Assembly: GCF_001590835.1 (NCBI RefSeq)
Contig: NZ_LTAQ01000070.1
Location: 147,088-199,562, forward strand
Source of the DNA: Bacillus gaemokensis
GTDB lineage: Bacteria; Bacillota; Bacilli; Bacillales; Bacillaceae_G
Direction of reading: 5' to 3'
Length of the DNA: 52,475 nucleotides
Below, one piece after another: positions 1 through 52,475 of this stretch (its first letter is position 1; every line of letters begins with the position of its first letter). Under the pieces are notes generated by a model. It was not told the DNA's origin. It was given only the letters and a program-made list of their open reading frames with translations, and ran no database searches. The position numbers were made by a program, and so were the translations under genes.

Positions 1-258
1 GATAACCTTGCTTAACGAATCGTGTCCTGATAGATAATCATTGATGGCTGCTAACTTTAGCTCTTTTGAATAACGCTTCCAAGAAAGTGCTTCTTCTAGG
101 CCGTCTTCACCATTCACTTCATACCTTCTTTTCCAATCTCTAATCGTCCCAGGATCAACAGAAAACTTTGCCGTAATGTCAGCTATTGAATGATGACCAT
201 CTTTATAAAGAGCTAAAATCGCCAATTTTTCAGCTTTAGAATATTTCATTCGAGCCAT
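1..258 (-). CDS. IS3-family transposase OrfA, partial (runs off left edge)
   Basis: The visible 86 codons begin MARMKYSKAEKLAILALYKD and stay open to the window edge. This is the N-terminal helix-turn-helix part of an IS3-family (IS150-like) OrfA. The segment IADITAKFSVDPGTIRDWKR has the recognition-helix pattern that binds the element's terminal repeats. In complete elements OrfA overlaps a downstream OrfB with a DDE catalytic domain, and programmed frameshifting makes the transposase; OrfB would lie left of the window. The start ATG at 258 is preceded by AAGGGGAG at a normal distance. Nothing visible suggests decay, in contrast to the remnant just to the right. Confidence 0.8.
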   Translation of the reverse strand, partial: MARMKYSKAEKLAILALYKDGHHSIADITAKFSVDPGTIRDWKRRYEVNGEDGLEEALSWKRYSKELKLAAINDYLSGHDSLSKVI

Positions 259-326
259 AAAAAATACTCCCCTTAGATAAGCAGATTTTTATATTTTATC
301 TGTCTACCTAATGGGGGAGCATATCA
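1..326 (-). mobile_element. IS3-type insertion sequence, 5' end only
   Basis: The left edge of the window lies inside an insertion sequence on the minus strand. Its first reading frame is open to the edge. About 68 bp upstream of that frame the sequence TGATATGCTCCCCC (minus strand, from 326) has the TG end typical of IS3-family termini, and I take 326 as the element boundary. The other end and any target duplication are outside the window, so this boundary is an inference. Confidence 0.6.
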
Positions 327-1327
327 GGACTCAATACTGTTTATCTGGAGGGGATTCTTTTATGACGAAAAAAGGACAATCATTTCAAATATATACAGAA
401 GAATTAAAACGAGAGGCAGTTTGCCTTTGGTTAGAAGAAGGAGCGATATTACAGGCAATTTGGACACAGTTAGGAATTCAAAGTGAGGCTGAAATTGTAG
501 AATAGGTAAAACATTATGAAACAAGATAATTTTTTGAAGAGCAACGTGGTATATGGAATTGAAAGTATTTTAATTCCATAGAAGAAAACGCTTATTTGAA
601 GGCGTAGGTAGAATATTTAAAAAGCGCAATCCAAATCTAAACGGGGGGGAATGATCCTAAAGAAAGAACATTTTGGGATTATTGATAGAATTCGTGCATC
701 CTATCCCTTCGTTGGTTATTACAAATTGCTAAGGTGTCTAAGGTCGGTTACTACATACTACAAATAGCATAAAAGTTATTCTCATGTGGCGTTACGCCGG
801 CAAAAAGATGCGTGGCATAAAGAACATATTTTATCTATTCACCGTAAACATCCGTATTATGGATGTTTACGGATGACCTGCGCCTTAGTTCGTGAAGGAA
901 TTGATATGAATCACAAGCGTGTTAGACGTTTGATGCATGAATTAAAAATTTGTTTTATTATTCGAAAGAAGCGTCCTTTTTACGGAAGGAAGCATCGATT
1001 GTGTTTCAAAATGATCTAAATCAAGAATTTTATGCGGATAAAAGAGGTATAAAATTAGTAACAGATATTACATACATAAGGATTGGGGACGAATTTTCGT
1101 ATTTATCGGCTATCTTAGACTTATATAACAATGAAATCGTCGTATGGTAATTATCGTATCGAAATGATTTAGCACTTATACTTTCTACGTTAGAACAGTT
1201 GAAAGGAATCAAGTGTTCTTTTGACACCCTTCTACATTCTGACTAGGGGTTCAATATACATCGAAAAGTTACGCAAAACAGTTAGAACAATTAGAAATAA
1301 AGGGAAGTCACTCTAGATAAGGGAACA

Positions 1328-1355
1328 GTTTTGACAATACATGTATTGTCAAAAC
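1328..1355. repeat. Perfect 28-bp palindrome in the IS remnant
   Basis: The 28 bp centred between 1341 and 1342 read identically on both strands, with GTTTTGACAATA on the left and TATTGTCAAAAC on the right. It sits in the OrfB remnant where FDNxCIENF would be encoded. It probably arose when a deletion joined TATTG to TCAAAAC. Confidence 0.85.
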
Positions 1356-1422
1356 AGAGAAGTTATATTTAGTGTGCTCAAAAACATATGAAGCGATATA
1401 TGGAGCAATCCTAGAAAAACTT

Positions 1423-1461
1423 CACGGTCATTTCTCGATAGGATATCGGGAAATGACCGTG
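1423..1461. repeat. Inverted repeat, 18-bp arms with a 3-nt loop
   Basis: Arms 1423-1440 and 1444-1461 pair over 18 bp with a single mismatch (CACGGTCATTTC against GAAATGACCGTG) around the loop GGA. It lies in the 3' part of the decayed element. There is no T-tract after it, so it is not an obvious terminator. Confidence 0.8.
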
Positions 1462-1495
1462 GCATAAAACTTTTTTTATTATTGTCTAATTGACG

Positions 1496-2123
1496 GGGAT
1501 ATGACCAAAGTATTACTTCTTTTCGATCTTACAGGACAAATAAATATCTTTCAATTAGATAAGAAAAAAATTTGGTTGTAAAAAGGTCATTAAGTAAAAG
1601 GATTTTAATGTTAAATCATTTAATGGGTTAACCTCCCTGTGAATTAGGTAATATAAAAAATGTACTGGCACCTTCCACACTTAGGGGAAAGACGATTAAT
1701 ACGTCTAGCGTCTAGAAGCTACCATGGAACGTTTTATTCTGTAAAAATGCATTTGAACAAGCTGCATTTGAGATGGAACATAGACCTGTAAGCCAGAATC
1801 GTTCACTGTATAAGATAAAAGATTTCAATCCCTATAGAATGCTTGCAGTTGCAAGTGACATACCTCACATAATGACTTTTTACTACTATAATATCATGAG
1901 AGAGTTTTATTAAAAATGTGGGAGAACCAGTTTATTACCGTTACTAACATTTATATAAAGGTAAATAGAATTGAAGTTTATATTTCGAATTTTCCGTGTG
2001 ATTAAGGGTGACTATAAAGCAATTCCTATATAATTGAAATAGAAGGAATGTAAAGGTTATAATTGTCATATGAAAAATTTTTGAATTATTTTGGTAGCGT
2101 TCACAATTGAGGGGGAAGTAACA
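1496..2123. other. Gene-free stretch between IS remnant and fumarase
   Basis: No intact gene is visible. The stretch holds the coding remnant at 1749-1913 and an AT-rich region directly upstream of fumA that should contain its promoter; I cannot name convincing -35 and -10 boxes there. Confidence 0.5.
1749..1913 (+). pseudogene. C-terminal remnant of an unidentified gene
   Basis: This reading frame of 54 codons plus stop has protein-like composition (AFEQAAFEMEHRPVSQNRSL, then NPYRMLAVASDIPHI). It has no start codon with a ribosome binding site, and the same frame meets a stop a little upstream (TAG in GTCTAGAAGC near 1712). I do not recognise the family. It looks like the 3' end of a gene truncated when the neighbouring insertion sequences arrived, but chance is possible at this length. 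Confidence 0.35.
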
Positions 2124-3647
2124 ATGGAAAAGCTTCAAGAAAGTATGTATCAACTGATTGTTGAAACATCGACGAATTTACCGAAAGATGTCCGTCGTGC
2201 GATTCAACAAGCGAAAGAACGAGAAAATGCAGGGACACGTTCAGCGATGGCACTTGGCACGATTACAAATAATATAAAAATGGCAGATGATAATATCTCG
2301 CCAATTTGCCAAGATACAGGGATGCCGACGTTTAAAATTTATACACCTGTTGGCGTAAATCAATTAAAAATAAAAGAAGCCATTTACAGTGCGCTTGAGC
2401 GGGCGACACAAGATGGAAAACTTCGTCCAAATTCTGTTGATTCTCTTTTTGGAGACAATAGCGGGAACAATCTAGGACCAGGTACACCTGTGATTAAGTT
2501 TGAGCAATGGGAGAAAGATTATATTGATGCTCGTTTAATTTTAAAAGGGGGCGGCTGTGAGAATAAAAATATCCAGTATAGCTTACCTTGTGAATTAGAA
2601 GGACTTGGACGAGCGGGCCGTGATTTAGAAGGGATTCGTAAATGTCTTCTTCATGCGGTATATCAAGCACAAGGACAAGGGTGTAGTGCAGGAGTAATCG
2701 GTGTTGGTATCGGGGGAGACCGCACGTCAGGTTATGAGCTAGCAAAAAATCAACTATTCCGTACGTTAGATGATGTGAATCCAATTTCAGAATTGCAAAA
2801 GCTTGAAGAGTACGTATTAGAGAATGCAAACAAGCTTGGTATTGGTACGATGGGATTTGGTGGAGAAACAACTTTACTAGGCTGTAAAATTGGTGTGTAT
2901 AATCGTTTACCAGCTAGCTTCTATGTGTCTGTTGCGTATAACTGCTGGGCATATCGTCGCCTTGGTGTAACAATCTATCCTGAAACAGGTGAAATTATGG
3001 ATTGGTTGTATCAGGAAGGAAAAGATACGCTTCAGCAAGAAGCGAAACAAGAAAAAAACGAACAGCGTGAAATAGTACTACAAGCTCCAATTACAGAAGA
3101 ACAAATTCGTGAACTCCGCGTTGGTGATGTCGTTACAATTAATGGGATGATGTATACAGGTCGTGATGCAATCCATAAGCATTTAATGGATAACGATTGT
3201 CCAGTAGACTTAAATGGACAAGTTATTTATCATTGCGGGCCAGTTGTTGTGAAAGATGACAATGACAATTGGAAGATTAAAGCAGCAGGTCCAACGACAA
3301 GTATTCGTGAAGAGCCATATCAAGGTGACATCATGAAGAAATTTGGCATTCGTGCTGTAATTGGTAAAGGCGGAATGGGCGCGAAAACATTGGCAGCATT
3401 AGCGGAACACGGCGGTGTATATTTAAATGCGATTGGCGGTGCTGCGCAATATTATGCAGAATGTATTAAAGAAGTGAAAGATGTTGACTTCTTACAATTT
3501 GGTATTCCAGAAGCGATGTGGCACTTACGTATTGAAGGTTTCAAAGCTGTTGTAACGATGGATTCTCATGGAAATAGTTTACATGCAGATGTAGATAAAA
3601 CATCACTTGAAAAATTAGCAACATTTAAAGAACCAGTATTTAAATAA
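2124..3647 (+). CDS. fumA: Class I fumarate hydratase (fumarase)
   Basis: This 507-residue protein is a class I, iron-sulfur fumarase that interconverts fumarate and L-malate in the cytoplasm as part of the citric acid cycle. The alpha-type half carries the family segments SPICQDTGMPTF (Cys62), KGGGCENKN, GQGCSAGVIGVGIGGDR (Cys187) and LLGCKIGV (Cys254); such cysteines hold the 4Fe-4S cluster in the family. The beta-type half begins near residue 335 (LRVGDVVTINGMMYTGRDA) and includes YHCGPV and GKGGMG. The start at 2124 follows GAGGGGGAAGTAACA; an in-frame start at 2091 lacks such a site. It is monocistronic, with a terminator 6 nt after the stop. Its left neighbours are insertion-sequence remains. 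Confidence 0.93.
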   Translation: MEKLQESMYQLIVETSTNLPKDVRRAIQQAKERENAGTRSAMALGTITNNIKMADDNISPICQDTGMPTFKIYTPVGVNQLKIKEAIYSALERATQDGKLRPNSVDSLFGDNSGNNLGPGTPVIKFEQWEKDYIDARLILKGGGCENKNIQYSLPCELEGLGRAGRDLEGIRKCLLHAVYQAQGQGCSAGVIGVGIGGDRTSGYELAKNQLFRTLDDVNPISELQKLEEYVLENANKLGIGTMGFGGETTLLGCKIGVYNRLPASFYVSVAYNCWAYRRLGVTIYPETGEIMDWLYQEGKDTLQQEAKQEKNEQREIVLQAPITEEQIRELRVGDVVTINGMMYTGRDAIHKHLMDNDCPVDLNGQVIYHCGPVVVKDDNDNWKIKAAGPTTSIREEPYQGDIMKKFGIRAVIGKGGMGAKTLAALAEHGGVYLNAIGGAAQYYAECIKEVKDVDFLQFGIPEAMWHLRIEGFKAVVTMDSHGNSLHADVDKTSLEKLATFKEPVFK

Positions 3648-3652
3648 GTGAG

Positions 3653-3688
3653 AAAATGCATCTCGAACGATTCGAGATGCATTTTTTT
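3653..3688 (+). terminator. Rho-independent terminator after fumA
   Basis: A 15-bp stem (AAAATGCATCTCGAA paired with its complement) with loop CGA is followed by a run of T residues. Confidence 0.92.
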
Positions 3689-3775
3689 GGCATATATAGA
3701 AAAACATGCTCAGCATGAGAGAAAGATTAAAAACAGAAACTACAGGTACGATTATATATGGAAAGGAGACTATTT

Positions 3776-4558
3776 ATGAAGTATAAATGGTTATATATAG
3801 GTCTCATTTTTTCAATTATGATGGCACTTGTTCCAGTTTCGGCGTTTGCTTATACAAATACACCACATAACTGGGGAATTCCGCGTCCTAAAAATGAGAC
3901 AGCGCCAGACGCTGGAAAACTATATACAGATTTACTACAAAAAAATGGTGGCTTTTATTTAGGAGATACAAAGAAAAAAGATATATACTTAACATTTGAT
4001 AATGGATATGAAAATGGATATACAGGGAAGATTTTAGATGTATTAAAGGAGAAGAAAGTACCAGCAACCTTCTTTGTGACAGGGCATTATATAAAAACGC
4101 AAAAAGATTTATTATTAAGAATGAAAAATGAGGGTCATATTATCGGTAACCATTCTCGAAGCCATCCGGATTTTACAACAGTGAATGATGAAAAACTTCG
4201 TGAAGAATTGCAAAGTGTAACGGATGAAATTAAAAAAGTAACCGGACAAAAAGAAGTGAAATATGTACGTCCTCCTCGCGGGGTTTTTAGTGAGCGTACG
4301 CTAGCTCTTACAAAAGAAATGGGATATTATAACGTATTTTGGTCGCTTGCGTTTCTAGATTGGAAAGTAGATCAGCAACGAGGATGGCAATATGCTCATA
4401 ATAACGTTATGAATATGATTCATCCAGGATCTATTTTATTACTTCATGCGATATCAAAAGATAATGCAGAGGCGCTTGCGAAAATCATTGATGATTTGCG
4501 CGAGAAAGGGTATCATTTTAAAAGCCTAGATGATTTAGTAAAAAGCAATCAACCGTAA
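3776..4558 (+). CDS. pdaA: Delta-lactam-biosynthetic de-N-acetylase (spore cortex)
   Basis: The 260-residue protein has a signal peptide (MKYKWLYIGLIFSIMMALVP, cleavage likely after SAFA) and a NodB/CE4 polysaccharide deacetylase domain. The start follows AAAGGAGAC. Domain motifs in order are TFDNGYENGY, FFVTGHYI, the metal-binding HSRSHPDF, RPPRGVFSE and LLLHAISKDNAEAL. The motif is TFDN rather than the usual TFDD; from memory this Asn is typical of PdaA. In B. subtilis PdaA removes the acetyl group from N-acetylmuramic acid, a step needed for muramic delta-lactam in the spore cortex and so for germination. The match in layout and motifs is strong. The gene stands alone, and its stop codon lies inside the terminator stem. 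Confidence 0.9.
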   Translation: MKYKWLYIGLIFSIMMALVPVSAFAYTNTPHNWGIPRPKNETAPDAGKLYTDLLQKNGGFYLGDTKKKDIYLTFDNGYENGYTGKILDVLKEKKVPATFFVTGHYIKTQKDLLLRMKNEGHIIGNHSRSHPDFTTVNDEKLREELQSVTDEIKKVTGQKEVKYVRPPRGVFSERTLALTKEMGYYNVFWSLAFLDWKVDQQRGWQYAHNNVMNMIHPGSILLLHAISKDNAEALAKIIDDLREKGYHFKSLDDLVKSNQP

Positions 4559-4580
4559 GCGTGTATGCTTACGGTTTTCT
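4551..4580 (+). terminator. Terminator overlapping the pdaA stop codon
   Basis: Arms AACCGTAAGC and GCTTACGGTT (10 bp, 6-nt loop) are followed by TTCTC. The left arm includes the stop codon of pdaA. Confidence 0.8.
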
Positions 4581-4617
4581 CATGCTATAATGATGTGTAA
4601 AAAGGATGGGGAAACGT

Positions 4618-5481
4618 ATGTGGAGCGAACATGTTACGCTAAAGTATCCGTACCATTTTGAAGAAGTGCTAAGGCGTTTATCTTTTGACCCGCTAAATGT
4701 TGTTCAGCTGGATGAGAAAATAATTTATGTTCCACTCATTATAGATGGAGAACATGTTGTTGTTCGTGTGCAGGGAATCGGTACGCTTCAAAATCCACAA
4801 TTTTGGATTTCAAGCCAGACAGGTGAGCCAGAGATAATTATGAAACGTATCCATTCTATTTTCCAATGGAACCAATCTTTTCAAGATATACAAACCCATT
4901 TTATCAACACATCATTACGTCCAATCTTTGAAACATATGCGTATACACCACTTATTTTAGAGTTTGATTATTTTGCTTGTCTCCTTCGTTGTATTATTCA
5001 TCAACAAATACATTTGAAATTTGCGACTACGCTTACAGAACAATTTGTAAAACGGTATGGAACTGAGGAAAATGGAGTTTTCTTTTTCCCAACACCAGAA
5101 AGAGTAGCAAATATTTCAATAGAAGAACTTAGAAATCAGAAGTTTAGTCAACGAAAAGCTGAATATATGGTAGGATTGGCAAAACATATTGTGGAAGGTA
5201 AGTTGGATTTATTAGCATTAGAGAAACAAACAGAAGAAGAGGTTTCAGCAAAATTATTACCAGTGCGAGGTATCGGTGCATGGACGGTGCAAAACTTTTT
5301 ACTGTTTGGACTCGGGAGAAAAAATATGTTCCCAAAAGCAGATATTGGGATTCAGCGTGCACTTCAAGGTGTATTTCAATTAGAGAATAAACCAGATGAT
5401 GCATTTTTAGAACAAGTGAAACAAGAGTGTGAACCATACTGCAGTTATGCAGCGTTATATTTATGGAAAAGTATAGAGTAG
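4618..5481 (+). CDS. alkA: DNA-3-methyladenine glycosylase, AlkA type
   Basis: The 287-residue protein belongs to the helix-hairpin-helix glycosylases that excise alkylated purines such as 3-methyladenine at the start of base-excision repair. The N-terminal 100 residues look like an AlkA N-domain. The catalytic half has [16 protein letters not shown], a helix-hairpin-helix with the glycine-rich turn [14 protein letters not shown], and the catalytic aspartate likely in [13 protein letters not shown] chose the ATG at 4618, with GGATGGGGAAACGT upstream; the alternative at 4606 leaves no room for a binding site. It is followed 13 nt later by rlmD on the same strand, so the two may be co-transcribed. 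Confidence 0.85.
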
Positions 5482-5494
5482 AGGTGTAACAATA

Positions 5495-6871
5495 GTGCAA
5501 AAGCAACACGAGAGTAAGTTGGAAGTTGGTCAAACGTTTCCTGTGACAATTAAGCGTCTTGGGATTAACGGAGAAGGCGTTGGTTATTTTAAGAGACAAG
5601 TTGTTTTCATTCCAGGGGCATTACCAGGAGAAGAAGTTGTTGCGGAAACAACGAAAATTCAGCGTGGCTTTGCTGAAGCAAAAGTGAAAAAAATTCGTAA
5701 AGCGTCACCGCATCGCGTAAAACCGCCATGTCCGGTATATGATGAATGCGGTGGTTGTCAGCTGCAACATTTAGATTATAAAGAGCAGTTAAATCAAAAG
5801 AGAGATATAGTTGTACAAGCGTTTGAAAAGTATATGAACGGAAGCTTGGAAGCTGATATTCGTCCGACGCTTGGCATGGGAAATCCATGGCATTATCGTA
5901 ATAAAAGTCAATTGCAAGTGGGACGTAAAGACGAAAAAGTGATTACAGGCTTATATAAGCAAAACTCACACCAGCTAATTGATATTTCTCATTGTATGAT
6001 TCAGCATAAAGCAACAAACGAAGCGACGAAAGTCGTACGACGTATATTAGAAAAACTGAACATTTCTATTTACAACGAGAAAAAACAAAAAGGTCTAGTG
6101 CGTACAATTGTGACACGTGCTGCAGTTCAAACAGGGGAAGTACAAGTCACATTAATTACAACAAAAGAAGAATTACCAAATAAAGATCAATTTATCGCAG
6201 AAGTACAAAAACAAATGCCAACAGTTAAATCGATTATGCAAAATGTGAACTGGCGTAAAACATCTGTTATTTTCGGTGACAAAACATTCAACTTAGCTGG
6301 AAAAGAAGTTATTCAAGAAACACTTGGTGATTTATCATTCGAATTATCAGCACGTGCTTTCTTCCAGTTGAATCCAGAACAAACAGTTGTCCTGTATAAC
6401 GAAGCGAAAAAAGCTGCTGCGTTAACAGGTACAGAAAAAATCGTTGATGCATATTGTGGTGTTGGTACAATTGGCCTATGGCTTGCGAAGGATGCAGCGG
6501 AAGTGCGCGGTATGGATGTGATTCCAGAAGCGATTGAAGATGCAAGGAAAAACGCAAAGCGTCACGGATTTACAAATACGAAGTACGAAGCTGGAAAAGC
6601 AGAACAATGGCTACCAAAATGGGTTAAAGAAGGCTGGCATCCAGATGTAATCGTTGTTGATCCACCACGCACAGGTTGTGATGATAAGTTACTTGAAACG
6701 ATTTTAAAAGTAAAGCCGAAACAAGTCGTTTACGTTTCTTGCAATCCTTCATCATTAGCACGTGATGTGAAAACATTAATGAGGAGTTACGAAGTAGAGT
6801 ATGTACAACCAGTTGATATGTTCCCGCATACGGCGCATGTGGAGAATGTAGTTAAGCTTGTGAGAAAGTAG
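5495..6871 (+). CDS. rlmD: 23S rRNA (uracil-5-)-methyltransferase, RlmD/RlmCD family
   Basis: This 458-residue enzyme methylates C5 of uridine in 23S rRNA with S-adenosylmethionine. An N-terminal TRAM domain (about residues 8-66) is followed by four cysteines that should hold a 4Fe-4S cluster (Cys79, Cys85, Cys88, Cys167; [11 protein letters not shown]). The Rossmann methyltransferase core has [11 protein letters not shown] (318-328), [10 protein letters not shown] and the catalytic [10 protein letters not shown] (Cys416). In B. subtilis one family member, RlmCD, modifies both U747 and U1939; which site this copy serves cannot be read from sequence. The start is GTG, 8 nt after GAGGTG. It lies directly downstream of alkA. 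Confidence 0.9.
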
Positions 6872-6973
6872 ACTAGCTGGACTTAAGTAATAATAAGATA
6901 CGTTTCCCTCATGCAAAAAGAGTTGTGTGAGGGATTGTATTTTATTGAGATACTTAAAAATAAGGAGAAGAAA

Positions 6974-7711
6974 ATGAACAATTATAAATTGATAATTCAA
7001 TATGATGGGGCACGCTATAAGGGCTGGCAGCGTCTTGGTAATAACGATAATACTATTCAAGGAAAAATCGAAAGTATATTATCAGAAATGGTCGGAAAAG
7101 AAATCGAAATTATCGGTTGCAGCAGAACAGATGCTGGTGTACACGCTCTTAACCAGGTAGCTAATTTTAAAGTTGATGAGAAATTATCTGAACCAAAAGT
7201 TAAAAAGTATTTAAATCAATACCTACCAAACGATATTAGTATTACTGATGTGGAACTAGTTCCAGATCGTTTTCATGCCCGCTATAACTCAAAAGCGAAA
7301 ACGTATTTATATAAGATTTGGAATGAGGAACATATAAATCCATTCATGCGCAAATACAGCATGCATGTTGGAAAAAAGTTAAATATTGAAAGCATGAAAA
7401 AAGCAGCTCAATATTTAATCGGTTCACATGATTTTACTGCTTTTTCAAATGCTAAATCTAAGAAAAAGTCTATGGTTCGTGAAGTATATATGCTCGATAT
7501 CGTGGAAAACGAAGGTTTCATCCAAATTAGAGTAAGCGGAAACGGATTTCTTCACAATATGGTAAGAAAGATTGTTGGAGCGTTAATCGAAGTTGGATTA
7601 GGTCAGTTAGATGCTGAAGCAGTGCCGCAAATTTTAGAGGAAAAACAACGAAACCAAATCAATTGCCTTGCGGATGCAAGTGGATTGTATTTGGAGAAGG
7701 TTGATTTTTAG
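6974..7711 (+). CDS. truA: tRNA pseudouridine synthase A
   Basis: The 245-residue protein converts uridines 38-40 of the tRNA anticodon stem-loop to pseudouridine. Family motifs are YDGARYKGWQ near the N terminus, CSRTDAGVHA with the catalytic Asp53, RFHARYNSKAKTYLY, and GNGFLHNMVRKIVG in the second half. The start follows AAGGAGAAGAAA; an upstream in-frame start at 6911 has no binding site. It is not among ribosomal protein genes, where another truA copy commonly sits in the B. cereus group, so it is probably a second paralogue. A strong hairpin follows 105 nt after the stop. Confidence 0.9.
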   Translation: MNNYKLIIQYDGARYKGWQRLGNNDNTIQGKIESILSEMVGKEIEIIGCSRTDAGVHALNQVANFKVDEKLSEPKVKKYLNQYLPNDISITDVELVPDRFHARYNSKAKTYLYKIWNEEHINPFMRKYSMHVGKKLNIESMKKAAQYLIGSHDFTAFSNAKSKKKSMVREVYMLDIVENEGFIQIRVSGNGFLHNMVRKIVGALIEVGLGQLDAEAVPQILEEKQRNQINCLADASGLYLEKVDF

Positions 7712-7816
7712 ACAAACAGATGTAATGTATTTTGTAAATTTACTAGTACCCCATATGTTCTTACATACACTTTAGACATGTGGAGATTGTTGTGTAGTTG
7801 ATATAGGTAGAATGTA

Positions 7817-7857
7817 AATCAAAAAAGAAAGAGTTATTCACTCTTTCTTTTTTGATT
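7817..7857. terminator. Bidirectional terminator between truA and the rocR-like gene
   Basis: Arms of 17 bp (AATCAAAAAAGAAAGAG and its complement) enclose the loop TTATTCA. The A/T-rich outer stem gives U-tracts on both strands, suiting the convergent genes. Confidence 0.85.
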
Positions 7858-7903
7858 GTATTTATAGAAACTGCAAAGAAATTAAGAGGATGTATAGGGC
7901 TTT

Positions 7904-9310
7904 TTAGCTATTTAAATTATATTTTTTTAGTCGATATTGTAGGTTTTGCCTACTCAATCCTAAAAATTTTGCAGCTTGTGAAATATTACCTTTATTTTCT
8001 TTAAGAATTTGATTAATGTATTCTTTTTCTATTTCTTTTATTGTATGCTTTAAAGTTTTAGGCGTATCGTTTGCATTTTGATGAGTTAGTGTTGGATGGA
8101 TGTCGAATTCTCTTTTTGTTAGTTCATAAAAGCGTGTTGGCATATGGAACGTTGTAATGATTTCCTCGTTTTCTATTAAGTTCATAGAGCCTTCAATCAT
8201 ATGTTCCAATTCTCTTACATTACCTGGCCAATCGTAGTCATAAAAAAAGTTTCTTACGTTAGAATCCACCCCTTTTACTTTTAAGCCAAATTGGATATTA
8301 TATTTTTCGATAAAATGATGAAGGAGAATTAAGATATCTTCTTTTCTCTCTCTTAAAGGTGGAAGAAATAAAGTGACCACGCTTAATCGATAATATAGGT
8401 CTTTCCTTAATCGATTGTGTGTTATAGCTTCAATAGGATCTTCATTAATGGTTGCTATGATTCGGACATCTACTTCTTTTTCTTGTAAGCCTCCGACTCT
8501 TCGTATTGTTTTATCTTGTATAGCACGCAGTAATTTAGCTTGAAGAGCTGGGCTTAATGAGTTAATTTCATCTAATAATAAAGTTCCTCCATTAGCTTCT
8601 TCAAATAAACCTGGTTTATCTATTGCACCTGTAAAAGCGCCTTTGTTCGTTCCAAATAATAGGCTCTCCATTAGGGTTTCTGGTATAGCAGCGCAGTTTT
8701 GTGAGATAAAAGGCTTTGCTGAACGATGACTTTCATTATGAATGCTTTGTGCAAACAGTTCTTTCCCAGTTCCCGTTTCTCCTACGATAAGTATGGAGGA
8801 GGATGTGCGTGTTACTTTTTTTGCTTCTGTGATGATAGATTGAGTTGCCATAGAATTACCTATTATATGATTAAAGGTAAACTTAGTATTTTGTTTTCGA
8901 GGAAGACTTGTCTTAATCGTTTGCTTTAATTGGGTAATGTCTTTTGAAACCTCAATAGCGCCTTTGATTTTTCCATTTTCTATTATGGGGAAAGTATCAT
9001 TAATTGTTGTAATCTCTTTTCCTTTATTATTAAAATAGGTTTGTTTTATGTTTCTTTTTGTTTTTCCGAGTCTTAGTGCTTCTATGAGTGTACTACTTTG
9101 GTTTTCCTCAAATACGAATACCTCTAAAGGATTTTTATGTAATACATCTTTACGATCCATTGATTCAATTTCCATCATTTTGCGATTATAGATTATCGTT
9201 TTACTGTCCTCATTGATAATGTGAATTCCAATATCAAGTTCATTCAGCAAAGTTTCATATAGCGTATTCATCTCAATTAACTTTTTAAAATTGATTTCTT
9301 CTGTATGCAT
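7904..9310 (-). CDS. Sigma-54-dependent transcriptional activator, RocR-like
   Basis: The 468-residue protein is an enhancer-binding activator of RNA polymerase carrying sigma-54 (SigL). An N-terminal PAS sensor (about residues 15-130) is followed by an AAA+ domain with Walker A GETGTGKE (177-184), the sigma-54 contact loop GAFTGA (224-229) and Walker B LLLDE (Asp247-Glu248), and a C-terminal Fis-type helix-turn-helix (GNISQAAKFLGLSRQNLQYR). B. subtilis RocR has the same architecture and answers to arginine/ornithine. The gene is divergent from a lipoyl-like protein and an amino-acid permease whose promoter has a -24/-12 sequence, so this operon is the probable target. The ligand is unknown; RocR is the closest family I recognise, not a proven orthologue. 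Confidence 0.85.
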   Translation of the reverse strand: MHTEEINFKKLIEMNTLYETLLNELDIGIHIINEDSKTIIYNRKMMEIESMDRKDVLHKNPLEVFVFEENQSSTLIEALRLGKTKRNIKQTYFNNKGKEITTINDTFPIIENGKIKGAIEVSKDITQLKQTIKTSLPRKQNTKFTFNHIIGNSMATQSIITEAKKVTRTSSSILIVGETGTGKELFAQSIHNESHRSAKPFISQNCAAIPETLMESLLFGTNKGAFTGAIDKPGLFEEANGGTLLLDEINSLSPALQAKLLRAIQDKTIRRVGGLQEKEVDVRIIATINEDPIEAITHNRLRKDLYYRLSVVTLFLPPLRERKEDILILLHHFIEKYNIQFGLKVKGVDSNVRNFFYDYDWPGNVRELEHMIEGSMNLIENEEIITTFHMPTRFYELTKREFDIHPTLTHQNANDTPKTLKHTIKEIEKEYINQILKENKGNISQAAKFLGLSRQNLQYRLKKYNLNS

Positions 9311-9376
9311 GTATCATCTTCTCCTCGTTATACCCTATGAAGACTGACTTTTTTTAATTTTATTAAAATTCTTGTA

Positions 9377-9401
9377 AAATCGCAAAATTTTTTTGCGATT
9401 T
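9377..9401. promoter_or_regulatory. Candidate upstream activating site (palindrome)
   Basis: The 25-bp inverted repeat AAATCGCAAAA-TTT-TTTTGCGATTT lies about 105 bp upstream of the -24 element, a normal distance for an enhancer bound by a RocR-type activator. Its hairpin could instead terminate transcription, but no gene ends here. The assignment is inferred from position and symmetry. Confidence 0.45.
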
Positions 9402-9491
9402 ATGATTGGAAATTTTTAAATAATAGAAAAATTTTGCACTTATTAAGATTTTTTTTCGCACGGAATCCTAATTTCAGACAGGAATTGAGGT

Positions 9492-9507
9492 TGGTATGTA
9501 TCTTGCA
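9492..9507 (+). promoter_or_regulatory. Sigma-54 (-24/-12) promoter
   Basis: TGGTATG-N4-TTGCA matches the consensus TGGCACG-N4-TTGCW with the GG and GC dinucleotides at the required spacing. It lies between a sigma-54 activator gene and the divergent operon, pointing toward the latter. Confidence 0.75.
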
Positions 9508-9558
9508 TGAATAGTAGTTGAATTCTCTACATTTCAAGATTAGGGATAAGTTGAAACT

Positions 9559-9718
9559 TTTATCTCGCTATATGTGGGCAGCAATATCCCTATCTTTAGA
9601 TTCTAAGGAAATCAAAGAAGATAGGTAGGGGATAAACTACCCGTAAATGCCCAGTTGGTGAGGGCAAATGCTCAGTAGAGGGTGAAGAAAGCCCCTACGG
9701 AGCAAAGTTTCATGTTAT
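9559..9718 (+). repeat. bcr1-like repeat, copy 1 (longest)
   Basis: This 160-bp segment begins with TTTAT and shares the pattern GCGGGCAG...AAGGTAGG-GGGGA-TCAACTGCCCGTAAA-GCCC-GATTGGTGAGGGC with copies at 18935 and 30782. It keeps an internal hairpin (GCTCAGTAGAGG with CCCCTACGGAGC) that the other two copies lack. From memory it fits bcr1, a roughly 155-bp mobile repeat of the B. cereus group with TTTAT ends. It is diverged (ACTACCC for ACTGCCC). Confidence 0.65.
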
Positions 9719-9768
9719 AAGGTATGTAACTTTTCAGCAGTACTTAATAAGAAAAAGGAGGTTGAAAA

Positions 9769-10023
9769 ATGAAGGCGGTTATAGAAAACGTGTACAGTCC
9801 TTGTTATGGAAAAGTAGAGAAATTATTTATTACTGAAAGTTCATATGTATATGAATGGGAAAAATTAGCGTTAATTGAAACGATAGATAAACAGAAAGTA
9901 GAAATTAAAGTAGGAATCAGTGGCTATATCGAATTGCTAGAAGTGGAAGAGGGACAAACTATCACGAATAAAACACGATTAATAACAGTAAGGGATGACA
10001 TGTTAATAACAGGTAGTGATTAA
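9769..10023 (+). CDS. Small biotinyl/lipoyl-like domain protein
   Basis: The 84-residue protein looks like one free-standing biotinyl/lipoyl-attachment fold. The central part, LIETIDKQKVEIKVGISG, parallels the lipoyl motif (E-T/S-D-K, followed by VEI-P-SPVSG) and places Lys41 where lipoate would be attached, although there is one extra residue between T and D. The C-terminal half (LEVEEGQTI) fits the second hairpin of the fold. The start follows AAGGAGG. It lies downstream of the sigma-54 promoter and upstream of an amino-acid permease, so a role in catabolism of the imported compound is possible. Whether the lysine is modified, and by what, cannot be told from sequence. Confidence 0.6.
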   Translation: MKAVIENVYSPCYGKVEKLFITESSYVYEWEKLALIETIDKQKVEIKVGISGYIELLEVEEGQTITNKTRLITVRDDMLITGSD

Positions 10024-10132
10024 TAGAAACTGTATGGATTATGTACTGTTTTCTAGTGCTCTTTTAAATAATTACTTTCACTTATTCTAATACCGAGTGA
10101 ATCATAAGAAAGTTTAAGGATTGATTATTACG

Positions 10133-10199
10133 TTACGGTTTGTTTTTTTGATAGGGGGATTTGCTTTCAAAAAATCCCTCTCCTATTGTGAATCCGTAA
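10133..10199 (+). promoter_or_regulatory. Two-part stem-loop upstream of the permease gene
   Basis: An outer stem TTACGG/CCGTAA (10133-10138 with 10194-10199) encloses an inner stem ATAGG-GGGATTT with AAATCCC-CCTAT (10151-10186). There is no downstream T-tract, so it may modulate expression between the lipoyl-like gene and the permease or stabilise the message. Confidence 0.4.
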
Positions 10200-10257
10200 T
10201 AAAAATGTACACCATTATCTTTTTTATGTTTTAACTTTCTTTTTTTAGATTATTTTT

Positions 10258-10271
10258 TTAAAGCGTTTACA
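10258..10271 (+). promoter_or_regulatory. cre-like site before the permease gene
   Basis: TTAAAGCGTTTACA differs from the CcpA operator consensus TGNAANCGNTNNCA at one position. It lies 36 bp upstream of the permease start, so a bound repressor would block transcription. Carbon catabolite control is an inference. Confidence 0.5.
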
Positions 10272-10306
10272 TTCATAGTGTTTGCAAAACTAAAAGGGGG
10301 ATTTAT

Positions 10307-11728
10307 ATGGCAAATCAAAACCAGGAATTAAAACGGGAGTTGAAAAGTCGACATTTATTTATGATCGCACTGGGAGGGGTTATTGGCACCGGACTTTTCT
10401 TAGGATCCGGTTATACAATCCATGAAGCTGGGCCTGGAGGAGCAATTGTAGCCTATCTTGTCGGGGGATTTGTTATGTATTTAACGATGCTCTGCCTTGG
10501 GGAATTGGCAGTTGCTCTGCCTGATGCAGGGTCTTATCAAACGTATGCTACAAAACATATTTCGCCTGCAGTAGGTTATGTAGTGGGATGGATGTCGTGG
10601 TTAAACTGGTCCGCTACGATAGGCATTGAACTGATTGCAGTTAGTATTTTAATGAAACGTTGGTTTCCGGATGTATCATCGTGGATTTGGTGCGTAGTGT
10701 TTGCAGTTCTGCTTTTTACTATTAATGCATTATCCTCAAGAAGTTTTGCAGAGGTTGAGTTCTGGTTTGCAAGTATTAAAGTAATTACAATTATCGCGTT
10801 TATTATTTTAGGCGGGGCAGCTATGTTTGGTTTCCTAGATATGAAAGGAAATGAACCAGCACCAATGCTTTCTAGTTTTACTGATTACGGGGGACTGTTT
10901 CCAAATGGATTAACAGCTATTTTAATTACAATGATTGCAGTCAACTTTTCCTTTCAAGGAACAGAACTAGTTGGTATTGCGGCTGGAGAGAGCGAAAACC
11001 CGGAGAAAACAATACCAAAAGCAATTAATAATACAGTTTGGCGTATACTAGTTTTCTTTGTACTTTCTATTTTTATCCTTGCTGGATTATTTCCTTGGCA
11101 GCAAGCAGGAGTGATAGAAAGTCCATTCGTAGTTGTATTTGATAAAATTGGTATTCCTTATGCGGCAGATATTATAAATTTCGTTATTATTACAGCGGTA
11201 CTATCCGTGGCGAACTCAGGGTTATATGCAACTTCTCGTATGCTATGGTCTATGTCTAATCAAGGGATGATTAATCCGATTTTTGGTAAGTTATCTAAAA
11301 ATGGTGTTCCAATTTATGCATTGGTTGTAAGTACTGTTGTAGGTTGTCTCTCGTTACTATCAGGTATTTATGCGGAGGGTACAGTTTATTTATGGCTTCT
11401 TTCTATTGCTGGATTCGGTGCAATATTAGTCTGGGCGTCTATCGCTTTATCTAACCTTTTGGCTAGAAGAACATACTTAAAGCAAGGAGGAGATATTAAG
11501 GACTTGAAATTTAAAACCCCATTGTATCCGCTTGTTCCAATTCTTGCTTTAGTATTAAATTTAACGGTAATCATTAGTATGGCTTTTATTCCGGAACAAC
11601 GAATGGCATTGTACTGTGGTATTCCATTTGTGATTGTTTGTTTACTGCTTTACCTTGTTACAAGAAATAAGAAAAACAAAATGACGCATATTGAAAAGAC
11701 GAATACAACAGAAGCGCAAAGTCTATGA
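10307..11728 (+). CDS. Amino-acid permease, APC family (RocE/MmuP-like)
   Basis: The 473-residue protein is a 12-helix secondary transporter of the amino acid/polyamine/organocation family. Family signatures are SRHLFMIALGGVIGTGLFLG in helix 1, NALSSRSFAEVEFWFASIKV, and NFSFQGTELVGIAAGESENP. The C-terminal tail is short and charged (KNKKNKMTHIEK). This subfamily in Bacillus includes the arginine/ornithine permease RocE and the S-methylmethionine permease MmuP. The neighbouring RocR-like activator and sigma-54 promoter favour a RocE-type substrate, but sequence cannot decide. The start follows AAAGGGGGA. A cre-like site and a stem-loop lie upstream, and a terminator follows. Confidence 0.85.
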   Translation: MANQNQELKRELKSRHLFMIALGGVIGTGLFLGSGYTIHEAGPGGAIVAYLVGGFVMYLTMLCLGELAVALPDAGSYQTYATKHISPAVGYVVGWMSWLNWSATIGIELIAVSILMKRWFPDVSSWIWCVVFAVLLFTINALSSRSFAEVEFWFASIKVITIIAFIILGGAAMFGFLDMKGNEPAPMLSSFTDYGGLFPNGLTAILITMIAVNFSFQGTELVGIAAGESENPEKTIPKAINNTVWRILVFFVLSIFILAGLFPWQQAGVIESPFVVVFDKIGIPYAADIINFVIITAVLSVANSGLYATSRMLWSMSNQGMINPIFGKLSKNGVPIYALVVSTVVGCLSLLSGIYAEGTVYLWLLSIAGFGAILVWASIALSNLLARRTYLKQGGDIKDLKFKTPLYPLVPILALVLNLTVIISMAFIPEQRMALYCGIPFVIVCLLLYLVTRNKKNKMTHIEKTNTTEAQSL

Positions 11729-11813
11729 TAAGATTTTAGATGTGATTTTCATGCAGTCGAGGAATAGTCGTTATACAAAATCAACTGTAGAAATGGAAAT
11801 GAAAATCAAAAAG

Positions 11814-11849
11814 AAAAACGAGCTAATCTACTAGATAGCTCGTTTTTTT
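11814..11849 (+). terminator. Terminator after the permease gene
   Basis: Arms AAAAACGAGCTA and TAGCTCGTTTTT enclose a 10-nt loop and continue into a T-tract. Confidence 0.88.
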
Positions 11850-11876
11850 CTATACAATACATCCAAACTAAGAGGA

Positions 11877-12071
11877 TTACCCTCTTTTTATTTTTAGTTT
11901 AGCAGTCCAAAACGCAGCAAGCATAATCGCTGCGATACAACCGCTAATTGTCCCAATTAGCTTTGCATAAGGAAGGCTATTCATGTCGTTATTGAGAAAA
12001 AACATCATGCATAGGATTGCAGGGAAAAGGTATAGATAATATAGGCGCTTTAGTCGTTTATCTTTTATCAT
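11877..12071 (-). CDS. Small membrane protein of unknown function
   Basis: The 64-residue product has two predicted transmembrane helices (LYYLYLFPAILCMMFFL, and ISGCIAAIMLAAFWTAKL after the AKLIG turn) with positively charged ends. The ATG at 12071 is preceded on the minus strand by AAAGGGACTAATCAT, a good binding site, which is why I regard it as real. It is convergent with the permease gene and shares the terminator at 11814. I do not recognise a family. Confidence 0.6.
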   Translation of the reverse strand: MIKDKRLKRLYYLYLFPAILCMMFFLNNDMNSLPYAKLIGTISGCIAAIMLAAFWTAKLKIKRG

Positions 12072-12260
12072 ATGATTAGTCCCTTTCTATTATTTTATAA
12101 ATTTATTATATCACAAAAAAATCCAATTAATTGTAAAATATTGGTTCGTATAGGAGTGAGAAGAGGGTATGGATCATTAGAGGCTATAAAATTGTATACA
12201 GTCTCTTTTTTTGTGAAAATAAAACTGGAAACATACTATGTATGCAAAGGGGAATTAGTC

Positions 12261-13535
12261 ATGAATCAGATCATTTCACAGCTAGTAAAACAAATTGATT
12301 TGAGAAAAGAGGAACTACTAGAGCTTACCAAAACATTAATCCGTTTTGAAACACCAGCACCGCCAGCGCGGAATACAAATGAAGCACAGCAATTTGTTGC
12401 TGATTTTTTGAAAAAACGTGATTTTACAATCGATAAATGGGATGTATATCCGAATGATCCAAATGTTGTTGGGGTGAAAAAAGGGACAGCGGGTAATTCT
12501 CATAAAAGTCTTATCATTAATGGGCATATGGATGTAGCTGAAGTATCAGCAGATGAGGACTGGGAAACTGAGCCATTTAAACCATTTATAAAAGATGGAT
12601 GGCTAGTTGGTCGCGGCGCAGCTGATATGAAGGGTGGATTAGCAGGAGCTTTGTTTGCAATTCAGCTGTTACAAGAAGCAGGAATTGAATTACCTGGGGA
12701 TTTAATCTTTCAATCGGTGATTGGAGAAGAAGTGGGAGAAGCAGGAACACTTCAATGTTGTAAACGTGGCTACAATGCTGATGTTGCGGTAGTGGTTGAT
12801 ACAAGTAATTTACATATGCAAGGGCAAGGCGGCGTTATTACAGGGTGGATTACCGTAAAAAGTCTACAAACATTTCATGATGCGACGCGTAGACAGATGA
12901 TTCATGCTGGTGGCCGTTTGTTTGGAGCGAGTGCGATTGAAAAGATGATGAAAATTGTCCAAGGTTTACAGGAACTAGAACGTCATTGGGCGGTAATGAA
13001 AACATATGAAGGCTATCCATCAGGAACAACGACAATTAACCCAGCTGTCATTGAAGGAGGGCGCCATGCAGCTTTTGTTGCAGACGAGTGCCGCTTATGG
13101 ATTACGGTACATTTCTATCCGAATGAAACGCATGATCAGGTGGCAAAGGAAATTGAAGAGTATATTGGTAGAGTGGCAGCGGCTGATCCATGGCTTCGCG
13201 AAAATCCACCACAGTTTGAGTGGGGGGGAGAATCGATGATTGTTGACCGAGGTGAAATATTCCCCTCATTAGAAGTTGATGGTGAACATCCAGCTGTACA
13301 GAAACTTGGATCTGTACATGAATCCATATTAAAAAGAGAGGTAACTGTAGATATGTCAGCAACGGTAACAGATGGTGGATGGTTTAGTCATTTTAATATT
13401 CCAGCGGTCATTTACGGTCCAGGTACGTTAGAAGAAGCGCATTCTGTAAATGAAAAAGTCGAAGTCCAGCAGTTGATCGAGTTTACAAAAGTTATTACTG
13501 CTTTCATATATGAATGGTGTCATACGGAAAAATAA
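12261..13535 (+). CDS. M20-family metallopeptidase (ArgE/DapE/YlmB-like deacylase)
   Basis: The 424-residue cytoplasmic enzyme is a two-zinc hydrolase of family M20. Metal and catalytic motifs are GHMDVAEV, GRGAADMKGGLAG and the catalytic-glutamate region VIGEEVGEAGT; the C-terminal ligand is probably in LEEAHSVNE. The dimerisation domain lies between about residues 190 and 310. Members cleave N-acyl amides; annotated roles include acetylornithine deacetylase and the YlmB deformylase of thiamine salvage. I cannot assign a substrate. The start follows AAAGGGGAATTAGTC; a long in-frame extension to 12072 has no binding site. Upstream, a weak hairpin near 12178-12212 runs into T7 and may be a leader attenuator. 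Confidence 0.85.
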   Translation: MNQIISQLVKQIDLRKEELLELTKTLIRFETPAPPARNTNEAQQFVADFLKKRDFTIDKWDVYPNDPNVVGVKKGTAGNSHKSLIINGHMDVAEVSADEDWETEPFKPFIKDGWLVGRGAADMKGGLAGALFAIQLLQEAGIELPGDLIFQSVIGEEVGEAGTLQCCKRGYNADVAVVVDTSNLHMQGQGGVITGWITVKSLQTFHDATRRQMIHAGGRLFGASAIEKMMKIVQGLQELERHWAVMKTYEGYPSGTTTINPAVIEGGRHAAFVADECRLWITVHFYPNETHDQVAKEIEEYIGRVAAADPWLRENPPQFEWGGESMIVDRGEIFPSLEVDGEHPAVQKLGSVHESILKREVTVDMSATVTDGGWFSHFNIPAVIYGPGTLEEAHSVNEKVEVQQLIEFTKVITAFIYEWCHTEK

Positions 13536-13603
13536 GGGGAATTTAAGGTGTTTCTAATAAAAATATAAGGTTTATTCTGTAATATGAGAGGTACCTGTCG
13601 TGG

Positions 13604-13639
13604 AATCGTACAAGCTTTGATGTTTGTACGATTTTTTTA
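13604..13639 (+). terminator. Terminator after the M20 peptidase gene
   Basis: Arms AATCGTACAA and TTGTACGATT are followed by a T-tract, about 70 nt after the stop. Confidence 0.85.
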
Positions 13640-13760
13640 TTGATTTTAATGGAATAAGAAACAATTTCTTTATAGTATAATGGGAATGTTTTTTGCTTTA
13701 GTCTCCCTAATAAATTCATGAATGGTAAGATAATACCAAATGAAATAAAGGAGAATGTAA

Positions 13761-14683
13761 GTGAATATAAATCAAAAGGCAATTGAGTTACTCGAAAAAA
13801 ATAAATATGAAGAGTCATTAAAACTTTTTAGAAGAGCCGTACAAGTATCAAGAGATGTTCAATCGTTAAACAATCTTGCTTGGATATATAACTATGAAGA
13901 AGATGATATTGAAAATGCCTTGATGCTTATTAGAGAAGTTATAGATATGAAGCCAGCGTCTTATTTTCCATATAATCTTTTAGGAGAAATTTATATAAAG
14001 AAAAAATTCTGGAAAGATGCTTCTAACATTTTGCTTCAGTCTATTGCAATCCAGCCATCTATTGAAGCATACAAAAATTTAGGTGTAGCTAAGTATCACC
14101 TTGGAGAATTAAAAGAGGCTGCAGAGTATTTTCTTATGGGTTCAAGTAACTCTGATAACTCTGATTATTATCTATATAGTTATGTCAAATGTTTGATTGA
14201 GCTTGGCAAAGCAACTGAAGAAAGAATAAATTAGATTCGTTTTCGGAGGAGGATAACGATTTTGTAGGAGCAATCGAAGTTGCAGAATTATATGTGGAAC
14301 TCGGGTGTTTTAAAGAAGCTATAATGTGGTTTGAAAAAGGATGGAAAGATTACTGGAAAGAACCTGTTTGGATTAGTAGGTATATATATTCCCTATTTAA
14401 AATCAACTATATAACTCGTGCGGAAGAAATTATCAGTCAGGTAATTCAGCAAACCAATGAACAAATCCGAGATATATTAGATGAGGTGTGTGACGAAGGA
14501 TGGACAGAAAATGATAAAGAAGAGTGTATCCAACAGTTAAGTAATTATAAGGAAGACTATGAACATATGGTGGAGAAGGTTGTATCTGGATACATTCCTA
14601 AAATGAAATTTAAAACATCGATATACACAGGCTGTTATCTGTTTGGATGTCAACGGCATCATCATCCAGAATACCAAGGGTAA
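13761..14683 (+). pseudogene. TPR-repeat protein gene broken by a frameshift
   Basis: Two reading frames (13761-14234 and the frame of 14294-14683) together encode one tetratricopeptide-repeat protein of about 300 residues. The first part (GTG start after AAAGGAGAATGTAA) has TPR helices such as NKYEESLKLFRRAVQVS and ASYFPYNLLGEIYIKKKFW. It stops at TAG (14232-14234). The second frame carries on without a gap: reading KLDSFSEEDNDFVGAIEVAE from about 14230 joins to YVELGCFKEAIMWFEKGW. A one-base change in the A-rich GAAGAAAGAATAAA segment explains the break. The C terminus ends in a His-rich segment (CQRHHHPEY). TPR proteins are scaffolds; the partner is unknown. A sequencing error is an alternative. 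Confidence 0.75.
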
Positions 14684-14706
14684 ACAGCTACGATAAACTC
14701 AGAAGA

Positions 14707-14759
14707 AAAAGAACTATTTCAAATACTAGTGAAACTAGAAATTTTGGAATAGTTCTTTT
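14707..14759. terminator. Terminator between the TPR gene and the XRE regulator
   Basis: Arms AAAAGAACTATT and AATAGTTCTTTT enclose a 29-nt loop that has its own small stem (CTAGT/ACTAG). The A/T outer arms could serve both convergent genes. Confidence 0.7.
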
Positions 14760-14775
14760 GTCTTCAATAAGGCCC

Positions 14776-15429
14776 CTAAGTTTTCTTCTTTATTTCAGCT
14801 AACTTCTCTTTTGCTAGTTCCACCGCAATAGCATCATCTAAATAGCCAATTGGAAATATATAATCTGGGATAATGTCTGTTGATAAAACAAAATACAATA
14901 AGGCGCTGCCAATGATAGCGCGCTCTTGAATTGAAATAGATTCCTTGCAAAATTGCTGATACATATCTGTTAATTGCTCAATAAAAGGGCCTGTGCTGTC
15001 AATCTGCTCGAGTTTTGGTGAGAAGCTTTCGTGAATACGTTTTTGTCCTTCGGTTGTTTGCGCATAGCTTTCGTAATTTTCGAGCTCCTGTTTAACACGA
15101 GTTGTTGTGTAATCGTAATCAAATAAGTTAGAGGATTGTAATGTTTGTTGAATAGCATCGATGGATGTGTACATATCCGTTCTGTCTTTTTTTTCATGAG
15201 GAGAATCAGTATACATTGCATCATATAGCACTTGTGGTGGAACTTGTAGACATTCTGCGAAATTTTGCAGATGTTTTTGTTTCGCTTGTTGCTTACCATT
15301 TATAATCCTTGAAATTGTTGAGGGATCAATGTTTGTAAGTGTTCCTAATTGACGCATAGATAAGGCACGTTCTTTTAATAATTTCTTTAATAGTGTACCA
15401 AGCTGAACATTTGGATTTTGAGTGGACAT
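14776..15429 (-). CDS. XRE-type regulator with C-terminal DUF1232
   Basis: The 217-residue protein joins an N-terminal Cro/C1-type helix-turn-helix (about residues 8-65; LSMRQLGTLTNIDPSTISRI) to a C-terminal DUF1232 (YkvA-like) segment, LYFVLSTDIIPDYIFPIGYLDD. DUF1232 is a short hydrophobic region of unknown function, possibly membrane-associated. The pairing suggests a regulator that senses something at the membrane. The gene is divergent from the YtaF-like membrane protein, which is the likely target along with itself. The start ATG at 15429 follows GAAGGAGTGCC on the minus strand. Confidence 0.8.
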   Translation of the reverse strand: MSTQNPNVQLGTLLKKLLKERALSMRQLGTLTNIDPSTISRIINGKQQAKQKHLQNFAECLQVPPQVLYDAMYTDSPHEKKDRTDMYTSIDAIQQTLQSSNLFDYDYTTTRVKQELENYESYAQTTEGQKRIHESFSPKLEQIDSTGPFIEQLTDMYQQFCKESISIQERAIIGSALLYFVLSTDIIPDYIFPIGYLDDAIAVELAKEKLAEIKKKT

Positions 15430-15566
15430 AGTTTAGGCACTCCTTCTCGTTTCTAAAGTGTTGAAAAAATGTTGAGCTTTTATTACAAGTATATGAAGCT
15501 GACAGGCACAGTTGCTCAACATTTGCATAAGATGCATGGGAAAGTGAAAAAAAGGAGTGACTGTTG

Positions 15567-16178
15567 ATGAGTACGGCAGGTTTATTTTCAATTCTTCTAA
15601 TTGGAATTGCTTCTAATTTAGATAATGCAGGTGTAGGAATTGCGTATGGGATTCGTCGAATTCAAATATCTTGGTTTAATAATTTTATCATTGCTTTTTT
15701 CGGTTTCCTCTTCACCTTATTGGCCGGATTTTTTGGTAATTGGATTTCATTGTTTATTTCAGATTTTATGGCTAATCTAATTGGCGCGATTGTTCTTGGG
15801 GTAATTGGAGTATTTGTTTTATGTCAGCCATTACTTAGCAAGTCGGAGGAGGTACTTGAGAAAAAGGGGAATATGGTTATGGGGATTTTGCATAATCCAG
15901 AAAACGCTGACTTCGATGGTTCTAAAACAATAAGCTTTTCTGAAGCACTTGTATTAGGTGTTGCACTATCCATTAATAATATTGCTGGGGGGTTTGATGC
16001 GGGGGTAACCAATTTAAATCTTTGGTGGACTGCAATTGTTTCTGGTGTATTTAGTTTTATTTGTATTAGTGGTTTTTCGTATATAGGGAAGAAGTTTTTA
16101 GCGGAATACTTAGGAAAGTGGGCAACAATTATTGCGGGTGTTTTACTGATTCTTATTGGAATCGATCAATTGATGTAA
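15567..16178 (+). CDS. YtaF-like membrane protein (MntP-related)
   Basis: The 203-residue protein has six or so transmembrane helices and resembles the B. subtilis sporulation membrane protein YtaF and, more distantly, the manganese exporter MntP. Acidic or polar residues lie in the first helix of each half (GIASNLDNAGVGIAYG and GVALSINNIAGGFDAG), the arrangement of internally repeated cation transporters. Between them is a soluble loop with NADFDGSKTISFSEAL. The ATG at 15567 follows AAAGGAGTGACTGT. It is divergent from an XRE/DUF1232 regulator. The transported ion, if any, is not known from sequence. Confidence 0.75.
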   Translation: MSTAGLFSILLIGIASNLDNAGVGIAYGIRRIQISWFNNFIIAFFGFLFTLLAGFFGNWISLFISDFMANLIGAIVLGVIGVFVLCQPLLSKSEEVLEKKGNMVMGILHNPENADFDGSKTISFSEALVLGVALSINNIAGGFDAGVTNLNLWWTAIVSGVFSFICISGFSYIGKKFLAEYLGKWATIIAGVLLILIGIDQLM

Positions 16179-16289
16179 TATGGGAAACAGCATCCGAGTA
16201 TTTCCTTGGAAATATAACAAGGTATTGCATATATCGACGAACTTTTATTCATACTAACATTGATTTCTTTTAAAGAAAGGGGGATGAAT

Positions 16290-16448
16290 ATGGGGCGTGG
16301 TAAAGCGTTTGATCATAAGAAAAAAGGTCATGATCATCAGCCTCCTAAAGGAGCGCATGTTCATAAAGATGTAAATGAGCATACGTTAGAAGAGGAAGAA
16401 CTACCTGTTAATATTGAAACGTATAAGAATAGTTTGAAAAAACATTAA
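16290..16448 (+). CDS. Small His/Lys-rich protein of unknown function
   Basis: The 52-residue product begins MGRGKAFDHKKKGHDHQPPK and is hydrophilic, rich in His and Lys in the first half and acidic in the second. The ATG at 16290 lies 6 nt after AAAGGGGG, an ideal position, whereas the ATG at 16284 abuts it. A terminator follows directly. The His clusters could bind metal, but this is a guess. I do not recognise a named family. Confidence 0.65.
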   Translation: MGRGKAFDHKKKGHDHQPPKGAHVHKDVNEHTLEEEELPVNIETYKNSLKKH

Positions 16449-16452
16449 AATT

Positions 16453-16475
16453 AAAGCACCTGCATAGGTGCTTTT
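16453..16475. terminator. Terminator between convergent small genes
   Basis: Arms AAAGCACCT and AGGTGCTTT enclose the loop GCAT, followed by T residues. Confidence 0.8.
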
Positions 16476-16817
16476 CTAACGGATGTCTTCGATTAACTGT
16501 TGTGATTCTTCATACATGCCGTACTCACCTAAAACTTGAATACAGCGCCATTTTAGTTCCTCAATACTTGGTTCTAATTCTTCGGGGAGGACATGGTGAA
16601 TATCTTCAAGCCCCATGCCAAAATGAATAAGTTCTAATACTTGATCATCAATGTTTCGATCCATTAATAATTCCAATACTTCTAAATTAAATATGTATCG
16701 ATAAGCTTCATCGGGCGAAACTACTTTTAGTTTCAAGCTTTCCACAATACTAAGTATAAAAAGAAGAATAGTTTTTTCGAGGACGGGCTTTTCTGCCATT
16801 TGGAATATGAGCTTCAT
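16476..16817 (-). CDS. Hypothetical protein, DUF3969-like
   Basis: The 113-residue protein is helical and acidic, with no signal peptide or membrane helix. Segments such as SPDEAYRYIFNLEVLELLMD and EELKWRCIQVLGEYGMYEES suggest a compact helical bundle. Length and composition fit the Bacillus family DUF3969, but this is from memory. The start ATG at 16817 is preceded on the minus strand by GGAGGTGTAAAAGAA. It is convergent with the small His-rich gene. No function can be proposed. Confidence 0.65.
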   Translation of the reverse strand: MKLIFQMAEKPVLEKTILLFILSIVESLKLKVVSPDEAYRYIFNLEVLELLMDRNIDDQVLELIHFGMGLEDIHHVLPEELEPSIEELKWRCIQVLGEYGMYEESQQLIEDIR

Positions 16818-16892
16818 TTCTTTTACACCTCCACCATATAGCGTTAGGTTGTACTATATTATTCAGGAGGGTGGGACAAATATGCATAATAA

Positions 16893-16931
16893 AAAAAGTT
16901 ATCCTGTCTGAATAGACGAGGATAACTTTTT
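16893..16931. terminator. Strong hairpin with U-tracts on both strands
   Basis: Outer arms AAAAAGTTATCCT and AGGATAACTTTTT plus an inner GTCT/AGAC stem form a terminator. It serves the broken membrane-protein gene to its right on the minus strand. Confidence 0.8.
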
Positions 16932-16952
16932 ACTTGTTAGAATTTGAAATCC

Positions 16953-17437
16953 TTATTTCTCTGCAATCCATACAGATAGCAGAGAAATAAGTAATGCAAA
17001 TACAACATAATCAGGATTCTCAAAATTAGAGAAAATATTTTTCAAGGAGTTTGCACTGTTAATAAAGACACCAAAGAATAGTTGATAGAGTGTTAAATAA
17101 ATGGTTTTCCATTGAATGAAATATTCAGCAACCTCAAATAAATCAGTTGATAGGTCTACGAAACGGTCGAATAGGTGAATGAAATAGAATTACAATAGCT
17201 GTTAGTAAAATTGCAATAAAGGAAAGGTAAACAACTGAATCAACTTCTATTTTACCGAAATTTAATTTGATAAAAAATGATAAGCCAATACCTATAATAA
17301 GGAGGAGTGGGGCTAAACAGAGAAAAAAGGGATATAATGTATGTTTTTGCTTTATGTAAATGTAGTTTGTTATAAGTGAGGTAACCGATTAATAAGAGTA
17401 AGATTCCAATAATGATTAAATAAAAGAAAGTATGCAT
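16953..17437 (-). pseudogene. Membrane protein gene with at least two frameshifts
   Basis: On the minus strand an ATG at 17437 opens MHTFFYLIIIGILLLLIGYL, then coding continues in other frames. About 17350-17190 reads PFFLCLAPLLLIIGIGLSFF and IEVDSVVYLSFIAILLTAIV, and 17190-16953 reads HLFDRFVDLSTDLFEVAEYF, ending ALLISLLSVWIAEK and stop. Joined, these give about 160 residues with four to five hydrophobic helices. Shifts lie near 17370 and 17185. I do not recognise the family. A strong terminator follows, supporting a former gene. Confidence 0.6.
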
Positions 17438-17469
17438 ATATGACTCCGTTCTAATTATTACGTGTAAGG

Positions 17470-17498
17470 AAGAAAAGCGCTTGTAAGTCGCTTTTCTT
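17470..17498 (-). terminator. Terminator after glsA
   Basis: Arms AAGAAAAGCG and CGCTTTTCTT (10 bp, 9-nt loop) read as a terminator at the 3' end of glsA. Confidence 0.8.
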
Positions 17499-18427
17499 TA
17501 AAAAATACTCCAGCCTTCTTGAGCTGAAAGGAGTTCGAGAATTTTAAAACCAGCGATACTATTTCCGTTTGCATCTAAAGCAGGTCCAAAAATACCGATT
17601 CCCATTTCCCCTTTTACGCAGCCAAAAATCCCGCCAGCTACACCACTTTTTGCAGGAATGCCAACACGAATAGCAAATTCACCAGATTCGTTGTACATAC
17701 CACAAGTTACCATGAATGTTTTACAAATCTTTGTAATATGCTTCGGAATGATTTGTTTTTTCTTATATGGGTCATAACCGTCCATTGCAAAAATTAAACC
17801 AATGCGTGCTAAATCAATGCAGTTTACTTCAATTGCACATTGGCGTGTATATAAATCCATTAGTTCCTCAATATTTCCATCTATGATTCCGTTTTGCTTC
17901 ATGTAGTAGCAAAGTGAGCGATTTAAGTAAGCTGTTTCTAGTTCAGAGATCGCAACCTTGGACGAATAATTAATAGAAGGATTGTCTGTAATATCGCGCA
18001 CGAAGCGGAGAATTCGTTCCATTTTCTCTTCATTACTATCTCCTGTGAGCATACTTGTAATAGCTAATGCACCGGCGTTAATCATTGGATTAAGCGGTTT
18101 AGAAGGGCTAGTAGTTTCTAACTTAATAATAGAATTAAACGGATCACCAGTTGGTTCCATCCCAACTTTAGAGAATACATATTCTTCACCACGGTCTAGA
18201 AGAGCAAGTGCAAGTGTAATCACTTTTGAAATACTTTGAAGGGTAAATAGTGTTTGTGAGTTACCAGCATGGATATATTCTGTTTCTTTATGGTAGATAG
18301 CAATTCCTAAATCGTCTGGATTTGCATTTCCTAGTTCGGGGATATAAGTAGCAAGTTTCCCTTTTTTTGTATAAGGTTTTACTTGTTCTAACAACTGTTG
18401 TAAGTTGTTTGTTTCGATGCACTGCAT
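17498..18427 (-). CDS. glsA: Glutaminase
   Basis: The 309-residue cytoplasmic enzyme hydrolyses L-glutamine to glutamate and ammonia. It has the serine-dependent beta-lactamase-like fold: the nucleophile motif SISK is at residues 65-68, followed by [10 protein letters not shown], and the later motif [14 protein letters not shown]. Length is normal for bacterial GlsA. It ends in a terminator and starts at 18427 after AGGAGCGTTGGTACT on the minus strand. In B. subtilis a glutaminase pairs with a glutamine transporter; none is adjacent here. The upstream region carries a tandem repeat, which may or may not affect it. Confidence 0.92.
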
Positions 18428-18530
18428 AGTACCAACGCTCCTATTTCTTTTTAACTAAGTTTACTGTTCCCAAGTACACTCGGAAATAAATAATAACATG
18501 AAAAAGTGGAATGATAAAATGAAACTTCTA

Positions 18531-18700
18531 TATGAATACAAATTGACTAAAAGATATAAACCCTTTTTAAGGTGGGAGAGAGGATCCGGCCATGCATAGA
18601 AGCGGCCAGAGCCTTTTCCTGCCCCATACCAAGTAAAACAAAGAGGGCAAATGAATGAAGGTCACCTTTTGTTCTTCATAGCCGCGACTTATGTGCCAGC
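18531..18700 (+). repeat. Tandem structured repeat, copy A
   Basis: This 170-bp core recurs exactly 200 bp downstream with three transitions (18547, 18576, 18606). It contains hairpins: AGGATCCGGCC pairs with GGCCAGAGCCT around 12 nt, TGCCC pairs with GGGCA, and ATGAAG pairs with CTTCAT. It has higher GC than its surroundings and is non-coding. I do not recognise a riboswitch or known RNA family. The direction is arbitrary. Confidence 0.85.
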
Positions 18701-18730
18701 AGCAAATGAAAATGGAAATATAGACGTTTA

Positions 18731-18900
18731 TATGAATACAAATTGATTAAAAGATATAAACCCTTTTTAAGGTGGAAGAGAGGATCCGGCCATGCATAGA
18801 AGCGGTCAGAGCCTTTTCCTGCCCCATACCAAGTAAAACAAAGAGGGCAAATGAATGAAGGTCACCTTTTGTTCTTCATAGCCGCGACTTATGTGCCAGC
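18731..18900 (+). repeat. Tandem structured repeat, copy B
   Basis: This copy matches copy A at 167 of 170 positions. The change C18606 to T18806 lies in the GGCC stem and leaves a G-U wobble pair, so the fold survives. Copy B lacks the AGC that follows GCCAGC in copy A. The two cores are separated by a 30-nt AT-rich spacer. Confidence 0.85.
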
Positions 18901-18934
18901 AAATGAAAAATGAAACTGGATGTATATATGTCCC

Positions 18935-19054
18935 ATTATCCCGCTATTTGCGGGCAGTAAGACCCTCACCTCAAGATTCAGAGAGAAACAAGGAAGGTAG
19001 GTGGGGAATCAACTGCCCGTAAAAGCCCGATTGGTGAAGGAAGTTTCCCTTTAT
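18935..19054 (+). repeat. bcr1-like repeat, copy 2 (short)
   Basis: The element starts CCCGCTATTTGCGGGCAGTA and continues to TTGGTGAAGGAAGTTTCC, ending in TTTAT. It keeps the stem GGGCAGT/ACTGCCC and the CCTCACCT/AGGTGGGG stem, but lacks the last hairpin of copy 1. Confidence 0.7.
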
Positions 19055-19192
19055 CTTGTTTTTAACTTTAGTCGCTAATAAAAGGAGAAATTTCCTTTTA
19101 TATAACAGTTTGGAAATAGAAAAGATATCTATAAAAAGTTCATAAATTAAAACTACACATCTATACAACTATATGTTATCATGGTTATGTAA

Positions 19193-19208
19193 TAGAAAGC
19201 GTTTTCTA
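19193..19208 (+). promoter_or_regulatory. cre-like site upstream of the PTS gene
   Basis: TAGAAAGCGTTTTCTA is a near-palindrome resembling the CcpA operator. It lies 53 bp before the start codon. Confidence 0.5.
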
Positions 19209-19221
19209 AAGCGTACTTATA

Positions 19222-19237
19222 ATGATAACGATTTCAT
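19222..19237 (+). promoter_or_regulatory. Second cre-like site upstream of the PTS gene
   Basis: ATGATAACGATTTCAT contains TGATAACGATTTCA, one mismatch from TGNAANCGNTNNCA, 24 bp before the start codon. It overlaps or follows the TATAAT at 19218-19223. Confidence 0.45.
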
Positions 19238-19260
19238 AAATTTGAATAGGGGGAATTAAA

Positions 19261-20754
19261 ATGTTGCAGTTTTTACAACGTATTGGTAAAGCATTAATGC
19301 TTCCAATCGCAGTGTTACCAGCAGCAGGATTATTGCTTCGTTTAGGTCAAGATGACGTATTTAATATTCCTGTTATGGCACAGGCCGGTGCAGCAATTTT
19401 TGATAATTTAGCACTTATTTTTGCAATTGGTGTTGCAATCGGTTTATCTGTTGATGGCAGTGGTGCAGCAGGTCTTGCAGGTGCAATTGGTTATCTGGTT
19501 CTACAAAATACAACGAATGCGCTAAGTAAAGCATATTCAGCAGCAGAGTTAAACGATAAATTAAAAAGTGTTCAAGACTTACTTGGCTCAGTAGATCCAA
19601 GTAAGTTATCTGATACAATGACAAAAGTTTCAAAAGCAGCAGCACTAACGCCGAAGATAAATATGGCCATACTTGGTGGGATTATTGCCGGGGTTGTTGC
19701 TGGATTACTATATAACAAATTCCATAAAATTAAATTACCAGAATGGTTAGGATTCTTTGCAGGAAAACGTTTTGTTCCAATCATTACTTCTATTGTAATG
19801 CTTCTTTTAGGATTAGTATTTGGACAAATTTGGCCAACAATTCAAAGTGGTATCGATACAGTAGCTCACGGTATTGTTAACTTAGGGTCAATTGGTTCCG
19901 GGATATTCGGTTTATTAAACCGTCTATTAATTCCAATCGGTTTACACCATGTAATGAACACATATTTCTGGTTTGTACTTGGTGACTTTACAAATGCAGC
20001 TGGTGATATTGTTCATGGTGATATCGCTCGTTTCTTTGCAAAAGATCCATCAGCAGGTATGTTTATGACTGGTTTCTTCCCAGTTATGATGTTCGGTTTA
20101 CCAGCAGCATGTTTCGCAATGATTGCAGCTGCTAAGCCAGAAAAACGTAAAGCAATTGCAGGTATGTTAGGTGGACTTGCATTGACTTCATTCTTAACTG
20201 GTATTACAGAACCAATTGAATTTTCATTCATGTTCTTATCACCAGTACTATATGGTATCCATGCTGTGTTAACAGGTATTTCTTTATTTGTAACAACATC
20301 ACTTGGCATTCACGATGGTTTCTCATTTAGTGCTGGGGCAATTGATTACTTCTTAAACTTTGGTATCGCAACAAAGCCTTTATTACTAGCGGGTATCGGT
20401 TTAATATACGCAGCAATTTACTTCTTCGTGTTCTATTTCTTAATTAAGAAATTCAACCTAAAAACTCCAGGTCGTGAAGATGACGATGAGTTAATCGAAG
20501 AAGGAGATGCACCGGTTGCAGGATCTATCGGTGAAACCTACGTAGCAGCATTAGGCGGAAAAGACAATTTAACAGTTATTGATAACTGTGCAACGCGCTT
20601 ACGTTTACAAGTAAAAGATGCAAACTTAGTAAATGAGCCAGCATTAAAACGTGCTGGTGCAAAAGGTGTTATGAAATTAAGCAACACAAGTGTACAGGTT
20701 ATTGTAGGTACAAATGTTGAATCTGTTGCCGATGATATGAAAAAGCATGTATAA
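19261..20754 (+). CDS. nagE: N-acetylglucosamine-specific PTS transporter, EIICB
   Basis: The 497-residue membrane protein imports and phosphorylates N-acetylglucosamine. An EIIC membrane domain (about residues 1-395) has the family segments PIAVLPAAGLLLRLG, PIGLHHVMNTYFWF, and GITEPIEFSFMFLSP. After a short acidic linker (DDDELIEEGD) comes EIIB with the phosphorylated cysteine in IDNCATRLRL (Cys443). There is no EIIA domain, so it depends on an EIIA such as that of the glucose PTS. GlcNAc rather than glucose is inferred from the GLHHVMNTYFWF region and the order IIC-IIB. The start follows AGGGGGAATTAAA, and two cre-like sites precede it. Confidence 0.85.
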   Translation: MLQFLQRIGKALMLPIAVLPAAGLLLRLGQDDVFNIPVMAQAGAAIFDNLALIFAIGVAIGLSVDGSGAAGLAGAIGYLVLQNTTNALSKAYSAAELNDKLKSVQDLLGSVDPSKLSDTMTKVSKAAALTPKINMAILGGIIAGVVAGLLYNKFHKIKLPEWLGFFAGKRFVPIITSIVMLLLGLVFGQIWPTIQSGIDTVAHGIVNLGSIGSGIFGLLNRLLIPIGLHHVMNTYFWFVLGDFTNAAGDIVHGDIARFFAKDPSAGMFMTGFFPVMMFGLPAACFAMIAAAKPEKRKAIAGMLGGLALTSFLTGITEPIEFSFMFLSPVLYGIHAVLTGISLFVTTSLGIHDGFSFSAGAIDYFLNFGIATKPLLLAGIGLIYAAIYFFVFYFLIKKFNLKTPGREDDDELIEEGDAPVAGSIGETYVAALGGKDNLTVIDNCATRLRLQVKDANLVNEPALKRAGAKGVMKLSNTSVQVIVGTNVESVADDMKKHV

Positions 20755-20764
20755 ATAATTAGAT

Positions 20765-20822
20765 AAGAGGATATCTGGAAAGATTGATGAAATTGATCTT
20801 TTAGAGGATATCCTCTTTTTTT
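20765..20822 (+). terminator. Terminator after nagE
   Basis: Arms AAGAGGATATC and GATATCCTCTT enclose an inner AAGAT/ATCTT stem and are followed by T7. Confidence 0.85.
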
Positions 20823-21015
20823 GTGAAAATTTCAATGGGAATCTTACTTTGGGAAATTTTCTTTTTCTTTTTTGTACGTATTGGTTGGTAATAAGTTCGT
20901 CACATGATAAAGTAAGGATGATATAAAATGGAATTTCCATTAGTTAGGAAAAATAGAGAGCATATTTTTTTATGAAGTGATTAAATTATTGGTAAATAAG
21001 GGGAAAAAAAGAACC

Positions 21016-22242
21016 ATGAATGAAGAAAAGAATAGTGTCGGTATGAAAGCTCATCGAACGGCTATATACATAAAAAGAGCGGTTATTCTCATTGTACTAT
21101 TTTCACTTGTATATTTTGGATATACAAAAATTACTTCCCATAATAAAAAAGAGAATACATTAAAAGCAGCAACAGAAATAAAAAAGAAGGAAGAAATTAA
21201 CAAGAAATCAGAAGAAAAACAAACAGAGCAGCATCAAGAGCCAGTGCAACCCACTAAAGTAACAGAACCACCTGCTGAAGGACCACCGCAAGAAATTAAT
21301 GAAAATGCTGAGTTAGATCAGTATTTGCAGAGTAAAAATTTTAGCGGAACAGCAGTTGTTGTGAAAAATGGAAAAGTACTTTTGAATAAAGGGTACGGTC
21401 TTGCAAATAGAGAGAAAAATATACAAAACAATTCGGCAACAACATTTTATATTGGATCGATTTCAAAGGCATTTGTAGCAACAGCAGTTATGCAATTAAA
21501 AGATCAAAATAAGATTCAAACAGAAGATACAATTGCGAAATATATTCCAGATTTCCCGCAAGGTGGTGGAATTAAGTTAGTGCATCTACTAACCCACACA
21601 TCAGGAATTCCAGAATATGAAGCTGGATCAGATGATATTTCTCATGAGGAATTGTTGAAGCGAATTGGACAGCAAAAACGTTTATTTAATCCAGGTGAAA
21701 AATGGAAGTATTCAGATTCGAATTACTCAATACTTGGTTACATCGTTGAGAAAGTTAGTGGGCAACCGTTAGAAGAATATATTAAACAACATATTTTTGA
21801 TGTTGTAGGCATGAAAAATTCAGGTTTTGGCACTGAATTAGAGAAAACAAAGTATCCTTCTACTGGTTACAAGATTGTAAATAATGATATGACAGTACCT
21901 GCTATTCCGAGTATGTCACAATTATATGGAAATGGAGATATATATACGAGTGCAAATGATTTATATCTATTTAATGAAGCGCTATTTTCTGGGAAGCTAA
22001 TATCCAAAGAAAGCTACGATCAAATGTTTACGGCATTTAAAAAGGATTATGGATTCGGTTGGTATGTGAATCCAGGAAGTTATTCTAATCATGGTGTAAT
22101 GCCAGGTTGGAATTGCTTGAACGGCTTCAGTAGAAGTGGAAATGTATACGTTGTTTTATTATCTAACATTCAAAATAACATTAAATCATTTGGTTCGGTA
22201 AATAATGATATTTATACAATGTTACAGCATATTGAGGTGTGA
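21016..22242 (+). CDS. Membrane-anchored serine hydrolase, beta-lactamase/PBP class C type
   Basis: The 408-residue protein has an N-terminal membrane anchor (RAVILIVLFSLVYFGYTKI), a long charged linker rich in Lys, Glu and Pro (about residues 45-95), and an extracellular class C beta-lactamase-like domain. The active-site motifs are SISK (in YIGSISKAFVATAV), Y-S-N in KYSDSNYSILGYI, and HxG in SNHGVMPGW. Such proteins are D-alanyl-D-alanine carboxypeptidases, esterases or peptidases acting on cell-wall components. I prefer ATG 21016, where the conserved part begins; an in-frame GTG at 20977 has no binding site. It is monocistronic. Confidence 0.82.
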   Translation: MNEEKNSVGMKAHRTAIYIKRAVILIVLFSLVYFGYTKITSHNKKENTLKAATEIKKKEEINKKSEEKQTEQHQEPVQPTKVTEPPAEGPPQEINENAELDQYLQSKNFSGTAVVVKNGKVLLNKGYGLANREKNIQNNSATTFYIGSISKAFVATAVMQLKDQNKIQTEDTIAKYIPDFPQGGGIKLVHLLTHTSGIPEYEAGSDDISHEELLKRIGQQKRLFNPGEKWKYSDSNYSILGYIVEKVSGQPLEEYIKQHIFDVVGMKNSGFGTELEKTKYPSTGYKIVNNDMTVPAIPSMSQLYGNGDIYTSANDLYLFNEALFSGKLISKESYDQMFTAFKKDYGFGWYVNPGSYSNHGVMPGWNCLNGFSRSGNVYVVLLSNIQNNIKSFGSVNNDIYTMLQHIEV

Positions 22243-22270
22243 AAGACTATCTTTTGAGATAGTCTTTTTT
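22242..22270 (+). terminator. Terminator after the serine hydrolase gene
   Basis: Arms AAAGACTATC and GATAGTCTTT enclose a 6-nt loop, followed by T residues. Confidence 0.85.
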
Positions 22271-22336
22271 CTATGTGTAAGTTGAGGAAGGGGATATTTA
22301 TTGAGATAATGAAAAAAATGGAAACGGAGGATTGTT

Positions 22337-23152
22337 ATGAGCATTCATAAGCATCATGTATGCAATGCAAAGCGGACATTATTTTTAGCTATTATTGTCT
22401 TGATTATTGTTACGATTGGATTTGCAGTGGAATATCGGAAAGGAACAGTTTTTAGTTCGGAAAAGGATATTTTAAAGTTAATAAGTATCATGTTACCGGC
22501 ATGTATTCTATTGATTTATAGTTTAGTAGAAAGAAGCAGAGCTAAATGGATGGAACAGATAACTCAAGATAGAGAAATATCCGTATTGTTGGAACAGCGA
22601 AGATTCGTTGTTCGTAGAGAAATAGGTTTATTTAAGACAGTTACATACTTTGGATTAGATGGAAATACAATGGGTGCTCTCAAAGAAAACTATGATTCCC
22701 ATATTCAAAAGATATGGAAAGGTATTCTATCCTTTTTATTCAAAGGAATGCATGAGCAACAATTGTATTTATACAATGAATTAGGAGAAGAGCTGCTAGC
22801 GGTCAAGAAGAAGTGGGGGAGACGGAAAGCGTATTTATTTTATGACGCAATGGGAGAGAAAATTGGTGAATTAAATCAATTGTTGAGTTTTACAAAATGG
22901 GAATGGCATTTTGTATTAGTGAACGGGCAGGAAATTGGGAAAGTTACAGGAGACTTATCGGCAACTATGCAAAAAGGAAACTGGCAAGATGGAACTTATA
23001 TTGATGTAAAAGAAGATGGGATTCCATTAGAAGCGGTTCAATATTTCTCCGCAAGTGGTGGGTCACTGGTTACGATATCTGTATCTGAAAATGCAGAGCT
23101 ACAAAAGGCAGTATATTATACAGTGGCTGCAATTATAACATTTAAGAATTAG
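22337..23152 (+). CDS. Membrane protein with tubby/LURP-like C-terminal region
   Basis: The 271-residue protein begins with two transmembrane helices (LFLAIIVLIIVTIGFAVEY and LISIMLPACILLIYSLV). The soluble part has repeated strand-turn motifs, LYLYNELGEELL, YLFYDAMGEKIGEL and HFVLVNGQEIGKVTG, of the kind seen in tubby C-terminal-like (LURP-one) barrels. Related domains bind lipids or act as scramblase relatives; the bacterial function is unknown. The start follows GGAGGATTGTT. It lies downstream of the serine hydrolase but behind a terminator, so it is probably its own unit. Confidence 0.6.
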   Translation: MSIHKHHVCNAKRTLFLAIIVLIIVTIGFAVEYRKGTVFSSEKDILKLISIMLPACILLIYSLVERSRAKWMEQITQDREISVLLEQRRFVVRREIGLFKTVTYFGLDGNTMGALKENYDSHIQKIWKGILSFLFKGMHEQQLYLYNELGEELLAVKKKWGRRKAYLFYDAMGEKIGELNQLLSFTKWEWHFVLVNGQEIGKVTGDLSATMQKGNWQDGTYIDVKEDGIPLEAVQYFSASGGSLVTISVSENAELQKAVYYTVAAIITFKN

Positions 23153-23208
23153 AAAACACGCTAAGGGCTATCTCTTTTGTTGGAAAATAGAATGGATATT
23201 AAGAATAA

Positions 23209-23238
23209 AAAAAGTAGATGAGAAATCATCTGCTTTTT
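23209..23238 (+). terminator. Terminator after the tubby-like gene (first hairpin)
   Basis: Arms AAAAAGTAGATGA and TCATCTGCTTTTT enclose a 4-nt loop. Confidence 0.75.
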
Positions 23239-23250
23239 GCAACAATATGA

Positions 23251-23281
23251 AAAGAAGTGTACCGAACAGGTACACTTCTTT
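23251..23281 (+). terminator. Second hairpin downstream of the tubby-like gene
   Basis: Arms AAAGAAGTGTACC and GGTACACTTCTTT enclose GAACA, with T residues at the end. Confidence 0.75.
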
Positions 23282-23472
23282 CTATTCTGTCATAAAAAAT
23301 ATATAACAGAATAGGAGGTAAGGGTATTACAGTTTAAAATGGGTATGACTCTTTATACCACAGAATAGGATTCGTTTATAAGGATACCAAAAAAATACAA
23401 TTTAGGGAAGAGTTAATTTAAAGGAGTTTTAGGTGAAGTTAATACTATGGTTATAGTTGTTTGCTCAACGTT

Positions 23473-23489
23473 TCACAAATGTGTCACAA
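23473..23489 (-). promoter_or_regulatory. Tandem TTGTGA boxes upstream of pflB
   Basis: On the minus strand TTGTGA occurs twice, 11 bp apart (about one helical turn), as a direct repeat. This resembles ResD-type half sites (TTTGTGAA) and is less like the inverted Rex or Fnr operators. Redox control of pflB fits its anaerobic role. No binding data exist in the sequence. Confidence 0.45.
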
Positions 23490-23588
23490 CTATCACGTTC
23501 GCTTTTTAAAAAAAGTAGTATTCTAAATGTGTAAGCTGTTATATAAAAAATCTTAGTCCTGTACTAATCAAAAATGGAGGAGATTAGG

Positions 23589-25838
23589 ATGACTCAAGTA
23601 TTAGAAACCGTAAAAAACGCATGGACAAACTTTAAAGGTGAAAAGTGGAAAGCAGAAATTGATGTTCGCGATTTCATTTTAAATAATGTAAACGTTTACG
23701 AAGGTGATGAAACCTTCCTAGCTGGAGCAACAGAAGCAACGAAAAAACTTTGGGGTCAAGTAATGGAGTTAACAAAACAAGAACGTGATAATGGTGGTGT
23801 CCTTGATATGGATACAAGCATTGTTTCTTCTATTACATCTCATGGTCCTGGATATTTAAATAAAGATATTGAAAAAGTAGTTGGTTTCCAAACTGAAAAG
23901 CCGTTTAAACGTTCGTTGCAACCATATGGTGGTATTCGTATGGCAGAGCAAGCTTGTGAAGCTTATGGATACGAGATGGATAAAGAACTTAGTCGTATTT
24001 TCAGAGACTGGCGTAAAACGCATAATCAAGGGGTATTCGATGCTTATACTCCAGAAATGAGATTGGCTCGTAAATCAGGTGTTATTACTGGTCTTCCAGA
24101 TGCATATGGCCGCGGACGTATTATTGGCGATTATCGCCGCGTGGCATTATACGGTGTAGATCGTTTAATCGAAGTGAAAAAAGAAGATTTAAATTTAACT
24201 GGCGGTGTAATGAGCGAAGATACAATGCGTTTACGTGAAGAATTATCTGAGCAAATGCGTGCACTTCAAGAATTAAAACAAATGGCAGCTTCTCACGACT
24301 TTGATATTTCAAAACCAGCAACAAATGCACAAGAAGCATTCCAATGGTTATACTTTGCTTATCTTGCAGCGATTAAAGAACAAAATGGGGCAGCGATGAG
24401 CCTTGGACGTACTTCTACATTCTTAGATATCTTCATTGAAAGAGATATTGAAAATGGTACATTAACAGAAGAAGCAGCACAAGAAATTGTAGATCACTTT
24501 ATCATGAAATTACGTCTTGTGAAATTTGCAAGAACACCTGATTACAATGAATTATTCTCTGGTGATCCAACTTGGGTAACTGAATCTATTGGTGGTATGG
24601 CACTTGACGGTCGTCCATTAGTAACGAAAAACTCATTCCGTTTCTTGCATACATTAGATAACTTAGGGCCAGCACCAGAGCCAAATTTAACAGTTCTTTG
24701 GTCTAAACAACTACCACAGAAATTTAAAAACTACTGTGCGAAAATGTCTATTAATACATCTGCAATTCAATATGAAAATGATGATATTATGCGTCCGGAA
24801 TATGGCGATGACTACGGTATTGCTTGTTGTGTATCTGCGATGAGAATTGGTAAACAAATGCAATTCTTCGGAGCGCGTGCAAACTTGGCAAAAGCATTAT
24901 TATATGCAATTAACGGTGGTAAAGATGAAAAATCAAAAGCTCAGATTGGACCTGAATTTGCACCGATTACTGCTGAAGTATTAAATTACGAAGAGGTAAT
25001 GCACAAATTCGATATGACAATGGAATGGTTAGCGGGTCTATACTTAAATACACTAAACGTAATTCACTATATGCACGACAAATATAGCTATGAACGCATT
25101 GAGATGGCACTTCATGATACAAATGTTCTTCGTACAATGGCAACTGGTATTGCTGGATTATCTGTAGTAGCTGATTCTTTAAGTGCAATTAAATATGCGA
25201 AAGTAAAACCAATTCGTGATGAGAATGGTATTGCAGTTGACTTCGAAATTGAAGGAGATTTCCCTAAATACGGTAACAATGATGATCGTGTAGATGAAAT
25301 TGCAGTAAATCTTGTAAAAACATTTATGGGCAAGCTTCGTAAACATAAAACATATCGTAATTCTGTTCATACAATGTCAATCTTAACAATTACATCTAAC
25401 GTAGTATACGGTAAGAAAACAGGTAATACTCCAGATGGTCGTCGTACTGGTGAGCCATTTGCACCAGGGGCAAACCCAATGCATGGACGTGATACAAAAG
25501 GAGCACTAGCATCACTATTATCTGTTGCGAAATTGCCATATGAAGATGCACAAGATGGTATTTCTAATACATTCTCTATTATTCCAAAAGCACTTGGTAA
25601 AGAAGATGATGTACAAGTACGTAACTTAGTATCTATGCTTGATGGATATGCAGTGAAAGAAGGTCATCACTTAAATATTAACGTATTTAACCGTGAAACA
25701 TTAATGGATGCAATGGACCATCCTGAAAAATATCCACAATTAACAATTCGTGTATCTGGTTACGCTGTTAACTTCATTAAATTAACTCGCGAACAACAAA
25801 TTGATGTAATTAACCGTACAATGCATGAAAGTATGTAA
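23589..25838 (+). CDS. pflB: Formate C-acetyltransferase (pyruvate formate-lyase)
   Basis: The 749-residue glycyl-radical enzyme converts pyruvate and CoA to acetyl-CoA and formate in anaerobic mixed-acid fermentation. The active-site cysteine pair is Cys413-Cys414 in GIACCVSAM, and the radical glycine is Gly724 in [10 protein letters not shown] near the C terminus. Other family segments include [15 protein letters not shown] and [19 protein letters not shown] chose ATG 23589, which follows GGAGGAGATTAGG; the upstream ATG 23574 would begin inside that site. The activating enzyme gene follows after a partial terminator hairpin. Tandem TTGTGA boxes lie about 100 bp upstream. Confidence 0.96.
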
Positions 25839-25849
25839 ATAAAAAAGGT

Positions 25850-25879
25850 TCCCTCTGTTGTTTATAAGAAGCAGAGGGA
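25850..25879 (+). promoter_or_regulatory. Stem-loop between pflB and pflA
   Basis: TCCCTCTG (25850-25857) pairs with CAGAGGGA (25872-25879) and is followed only by GCTGTTTCG. It probably attenuates readthrough or protects the pflB message so that less activase than enzyme is made. Confidence 0.55.
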
Positions 25880-25905
25880 GCTGTTTCGATAGAGGAGGAA
25901 GCAAC

Positions 25906-26637
25906 ATGGTAAAAGGAAGAATTCATTCTGTAGAGTCTTGTGGTACTGTTGATGGCCCAGGAATTCGCTATGTCATATTTACACAGGGGTGCTTATTACG
26001 CTGTCAATATTGTCATAATGCTGATACGTGGGAAATTGGTAAAGGAAAAGAAATAACAGTTGAAGAAGTGATGCAGGATGTTACATGTTACCTTCCCTTT
26101 ATTGAAGCTTCTGGAGGCGGTATTACGGTGAGTGGTGGGGAACCATTACTACAGTTAGATTTTTTGATTGAGTTGTTTAAAAGGTGTAAGGAAATTGGTA
26201 TTCATACGACAATTGATTCTTCGGGAGGATGCTATTCTGAAGAGCCAGAATTCCAAAGGAAATTAGAGGTTTTAATGGACTATACAGATTTAGTTTTATT
26301 GGATTTAAAACATATTGATTCCAAAAAGCATCGTAAATTAACTGGTAAATCGAACGAACACATTTTACAATTCGCTCGTTATTTATCAGATAAAAAGAAA
26401 CCTATCTGGATAAGGCACGTATTAGTTCCTGGTGTTACAGATAGTGAAGAGGATCTACAAAGATTATCTAGCTTCATTCAAAGTCTATCTAACGTAAAGA
26501 AAGTGGAAGTCTTACCATACCACAAGCTTGGGGTATATAAATGGGAAGCACTTGGACATAAGTATCCACTTGAAGGAGTAGAGCCTCCAACAGAAAAAAA
26601 TGTTCAAAATGCAAAGCATATTTTACAAGCAGTCTAA
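25906..26637 (+). CDS. pflA: Pyruvate formate-lyase-activating enzyme
   Basis: The 243-residue radical-SAM enzyme installs the glycyl radical on PflB using S-adenosylmethionine and a 4Fe-4S cluster. The cluster motif CxxxCxxC is CLLRCQYC near residue 30, preceded by [18 protein letters not shown], typical of PFL activases. The SAM-binding GGEP motif is in [11 protein letters not shown]. The start follows GGAGGAAGCAAC; an in-frame upstream start at 25858 overlaps the intergenic hairpin. It forms an operon with pflB. The stop codon lies inside a perfect 28-bp terminator palindrome. Confidence 0.95.
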
Positions 26638-26664
26638 TCCAAATATTTGGATTAGACTTTTTTT
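26631..26664 (+). terminator. Terminator after pflA (28-bp palindrome)
   Basis: AGTCTAATCCAAAT and its exact reverse complement form the stem, followed by a T-tract. The pflA stop codon is within the left arm. Confidence 0.92.
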
Positions 26665-27050
26665 CTTTTAATAAAATCTAGAGTATGAGCGAGGAAAAGA
26701 GTATACTAAAAGGAGAATATCCATATTTTTGTAAAGAAATAAGTGGATAAATTTACATAATTGTAAAGGGAAAACTAAATAGTAACAAGAATTAAGAAGT
26801 AACAGGGCGAGTATCATGGAATATAGATCGATTGTAGGTTATTGCGAAAGCTCTTATAGGAAAGTATAATAGAAAGATATGAGCACAGATAGGATTAAGG
26901 GGTCAATCTTATATGCTTTGCATATCCACGACAGGTACATAGCTAACATGAAAGTGTTGGAATCCAAATATGTAACTTTTTTAAGGAAAATGTTTTTCCT
27001 ATTGTCGTATATGCAATATGGAGAAGCGAAAAAGCTAGGAGTGGATTTGT
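26665..27050. other. Gene-free stretch upstream of ugtP
   Basis: These 386 bp are AT-rich and should contain the ugtP promoter. A possible reading frame at 26879-27097 has no binding site and runs into ugtP, so I do not count it. A short hairpin AAGGAAAA/TTTTCCT lies near 26981-26999. Confidence 0.45.
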
Positions 27051-28217
27051 TTGATAAAAAACCCCAAGGTTTTAATATTAACTGCACATTATGGTAACGG
27101 TCATGTGCAAGTAGCAAAAACATTAGAACAAACATTTCGTCAAAAAGGAATTGAAGATGTGATTGTTTGTGATCTATTTGGAGAGTCGCATCCGGTCATA
27201 ACGGATATTACAAAATATTTGTATTTAAAAAGTTATACAATAGGAAAAGAGTTATATCGTTTGTTTTATTACGGTGTAGAAAAGATTTATGATAAGAAGA
27301 TCGCATCGTGGTACGCAAACTTTGGGAGAAAACGTTTAAAAGCACTCTTACATGCGGAAAAACCAGATATTGTGATTAATACATTTCCGATTATTGCTGT
27401 ACCAGAATTGAAAAAACAAACAGGTTTTTCAATTCCTGTTTATAATGTGCTAACAGATTTTTGTTTGCATAAAATATGGATTCATCGTGAAGTAGATCGT
27501 TATTTTGTTGCAACGGATCATGTGAAAAAAGTAATGGTTGAAATTGGTGTGCCTTCAGAACAAATTGTAGAAACAGGGATTCCAATTCGTAAAAACTTCG
27601 AGTTAACTATGAATCCAGAAATCATATATAATAAATATCAGTTATCTCGTGAGAAAAAGATTTTACTTATTGTAGCAGGGGCTCACGGTGTATTAGGAAA
27701 TGTAAAGGAATTATGTCAATCATTTATGTCAGTTCCTAATCTACAAGTAGCTGTTGTATGCGGGAAAAATGATATTTTAAAACAGGAATTGTTAGGACTA
27801 CAGGAGCAGAGTCCTGAGGCGTTAAAAGTATTTGGTTATGTAGAAAATATTGATGAGTTATTCCGCGTTACCTCTTGTATGATTACGAAGCCCGGAGGCA
27901 TTACGTTAAGTGAAGCAGCAGCTTTACAAGTACCTGTCATTTTATACAAACCTGTACCAGGGCAAGAAAATGAAAATGCACTGTATTTTGAGAAAAAAGG
28001 AGCTGCGATTGTAGTTCGCGAAGATGCTGAGATTTTTGTGAAAACTGAAGGTCTATTACAGGATGACATGAAGCTTTTACAAATGAAAGAAGCAATGAGA
28101 AGTATTTATCGTCCAGAACCCGCCTGTCATATTGTGGATACAATTTTAGAAGAAAATTATGCACAGTCAAATCATATACCAATTAAGTCACCGGCTCTTG
28201 CTCAATCTTTTACGTAA
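27051..28217 (+). CDS. ugtP: Processive diacylglycerol beta-glucosyltransferase
   Basis: The 388-residue enzyme is a GT28-type glycosyltransferase that moves glucose from UDP-glucose to diacylglycerol, giving the diglucosyl-diacylglycerol anchor of lipoteichoic acid. The N-terminal glycine motif is [16 protein letters not shown]. Matches to B. subtilis UgtP, from memory, run throughout: [52 protein letters not shown], and [15 protein letters not shown] with [15 protein letters not shown]. In B. subtilis UgtP also inhibits FtsZ in rich medium, linking nutrition to cell size. The start is TTG at 27051, six nt after AGGAGTGG. It is monocistronic. Confidence 0.93.
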
Positions 28218-28221
28218 TGTG

Positions 28222-28254
28222 AAACCCTCTTTTCTATTTTGAAAGGGGGGTTTT
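28222..28254 (+). terminator. Terminator after ugtP
   Basis: AAACCCTCTTT pairs with AAAGGGGGGTTT, followed by T residues. Confidence 0.8.
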
Positions 28255-28259
28255 GTTAT

Positions 28260-28451
28260 TTATCCACAAGAGAATTAGCTTTCAATAGAGAGTAAAATCA
28301 GAATATTAACAATGATATCCACACTATCCACAATTTTCAGAAAAAATATCCACAAATCAAATATTCTATATGTGATTAAATCCATAATTATCCTCAATAA
28401 CGGTTGAATTTATACACAATTCTATTAATTCTGTGGATAAAGTTTTCCACA
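28260..28451. promoter_or_regulatory. Cluster of seven DnaA-box-like sites
   Basis: Within 192 bp of AT-rich, gene-free DNA lie two perfect TTATCCACA boxes (28260-28268 on plus; 28432-28440 on minus), one TTATACACA (28410-28418) and four one-mismatch boxes: ATATCCACA (28315), CTATCCACA (28324), ATATCCACA (28346) and TTTTCCACA (28443), all on plus. It could titrate DnaA, as the DnaA-box clusters of B. subtilis do. No gene for a replication initiator is near, so I do not regard it as an origin. Confidence 0.75.
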
Positions 28452-28453
28452 GA

Positions 28454-28483
28454 AAAAGATCCCTTCTCAAGTAGGGATCTTTT
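28454..28483 (-). terminator. Terminator after yfhE
   Basis: AAAAGATCCCT and AGGGATCTTTT enclose an 8-nt loop, just past the yfhE stop on the minus strand. Confidence 0.85.
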
Positions 28484-28490
28484 CATATAA

Positions 28491-28610
28491 TTATACGCCT
28501 TTTGGATGATAACCAGCTGCACGGTCCGCTTTTTTAAATTCTTTTTGATAGAGAACTTCTTGTGTACTAGATAATGTGTTTCTTGCTTTTTCACGCTTCC
28601 TTTTATCCAT
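28491..28610 (-). CDS. yfhE: YfhE family small protein
   Basis: The 39-residue protein, starting MDKRKREKARNTLSSTQEVL, ends YQKEFKKADRAAGYHPKGV, closely matching the short YfhE family as I remember it. The start ATG at 28610 follows GAGGTGAATGATA on the minus strand. Its position next to the acetyltransferase and yfhF matches the yfh block. The function is unknown. It is short enough to be missed by standard gene finding. Confidence 0.8.
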   Translation of the reverse strand: MDKRKREKARNTLSSTQEVLYQKEFKKADRAAGYHPKGV

Positions 28611-28791
28611 TATCATTCACCTCGTATTATAAAGTCACTATCTATCGTTTCCAATGGTATGAGGTGATATACATAATAAAATCGTATTGTTAATTTTCTA
28701 TAGTTAGTTCAAGTGAATCATTCTATCAATGATTTTGGATGAATCAGGAGAAATGTATAATGCCAAAAATCAAACTTTATTTCACATGAAC

Positions 28792-29349
28792 TTACGCTTC
28801 TTTTAAGTGATGTGTATCTTGGAATGTAGTGTCACGCATTGTTGCAAGTGTATATTGATCTTTTGAAATTTCATATAAATTATATACTTCCTCGTTTGCA
28901 TTAATTTGATCATAAACAACTTTTCTTGTTTCATTTGCTAGGTTTACATATTGAATCTTTTCAGCAGCTTTAATAGAGCGAATGTTTACTTTACGAATGC
29001 GCATAAAGATTGTTTCAATATCTAATTCATAGAAAAGTTCACTGAAAAAAGCATCTTTGGCTAATTTATTATAACCCTGGCCATGATATGGTTTGCCAAG
29101 CCATGTACCAAGAAACCCAGCCTTTTCTTGCACATCAAATAAAGTAATCGTGCCGATGGGGTTTCCCCATTCATCTAAAATTGTACGTGAAATCAATTCA
29201 CCACGCTCTTCGGCTTCAATTGTTTGTTTTGTTAGAAATAAAAATTCTTCGTATGAATAAGCCTTTTGACGCACAAAAGGGAAGACAGCTGGATCCACCA
29301 TTAAATCGTATAGAACGTGGCTGTCGTGTAAGTCGCGTTTTTTTAACAT
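28792..29349 (-). CDS. GNAT-family N-acetyltransferase
   Basis: The 185-residue protein has the RimJ/RimL-type GNAT fold that moves acetyl groups from acetyl-CoA to an amine. Family features are the N-terminal LHDSHVLYDLMVDPAVFPFV, the central strand GNPIGTITLFDV, the acetyl-CoA loop WLGKPYHGQGYNKLAKDAF, and NIRSIKAAEKIQYV near the end. The substrate is unknown. The ATG follows GAGGAGGAGTTAGT. Its leader is remarkable: promoter, hairpin, tRNA-like fold and an overlapping terminator lie between 29381 and 29580. That layout suggests expression is controlled by attenuation, possibly sensing charging or protein binding of the tRNA-like RNA. Confidence 0.8.
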   Translation of the reverse strand: MLKKRDLHDSHVLYDLMVDPAVFPFVRQKAYSYEEFLFLTKQTIEAEERGELISRTILDEWGNPIGTITLFDVQEKAGFLGTWLGKPYHGQGYNKLAKDAFFSELFYELDIETIFMRIRKVNIRSIKAAEKIQYVNLANETRKVVYDQINANEEVYNLYEISKDQYTLATMRDTTFQDTHHLKEA

Positions 29350-29380
29350 ACTAACTCCTCCTCACATGAGGGTAGCATGA

Positions 29381-29438
29381 CGAAAAAACACCCACCCTCG
29401 AAATTTTTATATCAATCTTTAAAAAATTTCGGGGTGGG
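29381..29438 (-). terminator. Intrinsic terminator overlapping the tRNA-like fold
   Basis: On the minus strand CCCACCCCGAAATTTTT (29438-29422) pairs with AAAAATTTCGAGGGTGGG (29408-29391), 17 bp with one bulged A and a 13-nt loop, followed by TGTTTTTT. The first nine bases of its 5' arm are the T-arm and acceptor 3' strands of the tRNA-like element, so the two cannot form together. Confidence 0.85.
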
Positions 29439-29494
29439 AATCGAACCCACTAGAACCAGTCTATAACGCTGGTGGCGCACCATTTGCCTTCCCC
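29430..29494 (-). ncRNA. tRNA-like RNA in the acetyltransferase leader
   Basis: The 65-nt minus-strand segment folds as a short tRNA. The acceptor is GGGG (29494-29491) with CCCC (29434-29431); the D-like arm is GGC-9 nt-GCC; the anticodon arm is CCAG...CTGG with a C-A mismatch and loop GTTATAG (anticodon UAU if canonical); the T arm is TGGG-TTCGATT-CCCA. The T loop is canonical. The acceptor is too short for a normal tRNA and no CCA is encoded. The B. cereus group is reported to have a tRNA-like small RNA, tRNA(Other), that can be lysylated; from memory this may be it, but I cannot confirm identity. It is preceded by its own promoter. Confidence 0.65.
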
Positions 29495-29496
29495 AT

Positions 29497-29536
29497 TAAT
29501 CAATTTGAAAGGAACAATCACGACACAAATTGATTA
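29497..29536 (-). promoter_or_regulatory. 5' leader hairpin before the tRNA-like element
   Basis: TAATCAATTTG and CAAATTGATTA form an 11-bp perfect stem with an 18-nt loop. It ends two nucleotides before the acceptor GGGG of the tRNA-like fold. Confidence 0.7.
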
Positions 29537-29550
29537 TGGTTTCATTCAGT

Positions 29551-29580
29551 TTATAATCGTATAATACTGTATCTAGTCAA
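29551..29580 (-). promoter_or_regulatory. Sigma-A promoter of the tRNA-like leader
   Basis: TTGACT (29580-29575) and TTATAA (29556-29551) are separated by 18 bp on the minus strand. The -35 box starts 10 nt after the stop codon of the upstream amidohydrolase gene. Transcription would start near 29544. Confidence 0.6.
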
Positions 29581-29589
29581 AAAAATAAA

Positions 29590-30720
29590 CTAGTTTTTTT
29601 TATTTTTTTTGTAAATTATTTTTCCATCAATCATAGTTAGTACGGGCTTGGATAAGTAATGAAATGGATGATGAGTCCATAAAACAAGATCAGCATCTTT
29701 TCCTGCTTCAATACTACCAATTCTTTTCTCTAAACGTAAATTTCGAGCTGGGAGAATTGTAATACCTTCTAGTGCAATTTTCTCATCTAATCCTTCCCTG
29801 ACAGCGATGGCTGCACAAACATTTAAATATTGGATTGGCGTATAAGGATGGTCTGTTGTGATCGAAACTTCTATCCCATGTTTTGATAAATTATGGTATG
29901 TAACCCATGACTTATTTTTTAATTCGATTTTTGAACGACGTGTAAGGGTTGGACCAACAGAGACCTTTAAGTTGTGCTTGGCGAGCTCGTTTACAATGAA
30001 GTGTCCTTCTGTACAATGTTCAATACGTAAATCAAGATTGAATTCTTTTGCAAAGCGAAGGGCCGAACTAATGTCATCAGCGCGATGTGCATGAATACGT
30101 ACAGGGATTTCACGGCGCAGTGCTTTTAGAATAGGAAGCATTCGAAAATCAGCATCGTTTCCATAGTGTTGTGCTTCATAGAAAGATTCGCGAAGTAAAC
30201 CCATAATGCCCATACGAGTAATGGATTCTTTTGTGCCATTACTGTGAACACGTTTTGGATTTTCTCCAAAGGCAATTTTTAAGCCGGCGGGTTCTTGAAT
30301 AATCATATGATCGATACAAGTTCCAGCAGTTTTAACTACACATGTGGTACCACCGATAATATTTTGACTTCCTGGCATAACATGGACAGTTGTAATCCCG
30401 TTTTGAACAGCATCTTGAAAAGCGATATCAAAAGGATGGATGCCGTCTAAAGAGCGGATATGTGGTGTTAATACTTCAGATGTTTCATTAGCATCATTTC
30501 CTGCCCATCCAGTCCCTTCATCATATAGTCCAAGGTGAGTATGCACATCGATAAATCCCGGTAGAAGGTGAAGAGCTTTTGCGTTAATAACGGTCATATC
30601 TTGAGTCGGCTCAATATGTGGTTGTACAGCAGTAATTTTTTCTTGTGTAACTAATACATCTCCTTGAAACTTTGGAGAGGTAATAGGATATACAATGGCT
30701 TGCTTGAGTAGTATTTTCAT
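29590..30720 (-). CDS. Amidohydrolase-family metal-dependent hydrolase
   Basis: The 376-residue cytoplasmic protein has the amidohydrolase TIM barrel with metal ligands in order: DVHTHLG (about residues 58-64), RIHAHRADD, RIEHCTEGH and ITTDHPY. The C-terminal part IGSIEAGKDADLVLW is typical of imidazolonepropionase/dihydroorotase relatives. The substrate is unknown. Its ATG at 30720 has only a weak upstream purine tract. It has no obvious terminator before the promoter of the acetyltransferase leader, so readthrough is possible. A bcr1-like repeat lies just upstream. Confidence 0.8.
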   Translation of the reverse strand: MKILLKQAIVYPITSPKFQGDVLVTQEKITAVQPHIEPTQDMTVINAKALHLLPGFIDVHTHLGLYDEGTGWAGNDANETSEVLTPHIRSLDGIHPFDIAFQDAVQNGITTVHVMPGSQNIIGGTTCVVKTAGTCIDHMIIQEPAGLKIAFGENPKRVHSNGTKESITRMGIMGLLRESFYEAQHYGNDADFRMLPILKALRREIPVRIHAHRADDISSALRFAKEFNLDLRIEHCTEGHFIVNELAKHNLKVSVGPTLTRRSKIELKNKSWVTYHNLSKHGIEVSITTDHPYTPIQYLNVCAAIAVREGLDEKIALEGITILPARNLRLEKRIGSIEAGKDADLVLWTHHPFHYLSKPVLTMIDGKIIYKKNKKN

Positions 30721-30781
30721 AAATACCTCATTTCCATTGGCTGATAATATTTTAAATTAATAAAGAGAATAATGTAAAAGA

Positions 30782-30893
30782 TTTATCCTGATATTCAAGG
30801 GTAGTAGTGTCTTCATCTTCATGATTTAGAAAAGGCAAGATGTTAGGTGGAGAATAATCTACCTATAAAATCCTGATTAGAGTTTCACTTTAT
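30782..30893 (+). repeat. bcr1-like repeat, copy 3 (degenerate, short)
   Basis: TTTAT at both ends encloses a decayed version of the pattern: TCATGATTTAGAAAAGGCAA, GTTAGGTGGAGAATAATCTA and CCTATAAAATCCTGATTAGAG match copy 2 base by base in part. The end GAGTTTCACTTTAT matches the expected right end. It lies between the amidohydrolase and yfhF genes. Confidence 0.6.
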
Positions 30894-30903
30894 GTTAGAA
30901 GTA

Positions 30904-31812
30904 CTACAGTGTATGCGATACAATATTTTGTAATGCATGCTTTAATGTGGGAAAAGAATATTGGTATCCATGTTGTATTGCTTTTTCGGGTAATACATGT
31001 TGTCCTTGTAACACAAGCATACTCATTTCTCCCAGTAAAGCATGTAGTGCGAATGCTGGAACGGGAAGCCAATGTGGGCGATGTGTGATATTTGAAAGTG
31101 TTTTTCCGAAATCTTTCATTATTATAGGTTCTGGAGCAGTAATATTAAGAGGGCCTTCTATTTCTTTCGTTTGTATAGCAAAGTCGATCATACGAATAGC
31201 ATCATCTAGATGAATCCAAGAGAGCCATTGATTACCAGAACCAATTCTTCCACCAATATATAATTGATAGGGAAGTAACATTTTAGGAAAGGCGCCTCCT
31301 TCTTTTCCTAAAACGACTCCAAAGCGTGTATAGACGGTTCTAATTCCAAGAAAATTAGCATGAGCAGCTTCTGCTTCCCATAAACTTACTGTGGTTGCTA
31401 AGAAATCACTCCCATGTTCTCTATTCTGTTCAGTGAAAATTTTTTCTCTAGATGTCCCATAATAGCCAATAGCACTAGCGTTAATAAAAGTGTGGGGTTT
31501 TGTTTGTAATGTCTGTAATTGTCTAATTAGCCCTTTGGTGGTGTGAAGGCGGCTTGTTACAATACTATCTTTTTGCGCTTTGGTCCATCGACCGTTATTA
31601 ATAGATTCCCCAGCTAGATTCACAACGACATCAATAGAATTGAGCGGAAATGTATGTGAATTGGCATCCCATTGTACGTGTTGGATGTTAGAATCAGGGG
31701 CATTTTTGTTTATTTGCCGGGTAAGAATATAAATTGTATGTCCTTTTAGGCTTAAAAATTTAGCTAATTGTTTACCAATAAAACCAGTCCCTCCAGAAAT
31801 CGCGATTTTCAA
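30904..31812 (-). CDS. yfhF: NAD-binding epimerase-like protein, YfhF/SDR39U1
   Basis: The 302-residue protein is a short-chain dehydrogenase-like fold of the SDR39U1 (TIGR01777) family. The NAD(P) site is ISGGTGFIGKQLAKFL at the N terminus, with VNLAGESINNGRWTKAQK and INASAIGYYGTSREKIFTE following, and the C-terminal DUF1731-like end PHWLPVPAFALHALLGEMSM with VLPEKAIQHGYQYSFPTLKH. The cellular role is unknown. I place the start at TTG 31812, after GGGGGATTTCCT on the minus strand; the upstream ATG at 31860 has no such site. It is divergent from recX, with 82 bp between the starts. Confidence 0.88.
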   Translation of the reverse strand: MKIAISGGTGFIGKQLAKFLSLKGHTIYILTRQINKNAPDSNIQHVQWDANSHTFPLNSIDVVVNLAGESINNGRWTKAQKDSIVTSRLHTTKGLIRQLQTLQTKPHTFINASAIGYYGTSREKIFTEQNREHGSDFLATTVSLWEAEAAHANFLGIRTVYTRFGVVLGKEGGAFPKMLLPYQLYIGGRIGSGNQWLSWIHLDDAIRMIDFAIQTKEIEGPLNITAPEPIIMKDFGKTLSNITHRPHWLPVPAFALHALLGEMSMLVLQGQHVLPEKAIQHGYQYSFPTLKHALQNIVSHTL

Positions 31813-31894
31813 AGGAAATCCCCCTTCATTATATATATTCATGAAAAGTAAAATTGTCACGTAACTATGTTAAAATAGTAGCGAGGTGAAGAAT

Positions 31895-32707
31895 ATGGCT
31901 GTCATTACAAAAGTAGAAGTGCAAAAACGAACGAAAGAACGATTTAATATTTATATTGATAGAGGACAAGGTGAAGAATACGGGTTTAGTGTGAATCAAG
32001 TAGTCTTAATCAAGTACGGGTTGCAGAAGGGTTTAGAAATTGATGAAGTAGAGTTAGGCAATATTTTGTACAATGAAGAAGTACAAAAAGCATATTTGCA
32101 AGCAATTTCCTATTTATCTTATCAAATGAGGACGAAACAGGAAGTGGCAGAATATTTGCAAAAAAAAGAAACCGGACAAGCCATCATCTCTGAAGTTGTT
32201 TCAAAATTATTACATGATCGCTATATTAATGATAAAGAGTATGCAATTTCGTACGTGCGAACTCATAGTAACGTGAATCAAAAGGGACCGACTGTTATTA
32301 GGCGGGAACTTCTCGGTAAAGGTGTTCAAGAGGTAATTATTACTCATAGTTTACAAGAGTATTCGAAAGAAAAGCAAATCGAAAATGCCTTTGCAATTGT
32401 AGAGAAAAAGAAAAAGTCCTATCAAAAGCATTCTTTTTTACAAATGAAGCAAAAATTAGAAGAGATGCTAGTTCGTAAAGGATATCTTCGGGATGTAATT
32501 CAAATTTGTTTAGAAGAATTGAAAGATGAAAAGGATCATTCGCAGCAGTTGGAAGCTTTGATACATCATGGGAATAAATATCATGAGAAGTATAAAAAGC
32601 ATGATGGATGGATGTATGAAAATAAGATGAAACAAGCATTATACCGAAAAGGGTTTTCTATTGATGAAATAGAGACCTTCCTACAAATGAAATGTGAAGA
32701 GGGATGA
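31895..32707 (+). CDS. recX: Recombination regulator RecX
   Basis: The 270-residue protein is a RecX-type modulator of RecA filaments. Tandem three-helix repeats are visible: AYLQAISYLSYQMRTKQEVA, VVSKLLHDRYINDKEYAISY, the long ENAFAIVEKKKKSYQKHSFL, and a last repeat with KMKQALYRKGFSIDEIETFL. I start at ATG 31895, six nt after GAGGTG; the upstream GTG 31886 lies in that site. It ends six nt before yfhH and the two form an operon. Confidence 0.9.
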   Translation: MAVITKVEVQKRTKERFNIYIDRGQGEEYGFSVNQVVLIKYGLQKGLEIDEVELGNILYNEEVQKAYLQAISYLSYQMRTKQEVAEYLQKKETGQAIISEVVSKLLHDRYINDKEYAISYVRTHSNVNQKGPTVIRRELLGKGVQEVIITHSLQEYSKEKQIENAFAIVEKKKKSYQKHSFLQMKQKLEEMLVRKGYLRDVIQICLEELKDEKDHSQQLEALIHHGNKYHEKYKKHDGWMYENKMKQALYRKGFSIDEIETFLQMKCEEG

Positions 32708-32713
32708 GGAAAT

Positions 32714-33034
32714 ATGATGAATATGCCAAAGCGCTATAGTGAGATGACACCGCATGAGCTTAGGGAGGAAATTGGCATTTTAAAAGAACAGGCTGTGAAG
32801 GCAGAACAGCTTGGTATTGTGAATGAATTTGATGTATTAATGAGAAAAATGGCAATGGCTCGTGCTTATATGATCGATATAAATAAATTTCAGATCGGTG
32901 AAACGTATGAACTTATAGAAGAACCTGGTGTATTATTTACGATTACGTATTTCAATGGGGTATTTGCTTGGGGGCATAAGATAAATAATGATGAAGAAAT
33001 AGGAATTCCAATCTCATTGTTGCAAGAAAAATGA
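32714..33034 (+). CDS. yfhH: YfhH family protein (DUF1811)
   Basis: The 106-residue protein begins with an amphipathic helix (MPKRYSEMTPHELREEIGIL) and helical segment EFDVLMRKMAMARAYMIDIN, followed by a beta barrel-like part (FQIGETYELIEEPGVLFTIT) ending in WGHKINNDEEIGIPISL. This is the YfhH family layout. The function is unknown. It starts after GAGGAAAT and could begin at 32714 or 32717. It is downstream of recX in the same operon. Confidence 0.85.
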   Translation: MMNMPKRYSEMTPHELREEIGILKEQAVKAEQLGIVNEFDVLMRKMAMARAYMIDINKFQIGETYELIEEPGVLFTITYFNGVFAWGHKINNDEEIGIPISLLQEK

Positions 33035-33063
33035 AAACCAGAGAGTGAATTTCTCTGGTTTTC
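33033..33063. terminator. Terminator after yfhH
   Basis: GAAAACCAGAGA and TCTCTGGTTTTC form a 12-bp stem. It can serve the convergent YpzG-type gene too. Confidence 0.8.
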
Positions 33064-33096
33064 ACCTTTGGTAGGCGTTAAAGGAGATAGGAGATA

Positions 33097-33249
33097 CTAA
33101 ATTTGGCGTTTTCTCATTTCATTCGCCAATATAATGAGAGACTGGGTTTGTTGCGTTTGTCCATTTACTTGTGCTTTCGCATGTTTCGGACGTGCCCACG
33201 TAGGATTAAATAATTCAGAACGACGGTCTAAATGATTACGATAGCTCAT
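33097..33249 (-). CDS. YpzG-like small protein
   Basis: The 50-residue protein starts MSYRNHLDRRSELFNPTWAR and ends SLIILANEMRKRQI, matching the YpzG-type family as I remember it. The start follows GAGGTGATAAAG on the minus strand. It lies next to sspK and is probably expressed during sporulation. It is small and basic; the function is unknown. Confidence 0.75.
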   Translation of the reverse strand: MSYRNHLDRRSELFNPTWARPKHAKAQVNGQTQQTQSLIILANEMRKRQI

Positions 33250-33307
33250 CTTTATCACCTCGTGTAGGAAGTTAATTGAAATAACCTGTATAAATGGACT
33301 ACTTGTG

Positions 33308-33466
33308 TTACTCTTCCTGCTGATTTGCAGCACGCATACGTTCCTGTGGGTGCGTGTTAATCGTGCCGTTAGGTCTTTTCGAAGCAAAACGAGATTTTGC
33401 TTTCGGTTGACCTTCGATTTTGCTGTTGTTTTTTGACTCAGACCAAAATTCGGCTTGTCTACCCAA
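33308..33466 (-). CDS. sspK: Small acid-soluble spore protein K
   Basis: The 52-residue protein contains [20 protein letters not shown] and [20 protein letters not shown], the SspK pattern. SspK is a minor forespore protein of the mature spore. The start is TTG at 33466, eight nt after AGGGGGG on the minus strand, so the standard length results. It lies between the YpzG-like gene and yfhJ, as expected for this block. Confidence 0.9.
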
Positions 33467-33586
33467 GAAGAACGCCCCCCTCATTATAAAGTGATACTTG
33501 TTAAGAAGTATCACTTATAGAATGTGTAATGTAGAAGAAAATATCCTTTGAAAATAAAATAAAGAAGTGAATAAAAGGAGAAATAA

Positions 33587-33856
33587 ATGATGAATGATAG
33601 GTATGAAACATTAACAAAAGAATTACTTGAAAAAAATAGCTTTCTTTCTTATTCCCAGGCACGTGCATGGATTGAGTTATTGTGGGAAGATTTCCAGACG
33701 ACATACGCAAAGTCTGGGCGTTATCAAGGTGAAGAAATGACGGAACAAATAGTCAGAACATGGATTCATAATCATGGTGAACGTCTTCATGAAATTCGAA
33801 CAAGCAATCCTAAATATAGTCATTTGATTAATCAAGATGATCATTTAAAGCATTAA
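33587..33856 (+). CDS. yfhJ: YfhJ family protein (WVELL)
   Basis: The 89-residue protein has the signature ARAWIELLWEDFQTTYAKSG, with the W-x-ELL core of the YfhJ family, and a conserved end IHNHGERLHEIRTSNPKY. It starts after AAAGGAGAAATA at 33587 or 33590. It is divergent from sspK. The function is unknown. Confidence 0.85.
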   Translation: MMNDRYETLTKELLEKNSFLSYSQARAWIELLWEDFQTTYAKSGRYQGEEMTEQIVRTWIHNHGERLHEIRTSNPKYSHLINQDDHLKH

Positions 33857-33884
33857 AAAAGCGACCTCTTTTGGTCGCTTTTTT
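33855..33884. terminator. Bidirectional terminator between yfhJ and yfhP
   Basis: AAAAAAGCGACC and GGTCGCTTTTTT enclose a 6-nt loop. It serves both convergent genes. Confidence 0.9.
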
Positions 33885-34863
33885 AATGTGGAACCAATTC
33901 CAACTTTTTACGCAGTTTTTCTTCACTAAAAATCCAACCCGTATAAGAACTAATAATATTTAAATTTTGATCTAGCTGGACGATTGCGACGAAAGGATAA
34001 TAATCTTTACTACGATAGCGTAAATCAATGAAACGGACTTCATAGTAGTTGTCATAATCGAAAATATCCCAGCGATATACGGGCGAAAAAGATAAAAAGG
34101 CTGAAATATTTTCATCTTGCTGTGCTGCTTGCATAATTTCATTATTCGGAAGTGGAATGCGGTTAAATTTGTCATACACCATAATGTGTCCACGATGCCA
34201 GCGAGCGACATAGTAATGTTCTTTTGTAACAATTGCTAAATGGTAGTGATAAAATCGATAAGAAGGAGAAATAATGATTTTTTCTACATTTTTAAACCGT
34301 TTATATACTACGCTTTTAACATTTTGTCGCATTATGATACGACCGATATAGTAGACAAACATTAATATATACGCAGCTAAGGCAGTATATCCTTTATGAG
34401 AACCGACAAGCATGCATGCAATAGCAAGTATATGGATAAAGAAGATAACGGCGTCAAAAGTATTAATGACACCGAGTGCTACCCATTTTCTTGTAAAGGG
34501 ACGCAATGCTTGTGTACCATAGGCATTGAAAATATCAACAAACACATGAAGAAAGACGGCAATAAATGACCAAAGTAGTAGATGAAGATATGGAGCTTCG
34601 GAAAAGAAGGCAAAAGCAATTCCACTTATAAGAAATGACCAAAGAATAACGGCAGGAATGGAATGAGTAATTCCGCGATGATTTCGTATATATTTTGCAT
34701 TATTACGTAATTTTAAGACAGTATCAATATCAGGAATATTGGAGCCAGCAATCGTTGCAAGCATAACTGCTTGTGGTCCGAAATCACTTTGACTAATGGC
34801 TGGATCTAAAGTTGCTAAACCACCTAATGTGACCCCCATAACAAGGTGAGTGGCTGTGTCCAT
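33883..34863 (-). CDS. yfhP: YfhP, metal-dependent hydrolase-like membrane protein (DUF457)
   Basis: The 326-residue protein has an N-terminal YdjM/DUF457-type membrane domain: MDTATHLVMGVTLGGLATLD with the histidine of the motif, GSNIPDIDTVLKLRNNAKYI, HRGITHSIPAVILW and HVFVDIFNAYGTQALRPFT. These His/Asp motifs suggest metal-dependent hydrolysis. Several transmembrane helices follow, then a soluble C-terminal part of about 130 residues. The start ATG at 34863 follows GGAGGTGTATTTTC. B. subtilis yfhP is described as affecting yfhQ/yfhR-type genes; I do not infer function from that. Confidence 0.85.
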   Translation of the reverse strand: MDTATHLVMGVTLGGLATLDPAISQSDFGPQAVMLATIAGSNIPDIDTVLKLRNNAKYIRNHRGITHSIPAVILWSFLISGIAFAFFSEAPYLHLLLWSFIAVFLHVFVDIFNAYGTQALRPFTRKWVALGVINTFDAVIFFIHILAIACMLVGSHKGYTALAAYILMFVYYIGRIIMRQNVKSVVYKRFKNVEKIIISPSYRFYHYHLAIVTKEHYYVARWHRGHIMVYDKFNRIPLPNNEIMQAAQQDENISAFLSFSPVYRWDIFDYDNYYEVRFIDLRYRSKDYYPFVAIVQLDQNLNIISSYTGWIFSEEKLRKKLELVPH

Positions 34864-35013
34864 GAAAATACACCTCCGCTTTTTTATTAATGTAACTCTT
34901 TTTATTCGATACCTCAAGGCATTTGCCTTCTATTTCCTACATCATCTTACTTAAATTTTTTCCTAAAATCTTTATAATAGTACGTATATGCAAAATAATG
35001 AGGGGGACCAAGT

Positions 35014-36108
35014 TTGACACTTGAAGTATTAGATGATTTTAATATAGAGCAGTTTCAAGAAGATTTAATCGGTTGGTTTAAAAAAGAACAACGTGATTTA
35101 CCATGGCGTAAAAATAAAGATCCATATCGCGTTTGGGTTTCAGAGATTATGCTGCAGCAAACACGAGTGGAAGCTGTAAAACCATATTACGCAAATTTTA
35201 TGGGAAAGTTCCCAACGCTAGAAGCATTGGCTGATGCCGATGATGAGGAAGTATTAAAAGCATGGGAGGGCCTTGGTTACTATTCTAGGGCACGAAACTT
35301 ACATGCAGCAGTAAAAGAGGTAAAAGAAGTATACGGCGGGACAGTACCGAATAATGTGAAACAAATTGAAAAATTAAAAGGTGTTGGTCCATATACAAAA
35401 GGTGCGATTTTAAGTATTGCATATGGAATACCAGAACCGGCTGTAGACGGAAATGTTATGCGTGTGTTATCACGTATCTTATCAGTTTGGGATGATATTG
35501 CAAAACCGAAGACACGAAAAATATTTGAAGATATTGTACGTGAAATCATTTCGACAGAAAATCCATCGTATTTTAATCAGGGATTAATGGAATTAGGGGC
35601 ACTTATTTGCATTCCCAAAAACCCAGCTTGCTTACTTTGTCCTGTTCGGGATCATTGCCGCGGCCATGCAGAAGGTGTGCAAAAGGAATTACCGGTTAAA
35701 AGTAAAGCAAAAGCTCCTAAAATGGTACCCCTTGTTGCGGGGGTACTACAAACAGAGGATGGAAATTATGTAATCAACAAAAGACCGAGTACGGGTTTAC
35801 TTGCGAATATGTGGGAATTTCCTAATGTTGAAATTGGCGAGGGAATTCGTAATCATAAACAGCAACTTACCGACTATATGAAAGAAAATTTTTCTCTTTC
35901 CGTTTCAATTGATGAATATGCAATGAATGTTCAACATACATTTACACATCGTATGTGGGATGTATTTGTATTTTATGGAAAAGTAACAGGGGATATTGTA
36001 GAGACAGATACATTAAAATTTGTATCGAAAGAAGGATTTGAAAGATTGCCTTTTTCAAAATCACATCGTACAATTTATGAAGAATGTGTTAAAAAACTCC
36101 AGCCGTAA
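35014..36108 (+). CDS. mutY: A/G-specific adenine glycosylase MutY
   Basis: The 364-residue DNA repair enzyme removes adenine mispaired with 8-oxoguanine. The catalytic domain has Glu44 ([13 protein letters not shown]), the helix-hairpin-helix [12 protein letters not shown] and Asp145 ([13 protein letters not shown]). A 4Fe-4S cluster is held by [17 protein letters not shown] (C-x6-C-x2-C-x5-C). The C-terminal NUDIX-like domain that reads 8-oxoguanine includes [14 protein letters not shown] and [11 protein letters not shown]. Start is TTG at 35014, after GAGGGGGACCAAG. Divergent from yfhP, with a strong terminator after it. Confidence 0.95.
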
Positions 36109-36120
36109 TGGTTGGCGATA

Positions 36121-36154
36121 GAACGTGTTCCCGAATTCGGGAACACGTTTTTTA
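36121..36154 (+). terminator. Terminator after mutY
   Basis: The palindrome AACGTGTTCCCGAA/TTCGGGAACACGTT is followed by T residues. Confidence 0.9.
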
Positions 36155-36376
36155 ATCATAAGAAATTTTAGTACCGTGAGTCCAATCAGCTTCGGCCCTT
36201 TGCAAGCCACCACGTGATTCAATCTCTTTAATAATTTCTTTATAGATTGTTTGGCCTTCTGCATTTAAGTAAGGCATGATTTGCTGCAACGAATGATGAA
36301 AATAAGCTAATTCGTCTTCTTTCCATTTGTTCTTTGAAATCATAGTAAGTTCTGTCATATCGCGTCCAATGTACAT
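36152..36376 (-). CDS. YfhS-like small protein
   Basis: The 74-residue protein starts MYIGRDMTELTMISKNKWKE and is helical and acidic. The gene position, just after mutY and before sspE, matches B. subtilis yfhS, and the length fits; the sequence match is not certain. ATG 36376 lies 7 nt after GGAGG on the minus strand, better than an upstream GTG at 36382. Function unknown. Confidence 0.7.
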   Translation of the reverse strand: MYIGRDMTELTMISKNKWKEDELAYFHHSLQQIMPYLNAEGQTIYKEIIKEIESRGGLQRAEADWTHGTKISYD

Positions 36377-36499
36377 ATTCACACCTCCATCATATGTAGT
36401 TTGAATGAGAGCCGAGAGATATATTCGCTAATTTAAGAATGAATTTACGGATATCTTCTTCTGGGATTGGTTATATTATTGATTGTGGAGGTGAGAAAA

Positions 36500-36778
36500 A
36501 TGAGTAAACAACAAGGTTACAATAAAGCAACTTCTGGTGCTAGTATTCAAAGTACAAATGCTAGCTATGGTACAGAATTTGCTACTGAAACAAATGTACA
36601 AGCGGTGAAACAAAAAAATGCACAATCAGAGGCAAAGAAAGCACAAGCATCTGGTGCTCAAGGTGCAAATGCTAGCTACGGTACAGAATTTGCCACTGAA
36701 ACAGATGTACATGCAGTGAAAAAACAAAACGCACAATCAGCAGCGAAAAAATCACAATCTTCTAGTACAAATCAGTAA
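36500..36778 (+). CDS. sspE: Gamma-type small acid-soluble spore protein
   Basis: The 92-residue protein is made of two near-identical repeats, each with [12 protein letters not shown] followed by an AVKxxNAQS segment. TEFATET is the cleavage site of the germination protease GPR, so the protein is a degradable amino acid store in the spore core. The start is ATG 36500 after GGAGGTGAGAAAA. It is expected to be under SigG in the forespore. It starts the yga block. Confidence 0.95.
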
Positions 36779-36784
36779 CTAAGG

Positions 36785-36820
36785 GAAAAACACTTCTCGA
36801 TTCAAGAGAAGTGTTTTCTT
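36785..36820 (+). terminator. Terminator after sspE
   Basis: AAAACACTTCTC and GAGAAGTGTTTT enclose a 7-nt loop, followed by T residues. Confidence 0.9.
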
Positions 36821-36999
36821 TGTGTGTATACGATGAGACATAATGACATTTGTAATTTTACTTTGAAAGCCGACATAACTTCTAATAAGTCAACAAATGT
36901 AGTCAAAGGAAAAATAAGCTGAATATTAGAAGTTATTCAGTAGAAATGTATCCAAGGTAATTAATGATTAGTAAGAGTGTATAAAAAAGGGGGCAAGTA

Positions 37000-37254
37000 A
37001 TGAATTTATTTGATAAGTTGGTAGGAGAGCAATTGCAAACAATGGATGAGCTGTTAAAGCTACAAGCACATTTGGAAAAATACCAGCAGATTGAACTTAG
37101 TGAGCAAGAAAAGTGTGATAAAAAAGAGTTACATTTTATTCGGCAAGAAATATATAAAACAGAGTTGGCATTAAAGTTGCTACATGAAAAATTTGAGCAG
37201 CAAACAAATGAAGTAATTCATTCTTTTGAAACTGAAAAAATCATATCTAGATAA
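37000..37254 (+). CDS. ygaB: YgaB family coiled-coil protein
   Basis: The 84-residue protein is helical and charged (QTMDELLKLQAHLEKYQQIE; ELHFIRQEIYKTELALKLLH) and probably forms a coiled coil. It fits YgaB in length and gene order (sspE-ygaB-ygaC). The start follows AGGGGGCAAGTA. The function is unknown. Confidence 0.75.
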   Translation: MNLFDKLVGEQLQTMDELLKLQAHLEKYQQIELSEQEKCDKKELHFIRQEIYKTELALKLLHEKFEQQTNEVIHSFETEKIISR

Positions 37255-37282
37255 AGGAATAACATTCCTTTATTTGTTATTT

Positions 37283-37321
37283 GAAAAAGCCTTTTCTTAC
37301 TAATTGAAGAAGGGCTTTTTC
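37283..37321 (+). terminator. Terminator after ygaB
   Basis: AAAAAGCCTTTTC and GAAGAAGGGCTTTTT form a stem with a T-rich end. Confidence 0.7.
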
Positions 37322-37349
37322 CTCATAGTAAGATACAGCTTGGAATTAA

Positions 37350-37388
37350 AATAGAATTCATCAGTGCTCATGAAAGTTGAATTCTATT
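37350..37388. repeat. Inverted repeat upstream of ygaC
   Basis: AATAGAATTCA and TGAATTCTATT (11 bp, perfect) flank 17 nt. No T-tract follows. It lies before a TATAAT box near 37420, so it may be an operator. Confidence 0.5.
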
Positions 37389-37521
37389 GCTTTAGTTTTA
37401 AAATTTCGACAAAAAAGTTATAATAGAAAAAAAGTGAATGCGGTTCAATTCGTTTTTAAAAGGAACGACACGAGTTAAGGAAACTTTAGAAGGGCATTCG
37501 CAGTGAAAGAAGGGAGCATGT

Positions 37522-38052
37522 ATGGGATTTCCCAAAGAAGGAGAAAAAGTACAAATACATAGTTATAAACATAATGGCTCCATTCATAGAATGTGGGAAG
37601 AGACTACAATTTTGAAAGGGACCCAAAGTCTTGTAATTGGCGCGAACGATCGGACTGTAGTAACGGAATCAGATGGTCGGACATGGATTACGCGTGAACC
37701 TGCAATCTGCTATTTTCATTCAAATTATTGGTTTAATGTTATCGGTATGTTAAGAGAAGGGGGCGTATACTACTATTGTAATTTAAGCTCTCCGTTCGCA
37801 TATGATTTTGAAGCGTTAAAGTATATTGATTATGATTTGGATATTAAAGTATATCCGGATATGACGTATACTCTTTTAGATGAAGATGAGTATGAGAAGC
37901 ATAGTCAGATGATGAATTACCCTCCAGTGATTGATACGATTCTAAAAAGAAATGTAGAGTATTTAACGCAGTGGATCCATCAAAGAAAAGGTCCATTTGC
38001 ACCTGATTTTGTAGACATGTGGTATGAGCGATATTTAATGTATAGAGATTAG
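37522..38052 (+). CDS. ygaC: YgaC, DUF402 family nucleoside di/triphosphatase
   Basis: The 176-residue protein is a DUF402 (FomD-like) barrel protein. Characteristic segments are [18 protein letters not shown], the acidic [40 protein letters not shown] and [20 protein letters not shown]. Staphylococcal members hydrolyse nucleoside di- and triphosphates with a divalent metal. The start follows AAGGGAGCATGT. It is followed by a hairpin and then ygaD. Confidence 0.85.
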
Positions 38053-38053
38053 A

Positions 38054-38088
38054 ACAAACCTGCAGGGAAAATTCCCAGCAGGTTTGTC
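38054..38088 (+). terminator. Hairpin between ygaC and ygaD
   Basis: ACAAACCTGC and GCAGGTTTGT with an inner GGGAA/TTCCC stem. It has only a short pyrimidine tail (CCTGTT), so termination may be partial. Confidence 0.55.
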
Positions 38089-38095
38089 CTGTTAA

Positions 38096-38105
38096 GGGGG
38101 GGGGG
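38096..38105 (+). promoter_or_regulatory. G10 tract as ribosome binding site of ygaD
   Basis: Ten consecutive G residues lie 5 nt before the ygaD start and form the only possible Shine-Dalgarno element. Homopolymers of this length slip during replication. Confidence 0.7.
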
Positions 38106-38110
38106 ATTGT

Positions 38111-39871
38111 ATGGGAGCGATCAATCGATACTTACAATTTGTGAAACCATATCGTTGGCTTATTACGATTACAATTGTGATTGGTTTAATTAAATTTGGA
38201 ATTCCACTTATTATGCCTTGGTTATTAAAGTATATAATTGATGATGTGATTCAAGGAACTGGTTCGCTTCAAGAAAAAACTTCACAATTAATAACAGTAA
38301 TTGGGATTGCTTTTTTTATTTTTGCTGTACTAAGACCGCCAGTTGAATATTATCGTCAATATTTTGCACAGCGTATTGGAAATACGGTGCTTTATGATTT
38401 GAGAAAACATATTTTTGGGCATCTGCAGAAGCTAAGTTTACGCTATTATTCGAATACAAAAACAGGTGAAATTATTTCACGTGTGATTCATGATGTAGAG
38501 CAGACAAAGGATTTTGTTATTACAGGGCTTATGAATGTTTGGCTCGATACAGCGACGATATTTATTGCAATTGTAGTGATGTTTTCTATGAATATAAAAT
38601 TAACGCTTGTAGCTTTGCTAATCTTGCCAATTTATGCAGTTGCAGTGAAATACTTCTTCGGGCGTCTGCGTAAATTAACGAGAGATCGTTCACAAGCGTT
38701 AGCGACGATGCAAGGATATTTACATGAGCGCATTCAAGGGATGCAAGTGACACGAAGTTTTGCGTTAGAAGAGTATGAAAAAGAGCAATTTGAAAAGCGA
38801 AATAATGAGTTTTTAACGAAAGCACTGAAACATACGAGCTGGACAGCAAGGACGTTTTCTACCGTAAATACGTTAACGGATCTGGGGCCACTGCTTGTTA
38901 TTGCTTTTGCAGCATATGAAGTAATTCAAGGTTCATTAACGCTCGGTACAATGGTAGCTTTTGTTGGCTATATGGATAGTTTATATAGCCCACTTCGCCG
39001 CCTTGTTAATTCTTCTACGACATTAACGCAGTCTTTTGCTTCAATGGATCGTGTTTTTGAATTGTTGGATGAAAAATATGATGTTGTGAATGTACCCAAT
39101 GCAATACAGCAACAAAAATTAAAAGGTGAAATTGTATTTAATCAGGTATCATTTCGGTACAATAAGGATGAAAAAGATGTATTACATCAACTTTCGTTTA
39201 AGATCAGGCAAGGAGAGAAAGTTGCACTGGTTGGAGCAAGTGGGGGCGGGAAGTCATCCCTTGCGAGTTTAATTCCACGTTTTTATGATGTTTCCAGCGG
39301 TACAATTTATATGGATGGCGTGAATGTAAGAGATTATAATGTGAGGAATTTACGTAGTCATATTGGTATTGTATTGCAAGATAATTTATTATTTAGTGAT
39401 ACGATTCAATCGAATATTTTATATGGAAACCCAAAAGCTACGAGGGAAGAAGTAATTGCTGCTGCAAAAGCAGCACAAATTCATACTTTTATTATGAATT
39501 TACCAGACGGTTACGAAACGATTGTTGGGGAAAGAGGAGTAAAGTTATCTGGTGGACAAAGACAGCGTGTAGCAATTGCACGTGTCTTTTTGAAAAATCC
39601 ATCGTTACTTATATTAGACGAAGCGACATCAGCCTTAGATTTGGAAAATGAACGGAACATTCAAGATGCCCTTCAAACATTAGCTGCGGATCGAACAACG
39701 ATTATTATAGCTCACAGATTAGCGACCATTACACATGTAGATACAATTATTTATATAGAAGATGGTGAAATTAAAGAAAAAGGTTCTCATGAGCAACTTA
39801 TGCAAAAGAGAGGGTATTATTATAATCTATATCAAATTCAACATATAACAGAAACAGCTCCTTTAGCATAA
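38111..39871 (+). CDS. ygaD: ABC transporter, fused permease/ATPase (YgaD)
   Basis: The 586-residue half-transporter has six N-terminal transmembrane helices (about residues 1-320) of the multidrug/lipid exporter type, with the coupling-helix pattern RYYSNTKTGEIISRVIHDVE. The ATPase domain has Walker A GASGGGKSS, the signature LSGGQRQRVAIAR, Walker B LLILDEATSALD and the switch His in IIAHRL. It probably works as a homodimer, exporting a lipid or hydrophobic compound; the substrate is unknown. The start is preceded by a G10 tract. The gene follows ygaC, separated by a hairpin. Confidence 0.9.
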   Translation: MGAINRYLQFVKPYRWLITITIVIGLIKFGIPLIMPWLLKYIIDDVIQGTGSLQEKTSQLITVIGIAFFIFAVLRPPVEYYRQYFAQRIGNTVLYDLRKHIFGHLQKLSLRYYSNTKTGEIISRVIHDVEQTKDFVITGLMNVWLDTATIFIAIVVMFSMNIKLTLVALLILPIYAVAVKYFFGRLRKLTRDRSQALATMQGYLHERIQGMQVTRSFALEEYEKEQFEKRNNEFLTKALKHTSWTARTFSTVNTLTDLGPLLVIAFAAYEVIQGSLTLGTMVAFVGYMDSLYSPLRRLVNSSTTLTQSFASMDRVFELLDEKYDVVNVPNAIQQQKLKGEIVFNQVSFRYNKDEKDVLHQLSFKIRQGEKVALVGASGGGKSSLASLIPRFYDVSSGTIYMDGVNVRDYNVRNLRSHIGIVLQDNLLFSDTIQSNILYGNPKATREEVIAAAKAAQIHTFIMNLPDGYETIVGERGVKLSGGQRQRVAIARVFLKNPSLLILDEATSALDLENERNIQDALQTLAADRTTIIIAHRLATITHVDTIIYIEDGEIKEKGSHEQLMQKRGYYYNLYQIQHITETAPLA

Positions 39872-39885
39872 AAGGAGCTGTTTTT
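39851..39885. terminator. Bidirectional terminator between ygaD and ygaE
   Basis: AAACAGCTCCTTT and AAAGGAGCTGTTTTT enclose AGCATA, for convergent genes. Confidence 0.9.
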
Positions 39886-40974
39886 CTATTCATCTTCTTT
39901 TTTTTCATCAATTTGTAGTTCGTCTTCTGGTTTATGGTACGTGTAAAAACTATCTACAAGTAAATCTAAATGTTCAACTTCTTCACTGTAATTAATGATG
40001 GAAGAAATAAGAGGGAAGAGATGTAACCATATGTTATATGATTCCTCATCATCTTTATTTTGATAATCCATAAAGATATCAATTAGCTCTTGTTTCCCTG
40101 TTTCAACTTCATCCAGCATTTCAACTGACTGTTGTTTTTTTGCTTTACCAATGAACTTTAATAAAACTTGCTCATGGTAGTGTGTTAAGGAATCCAGTTC
40201 GTTTTGAATGGATTCTTGAAATGCCTCTGGCATATATCGTAATTCATTTTCAGTACGATGTAATGCCTTTAATGTACTTAGAGCGCGGCTCGTCGTTGCT
40301 AACATTTGTCTAAATAAGACGAGTTTACGAATTTTAGCAAATTGTACTTTTTTTGTATAACTTCTTTCTTCTTTATAAAGTAAGTAGTAGTGATTTAATT
40401 TAATCATTTTTTCTTTCATACGATCAATATCTGTTTTAAGTGTTGTAAAGTCAGAAGCTTGCCTGCTGTTCATACGAATCCATTTCACAATTTCTTCTGT
40501 ATTATCAACGATTCGATGATATAGTTTTGTTTCGTATTTTGGCGGCATAAATACTAAGTTTACAATTGAAGCCGCAATAATTCCGGTCATAATAGTCGCA
40601 AATCGAAGTAGTGCGAAATCAAAGAAATTTGTTCCTTGATATTCCATAATGGCTATGACCGTTACTAAAGCAATTGATATTGTGTTTTCTAAACGTAATC
40701 GTAGTGTTAGAGCGATAACTAATATACAAGTTAATCCAATAATAAAAGGATTGTTTCCAAAAGCAAATGCAAATGCGATAGCGAATACTGCACCGATTAC
40801 GTTTGCTTGAATTTGCTCTAGTGCTGTCAAATACGAGCGGTATACAGACGGTTGTACAGCAAAAATTGCTGAAATCCCCGCAAATACTGGACTCGGTAGT
40901 TGGAGTATAGTACAAGCAAATAAAGCTAAAGTAATGGCAATACCCGTTTTTAAAATGCGAGCACCAAGTTTCAT
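39886..40974 (-). CDS. ygaE: FUSC/aromatic acid exporter-like membrane protein (YgaE)
   Basis: The 362-residue protein has an N-terminal membrane domain of about six helices (GIAITLALFACTILQLPSPV; GISAIFAVQPSVYRSYLTAL; IGLTCILVIALTLRLRL) of the ArAE_1/DUF939 FUSC family, and a helical cytoplasmic C-terminal half (KTDIDRMKEKMIKLNHYYLL and following). Members export small aromatic acids or related compounds. The C terminus is very acidic. The start codon at 40974 follows AAAGGATATTAATAAGGGT on the minus strand. Gene order supports ygaE. Confidence 0.82.
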   Translation of the reverse strand: MKLGARILKTGIAITLALFACTILQLPSPVFAGISAIFAVQPSVYRSYLTALEQIQANVIGAVFAIAFAFAFGNNPFIIGLTCILVIALTLRLRLENTISIALVTVIAIMEYQGTNFFDFALLRFATIMTGIIAASIVNLVFMPPKYETKLYHRIVDNTEEIVKWIRMNSRQASDFTTLKTDIDRMKEKMIKLNHYYLLYKEERSYTKKVQFAKIRKLVLFRQMLATTSRALSTLKALHRTENELRYMPEAFQESIQNELDSLTHYHEQVLLKFIGKAKKQQSVEMLDEVETGKQELIDIFMDYQNKDDEESYNIWLHLFPLISSIINYSEEVEHLDLLVDSFYTYHKPEDELQIDEKKEDE

Positions 40975-41084
40975 ACCCTTATTAATATCCTTTCTCTCTT
41001 GTCATAATGAATGTACAACATGATACTATACATTCATTACAATATGTTAGCAAGTGATATTTTAGTGATGTTCAAAAAGTTCTG

Positions 41085-41212
41085 TAAAGATAGCTACCGC
41101 ATTTCTTCGCCAGTCCGGTACTCATGTAGTATAAGCTACACTCCGTATCCTCCTGGCTTCTGCGCCTCGAACTGCTCGGCTCTCTTTATCCTCTTTATTG
41201 AACACGTATTTT
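41085..41212 (-). repeat. GC-rich intergenic segment, possible dispersed repeat
   Basis: Composition is clearly richer in G and C than the surrounding DNA. On the minus strand it contains GAGCCGAGCAGTTCGAGGCG, AGGAGGATACGGAGTG, a palindrome GTGTAGCTTATACTACA, then CGGACTGGCGAAGAAATGCG. The wording recalls intergenic repeats I have seen near the 3' ends of Bacillus operons, but I cannot name it. Confidence 0.4.
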
Positions 41213-41217
41213 TAGTG

Positions 41218-41247
41218 GAAAAAACTGCTGAATTTCAGCAGTTTTTC
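41218..41247 (-). terminator. Terminator after gltB
   Basis: AAAAACTGCTGA and TCAGCAGTTTTT enclose ATT, on the side where gltB ends. Confidence 0.8.
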
Positions 41248-41317
41248 AAATTGTTACTATAGATTACTATGTGGTGCTCGCTTCGTCAATTGTAAGTGAA
41301 AGTAAATTGCTGCTAGA

Positions 41318-44300
41318 TCATTCAGTTGAAACAGATGGATCTGCTTGTTCTTTTTTCGGGATAATTTCATAAAAGTGAAGTTGAATATCGTCTAATAATG
41401 GTGTTAAAAGAGCAACTTCTTCGTATTGCTCGTGCTCATTTAATACACGAATGTAGTCTAATAATAATTCTGTGATGTCTGATATTCCATTTTTGCTAAT
41501 TGGTTGTAATGTGACATTGGCTCCTTTTGCAACTCGTCTTTTTAAGGCTGATTCTGTTAAGCCGAGTTCCGGGTGATGGCGTAAATATACGACCCCACCG
41601 GTCATACCAGCGCAAATCCATGGTCCAGGATCACCTAAAACAAGAGCGCGACCATTTGTCATATACTCGAAAGCAAAGCCTTTAATATTCGAATGAATAC
41701 CGAGGTTACCATGTTCTTTTTCGCGAAGAGCTTTTGTAACCCTACCTCCAATAATCATATCAGCTCCGGATAGACGAATACCAGCACGGGCATCGGCATT
41801 TCCTTGCACATATAAAGCCCCTTTTTGTGCACCATATCCGAATCCTTTTCCGACAGAACCGTTATAGTATGCACCATCTTTTCCTTTTGCCTTTGTAATG
41901 TAGATACCGCCGCCAAATGAAGTTTTCCCGATGCCGTCTTGCGCACCACCATTTACGTGAATAAATAACTTTTCACTGTTGTAGGCACCTAATCCGTTTC
42001 CGGGAACAGAACCATTTGTATACTTTAATGTAAGTGGTTCAAGATTATTGTTTTCATACAATTTACTGCGAACGCGGTAGCATGATTCAAGTCCCCCCAT
42101 TACTCTTTGATCCACACCGACACCAACTAATTCCTTTGATTTGGAATAATCGGTAGTTGTATACTGGTTTTGTTCAACTGCTATTACAGAAGAGGAGGAG
42201 CTGTCTAAAGTTTGTAATAAATTGTATAAGTCTAATAATTCAGTTCCGCGAGTTTGTTCTAGTAAATCAGATCGTCCGACAATTTCTTGTAAATTCGTAT
42301 AACCGAGCCCGCCTGTTAAACGTTTCAGTTCTGTGCCGAAAGTAGTGAATAAATGTAATAAACCTTCTACAGCATTTTCAAATTGGCGTGGAACAAAGCG
42401 GCGTAGTCCATGTTCTTTTGCTTGAGCTTCTGATTCAATTTGTGTTGCAATCCCAACGTGACAAGTATCTAAATGACATCCCCGGCAAGTTGTACAACCA
42501 ATTGCAATCATGGATAGGGTACCAAAGCCAATCCGATTTGCACCGAGTAGCATAATTTTAAGAGCATCATTTACACTACGAATACCACCGTCTGCCCAAA
42601 TCTCTACATCATGCCTCATATTGGCTTCTAATAAGGCGTTATGAGCTGCTTTTACCCCAATTTCAACTGGAAGACCAACGTGCTGTAAGGCATGAATCCG
42701 TGCAGCTCCTGTTCCACCATCGAATCCACTGATATTAATAAAATCAGCACCTGCTTTTGCAATTCCTACAGCGATTGTTCCAATATTAGGAACAACTGGA
42801 ACTTTGACAGCGACCTTTGCAAGTTGGTTCGCTGTTTTAATTTCTGTAATGATTTGAGCTAGGTCTTCAATCGAATAGATATCATGGTTATTAGATGGAG
42901 AAATTAAATCGGAACCAATTGTTGCATTACGTGCTTCGGCAATTTTAGAAGTCACTTTTGATCCAGGTAAATGTCCACCTTCACCAGGCTTTGCGCCTTG
43001 CCCAATTTTTATTTCAATTAAATTTGATGAGTTGAGTAGTTCAGCGTTTACTCCAAAGCGACCTGAAGCGATTTGCTGACCACGTGTATGCGGATATTTC
43101 CCGATCATATCTTTAATTTCTCCGCCTTCACCATTTAAACTAATCATATTAAGACGATTAGCTGCCTCTGCATAAGCACGAAAAGCAATTTCATTTTGAG
43201 AACCGAAAGACATGGAACTAATAATAAATGGTAAATCATGTTGCTTAATCTTAATTGAAACACGCTCAGTTGGAACAATCTGTTCTGTTTCTTTGGTTTG
43301 GACAAGGTGTCGAATTGTAATAGGCGTTTTTTCTTCTAATTCAGCTAATTTCTCGCGATATTCATCATAACCATTACCTTTTGCCACATCACCAATTGCT
43401 TTCCAAATTCGCGGGAATATATGAAATGTTTTTCGCATTCGGATTTTTGGGTTGCTATAATCAAGCGCCCGAGCTTTCGCATCAGTTGTAAGTGATTCAA
43501 GTGAAAAGGCTAATGTATTCGATCCTAAGAAATTTGTGATTTGTAATGTATTTGCGATTTCTTCATGTAAGCCAATGGAAGAGAAGAGACGGCCGTAACC
43601 ACGTAATTCATGAATGCCAATTGTTGAAATTACTTTTTCAATCCCTTTGTTTAAGGCTTGATATAAGTTAATAATAGGTGTTGTAGTACCATCATTTACA
43701 GTTGCGAACATTAAGTATGGATTAATAACATCAGCACCTAAACCATATAGTGTAACAATATCGTGCAAAGAACGAAGTGCACCAGATCTTATAACGAGAG
43801 AACATTTTCGGCGTAATTTATATTCGGTTAATACTTGGTGTACTTTTGATGTAACTAAATGTGGATCGATCCATAATTGTCCATTGTGATGAGCCTTTGC
43901 ATCATCTAATAATAAAAGTGTAGCTCCTTTTTTAATGGCTATTATAGCCTCAGAACTAATTCGATTTAACGCCTCATGTAAATTTTCTGATGGTGTAAAG
44001 GTAGCGGATATTGTGTAAACAGTGCTATGAGTGACGAATAGTTGAATAAGTTGTTCATATGTGAGTGTTTCAAAATCTTCAGCTATGGATTGTGCTAAAT
44101 TTCCCTCTAATATAATTGGTGATAAAAGTTCAGTGACAAAAGGGTGCTTGTTTTCTTTAAATAAACTAGGACGCTCTCCTAGCACTGTACGTATAGAAAA
44201 GTGTTCGATTTCTCTATCTCGATCAATCGCTGGGTTTGTAACGACAGCCACGCTTTCTTTTATAAAATCAGCGATGTTTCGTCTATCTGTATCGAGAGCT

Positions 44301-45751
44301 GCAAGGGGTGCGTCATGTCCAAGTGAACGAATTGGTTCAACACCTTTTGTTGCCATTTGTTCAAGGAGTTGAATGTGCTCACGATCCCATCCAAAAGCTA
44401 CGTATTGCTGTGTTTCAACTTGTGAGGAATCTGATAGCCCTTCAATTTTTTCTACAACTGGAGTTGATAAATTGAAGCGATAGTCAGTAAAATCAATACG
44501 CTGTTTTAAGCGATTGTATACTTCTTCTTGGTATATTTCATATTCATAGAGAATGAGTTCACCTTGTTCATTCCACTTTAAACCTACCTTTTCTCCAGGA
44601 GCGAGTGATTTCGGTTCTGCTACATATTCAGTTGGTGATACAACACCAGGTTCAGAAGAAAAGATATAAGAATTTTCTGTTTCTATTTTCCAAACTGGTC
44701 GTAAGCCGAGTGAATCGACACTAAAAACAGCTTCATCCTTATAACGTGAAATAATGCCAGCTGGACCTTGAGCAAAGTGTCCCCAGGACTCCCGAATATA
44801 CGTGTATAAATCTTGTAAGTGTGGCTCGTATAATTTAATCTCATTAATAATTGGCGGAAATAATATATCCATTGCTTCGAACAAGCTATAGTTGTAGTGA
44901 ACAAGGAGAGTTTCTAAGGTGCGATTTAAATCTTGAGAATCACTACCTCCAGCAGTAAGTGCTACATCAATCATTTCAGCTTGATCACGTAATTTGGCGA
45001 TTGTGTTAATTTCCCCATTATGTCCGAGGACGCTAAATGGTTGTACGCGAAAAAAGTTAGATAATGTATTTGTGGAATAGCGATTGTGTCCAAGTGTCAT
45101 TGTAGACGCGATAAGTGGGTGATGTAAGTCATCATAATAAGCAACGAGTGTATCACCTGCACCAAGTACTTTATAGACAACATGATCGTGGCTTAATGAA
45201 GCAACATGAACTGCTTCGTTTTTTTCAATTGCAATTGTTAAAGAGAATAGTGTTTGATTAATGTTTGCATTCTCTCTTTCTGCAATAAGGGCAACTTGCC
45301 AAAATAAAGGTTCCTCTTGTTTTCCAAGAGGTCCAAGTGCATCAGAATTTATAACGGTATCACTCTCGAAAATAATTGTAAAATCTTCGCTATTTAATTT
45401 TGTACGTATACTATCTTTTAAATGAGCTAGATTTTCTTTTTTGTTTAGAAAAAAATGTCCAACGATAAAGTGGGGATGATCCACAATCGCTGGATTATAT
45501 CCGCTGCTGTTTAGCTTTTCTTTCCAAAGGGCCTTTGGTACATCGATATGAACACCGATGCCATCACCTTCACCATTAATGAAGCCAGCACGGTGATTCA
45601 TTTTTACAAGTGATTGGATACAAAGATCGATGTTTTCTTTTGTAGGAATATTTTGTTTTTCCATAACGGAAACGATTCCACACGCATCATGTTCTGCATT
45701 TGCATAATTTCGAAATAAAGACGGTGTCCATGTATTTGTTTTATTGAGCAT
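41318..45751 (-). CDS. Glutamate synthase, large subunit (no small subunit nearby)
   Basis: The 1477-residue protein converts glutamine and 2-oxoglutarate to two glutamates. The N-terminal amidotransferase has its nucleophile at Cys24 (EHDACGIVSV) after a short propeptide. A central domain leads to the FMN barrel with GEGGEIKDMIGKYPHTRGQQ, GQGAKPGEGGHLPGSKV and SGFDGGTGAARIHALQHVG, and a 3Fe-4S site CTTCRGCHLDTC (C-x5-C-x4-C). A beta-helix GXGXG domain (GNGLGAYNSEKLF; GGRVTKALREKEHGNLG) ends the protein. No gltD-like small subunit lies within the window. NADPH-dependent bacterial enzymes need one, so it is either elsewhere or the enzyme uses ferredoxin. The ATG 45751 follows GAGGGGGGATTGACGG. 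Confidence 0.93.
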   Translation of the reverse strand: MLNKTNTWTPSLFRNYANAEHDACGIVSVMEKQNIPTKENIDLCIQSLVKMNHRAGFINGEGDGIGVHIDVPKALWKEKLNSSGYNPAIVDHPHFIVGHFFLNKKENLAHLKDSIRTKLNSEDFTIIFESDTVINSDALGPLGKQEEPLFWQVALIAERENANINQTLFSLTIAIEKNEAVHVASLSHDHVVYKVLGAGDTLVAYYDDLHHPLIASTMTLGHNRYSTNTLSNFFRVQPFSVLGHNGEINTIAKLRDQAEMIDVALTAGGSDSQDLNRTLETLLVHYNYSLFEAMDILFPPIINEIKLYEPHLQDLYTYIRESWGHFAQGPAGIISRYKDEAVFSVDSLGLRPVWKIETENSYIFSSEPGVVSPTEYVAEPKSLAPGEKVGLKWNEQGELILYEYEIYQEEVYNRLKQRIDFTDYRFNLSTPVVEKIEGLSDSSQVETQQYVAFGWDREHIQLLEQMATKGVEPIRSLGHDAPLAALDTDRRNIADFIKESVAVVTNPAIDRDREIEHFSIRTVLGERPSLFKENKHPFVTELLSPIILEGNLAQSIAEDFETLTYEQLIQLFVTHSTVYTISATFTPSENLHEALNRISSEAIIAIKKGATLLLLDDAKAHHNGQLWIDPHLVTSKVHQVLTEYKLRRKCSLVIRSGALRSLHDIVTLYGLGADVINPYLMFATVNDGTTTPIINLYQALNKGIEKVISTIGIHELRGYGRLFSSIGLHEEIANTLQITNFLGSNTLAFSLESLTTDAKARALDYSNPKIRMRKTFHIFPRIWKAIGDVAKGNGYDEYREKLAELEEKTPITIRHLVQTKETEQIVPTERVSIKIKQHDLPFIISSMSFGSQNEIAFRAYAEAANRLNMISLNGEGGEIKDMIGKYPHTRGQQIASGRFGVNAELLNSSNLIEIKIGQGAKPGEGGHLPGSKVTSKIAEARNATIGSDLISPSNNHDIYSIEDLAQIITEIKTANQLAKVAVKVPVVPNIGTIAVGIAKAGADFINISGFDGGTGAARIHALQHVGLPVEIGVKAAHNALLEANMRHDVEIWADGGIRSVNDALKIMLLGANRIGFGTLSMIAIGCTTCRGCHLDTCHVGIATQIESEAQAKEHGLRRFVPRQFENAVEGLLHLFTTFGTELKRLTGGLGYTNLQEIVGRSDLLEQTRGTELLDLYNLLQTLDSSSSSVIAVEQNQYTTTDYSKSKELVGVGVDQRVMGGLESCYRVRSKLYENNNLEPLTLKYTNGSVPGNGLGAYNSEKLFIHVNGGAQDGIGKTSFGGGIYITKAKGKDGAYYNGSVGKGFGYGAQKGALYVQGNADARAGIRLSGADMIIGGRVTKALREKEHGNLGIHSNIKGFAFEYMTNGRALVLGDPGPWICAGMTGGVVYLRHHPELGLTESALKRRVAKGANVTLQPISKNGISDITELLLDYIRVLNEHEQYEEVALLTPLLDDIQLHFYEIIPKKEQADPSVSTE

Positions 45752-45902
45752 CCGTCAATCCCCCCTCTGAGATATAAAATTTTGAATAATCTTACTATTT
45801 AAGGTGTGAATTACCTTGTATACAAAGTTAATGAACGATATAACACGGAAATAAAACGGATAATTATGAATAATTATACTATTAATATGAGATTTATGAA
45901 AT

Positions 45903-45950
45903 AGAAAAAAGAAAAAAGTAGAGGATGGCCTCTACTTTTTTCTTTTTTCT
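45903..45950 (-). terminator. Terminator after hemL (22-bp perfect stem)
   Basis: AGAAAAAAGAAAAAAGTAGAGG and its exact complement enclose ATGG. The right half is rich in T on both strands. Confidence 0.92.
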
Positions 45951-45957
45951 ACGCCTT

Positions 45958-47256
45958 TTATTGTAATTTTGCTAAGGCAGCAAATGCTCTGCCGACAGCC
46001 TTGATTGTATATTCAATGTCTTCTTTTGTATGTTCTGTTGTTAAGAACCATGCTTCATATTTAGATGGCGCTAAGTTAATTCCTTCGTGAAGCATAAGTT
46101 TGAAGAACTTACCGAACATTTCCCCATCTGTATTCTGAGCTGCATCATAATCTTCAATTGTATCCGTCGTAAAGTATACTGTTAATGCACCCTTTAGACG
46201 ATTCACTGTAATATCAATGCTATGTTTTGCAGCTTGTTCTAAAATACCTTTTTCAAGCGTTGCTCCAAGTTCATCTAATTTTTCGTAGAGGCCTTCTTGT
46301 TTCAATACTTCTAAGCACGCGATACCAGCTGCCATAGAAGCTGGGTTTCCAGCCATTGTACCAGCTTGGTAAGCTGGGCCAAGCGGAGCAACTTGTTCCA
46401 TAATTTCTTTTTTACCACCATATGCACCAATTGGAAGACCGCCACCAATAACTTTACCAAGTGCTGTTAAGTCTGGTGTTACACCAAGTAAATCTTGAGC
46501 ACCCCCGTACATAAAGCGGAAAGCTGTAATTACTTCATCATAAATAACCAATGCGCCAGCTGCGTGGACAAGTTCATTTACTTTTTCAAGGAAACCAGGT
46601 TTAGGCTCTACAATCCCGAAGTTCCCAACGATTGGTTCGACAAGAATAGCGGCTACTTCATGTCCCCATTTATCTAGCGCTTCTTTTAATGTTTCTACAT
46701 TATTAAAAGGAACTGTAATCACTTCTTGTGCAATACTTTGAGGAACACCAGCAGAATCAGGAGTACCAAGAGTAGAAGGACCAGAACCAGCTGCTACAAG
46801 CACTAAATCTGAATGACCATGGTAGCAACCAGCAAACTTCATAATTTTTGTGCGACCTGTGTAAGCGCGAGCTACACGAATTGTTGTCATAACAGATTCT
46901 GTACCAGAGTTTACAAAACGAACTTTATCTAAAGCGGGCATTGCTTCTTTTAACATTTTTGCAAATTTTACTTCTAGTGCTGTTGGTGTTCCATATAGTA
47001 CACCATTTTCAGCAGCTGTTTTAATTGCTTCTGTTATGTGCGGATGTGCATGTCCTGTAATAATCGGGCCATATGCAGCTAAATAGTCGATATATTTATT
47101 ACCATCTACATCCCAAAAATAAGCACCTTTCCCGCGTTCCATTGCAATAGGTGAACCGCCACCAACAGCTTTGAAAGAACGAGAAGGACTATTAACTCCA
47201 CCAACGATATGTTCTAATGCTTCTTTATGTAATGCTTCTGATTTTGTGAAATTCAC
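45958..47256 (-). CDS. gsaB: Glutamate-1-semialdehyde 2,1-aminomutase
   Basis: The 432-residue PLP enzyme converts glutamate-1-semialdehyde to 5-aminolevulinate in C5 haem synthesis. The PLP lysine is Lys268 in [18 protein letters not shown]. Other family motifs are [39 protein letters not shown] and [10 protein letters not shown]. The gene stands between gltB and an ABC operon, not with hemAXCDB, so it is the second copy seen in the B. cereus group and matches B. subtilis gsaB in order. The start ATG 47256 follows AAGGAGATGAATTGTAGTG. A strong terminator follows. Confidence 0.92.
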
Positions 47257-47383
47257 TACAATTCATCTCCTTACGAAAATCTATGTATTATTCTAACATG
47301 TTTTTCAAAAAGACGTATTATTTGTGATAGGAATGGCAGTTGGGTAAACTATTCGTTGTGATATTTAGGAAGGGGGCCCGATT

Positions 47384-48397
47384 ATGAAATCGGTAATTGA
47401 GGTACAAGGGTTACGTAAAGAATTTACAGCATACTCAAGTCGTCCTGGCTTAAAGGGTGCATTTCGCGATTTGTTAAATCGAAACTATAAAATAGTACCG
47501 GCAGTGAATGATGTATCATTTACTGTAAAACAAGGTGAAATGGTTGGTTATATTGGTGAAAATGGTGCAGGTAAATCAACAACCATTAAAATGTTAACGG
47601 GGATTTTAACACCAACATCTGGACAAATTACGGTAAATGGTATGAATCCACATAAGCAGAGAGAAGAATTTGTAAGAACAATTGGTGTTGTATTCGGTCA
47701 ACGTTCACAGCTTTGGTGGGATATCGCAGTGCAAGAATCATTTCGATTATTAAAGAAAGTATACGGTGTATCTGATAAGCAGTACAAGGAACATATGGAG
47801 CATGTTATTGAAACATTAGATATTGGTCCATTGCTAGATAAACCTGTGCGGAAATTATCACTTGGTCAACGAATGCGTTGTGAATTAGCGGCAGCGTTAA
47901 TTCATAATCCACCATTATTATTTTTAGATGAGCCAACAATTGGATTAGATGTTCTTGTAAAATTGAAAATCCGCGAATTTTTAAAAGAGATGAATGAACG
48001 TTATAAAACAACGATTCTTTTAACAACGCATGATATTACGGATATTGAAGCATTATGTGAGCGTGTCATTATGCTTGATGAAGGAAATATTATGTATGAT
48101 GGATCGTTAGAAAAACTACGTTCGCAGTGGGGAGCAGAAAAAGAAATTCATTTTCAATTTATTTCGCCGGTTTCGTATCAACAGTTATCAATGATCATGC
48201 CGGATAGTCATGTAGTTTGGTCGGAGGCGAAGGAAGAACATACATGGATTGCAAAAATCCCGAATGAAGAAGTTATCATTTCTATGTTAATTTCAAAAGT
48301 GGTGCAAGCTTTTCAAATTAAAGATTTAAAAATTAATGAAGTATCTACAGAAGAAATCATTCGTAACATTTATGAAGAGGGTATGATTCATGGGTAA
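47384..48397 (+). CDS. ABC exporter, ATP-binding subunit
   Basis: The 337-residue ATPase has Walker A GENGAGKSTT, signature LSLGQRMRCELAAALI, Walker B PLLFLDEPTIGLD and the switch His TTHDITDIEALC. Its N terminus (YSSRPGLKGAFRDLLNRNYK) is a subfamily mark. The last 90 residues form an extra C-terminal domain. It is the first gene of a three-gene operon with two ABC-2 type permeases. The start follows AAGGGGGCCCGATT. The substrate is unknown. Confidence 0.88.
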   Translation: MKSVIEVQGLRKEFTAYSSRPGLKGAFRDLLNRNYKIVPAVNDVSFTVKQGEMVGYIGENGAGKSTTIKMLTGILTPTSGQITVNGMNPHKQREEFVRTIGVVFGQRSQLWWDIAVQESFRLLKKVYGVSDKQYKEHMEHVIETLDIGPLLDKPVRKLSLGQRMRCELAAALIHNPPLLFLDEPTIGLDVLVKLKIREFLKEMNERYKTTILLTTHDITDIEALCERVIMLDEGNIMYDGSLEKLRSQWGAEKEIHFQFISPVSYQQLSMIMPDSHVVWSEAKEEHTWIAKIPNEEVIISMLISKVVQAFQIKDLKINEVSTEEIIRNIYEEGMIHG

Positions 48398-49181
48398 GTA
48401 TATTGAGATGATCCGCATTCGTTTTTTAATGATGCTTGCTTACCGAACAAACTATTATAGTGGGATTTTAATTTATACGATTAACATCGGAGCATATTAC
48501 TTCTTATGGCAAGCGATTTACAGTGGGAAAGAGAATATTGAAAGTTTATCCATTTCCCAAATGACAACTTATATTGCTATTGCGTGGATGGCCCGAGCTT
48601 TTTATTTTAATAATATCGATAGAGAAATTGCGATGGAAATTCAAGAGGGACGCGTAGCTGTTGAATTAATTCGGCCCTATAACTATCTAGGTATGAAAGT
48701 CATGCAAGGACTTGGAGAGGGAATATTCCGTTTCGCGTTCTTCTCTATCCCAGGTATGATTATCGTTACGCTATTATTCTCATTGCAAATTACAACGAAT
48801 TTTCAAACGTGGTTATATTTTTTCCTATCGTTAATCTTCAGTTTTATCATTAATACACAAATTAACTTAATGACTGGAATGTTGACCTTCTTCCTATTTA
48901 ATAATAGTGGAATTATGTATGCAAAACGTGTTGTTATTGATTTGTTTTCAGGATTATTATTACCAATTAGCTTTTACCCTCTGTGGGCACAAAAAGCAAT
49001 GGTGTTTTTACCATTTCAAGCAATCAGTTATATTCCAAGTATGATTTTTTCTGAAGGAATACAAGGAAGTAAGGTGTATCAAGCTTTATTATTCCAAATG
49101 ATTTGGGCGATAGTTCTTATTATTCCAATTGTATTGATGTGGAAGACGGCAAGAAAACGCCTAATTGTACAAGGGGGATGA
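48390..49181 (+). CDS. ABC-2 type permease, first subunit
   Basis: The 263-residue membrane protein has six helices of the ABC-2 (DUF990-like) type. Segments include IRIRFLMMLAYRTNYYSGIL, MTTYIAIAWMARAFYFNNID and the amphipathic loop EIQEGRVAVELIRPYNYLG. It overlaps the ATPase gene by 8 bp (ATG within CATGGGTAA), showing translational coupling. It forms the membrane pair with the next gene. Substrate unknown. Confidence 0.85.
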   Translation: MGKYIEMIRIRFLMMLAYRTNYYSGILIYTINIGAYYFLWQAIYSGKENIESLSISQMTTYIAIAWMARAFYFNNIDREIAMEIQEGRVAVELIRPYNYLGMKVMQGLGEGIFRFAFFSIPGMIIVTLLFSLQITTNFQTWLYFFLSLIFSFIINTQINLMTGMLTFFLFNNSGIMYAKRVVIDLFSGLLLPISFYPLWAQKAMVFLPFQAISYIPSMIFSEGIQGSKVYQALLFQMIWAIVLIIPIVLMWKTARKRLIVQGG

Positions 49182-49185
49182 TGAG

Positions 49186-49971
49186 ATGATATATATGAAA
49201 CTGTTTTTACAATATGCAAGTCAATATATCAAGACGAAACTCGAGTATCGCGGAGATTTTATCGTTGGATTATTATCTGATTTATTATTACAAGCTGTTA
49301 ATTTAATTTTTATTCTTGTTGTTTTTGGACATACACAAGCATTAAAGGGATGGAGCCGGGAAGAAGTGATTTTTATTTATGGTTTTTTCTTAGTCCCGTT
49401 TGCTATTTTCTCTTCTTTCTTTAATATATGGGACTTTAATGACAGATACATTATAAAAGGAGAAATGGACCGTGTTTTAACAAGGCCAATTCATAGTTTA
49501 TTTCAAATTATATTAGAGCGAATGGAATTAGAGTCTTTAATTGGAGCTATAACAGGAATGATTGTGATGGGATATGCGGCATTGCAGCTTCAGTTATCTT
49601 TTTATTGGTACGACTTCTTTCTTTTCTTATTAATGGTAGGGGGAGGAGCACTTGTGTATGGCGGGATATTTGTGACACTAGCGAGTATCGGTTTTTGGTC
49701 AGATGCGAAAAGTTCTATTATGCCATTAATGTATAACATAGGAAATTACGGACGTTATCCTGTAAATATTTATAATCGTGTCATCCGGTTCATTTTAACA
49801 TTTGTATTGCCGTTCGCATTTGTGGGTGTGTACCCAGCTGCATACTTTCTGAGAAAGACAGAATGGAACAGTTATGCATTTGCGACACCGATTGTTGGTG
49901 TAATTTGTTTTGTAATCGCAATTACACTTTGGAATTTAGGGGTGAAGAAATATCGTGGTGCAGGTAATTAA
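49186..49971 (+). CDS. ABC-2 type permease, second subunit
   Basis: The 261-residue membrane protein has helices ADLLLQAVNLIFILVVF-type, FIYGFFLVPFAIFSSFFNIW and VLPFAFVGVYPAAYFLRK, and the loop KGEMDRVLTRPIHSLFQI, typical of the DUF990 ABC-2 family. I start at ATG 49186, after AAGGGGGATGATGAG; an in-frame TTG start at 49165 would overlap the previous gene. It is the last gene of the operon. Confidence 0.85.
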   Translation: MIYMKLFLQYASQYIKTKLEYRGDFIVGLLSDLLLQAVNLIFILVVFGHTQALKGWSREEVIFIYGFFLVPFAIFSSFFNIWDFNDRYIIKGEMDRVLTRPIHSLFQIILERMELESLIGAITGMIVMGYAALQLQLSFYWYDFFLFLLMVGGGALVYGGIFVTLASIGFWSDAKSSIMPLMYNIGNYGRYPVNIYNRVIRFILTFVLPFAFVGVYPAAYFLRKTEWNSYAFATPIVGVICFVIAITLWNLGVKKYRGAGN

Positions 49972-50058
49972 AGGTGTGCAAATCTCGGCTCTGAACTTTC
50001 TAGCTACTGTGGGATAAATTGTTCTTTATCTTCATACATATAGGTTGAGGTGGAGGAC

Positions 50059-50463
50059 ATGTTATGGGGTTTTATTTTATTAATTGCAGCGATCACTATT
50101 TTAAGAAGTATTCAATTATTATGGAGCTCGTATTCGGAGTCGAAGCATTTCTTTTCCTTGTATAACTTAACTTCATTATTTCTTATTTATACAACAGTGC
50201 TCATTGCATTTGGATTAAGCTATGTTGTATTAGAAGAAAGTGGATTTGCAGTTTTAAGGGAGGATGGAGAGGGACTAACTTACCATTCTTTTCAACTCGT
50301 AGAAGTATGTTTATATTTTAGTGCGGTTACTTTATTGTCAGTAGGATATGGTGATGTAACTCCGATTGGGATAGGACGCTGGATTGCGATTATTGAAGCA
50401 TTAATTGGTTATACATTGCCGTTCGCATTTGTTGTTCGGACTGTCATAGAAAATGAAAAATAA
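50059..50463 (+). CDS. Small two-helix potassium channel
   Basis: The 134-residue protein has an N-terminal helix (MLWGFILLIAAITILRSIQL), a second hydrophobic helix (FLIYTTVLIAFGLSYVVL), a pore helix and the selectivity filter VGYGD in LLSVGYGDVTPIG, and a last helix (IIEALIGYTLPFAFVV). The filter marks a potassium channel; the regulator domain found in larger channels is absent. I start at ATG 50059 with GAGGTGGAGGAC upstream. It may be cotranscribed with bcp, 44 nt away. Confidence 0.85.
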   Translation: MLWGFILLIAAITILRSIQLLWSSYSESKHFFSLYNLTSLFLIYTTVLIAFGLSYVVLEESGFAVLREDGEGLTYHSFQLVEVCLYFSAVTLLSVGYGDVTPIGIGRWIAIIEALIGYTLPFAFVVRTVIENEK

Positions 50464-50507
50464 GATAACATTTGTTATAGTAGAAGGAAAAGCAAGGAGT
50501 GATGGGA

Positions 50508-50963
50508 ATGGTTGCAGTAGGAGAATTAGCACCAGACTTTACTTTAGAAGGAAGTAACGGAGAACAGATTAAGTTATCAGATTTTCAAGGGAAGAATGTA
50601 GTACTATATTTTTATCCGAAAGACATGACACCGGGGTGTACAACCGAAGCTTGTGATTTTCGTGATGCGTATGGATTATTTCAAGAGAAGAATACTGTTA
50701 TTTTAGGTGTAAGTCCAGATCCAGCAAATAGACATATGAAATTCATCGAGAAGCACGACTTACCATTTGTATTGTTAGTCGATGAAGAGCATAAAGTAGC
50801 AGAACAATACGGTGTTTGGAAATTGAAGAAAAACTTTGGAAAAGAATATATGGGAATCGAGCGTTCTACTTTCCTTATTAACAAAGAAGGTGAACTTATA
50901 AAAGAATGGCGTAAAGTAAAGGTCAAAGGTCATATTGAAGAGATCCTTTCACAGTTAGGATAA
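50508..50963 (+). CDS. bcp: Thioredoxin-dependent thiol peroxidase (Bcp/PrxQ)
   Basis: The 151-residue peroxiredoxin reduces hydrogen and organic peroxides. The peroxidatic and resolving cysteines are Cys44 and Cys49 in [11 protein letters not shown], in the PrxQ spacing of four between cysteines. Other motifs are PDFTLEG and [10 protein letters not shown], then [10 protein letters not shown]. The start is ATG 50508, after AGGAGTGATGGGA. It lies next to perR, the peroxide sensor, as in B. subtilis (ygaF-perR), so PerR may control it. Confidence 0.93.
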
Positions 50964-51094
50964 TGTTTTATATAAATAGGGAGTAAAGAAAGTTAGTAAT
51001 TATATAATCCTTAGGGGACATATGTCTATACACTACTTATGATATTTCATACATTGGAAGGGTAGGGCATAAATCCTCAAGACGATAGTATTCC

Positions 51095-51120
51095 AAGTGC
51101 GATTATTTCGCACTTTTTTT
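51095..51120 (+). terminator. Terminator downstream of bcp
   Basis: AAGTGCGA and TCGCACTT with T-rich tail. It lies 130 nt after the bcp stop. Confidence 0.8.
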
Positions 51121-51210
51121 CTATGTAAATGTATAAAGGGTGGACAAATATACATAAGAATAAGACTGGGTGAAAAATAAACCACATAGTTATAGTAGAA
51201 ATATTGACGA

Positions 51211-51249
51211 TTGACAAGAAAAGGAGTACACTCTTTATAAGAATTATAA
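51211..51249 (+). promoter_or_regulatory. perR promoter with overlapping PerR box
   Basis: TTGACA (51211) and TTTATA (51234) are spaced by 17 bp. The sequence TTATAAGAATTATAA (51235-51249) matches the PerR box TTATAATNATTATAA at 14 of 15 positions and covers the -10 region, so PerR should repress its own gene. Confidence 0.75.
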
Positions 51250-51277
51250 AATAATAATCCGTATAGAATCGGGGTGC

Positions 51278-51712
51278 ATGACGGTGGTCAAAGAAGAATT
51301 AAAAGAAGCGCTAGAAATGCTGAAAAATACGGGTGTACGCATTACTCCACAGCGTCATGCTATTTTAGAGTACCTTGTGGAATCTATGACGCACCCAACA
51401 GCGGATGAAATTTATAAAGCGTTAGAAGGTAAGTTTCCGAATATGAGCGTTGCGACTGTCTATAATAACTTGCGTGTATTTAAAGAAGTTGGGCTTGTAA
51501 AGGAGTTAACTTACGGAGACGCTTCGAGTAGATTTGATTATGTTACAAGTCAGCATTACCATGTAATTTGTGAAAAATGTGGTAAGATTGTTGATTTTCC
51601 TTATGGTGGTTTGGAAAAACTTGAAGATGAAGCTGCGAAAACAACCGGCTTTGTTATTAAAAGTCATCGTTTAGAGATTTATGGCGTATGTCCAGAATGT
51701 CATAAGGCATAA
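51278..51712 (+). CDS. perR: Peroxide-responsive repressor PerR
   Basis: The 144-residue Fur-family repressor senses hydrogen peroxide by iron-catalysed oxidation of metal-bound histidines. The winged helix includes [13 protein letters not shown] and [20 protein letters not shown]. The regulatory metal site is His39, Asp87, His93, His95 and Asp106 (B. subtilis numbers 37, 85, 91, 93, 104 plus two). Structural zinc is held by Cys98/Cys101 (CEKCG) and CPEC near the end. The start is ATG 51278; GTG 51284 is also possible. A PerR box overlaps its promoter. Confidence 0.94.
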
Positions 51713-51714
51713 TA

Positions 51715-51766
51715 TATAATTAAAGAAAGAGGCTGACGATATCGTCAGCCTCTTTCTTTAATTATA
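51715..51766. terminator. Perfect 52-bp palindromic terminator between perR and ygzB
   Basis: The 26-bp left arm (ending GGCTGACGAT) is matched exactly by the right arm (starting ATCGTCAGCC) with no loop base. It begins 3 nt after the perR stop and serves both convergent genes; the outer part (TTAAAGAAAGAGG) gives U-rich ends on both strands. Confidence 0.9.
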
Positions 51767-51788
51767 AGGAAATGACATAAGTTCTATT

Positions 51789-52145
51789 TCATGCTTTATA
51801 GCTTTTTTTATTGTATTTTTCATCAAACTCTTTTCCTTCTAAATTCCGATCAAGCGTTAAGGGTTGATTGCAATGCATACATGCATCTACACGGCCAAGC
51901 ATTTTTGTCGGCTTACTACAGCTTGGACAAATAATTTGCACTGTCTTTGTAGACAACATGCCAATCCAAAAGTAAACGACTGTACTAGCGATAACAGCTA
52001 AAAAACCAATCATCATAAAAGAGGTCATGATAATAATGTTTTCACGGAAAAATACACCTAAGTATGCAATGAAGAGCCCGATAAATACTAAACTTAATGC
52101 AAAGGTCCGAATTTTATTGATTTTGTTCGAATACTTAATCCCCAT
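51789..52145 (-). CDS. ygzB: YgzB family membrane protein with zinc ribbon
   Basis: The 118-residue protein has two transmembrane helices ([37 protein letters not shown]) followed by a zinc-ribbon, CPSC (in [13 protein letters not shown]) and CMHC (in [12 protein letters not shown]). This fits YgzB, which lies next to perR in B. subtilis. I start at ATG 52145, with a possible earlier ATG at 52151, both after AGGAGTGTG. The function is unknown. Confidence 0.85.
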
Positions 52146-52273
52146 TCCCATCACACTCCTATAGCAACAATATAACATAAAATTTAGAATTGTTTATCGA
52201 AAAGGAGTGGAGTTGATTAAATTCTTTAGATAAGAAAGTGGAAAACGGGATATGAATTTTTTTATGAAAAGTA

Positions 52274-52302
52274 TTGACCATATATATCAAGCATGATATA
52301 TT
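52274..52302 (+). promoter_or_regulatory. rRNA operon promoter P1
   Basis: TTGACC and TATATT separated by 17 bp in an AT-rich context. Confidence 0.75.
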
Positions 52303-52359
52303 AATAACCGTCGCCGATGCGAAACAGCAGAAAGCGAAAAAAGAAATTAAAAAACTTAG

Positions 52360-52388
52360 TTGACATTGAATAACTGAGATGTTAACAT
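52360..52388 (+). promoter_or_regulatory. rRNA operon promoter P2
   Basis: TTGACA and TAACAT separated by 17 bp, 86 bp after P1. Tandem promoters at this spacing are the rule for Bacillus rrn operons. Confidence 0.8.
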
Positions 52389-52475
52389 AAGGAAGTCGCA
52401 AATGAGCGGCAAACGAGTTCTCTGAAAACTGAACGAAACAAACAACGTGCAACGTCAATTTTTATTTTTATGATG
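52389..52475 (+). other. rRNA operon leader, 16S gene beyond the edge
   Basis: The text GAGCGGCAAACGAG, TTCTCTGAAAACTGAACG and AACGTGCAACGTCAATTTTT is the kind of leader that precedes 16S rRNA in Bacillus, with a box A-like TTCTCTGAAAAC region. The 16S start is not reached, so the assignment rests on promoters and leader wording. Confidence 0.75.

Follow-up and report, generated by a model that had tools for sequence, protein, structure and literature searches.

A tRNA-like leader element upstream of a GNAT acetyltransferase gene in Bacillus and its relatives, most likely a translational switch

The window analyzed here is a 52,475-nt stretch of the Bacillus gaemokensis genome. On its minus strand an amidohydrolase gene (29590-30720) is followed by a GNAT N-acetyltransferase gene, and the leader that separates them contains a tRNA-like fold and a long helix with one strand in common (Table 1). 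A first-pass annotation had proposed that the two structures compete for this strand, and sequence and folding agree on this point. The long helix is unusually stable (−23.1 kcal/mol, z −4.8, with none of 200 shuffles equally stable), and the stability of the 78-nt tRNA-like segment by itself is ordinary (z −0.45; 62 of 200 shuffles fold equally well), so that the case for a real tRNA-like fold is comparative, resting on the 80 of 80 related loci described below. The first 20 nt of the element occur once in the window, against 0 expected. Two upstream features had also been pointed out. The promoter sequence TTGACT-18-TTATAA is present, yet TTATAA may not be the −10 that is kept, since a block resembling AGTATNATA recurs in relatives, lying upstream, within 175 nt and at varying distances, in 113 of 149 leaders when one mismatch is allowed, as a raw count. 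The hairpin 5′ of the tRNA-like fold is seen in the window and in close relatives, but it is no general feature (for 141 upstream stretches the mean z is −0.33), and we rejected it as a part of the element.

Table 1. Features of the GNAT leader, with positions in the window
Feature	Position	Strand	Basis or remark
Promoter-like TTGACT-18-TTATAA	29580-29551	-	sequence
Candidate -10-like block AGTATTATA (AGTATNATA in many relatives)	29560..29568	-	recurrence in relatives
Hairpin of 10-11 bp just 5′ of the tRNA-like fold		-	sequence
tRNA-like domain, GGG (29493) to CCC (29431)	29431..29493	-	sequence, Rfam tRNA model, covariation
Acceptor GGG/CCC	29491-29493 with 29431-29433	-	3 bp only
D arm	29474-29488	-	part of tRNA-like domain
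Anticodon-like arm	29455-29473	-	part of tRNA-like domain
T arm GTGGG-TTCGATT-CCCAC	29434..29450	-	sequence, folding, compensatory changes
T-arm 3′ strand and acceptor CCC	29434-29438 and 29431-29433	-	strand common to both folds
Long helix CCCACCCCGAAATTTTT / AAAAATTTCGAGGGTGGG	29438-29391	-	followed by TGTTTTTT
A/U-rich stem GAAATTTT / AAAATTTC, variable loop	29400..29430	-	in both folds; covariation
Switch strand X GAGGGUGG / GAGGGTGGG	29391..29399	-	partner is the T-arm strand (OFF) or the anti-SD (ON)
TGTTTTTT after the long helix	29383..29390	-	makes the window helix terminator-like; rare among relatives
Strand Y CTACCCTC, the anti-SD	29368..29375	-	partner is X (ON) or the SD (OFF)
Shine-Dalgarno (SD) GAGGAGG of the GNAT gene	29357..29363	-	sequence, predicted pairing
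GNAT N-acetyltransferase, 185 aa, start codon at 29349	28792..29349	-	PF13302, E 2.4e-12

Scanning named genome contigs for relatives of the GNAT protein yielded 284. We kept the 80 best, and the element lies upstream of the GNAT gene at every one of these 80 loci. Genera in their titles include Ectobacillus, Anoxybacillus, Cytobacillus, Neobacillus, Evansella, Priestia, Sutcliffiella, Metabacillus, and Mesobacillus; the highest GNAT identity among them is 83%, the close kin of the window being absent from this set. A covariance model was trained on 36 sequences, the window and 35 of the loci, which match it by construction. The window scores 111.4 bits with it, a value that is not independent, as the window is 1 of the 36 training sequences. 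A weak match on the plus strand opposite the element (29279-29438, 25.3 bits, E 7.5e-4) is what a near-palindromic helix is expected to give. In ten chosen genomes, 22 matches at E ≤ 0.01 comprised 3 strong and 19 weak ones, and because all 19 weak matches proved to overlap tRNA genes, only matches at E ≤ 1e-9 were counted as the element.

The model gave one match each in 19 of 19 genomes of one family, a few of which had fed it. In a sample of 299 genomes from one order it matches 252 at E ≤ 0.01, 225 strongly (E ≤ 1e-9) and 27 weakly (E 1e-4 to 1e-2); at most 35 of the 225 can have been a source of its training sequences. The GNAT (E ≤ 1e-20) is present in 229 of the same genomes, so distributed that 225 have element and GNAT, 4 have the GNAT alone, and none has a strong element alone. 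In the four GNAT-alone genomes (G051, G092, G169, and G248) the protein is 50-60% identical and no element was seen upstream. A wider draw, of 398 genomes from the class, gave 34 with a match at E ≤ 1e-5. Directly downstream of the element, the GNAT gene is found in 99 of 99 strong model-found loci (97 distinct sequences), these being the best matches of each search and not a random draw. Conservation of the downstream gene, proposed in the first-pass annotation as a check on the leader, is thus seen in the protein-found and model-found sets alike.

Some copies depart from this arrangement. Genome G093 has three elements, two with GNAT genes and a third (L137) that retains an SD with no GNAT gene found within the surrounding 1.6 kb, and in genome G202 a second, paralogous GNAT copy (L140) lacks the element that the other copy (L139) has upstream. 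In 69 of the 79 loci with enough sequence, the gene that immediately precedes the element-GNAT pair encodes an amidohydrolase, and the two enzymes may share a compound. A mobile origin was considered and rejected: we found no match among 50,697 phage records and a single one in 72,556 plasmid records, on a 690-kb replicon of Cytobacillus spongiae (L227) that keeps the amidohydrolase-element-GNAT order.

The two folds were compared across 149 distinct leaders, a set that excludes L137, L140, and L142-L145, which have no element-GNAT pair, and L181, L183, L188, and L190, which were missed by the first pattern. The T stem pairs in all 149, including the compensatory forms GTAGG:CCTAC (4 leaders) and ATGGG:CCCAT (1 leader), and the anticodon-like arm varies in sequence and length with its pairing kept, with compensatory pairs at arm positions 4 and 5. 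Pairing of the T-arm strand with X over at least 5 bp is possible in 148 leaders; in 130 X also pairs with the anti-SD over at least 5 bp, and in 102 both helices are joined by an anti-SD:SD helix of at least 3 bp. Covariation was measured on a 64-leader alignment (A5), from which 17 of the 149 had been removed by length and the rest by similarity of at least 0.90, with slid controls in which pairing partners were moved by 1-3 columns. In the ON fold, the one that contains the tRNA-like domain, 97.2% of cells are paired (slid controls, ≤60.0%), 51 cells show changes on both sides (shuffled mean 7.1; slid, ≤28), and the covariation score is 0.129 (slid, ≤0.061). None of 500 shuffles reaches the ON fold on any of five measures, and its 12 compensatory pairs are matched by slid versions (9-14). 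The D stem and acceptor never vary in these 64 leaders, and their pairing thus carries no covariation evidence.

For the OFF fold, the one with the long helix, 87.1% of cells are paired, with 30 compensatory cells (slid, ≤26) and 8 compensatory pairs (slid, ≤11). Most of this signal comes from the A/U stem common to both folds (95.1% of cells paired; both-sided changes in 5 of 8 pairs), T-arm:X hardly varies, and the anti-SD pairs with the SD in 68% of cells, one pair being out of register. Compensatory changes had been sought for both structures; judged by sequence comparison, covariation gives good support to the ON fold and thin support to the OFF fold. Strands X and Y are also seen to change together: GGACAG occurs with CUGUCC in L161, GGGUGGCG with CGCUACCC in 12 leaders of the L095-L107 group, and L181, L183, L188, and L190, read by eye, are one base longer in both strands. 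The L095-L107 group, removed from the alignment by its length, consists of thirteen leaders, probably from Priestia, with extra sequence inside the A/U-stem loop, mostly with further hairpins. In five other leaders (L163, L166, L186, L187, and L192) the anti-SD seems, by eye, to have moved, and CACCCUC(C), complementary to X and the SD, lies nearer the SD.

Folding predictions connect these structures to the SD. In the window, the predicted probability that the SD is paired is 0.06 with the tRNA-like fold forced and 0.80 without it, and over the 149 leaders its mean is 0.457 in ON and 0.771 in OFF, against 0.649 and 0.749 in linker-shuffled controls (in the ON run, the acceptor of thirteen leaders, L095-L107, was placed one base out). 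For 54 cluster representatives the difference is 0.339, compared with 0.095 in shuffles, and 42 of the 54 exceed their own shuffles (p 9e-7, the rows being related). The SD is freer in ON in 132 of 149 leaders; the change is above 0.1 in 112 and above 0.3 in 77, is at most 0.1 in 32, and has its sign reversed by more than 0.1 in five (L044, L062, L138, L172, and L175). Some leaders have no relay through an anti-SD: the SD lies inside strand X in L173, and the T-arm strand pairs the SD region in L179, L182, and L191, so that all four pair the T-arm strand with the SD region and reach the same sign by a second route. In 45 of the 54 representatives the two folds differ by no more than 5 kcal/mol in predicted energy, and the median of ON minus OFF over the 54 clusters is +1.2 kcal/mol (controls, −5.7), a near equality as expected of a switch. 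In the window alone the OFF fold is favored by 4.4 kcal/mol, in an energy model that leaves out elbow contacts; such pair energies take no account of tertiary contacts.

The mechanism we propose has two mutually exclusive folds that would use the T-arm 3′ strand in common. With the tRNA-like domain folded, X would be free to capture the anti-SD and the SD would be open (ON); with it unfolded, the T-arm strand would take X, the anti-SD would fall on the SD, and initiation would be blocked (OFF). A factor that stabilizes the elbow, formed by the D loop and T loop together with the invariant D and acceptor stems, would then be predicted to switch the gene on. Taken together, the element is real and widespread in leaders and is most likely a translational switch with a tRNA-elbow sensor; we consider it quite probable that it acts in cis, as an RNA switch in which a mimic of the tRNA elbow is the sensor. 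Comparison and computation support the fold, the linkage, and the predicted sign.

Intrinsic termination had been suggested as the regulated output of this leader. Such an attenuator, with the tRNA-like fold as antiterminator and the long helix as terminator, is suggested by the TGTTTTTT that follows the helix in the window. A stem of this kind is possible in 148 of 149 leaders, but five or more consecutive T within 12 nt of the long helix occur in only 5 of 148, the window included (27 of 149 by a looser count of 5 T in 8 nt), and so termination is not the conserved output. What is kept instead is the anti-SD with its pairing to X and, as the output, SD exposure. We accordingly rejected a conserved intrinsic terminator and regard transcription attenuation as a decidedly unlikely account of the element. 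In the lineage of the window itself, the OFF helix with its U-run may terminate transcription too, with the same sign, as an added layer.

The likeness to tRNA is clear in the elbow and ends there. The T arm in the window has the canonical loop that had been noted, and the D-loop GG and T-loop TTCGA elements are invariant in three alignments (A1, A3, and A5), but the acceptor is merely 3 bp, against the 7-bp stem expected of a tRNA gene. The Rfam tRNA model (RF00005) matches positions 5-66 of 71 at 23.6 bits (E 0.01) and does not reach its gathering score of 29, ARAGORN finds no tRNA in the window, and no Rfam 15 family matches the window or any of 9 loci at gathering score. The anticodon-like arm takes 100 distinct forms of 11-21 nt in the 149 leaders, with no fixed anticodon and with CCA within the arm in two of them. 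A tRNA gene was rejected on these scores, the short acceptor, and the variable arm. The first-pass annotation had also proposed that charging or tRNA processing sets the switch, which is unlikely given the lack of a fixed anticodon, the 3-bp acceptor, and the absence of a CCA end from the window. All 17 positions of the T arm agree with those of 3 tRNA-His genes out of 156 tRNA genes compared, and the best local scores of the element are with tRNA-Gly and tRNA-His genes; on these sequence comparisons we did not adopt descent from one tRNA.

These resemblances, such as the shared T arm, are also what a stand-alone small RNA or tRNA pseudogene would show, its terminator overlapping and the GNAT gene lying downstream by chance. 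This simpler alternative, raised from the outset, is very improbable. At every model-found locus the element continues into the anti-SD, SD, and start codon of the same gene, matched changes extend to the anti-SD, and near-invariance would not be kept in a pseudogene.

The GNAT protein belongs to the Acetyltransf_3 family, and 74 aligned relatives are 43-84% identical to it. Profile matches in solved structures include MccE (E 1.2e-7), RimJ/RimL-like proteins, and spermidine acetyltransferases; MccE acts on aminoacyl-nucleotides. A further lead to aminoacyl chemistry, which is not a result, comes from NF040702, a family of IleRS with a GNAT domain, matched by 49 of 75 members of the GNAT family at E ≤ 1 (best, 6.5e-9), with single members far below the cut-off. 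Six of the 10 members shown match, at profile positions between 288 and 462, a stretch that is mostly the part left unmatched by the IleRS rows listed for 61 genomes and that presumably sits about where ordinary IleRS has its CP1 editing domain. The window protein has no NCBIfam match at E ≤ 1, NF040702 included.

As the trigger of the proposed translational switch we tentatively rank first a small molecule tied to the GNAT substrate, and after it a protein that binds the tRNA elbow, which we consider more doubtful. A rival reading, in which the GNAT is a tRNA-binding protein that also recognizes the mimic on its own mRNA, much like ThrRS and the thrS mRNA, would suit the exclusive linkage to one gene, the MccE acetyltransferase as nearest solved relative by profile, and the NF040702 matches. 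This autogenous control seems improbable, however: stabilizing the tRNA-like fold would turn the gene on, which is the wrong sign for negative feedback, the protein is acidic (pI 5.4, charge −6), and no NCBIfam match is obtained for the window protein. Ionic or polyamine sensing, in which high polyamine would stabilize the tRNA-like fold and turn on a polyamine acetyltransferase, has a sign that suits feed-forward control, and both the acidic protein and the spermidine and diamine N-acetyltransferases among the profile matches (E 5e-5 to 2e-3) are consistent with it. These matches are weak and mixed with other GNATs, and plain ionic sensing has no obvious need for an invariant D stem, acceptor, and T-arm sequence; we judge this reading unlikely as well.

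The best-known tRNA-related control in Firmicutes is that of the T-boxes, which bind real tRNA. In the present case a tRNA elbow is part of the mRNA itself; it hardly varies across 149 distinct leaders and seems to be the moving part of a translation switch. The finding poses an easily tested question, namely what holds the elbow shut, and would give a clue to what this conserved acetyltransferase does. A description of the element was not found in Rfam 15 or in the literature searched, subscription papers lying mostly outside that search, and we do not claim that it is absent from print. It is possible, if still uncertain, that the element represents a new class among ligand-responsive leader RNAs: its sensor, a tRNA elbow without acceptor and anticodon, would open the ribosome binding site of a single gene family, and the element is present in three quarters of the genomes taken from one order.

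Among known systems, T-box leaders (RF00230) are likewise Firmicute leaders that involve the tRNA shape, and X contains AGGGUGG, presumably the start of the T-box sequence. They differ in that the tRNA-like part is here the leader itself. A T-box leader was rejected for the window, as RF00230 was not matched at E ≤ 10 in 29300-29650 and AGGGTGGNACCGCG, which we take to be the T-box sequence, does not occur in the window even when 3 mismatches are allowed. The thrS mRNA operator of E. coli mimics an anticodon arm, to which ThrRS, the synthetase under its control, binds; like the present element, it is a tRNA-mimicking leader domain that controls translation of the downstream gene. The present element differs in its variable anticodon-like arm, its fixed elbow, and its gene, which encodes an acetyltransferase. 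With translational riboswitches the element shares a conserved sensor domain, mutually exclusive helices, an anti-SD/SD expression platform, and near-equal predicted energies of the two folds, the exposing and hiding of the SD by such folds being found here by computation only; it differs in its tRNA-like sensor, in the single gene family seen beneath it, and in a ligand that is only presumed. Finally, the first-pass annotation had raised identity with tRNA-Other of B. cereus, also a pseudo-tRNA within a longer RNA in a Bacillus. tRNA-Other has a Trp anticodon (CCA), flanks a genomic island, and is part of transcripts that reach hundreds of nucleotides to both sides (PMC3399842), and on the first two of these grounds we set this identity aside: the anticodon-like loop is not fixed in the element described here, which leads into one acetyltransferase gene.
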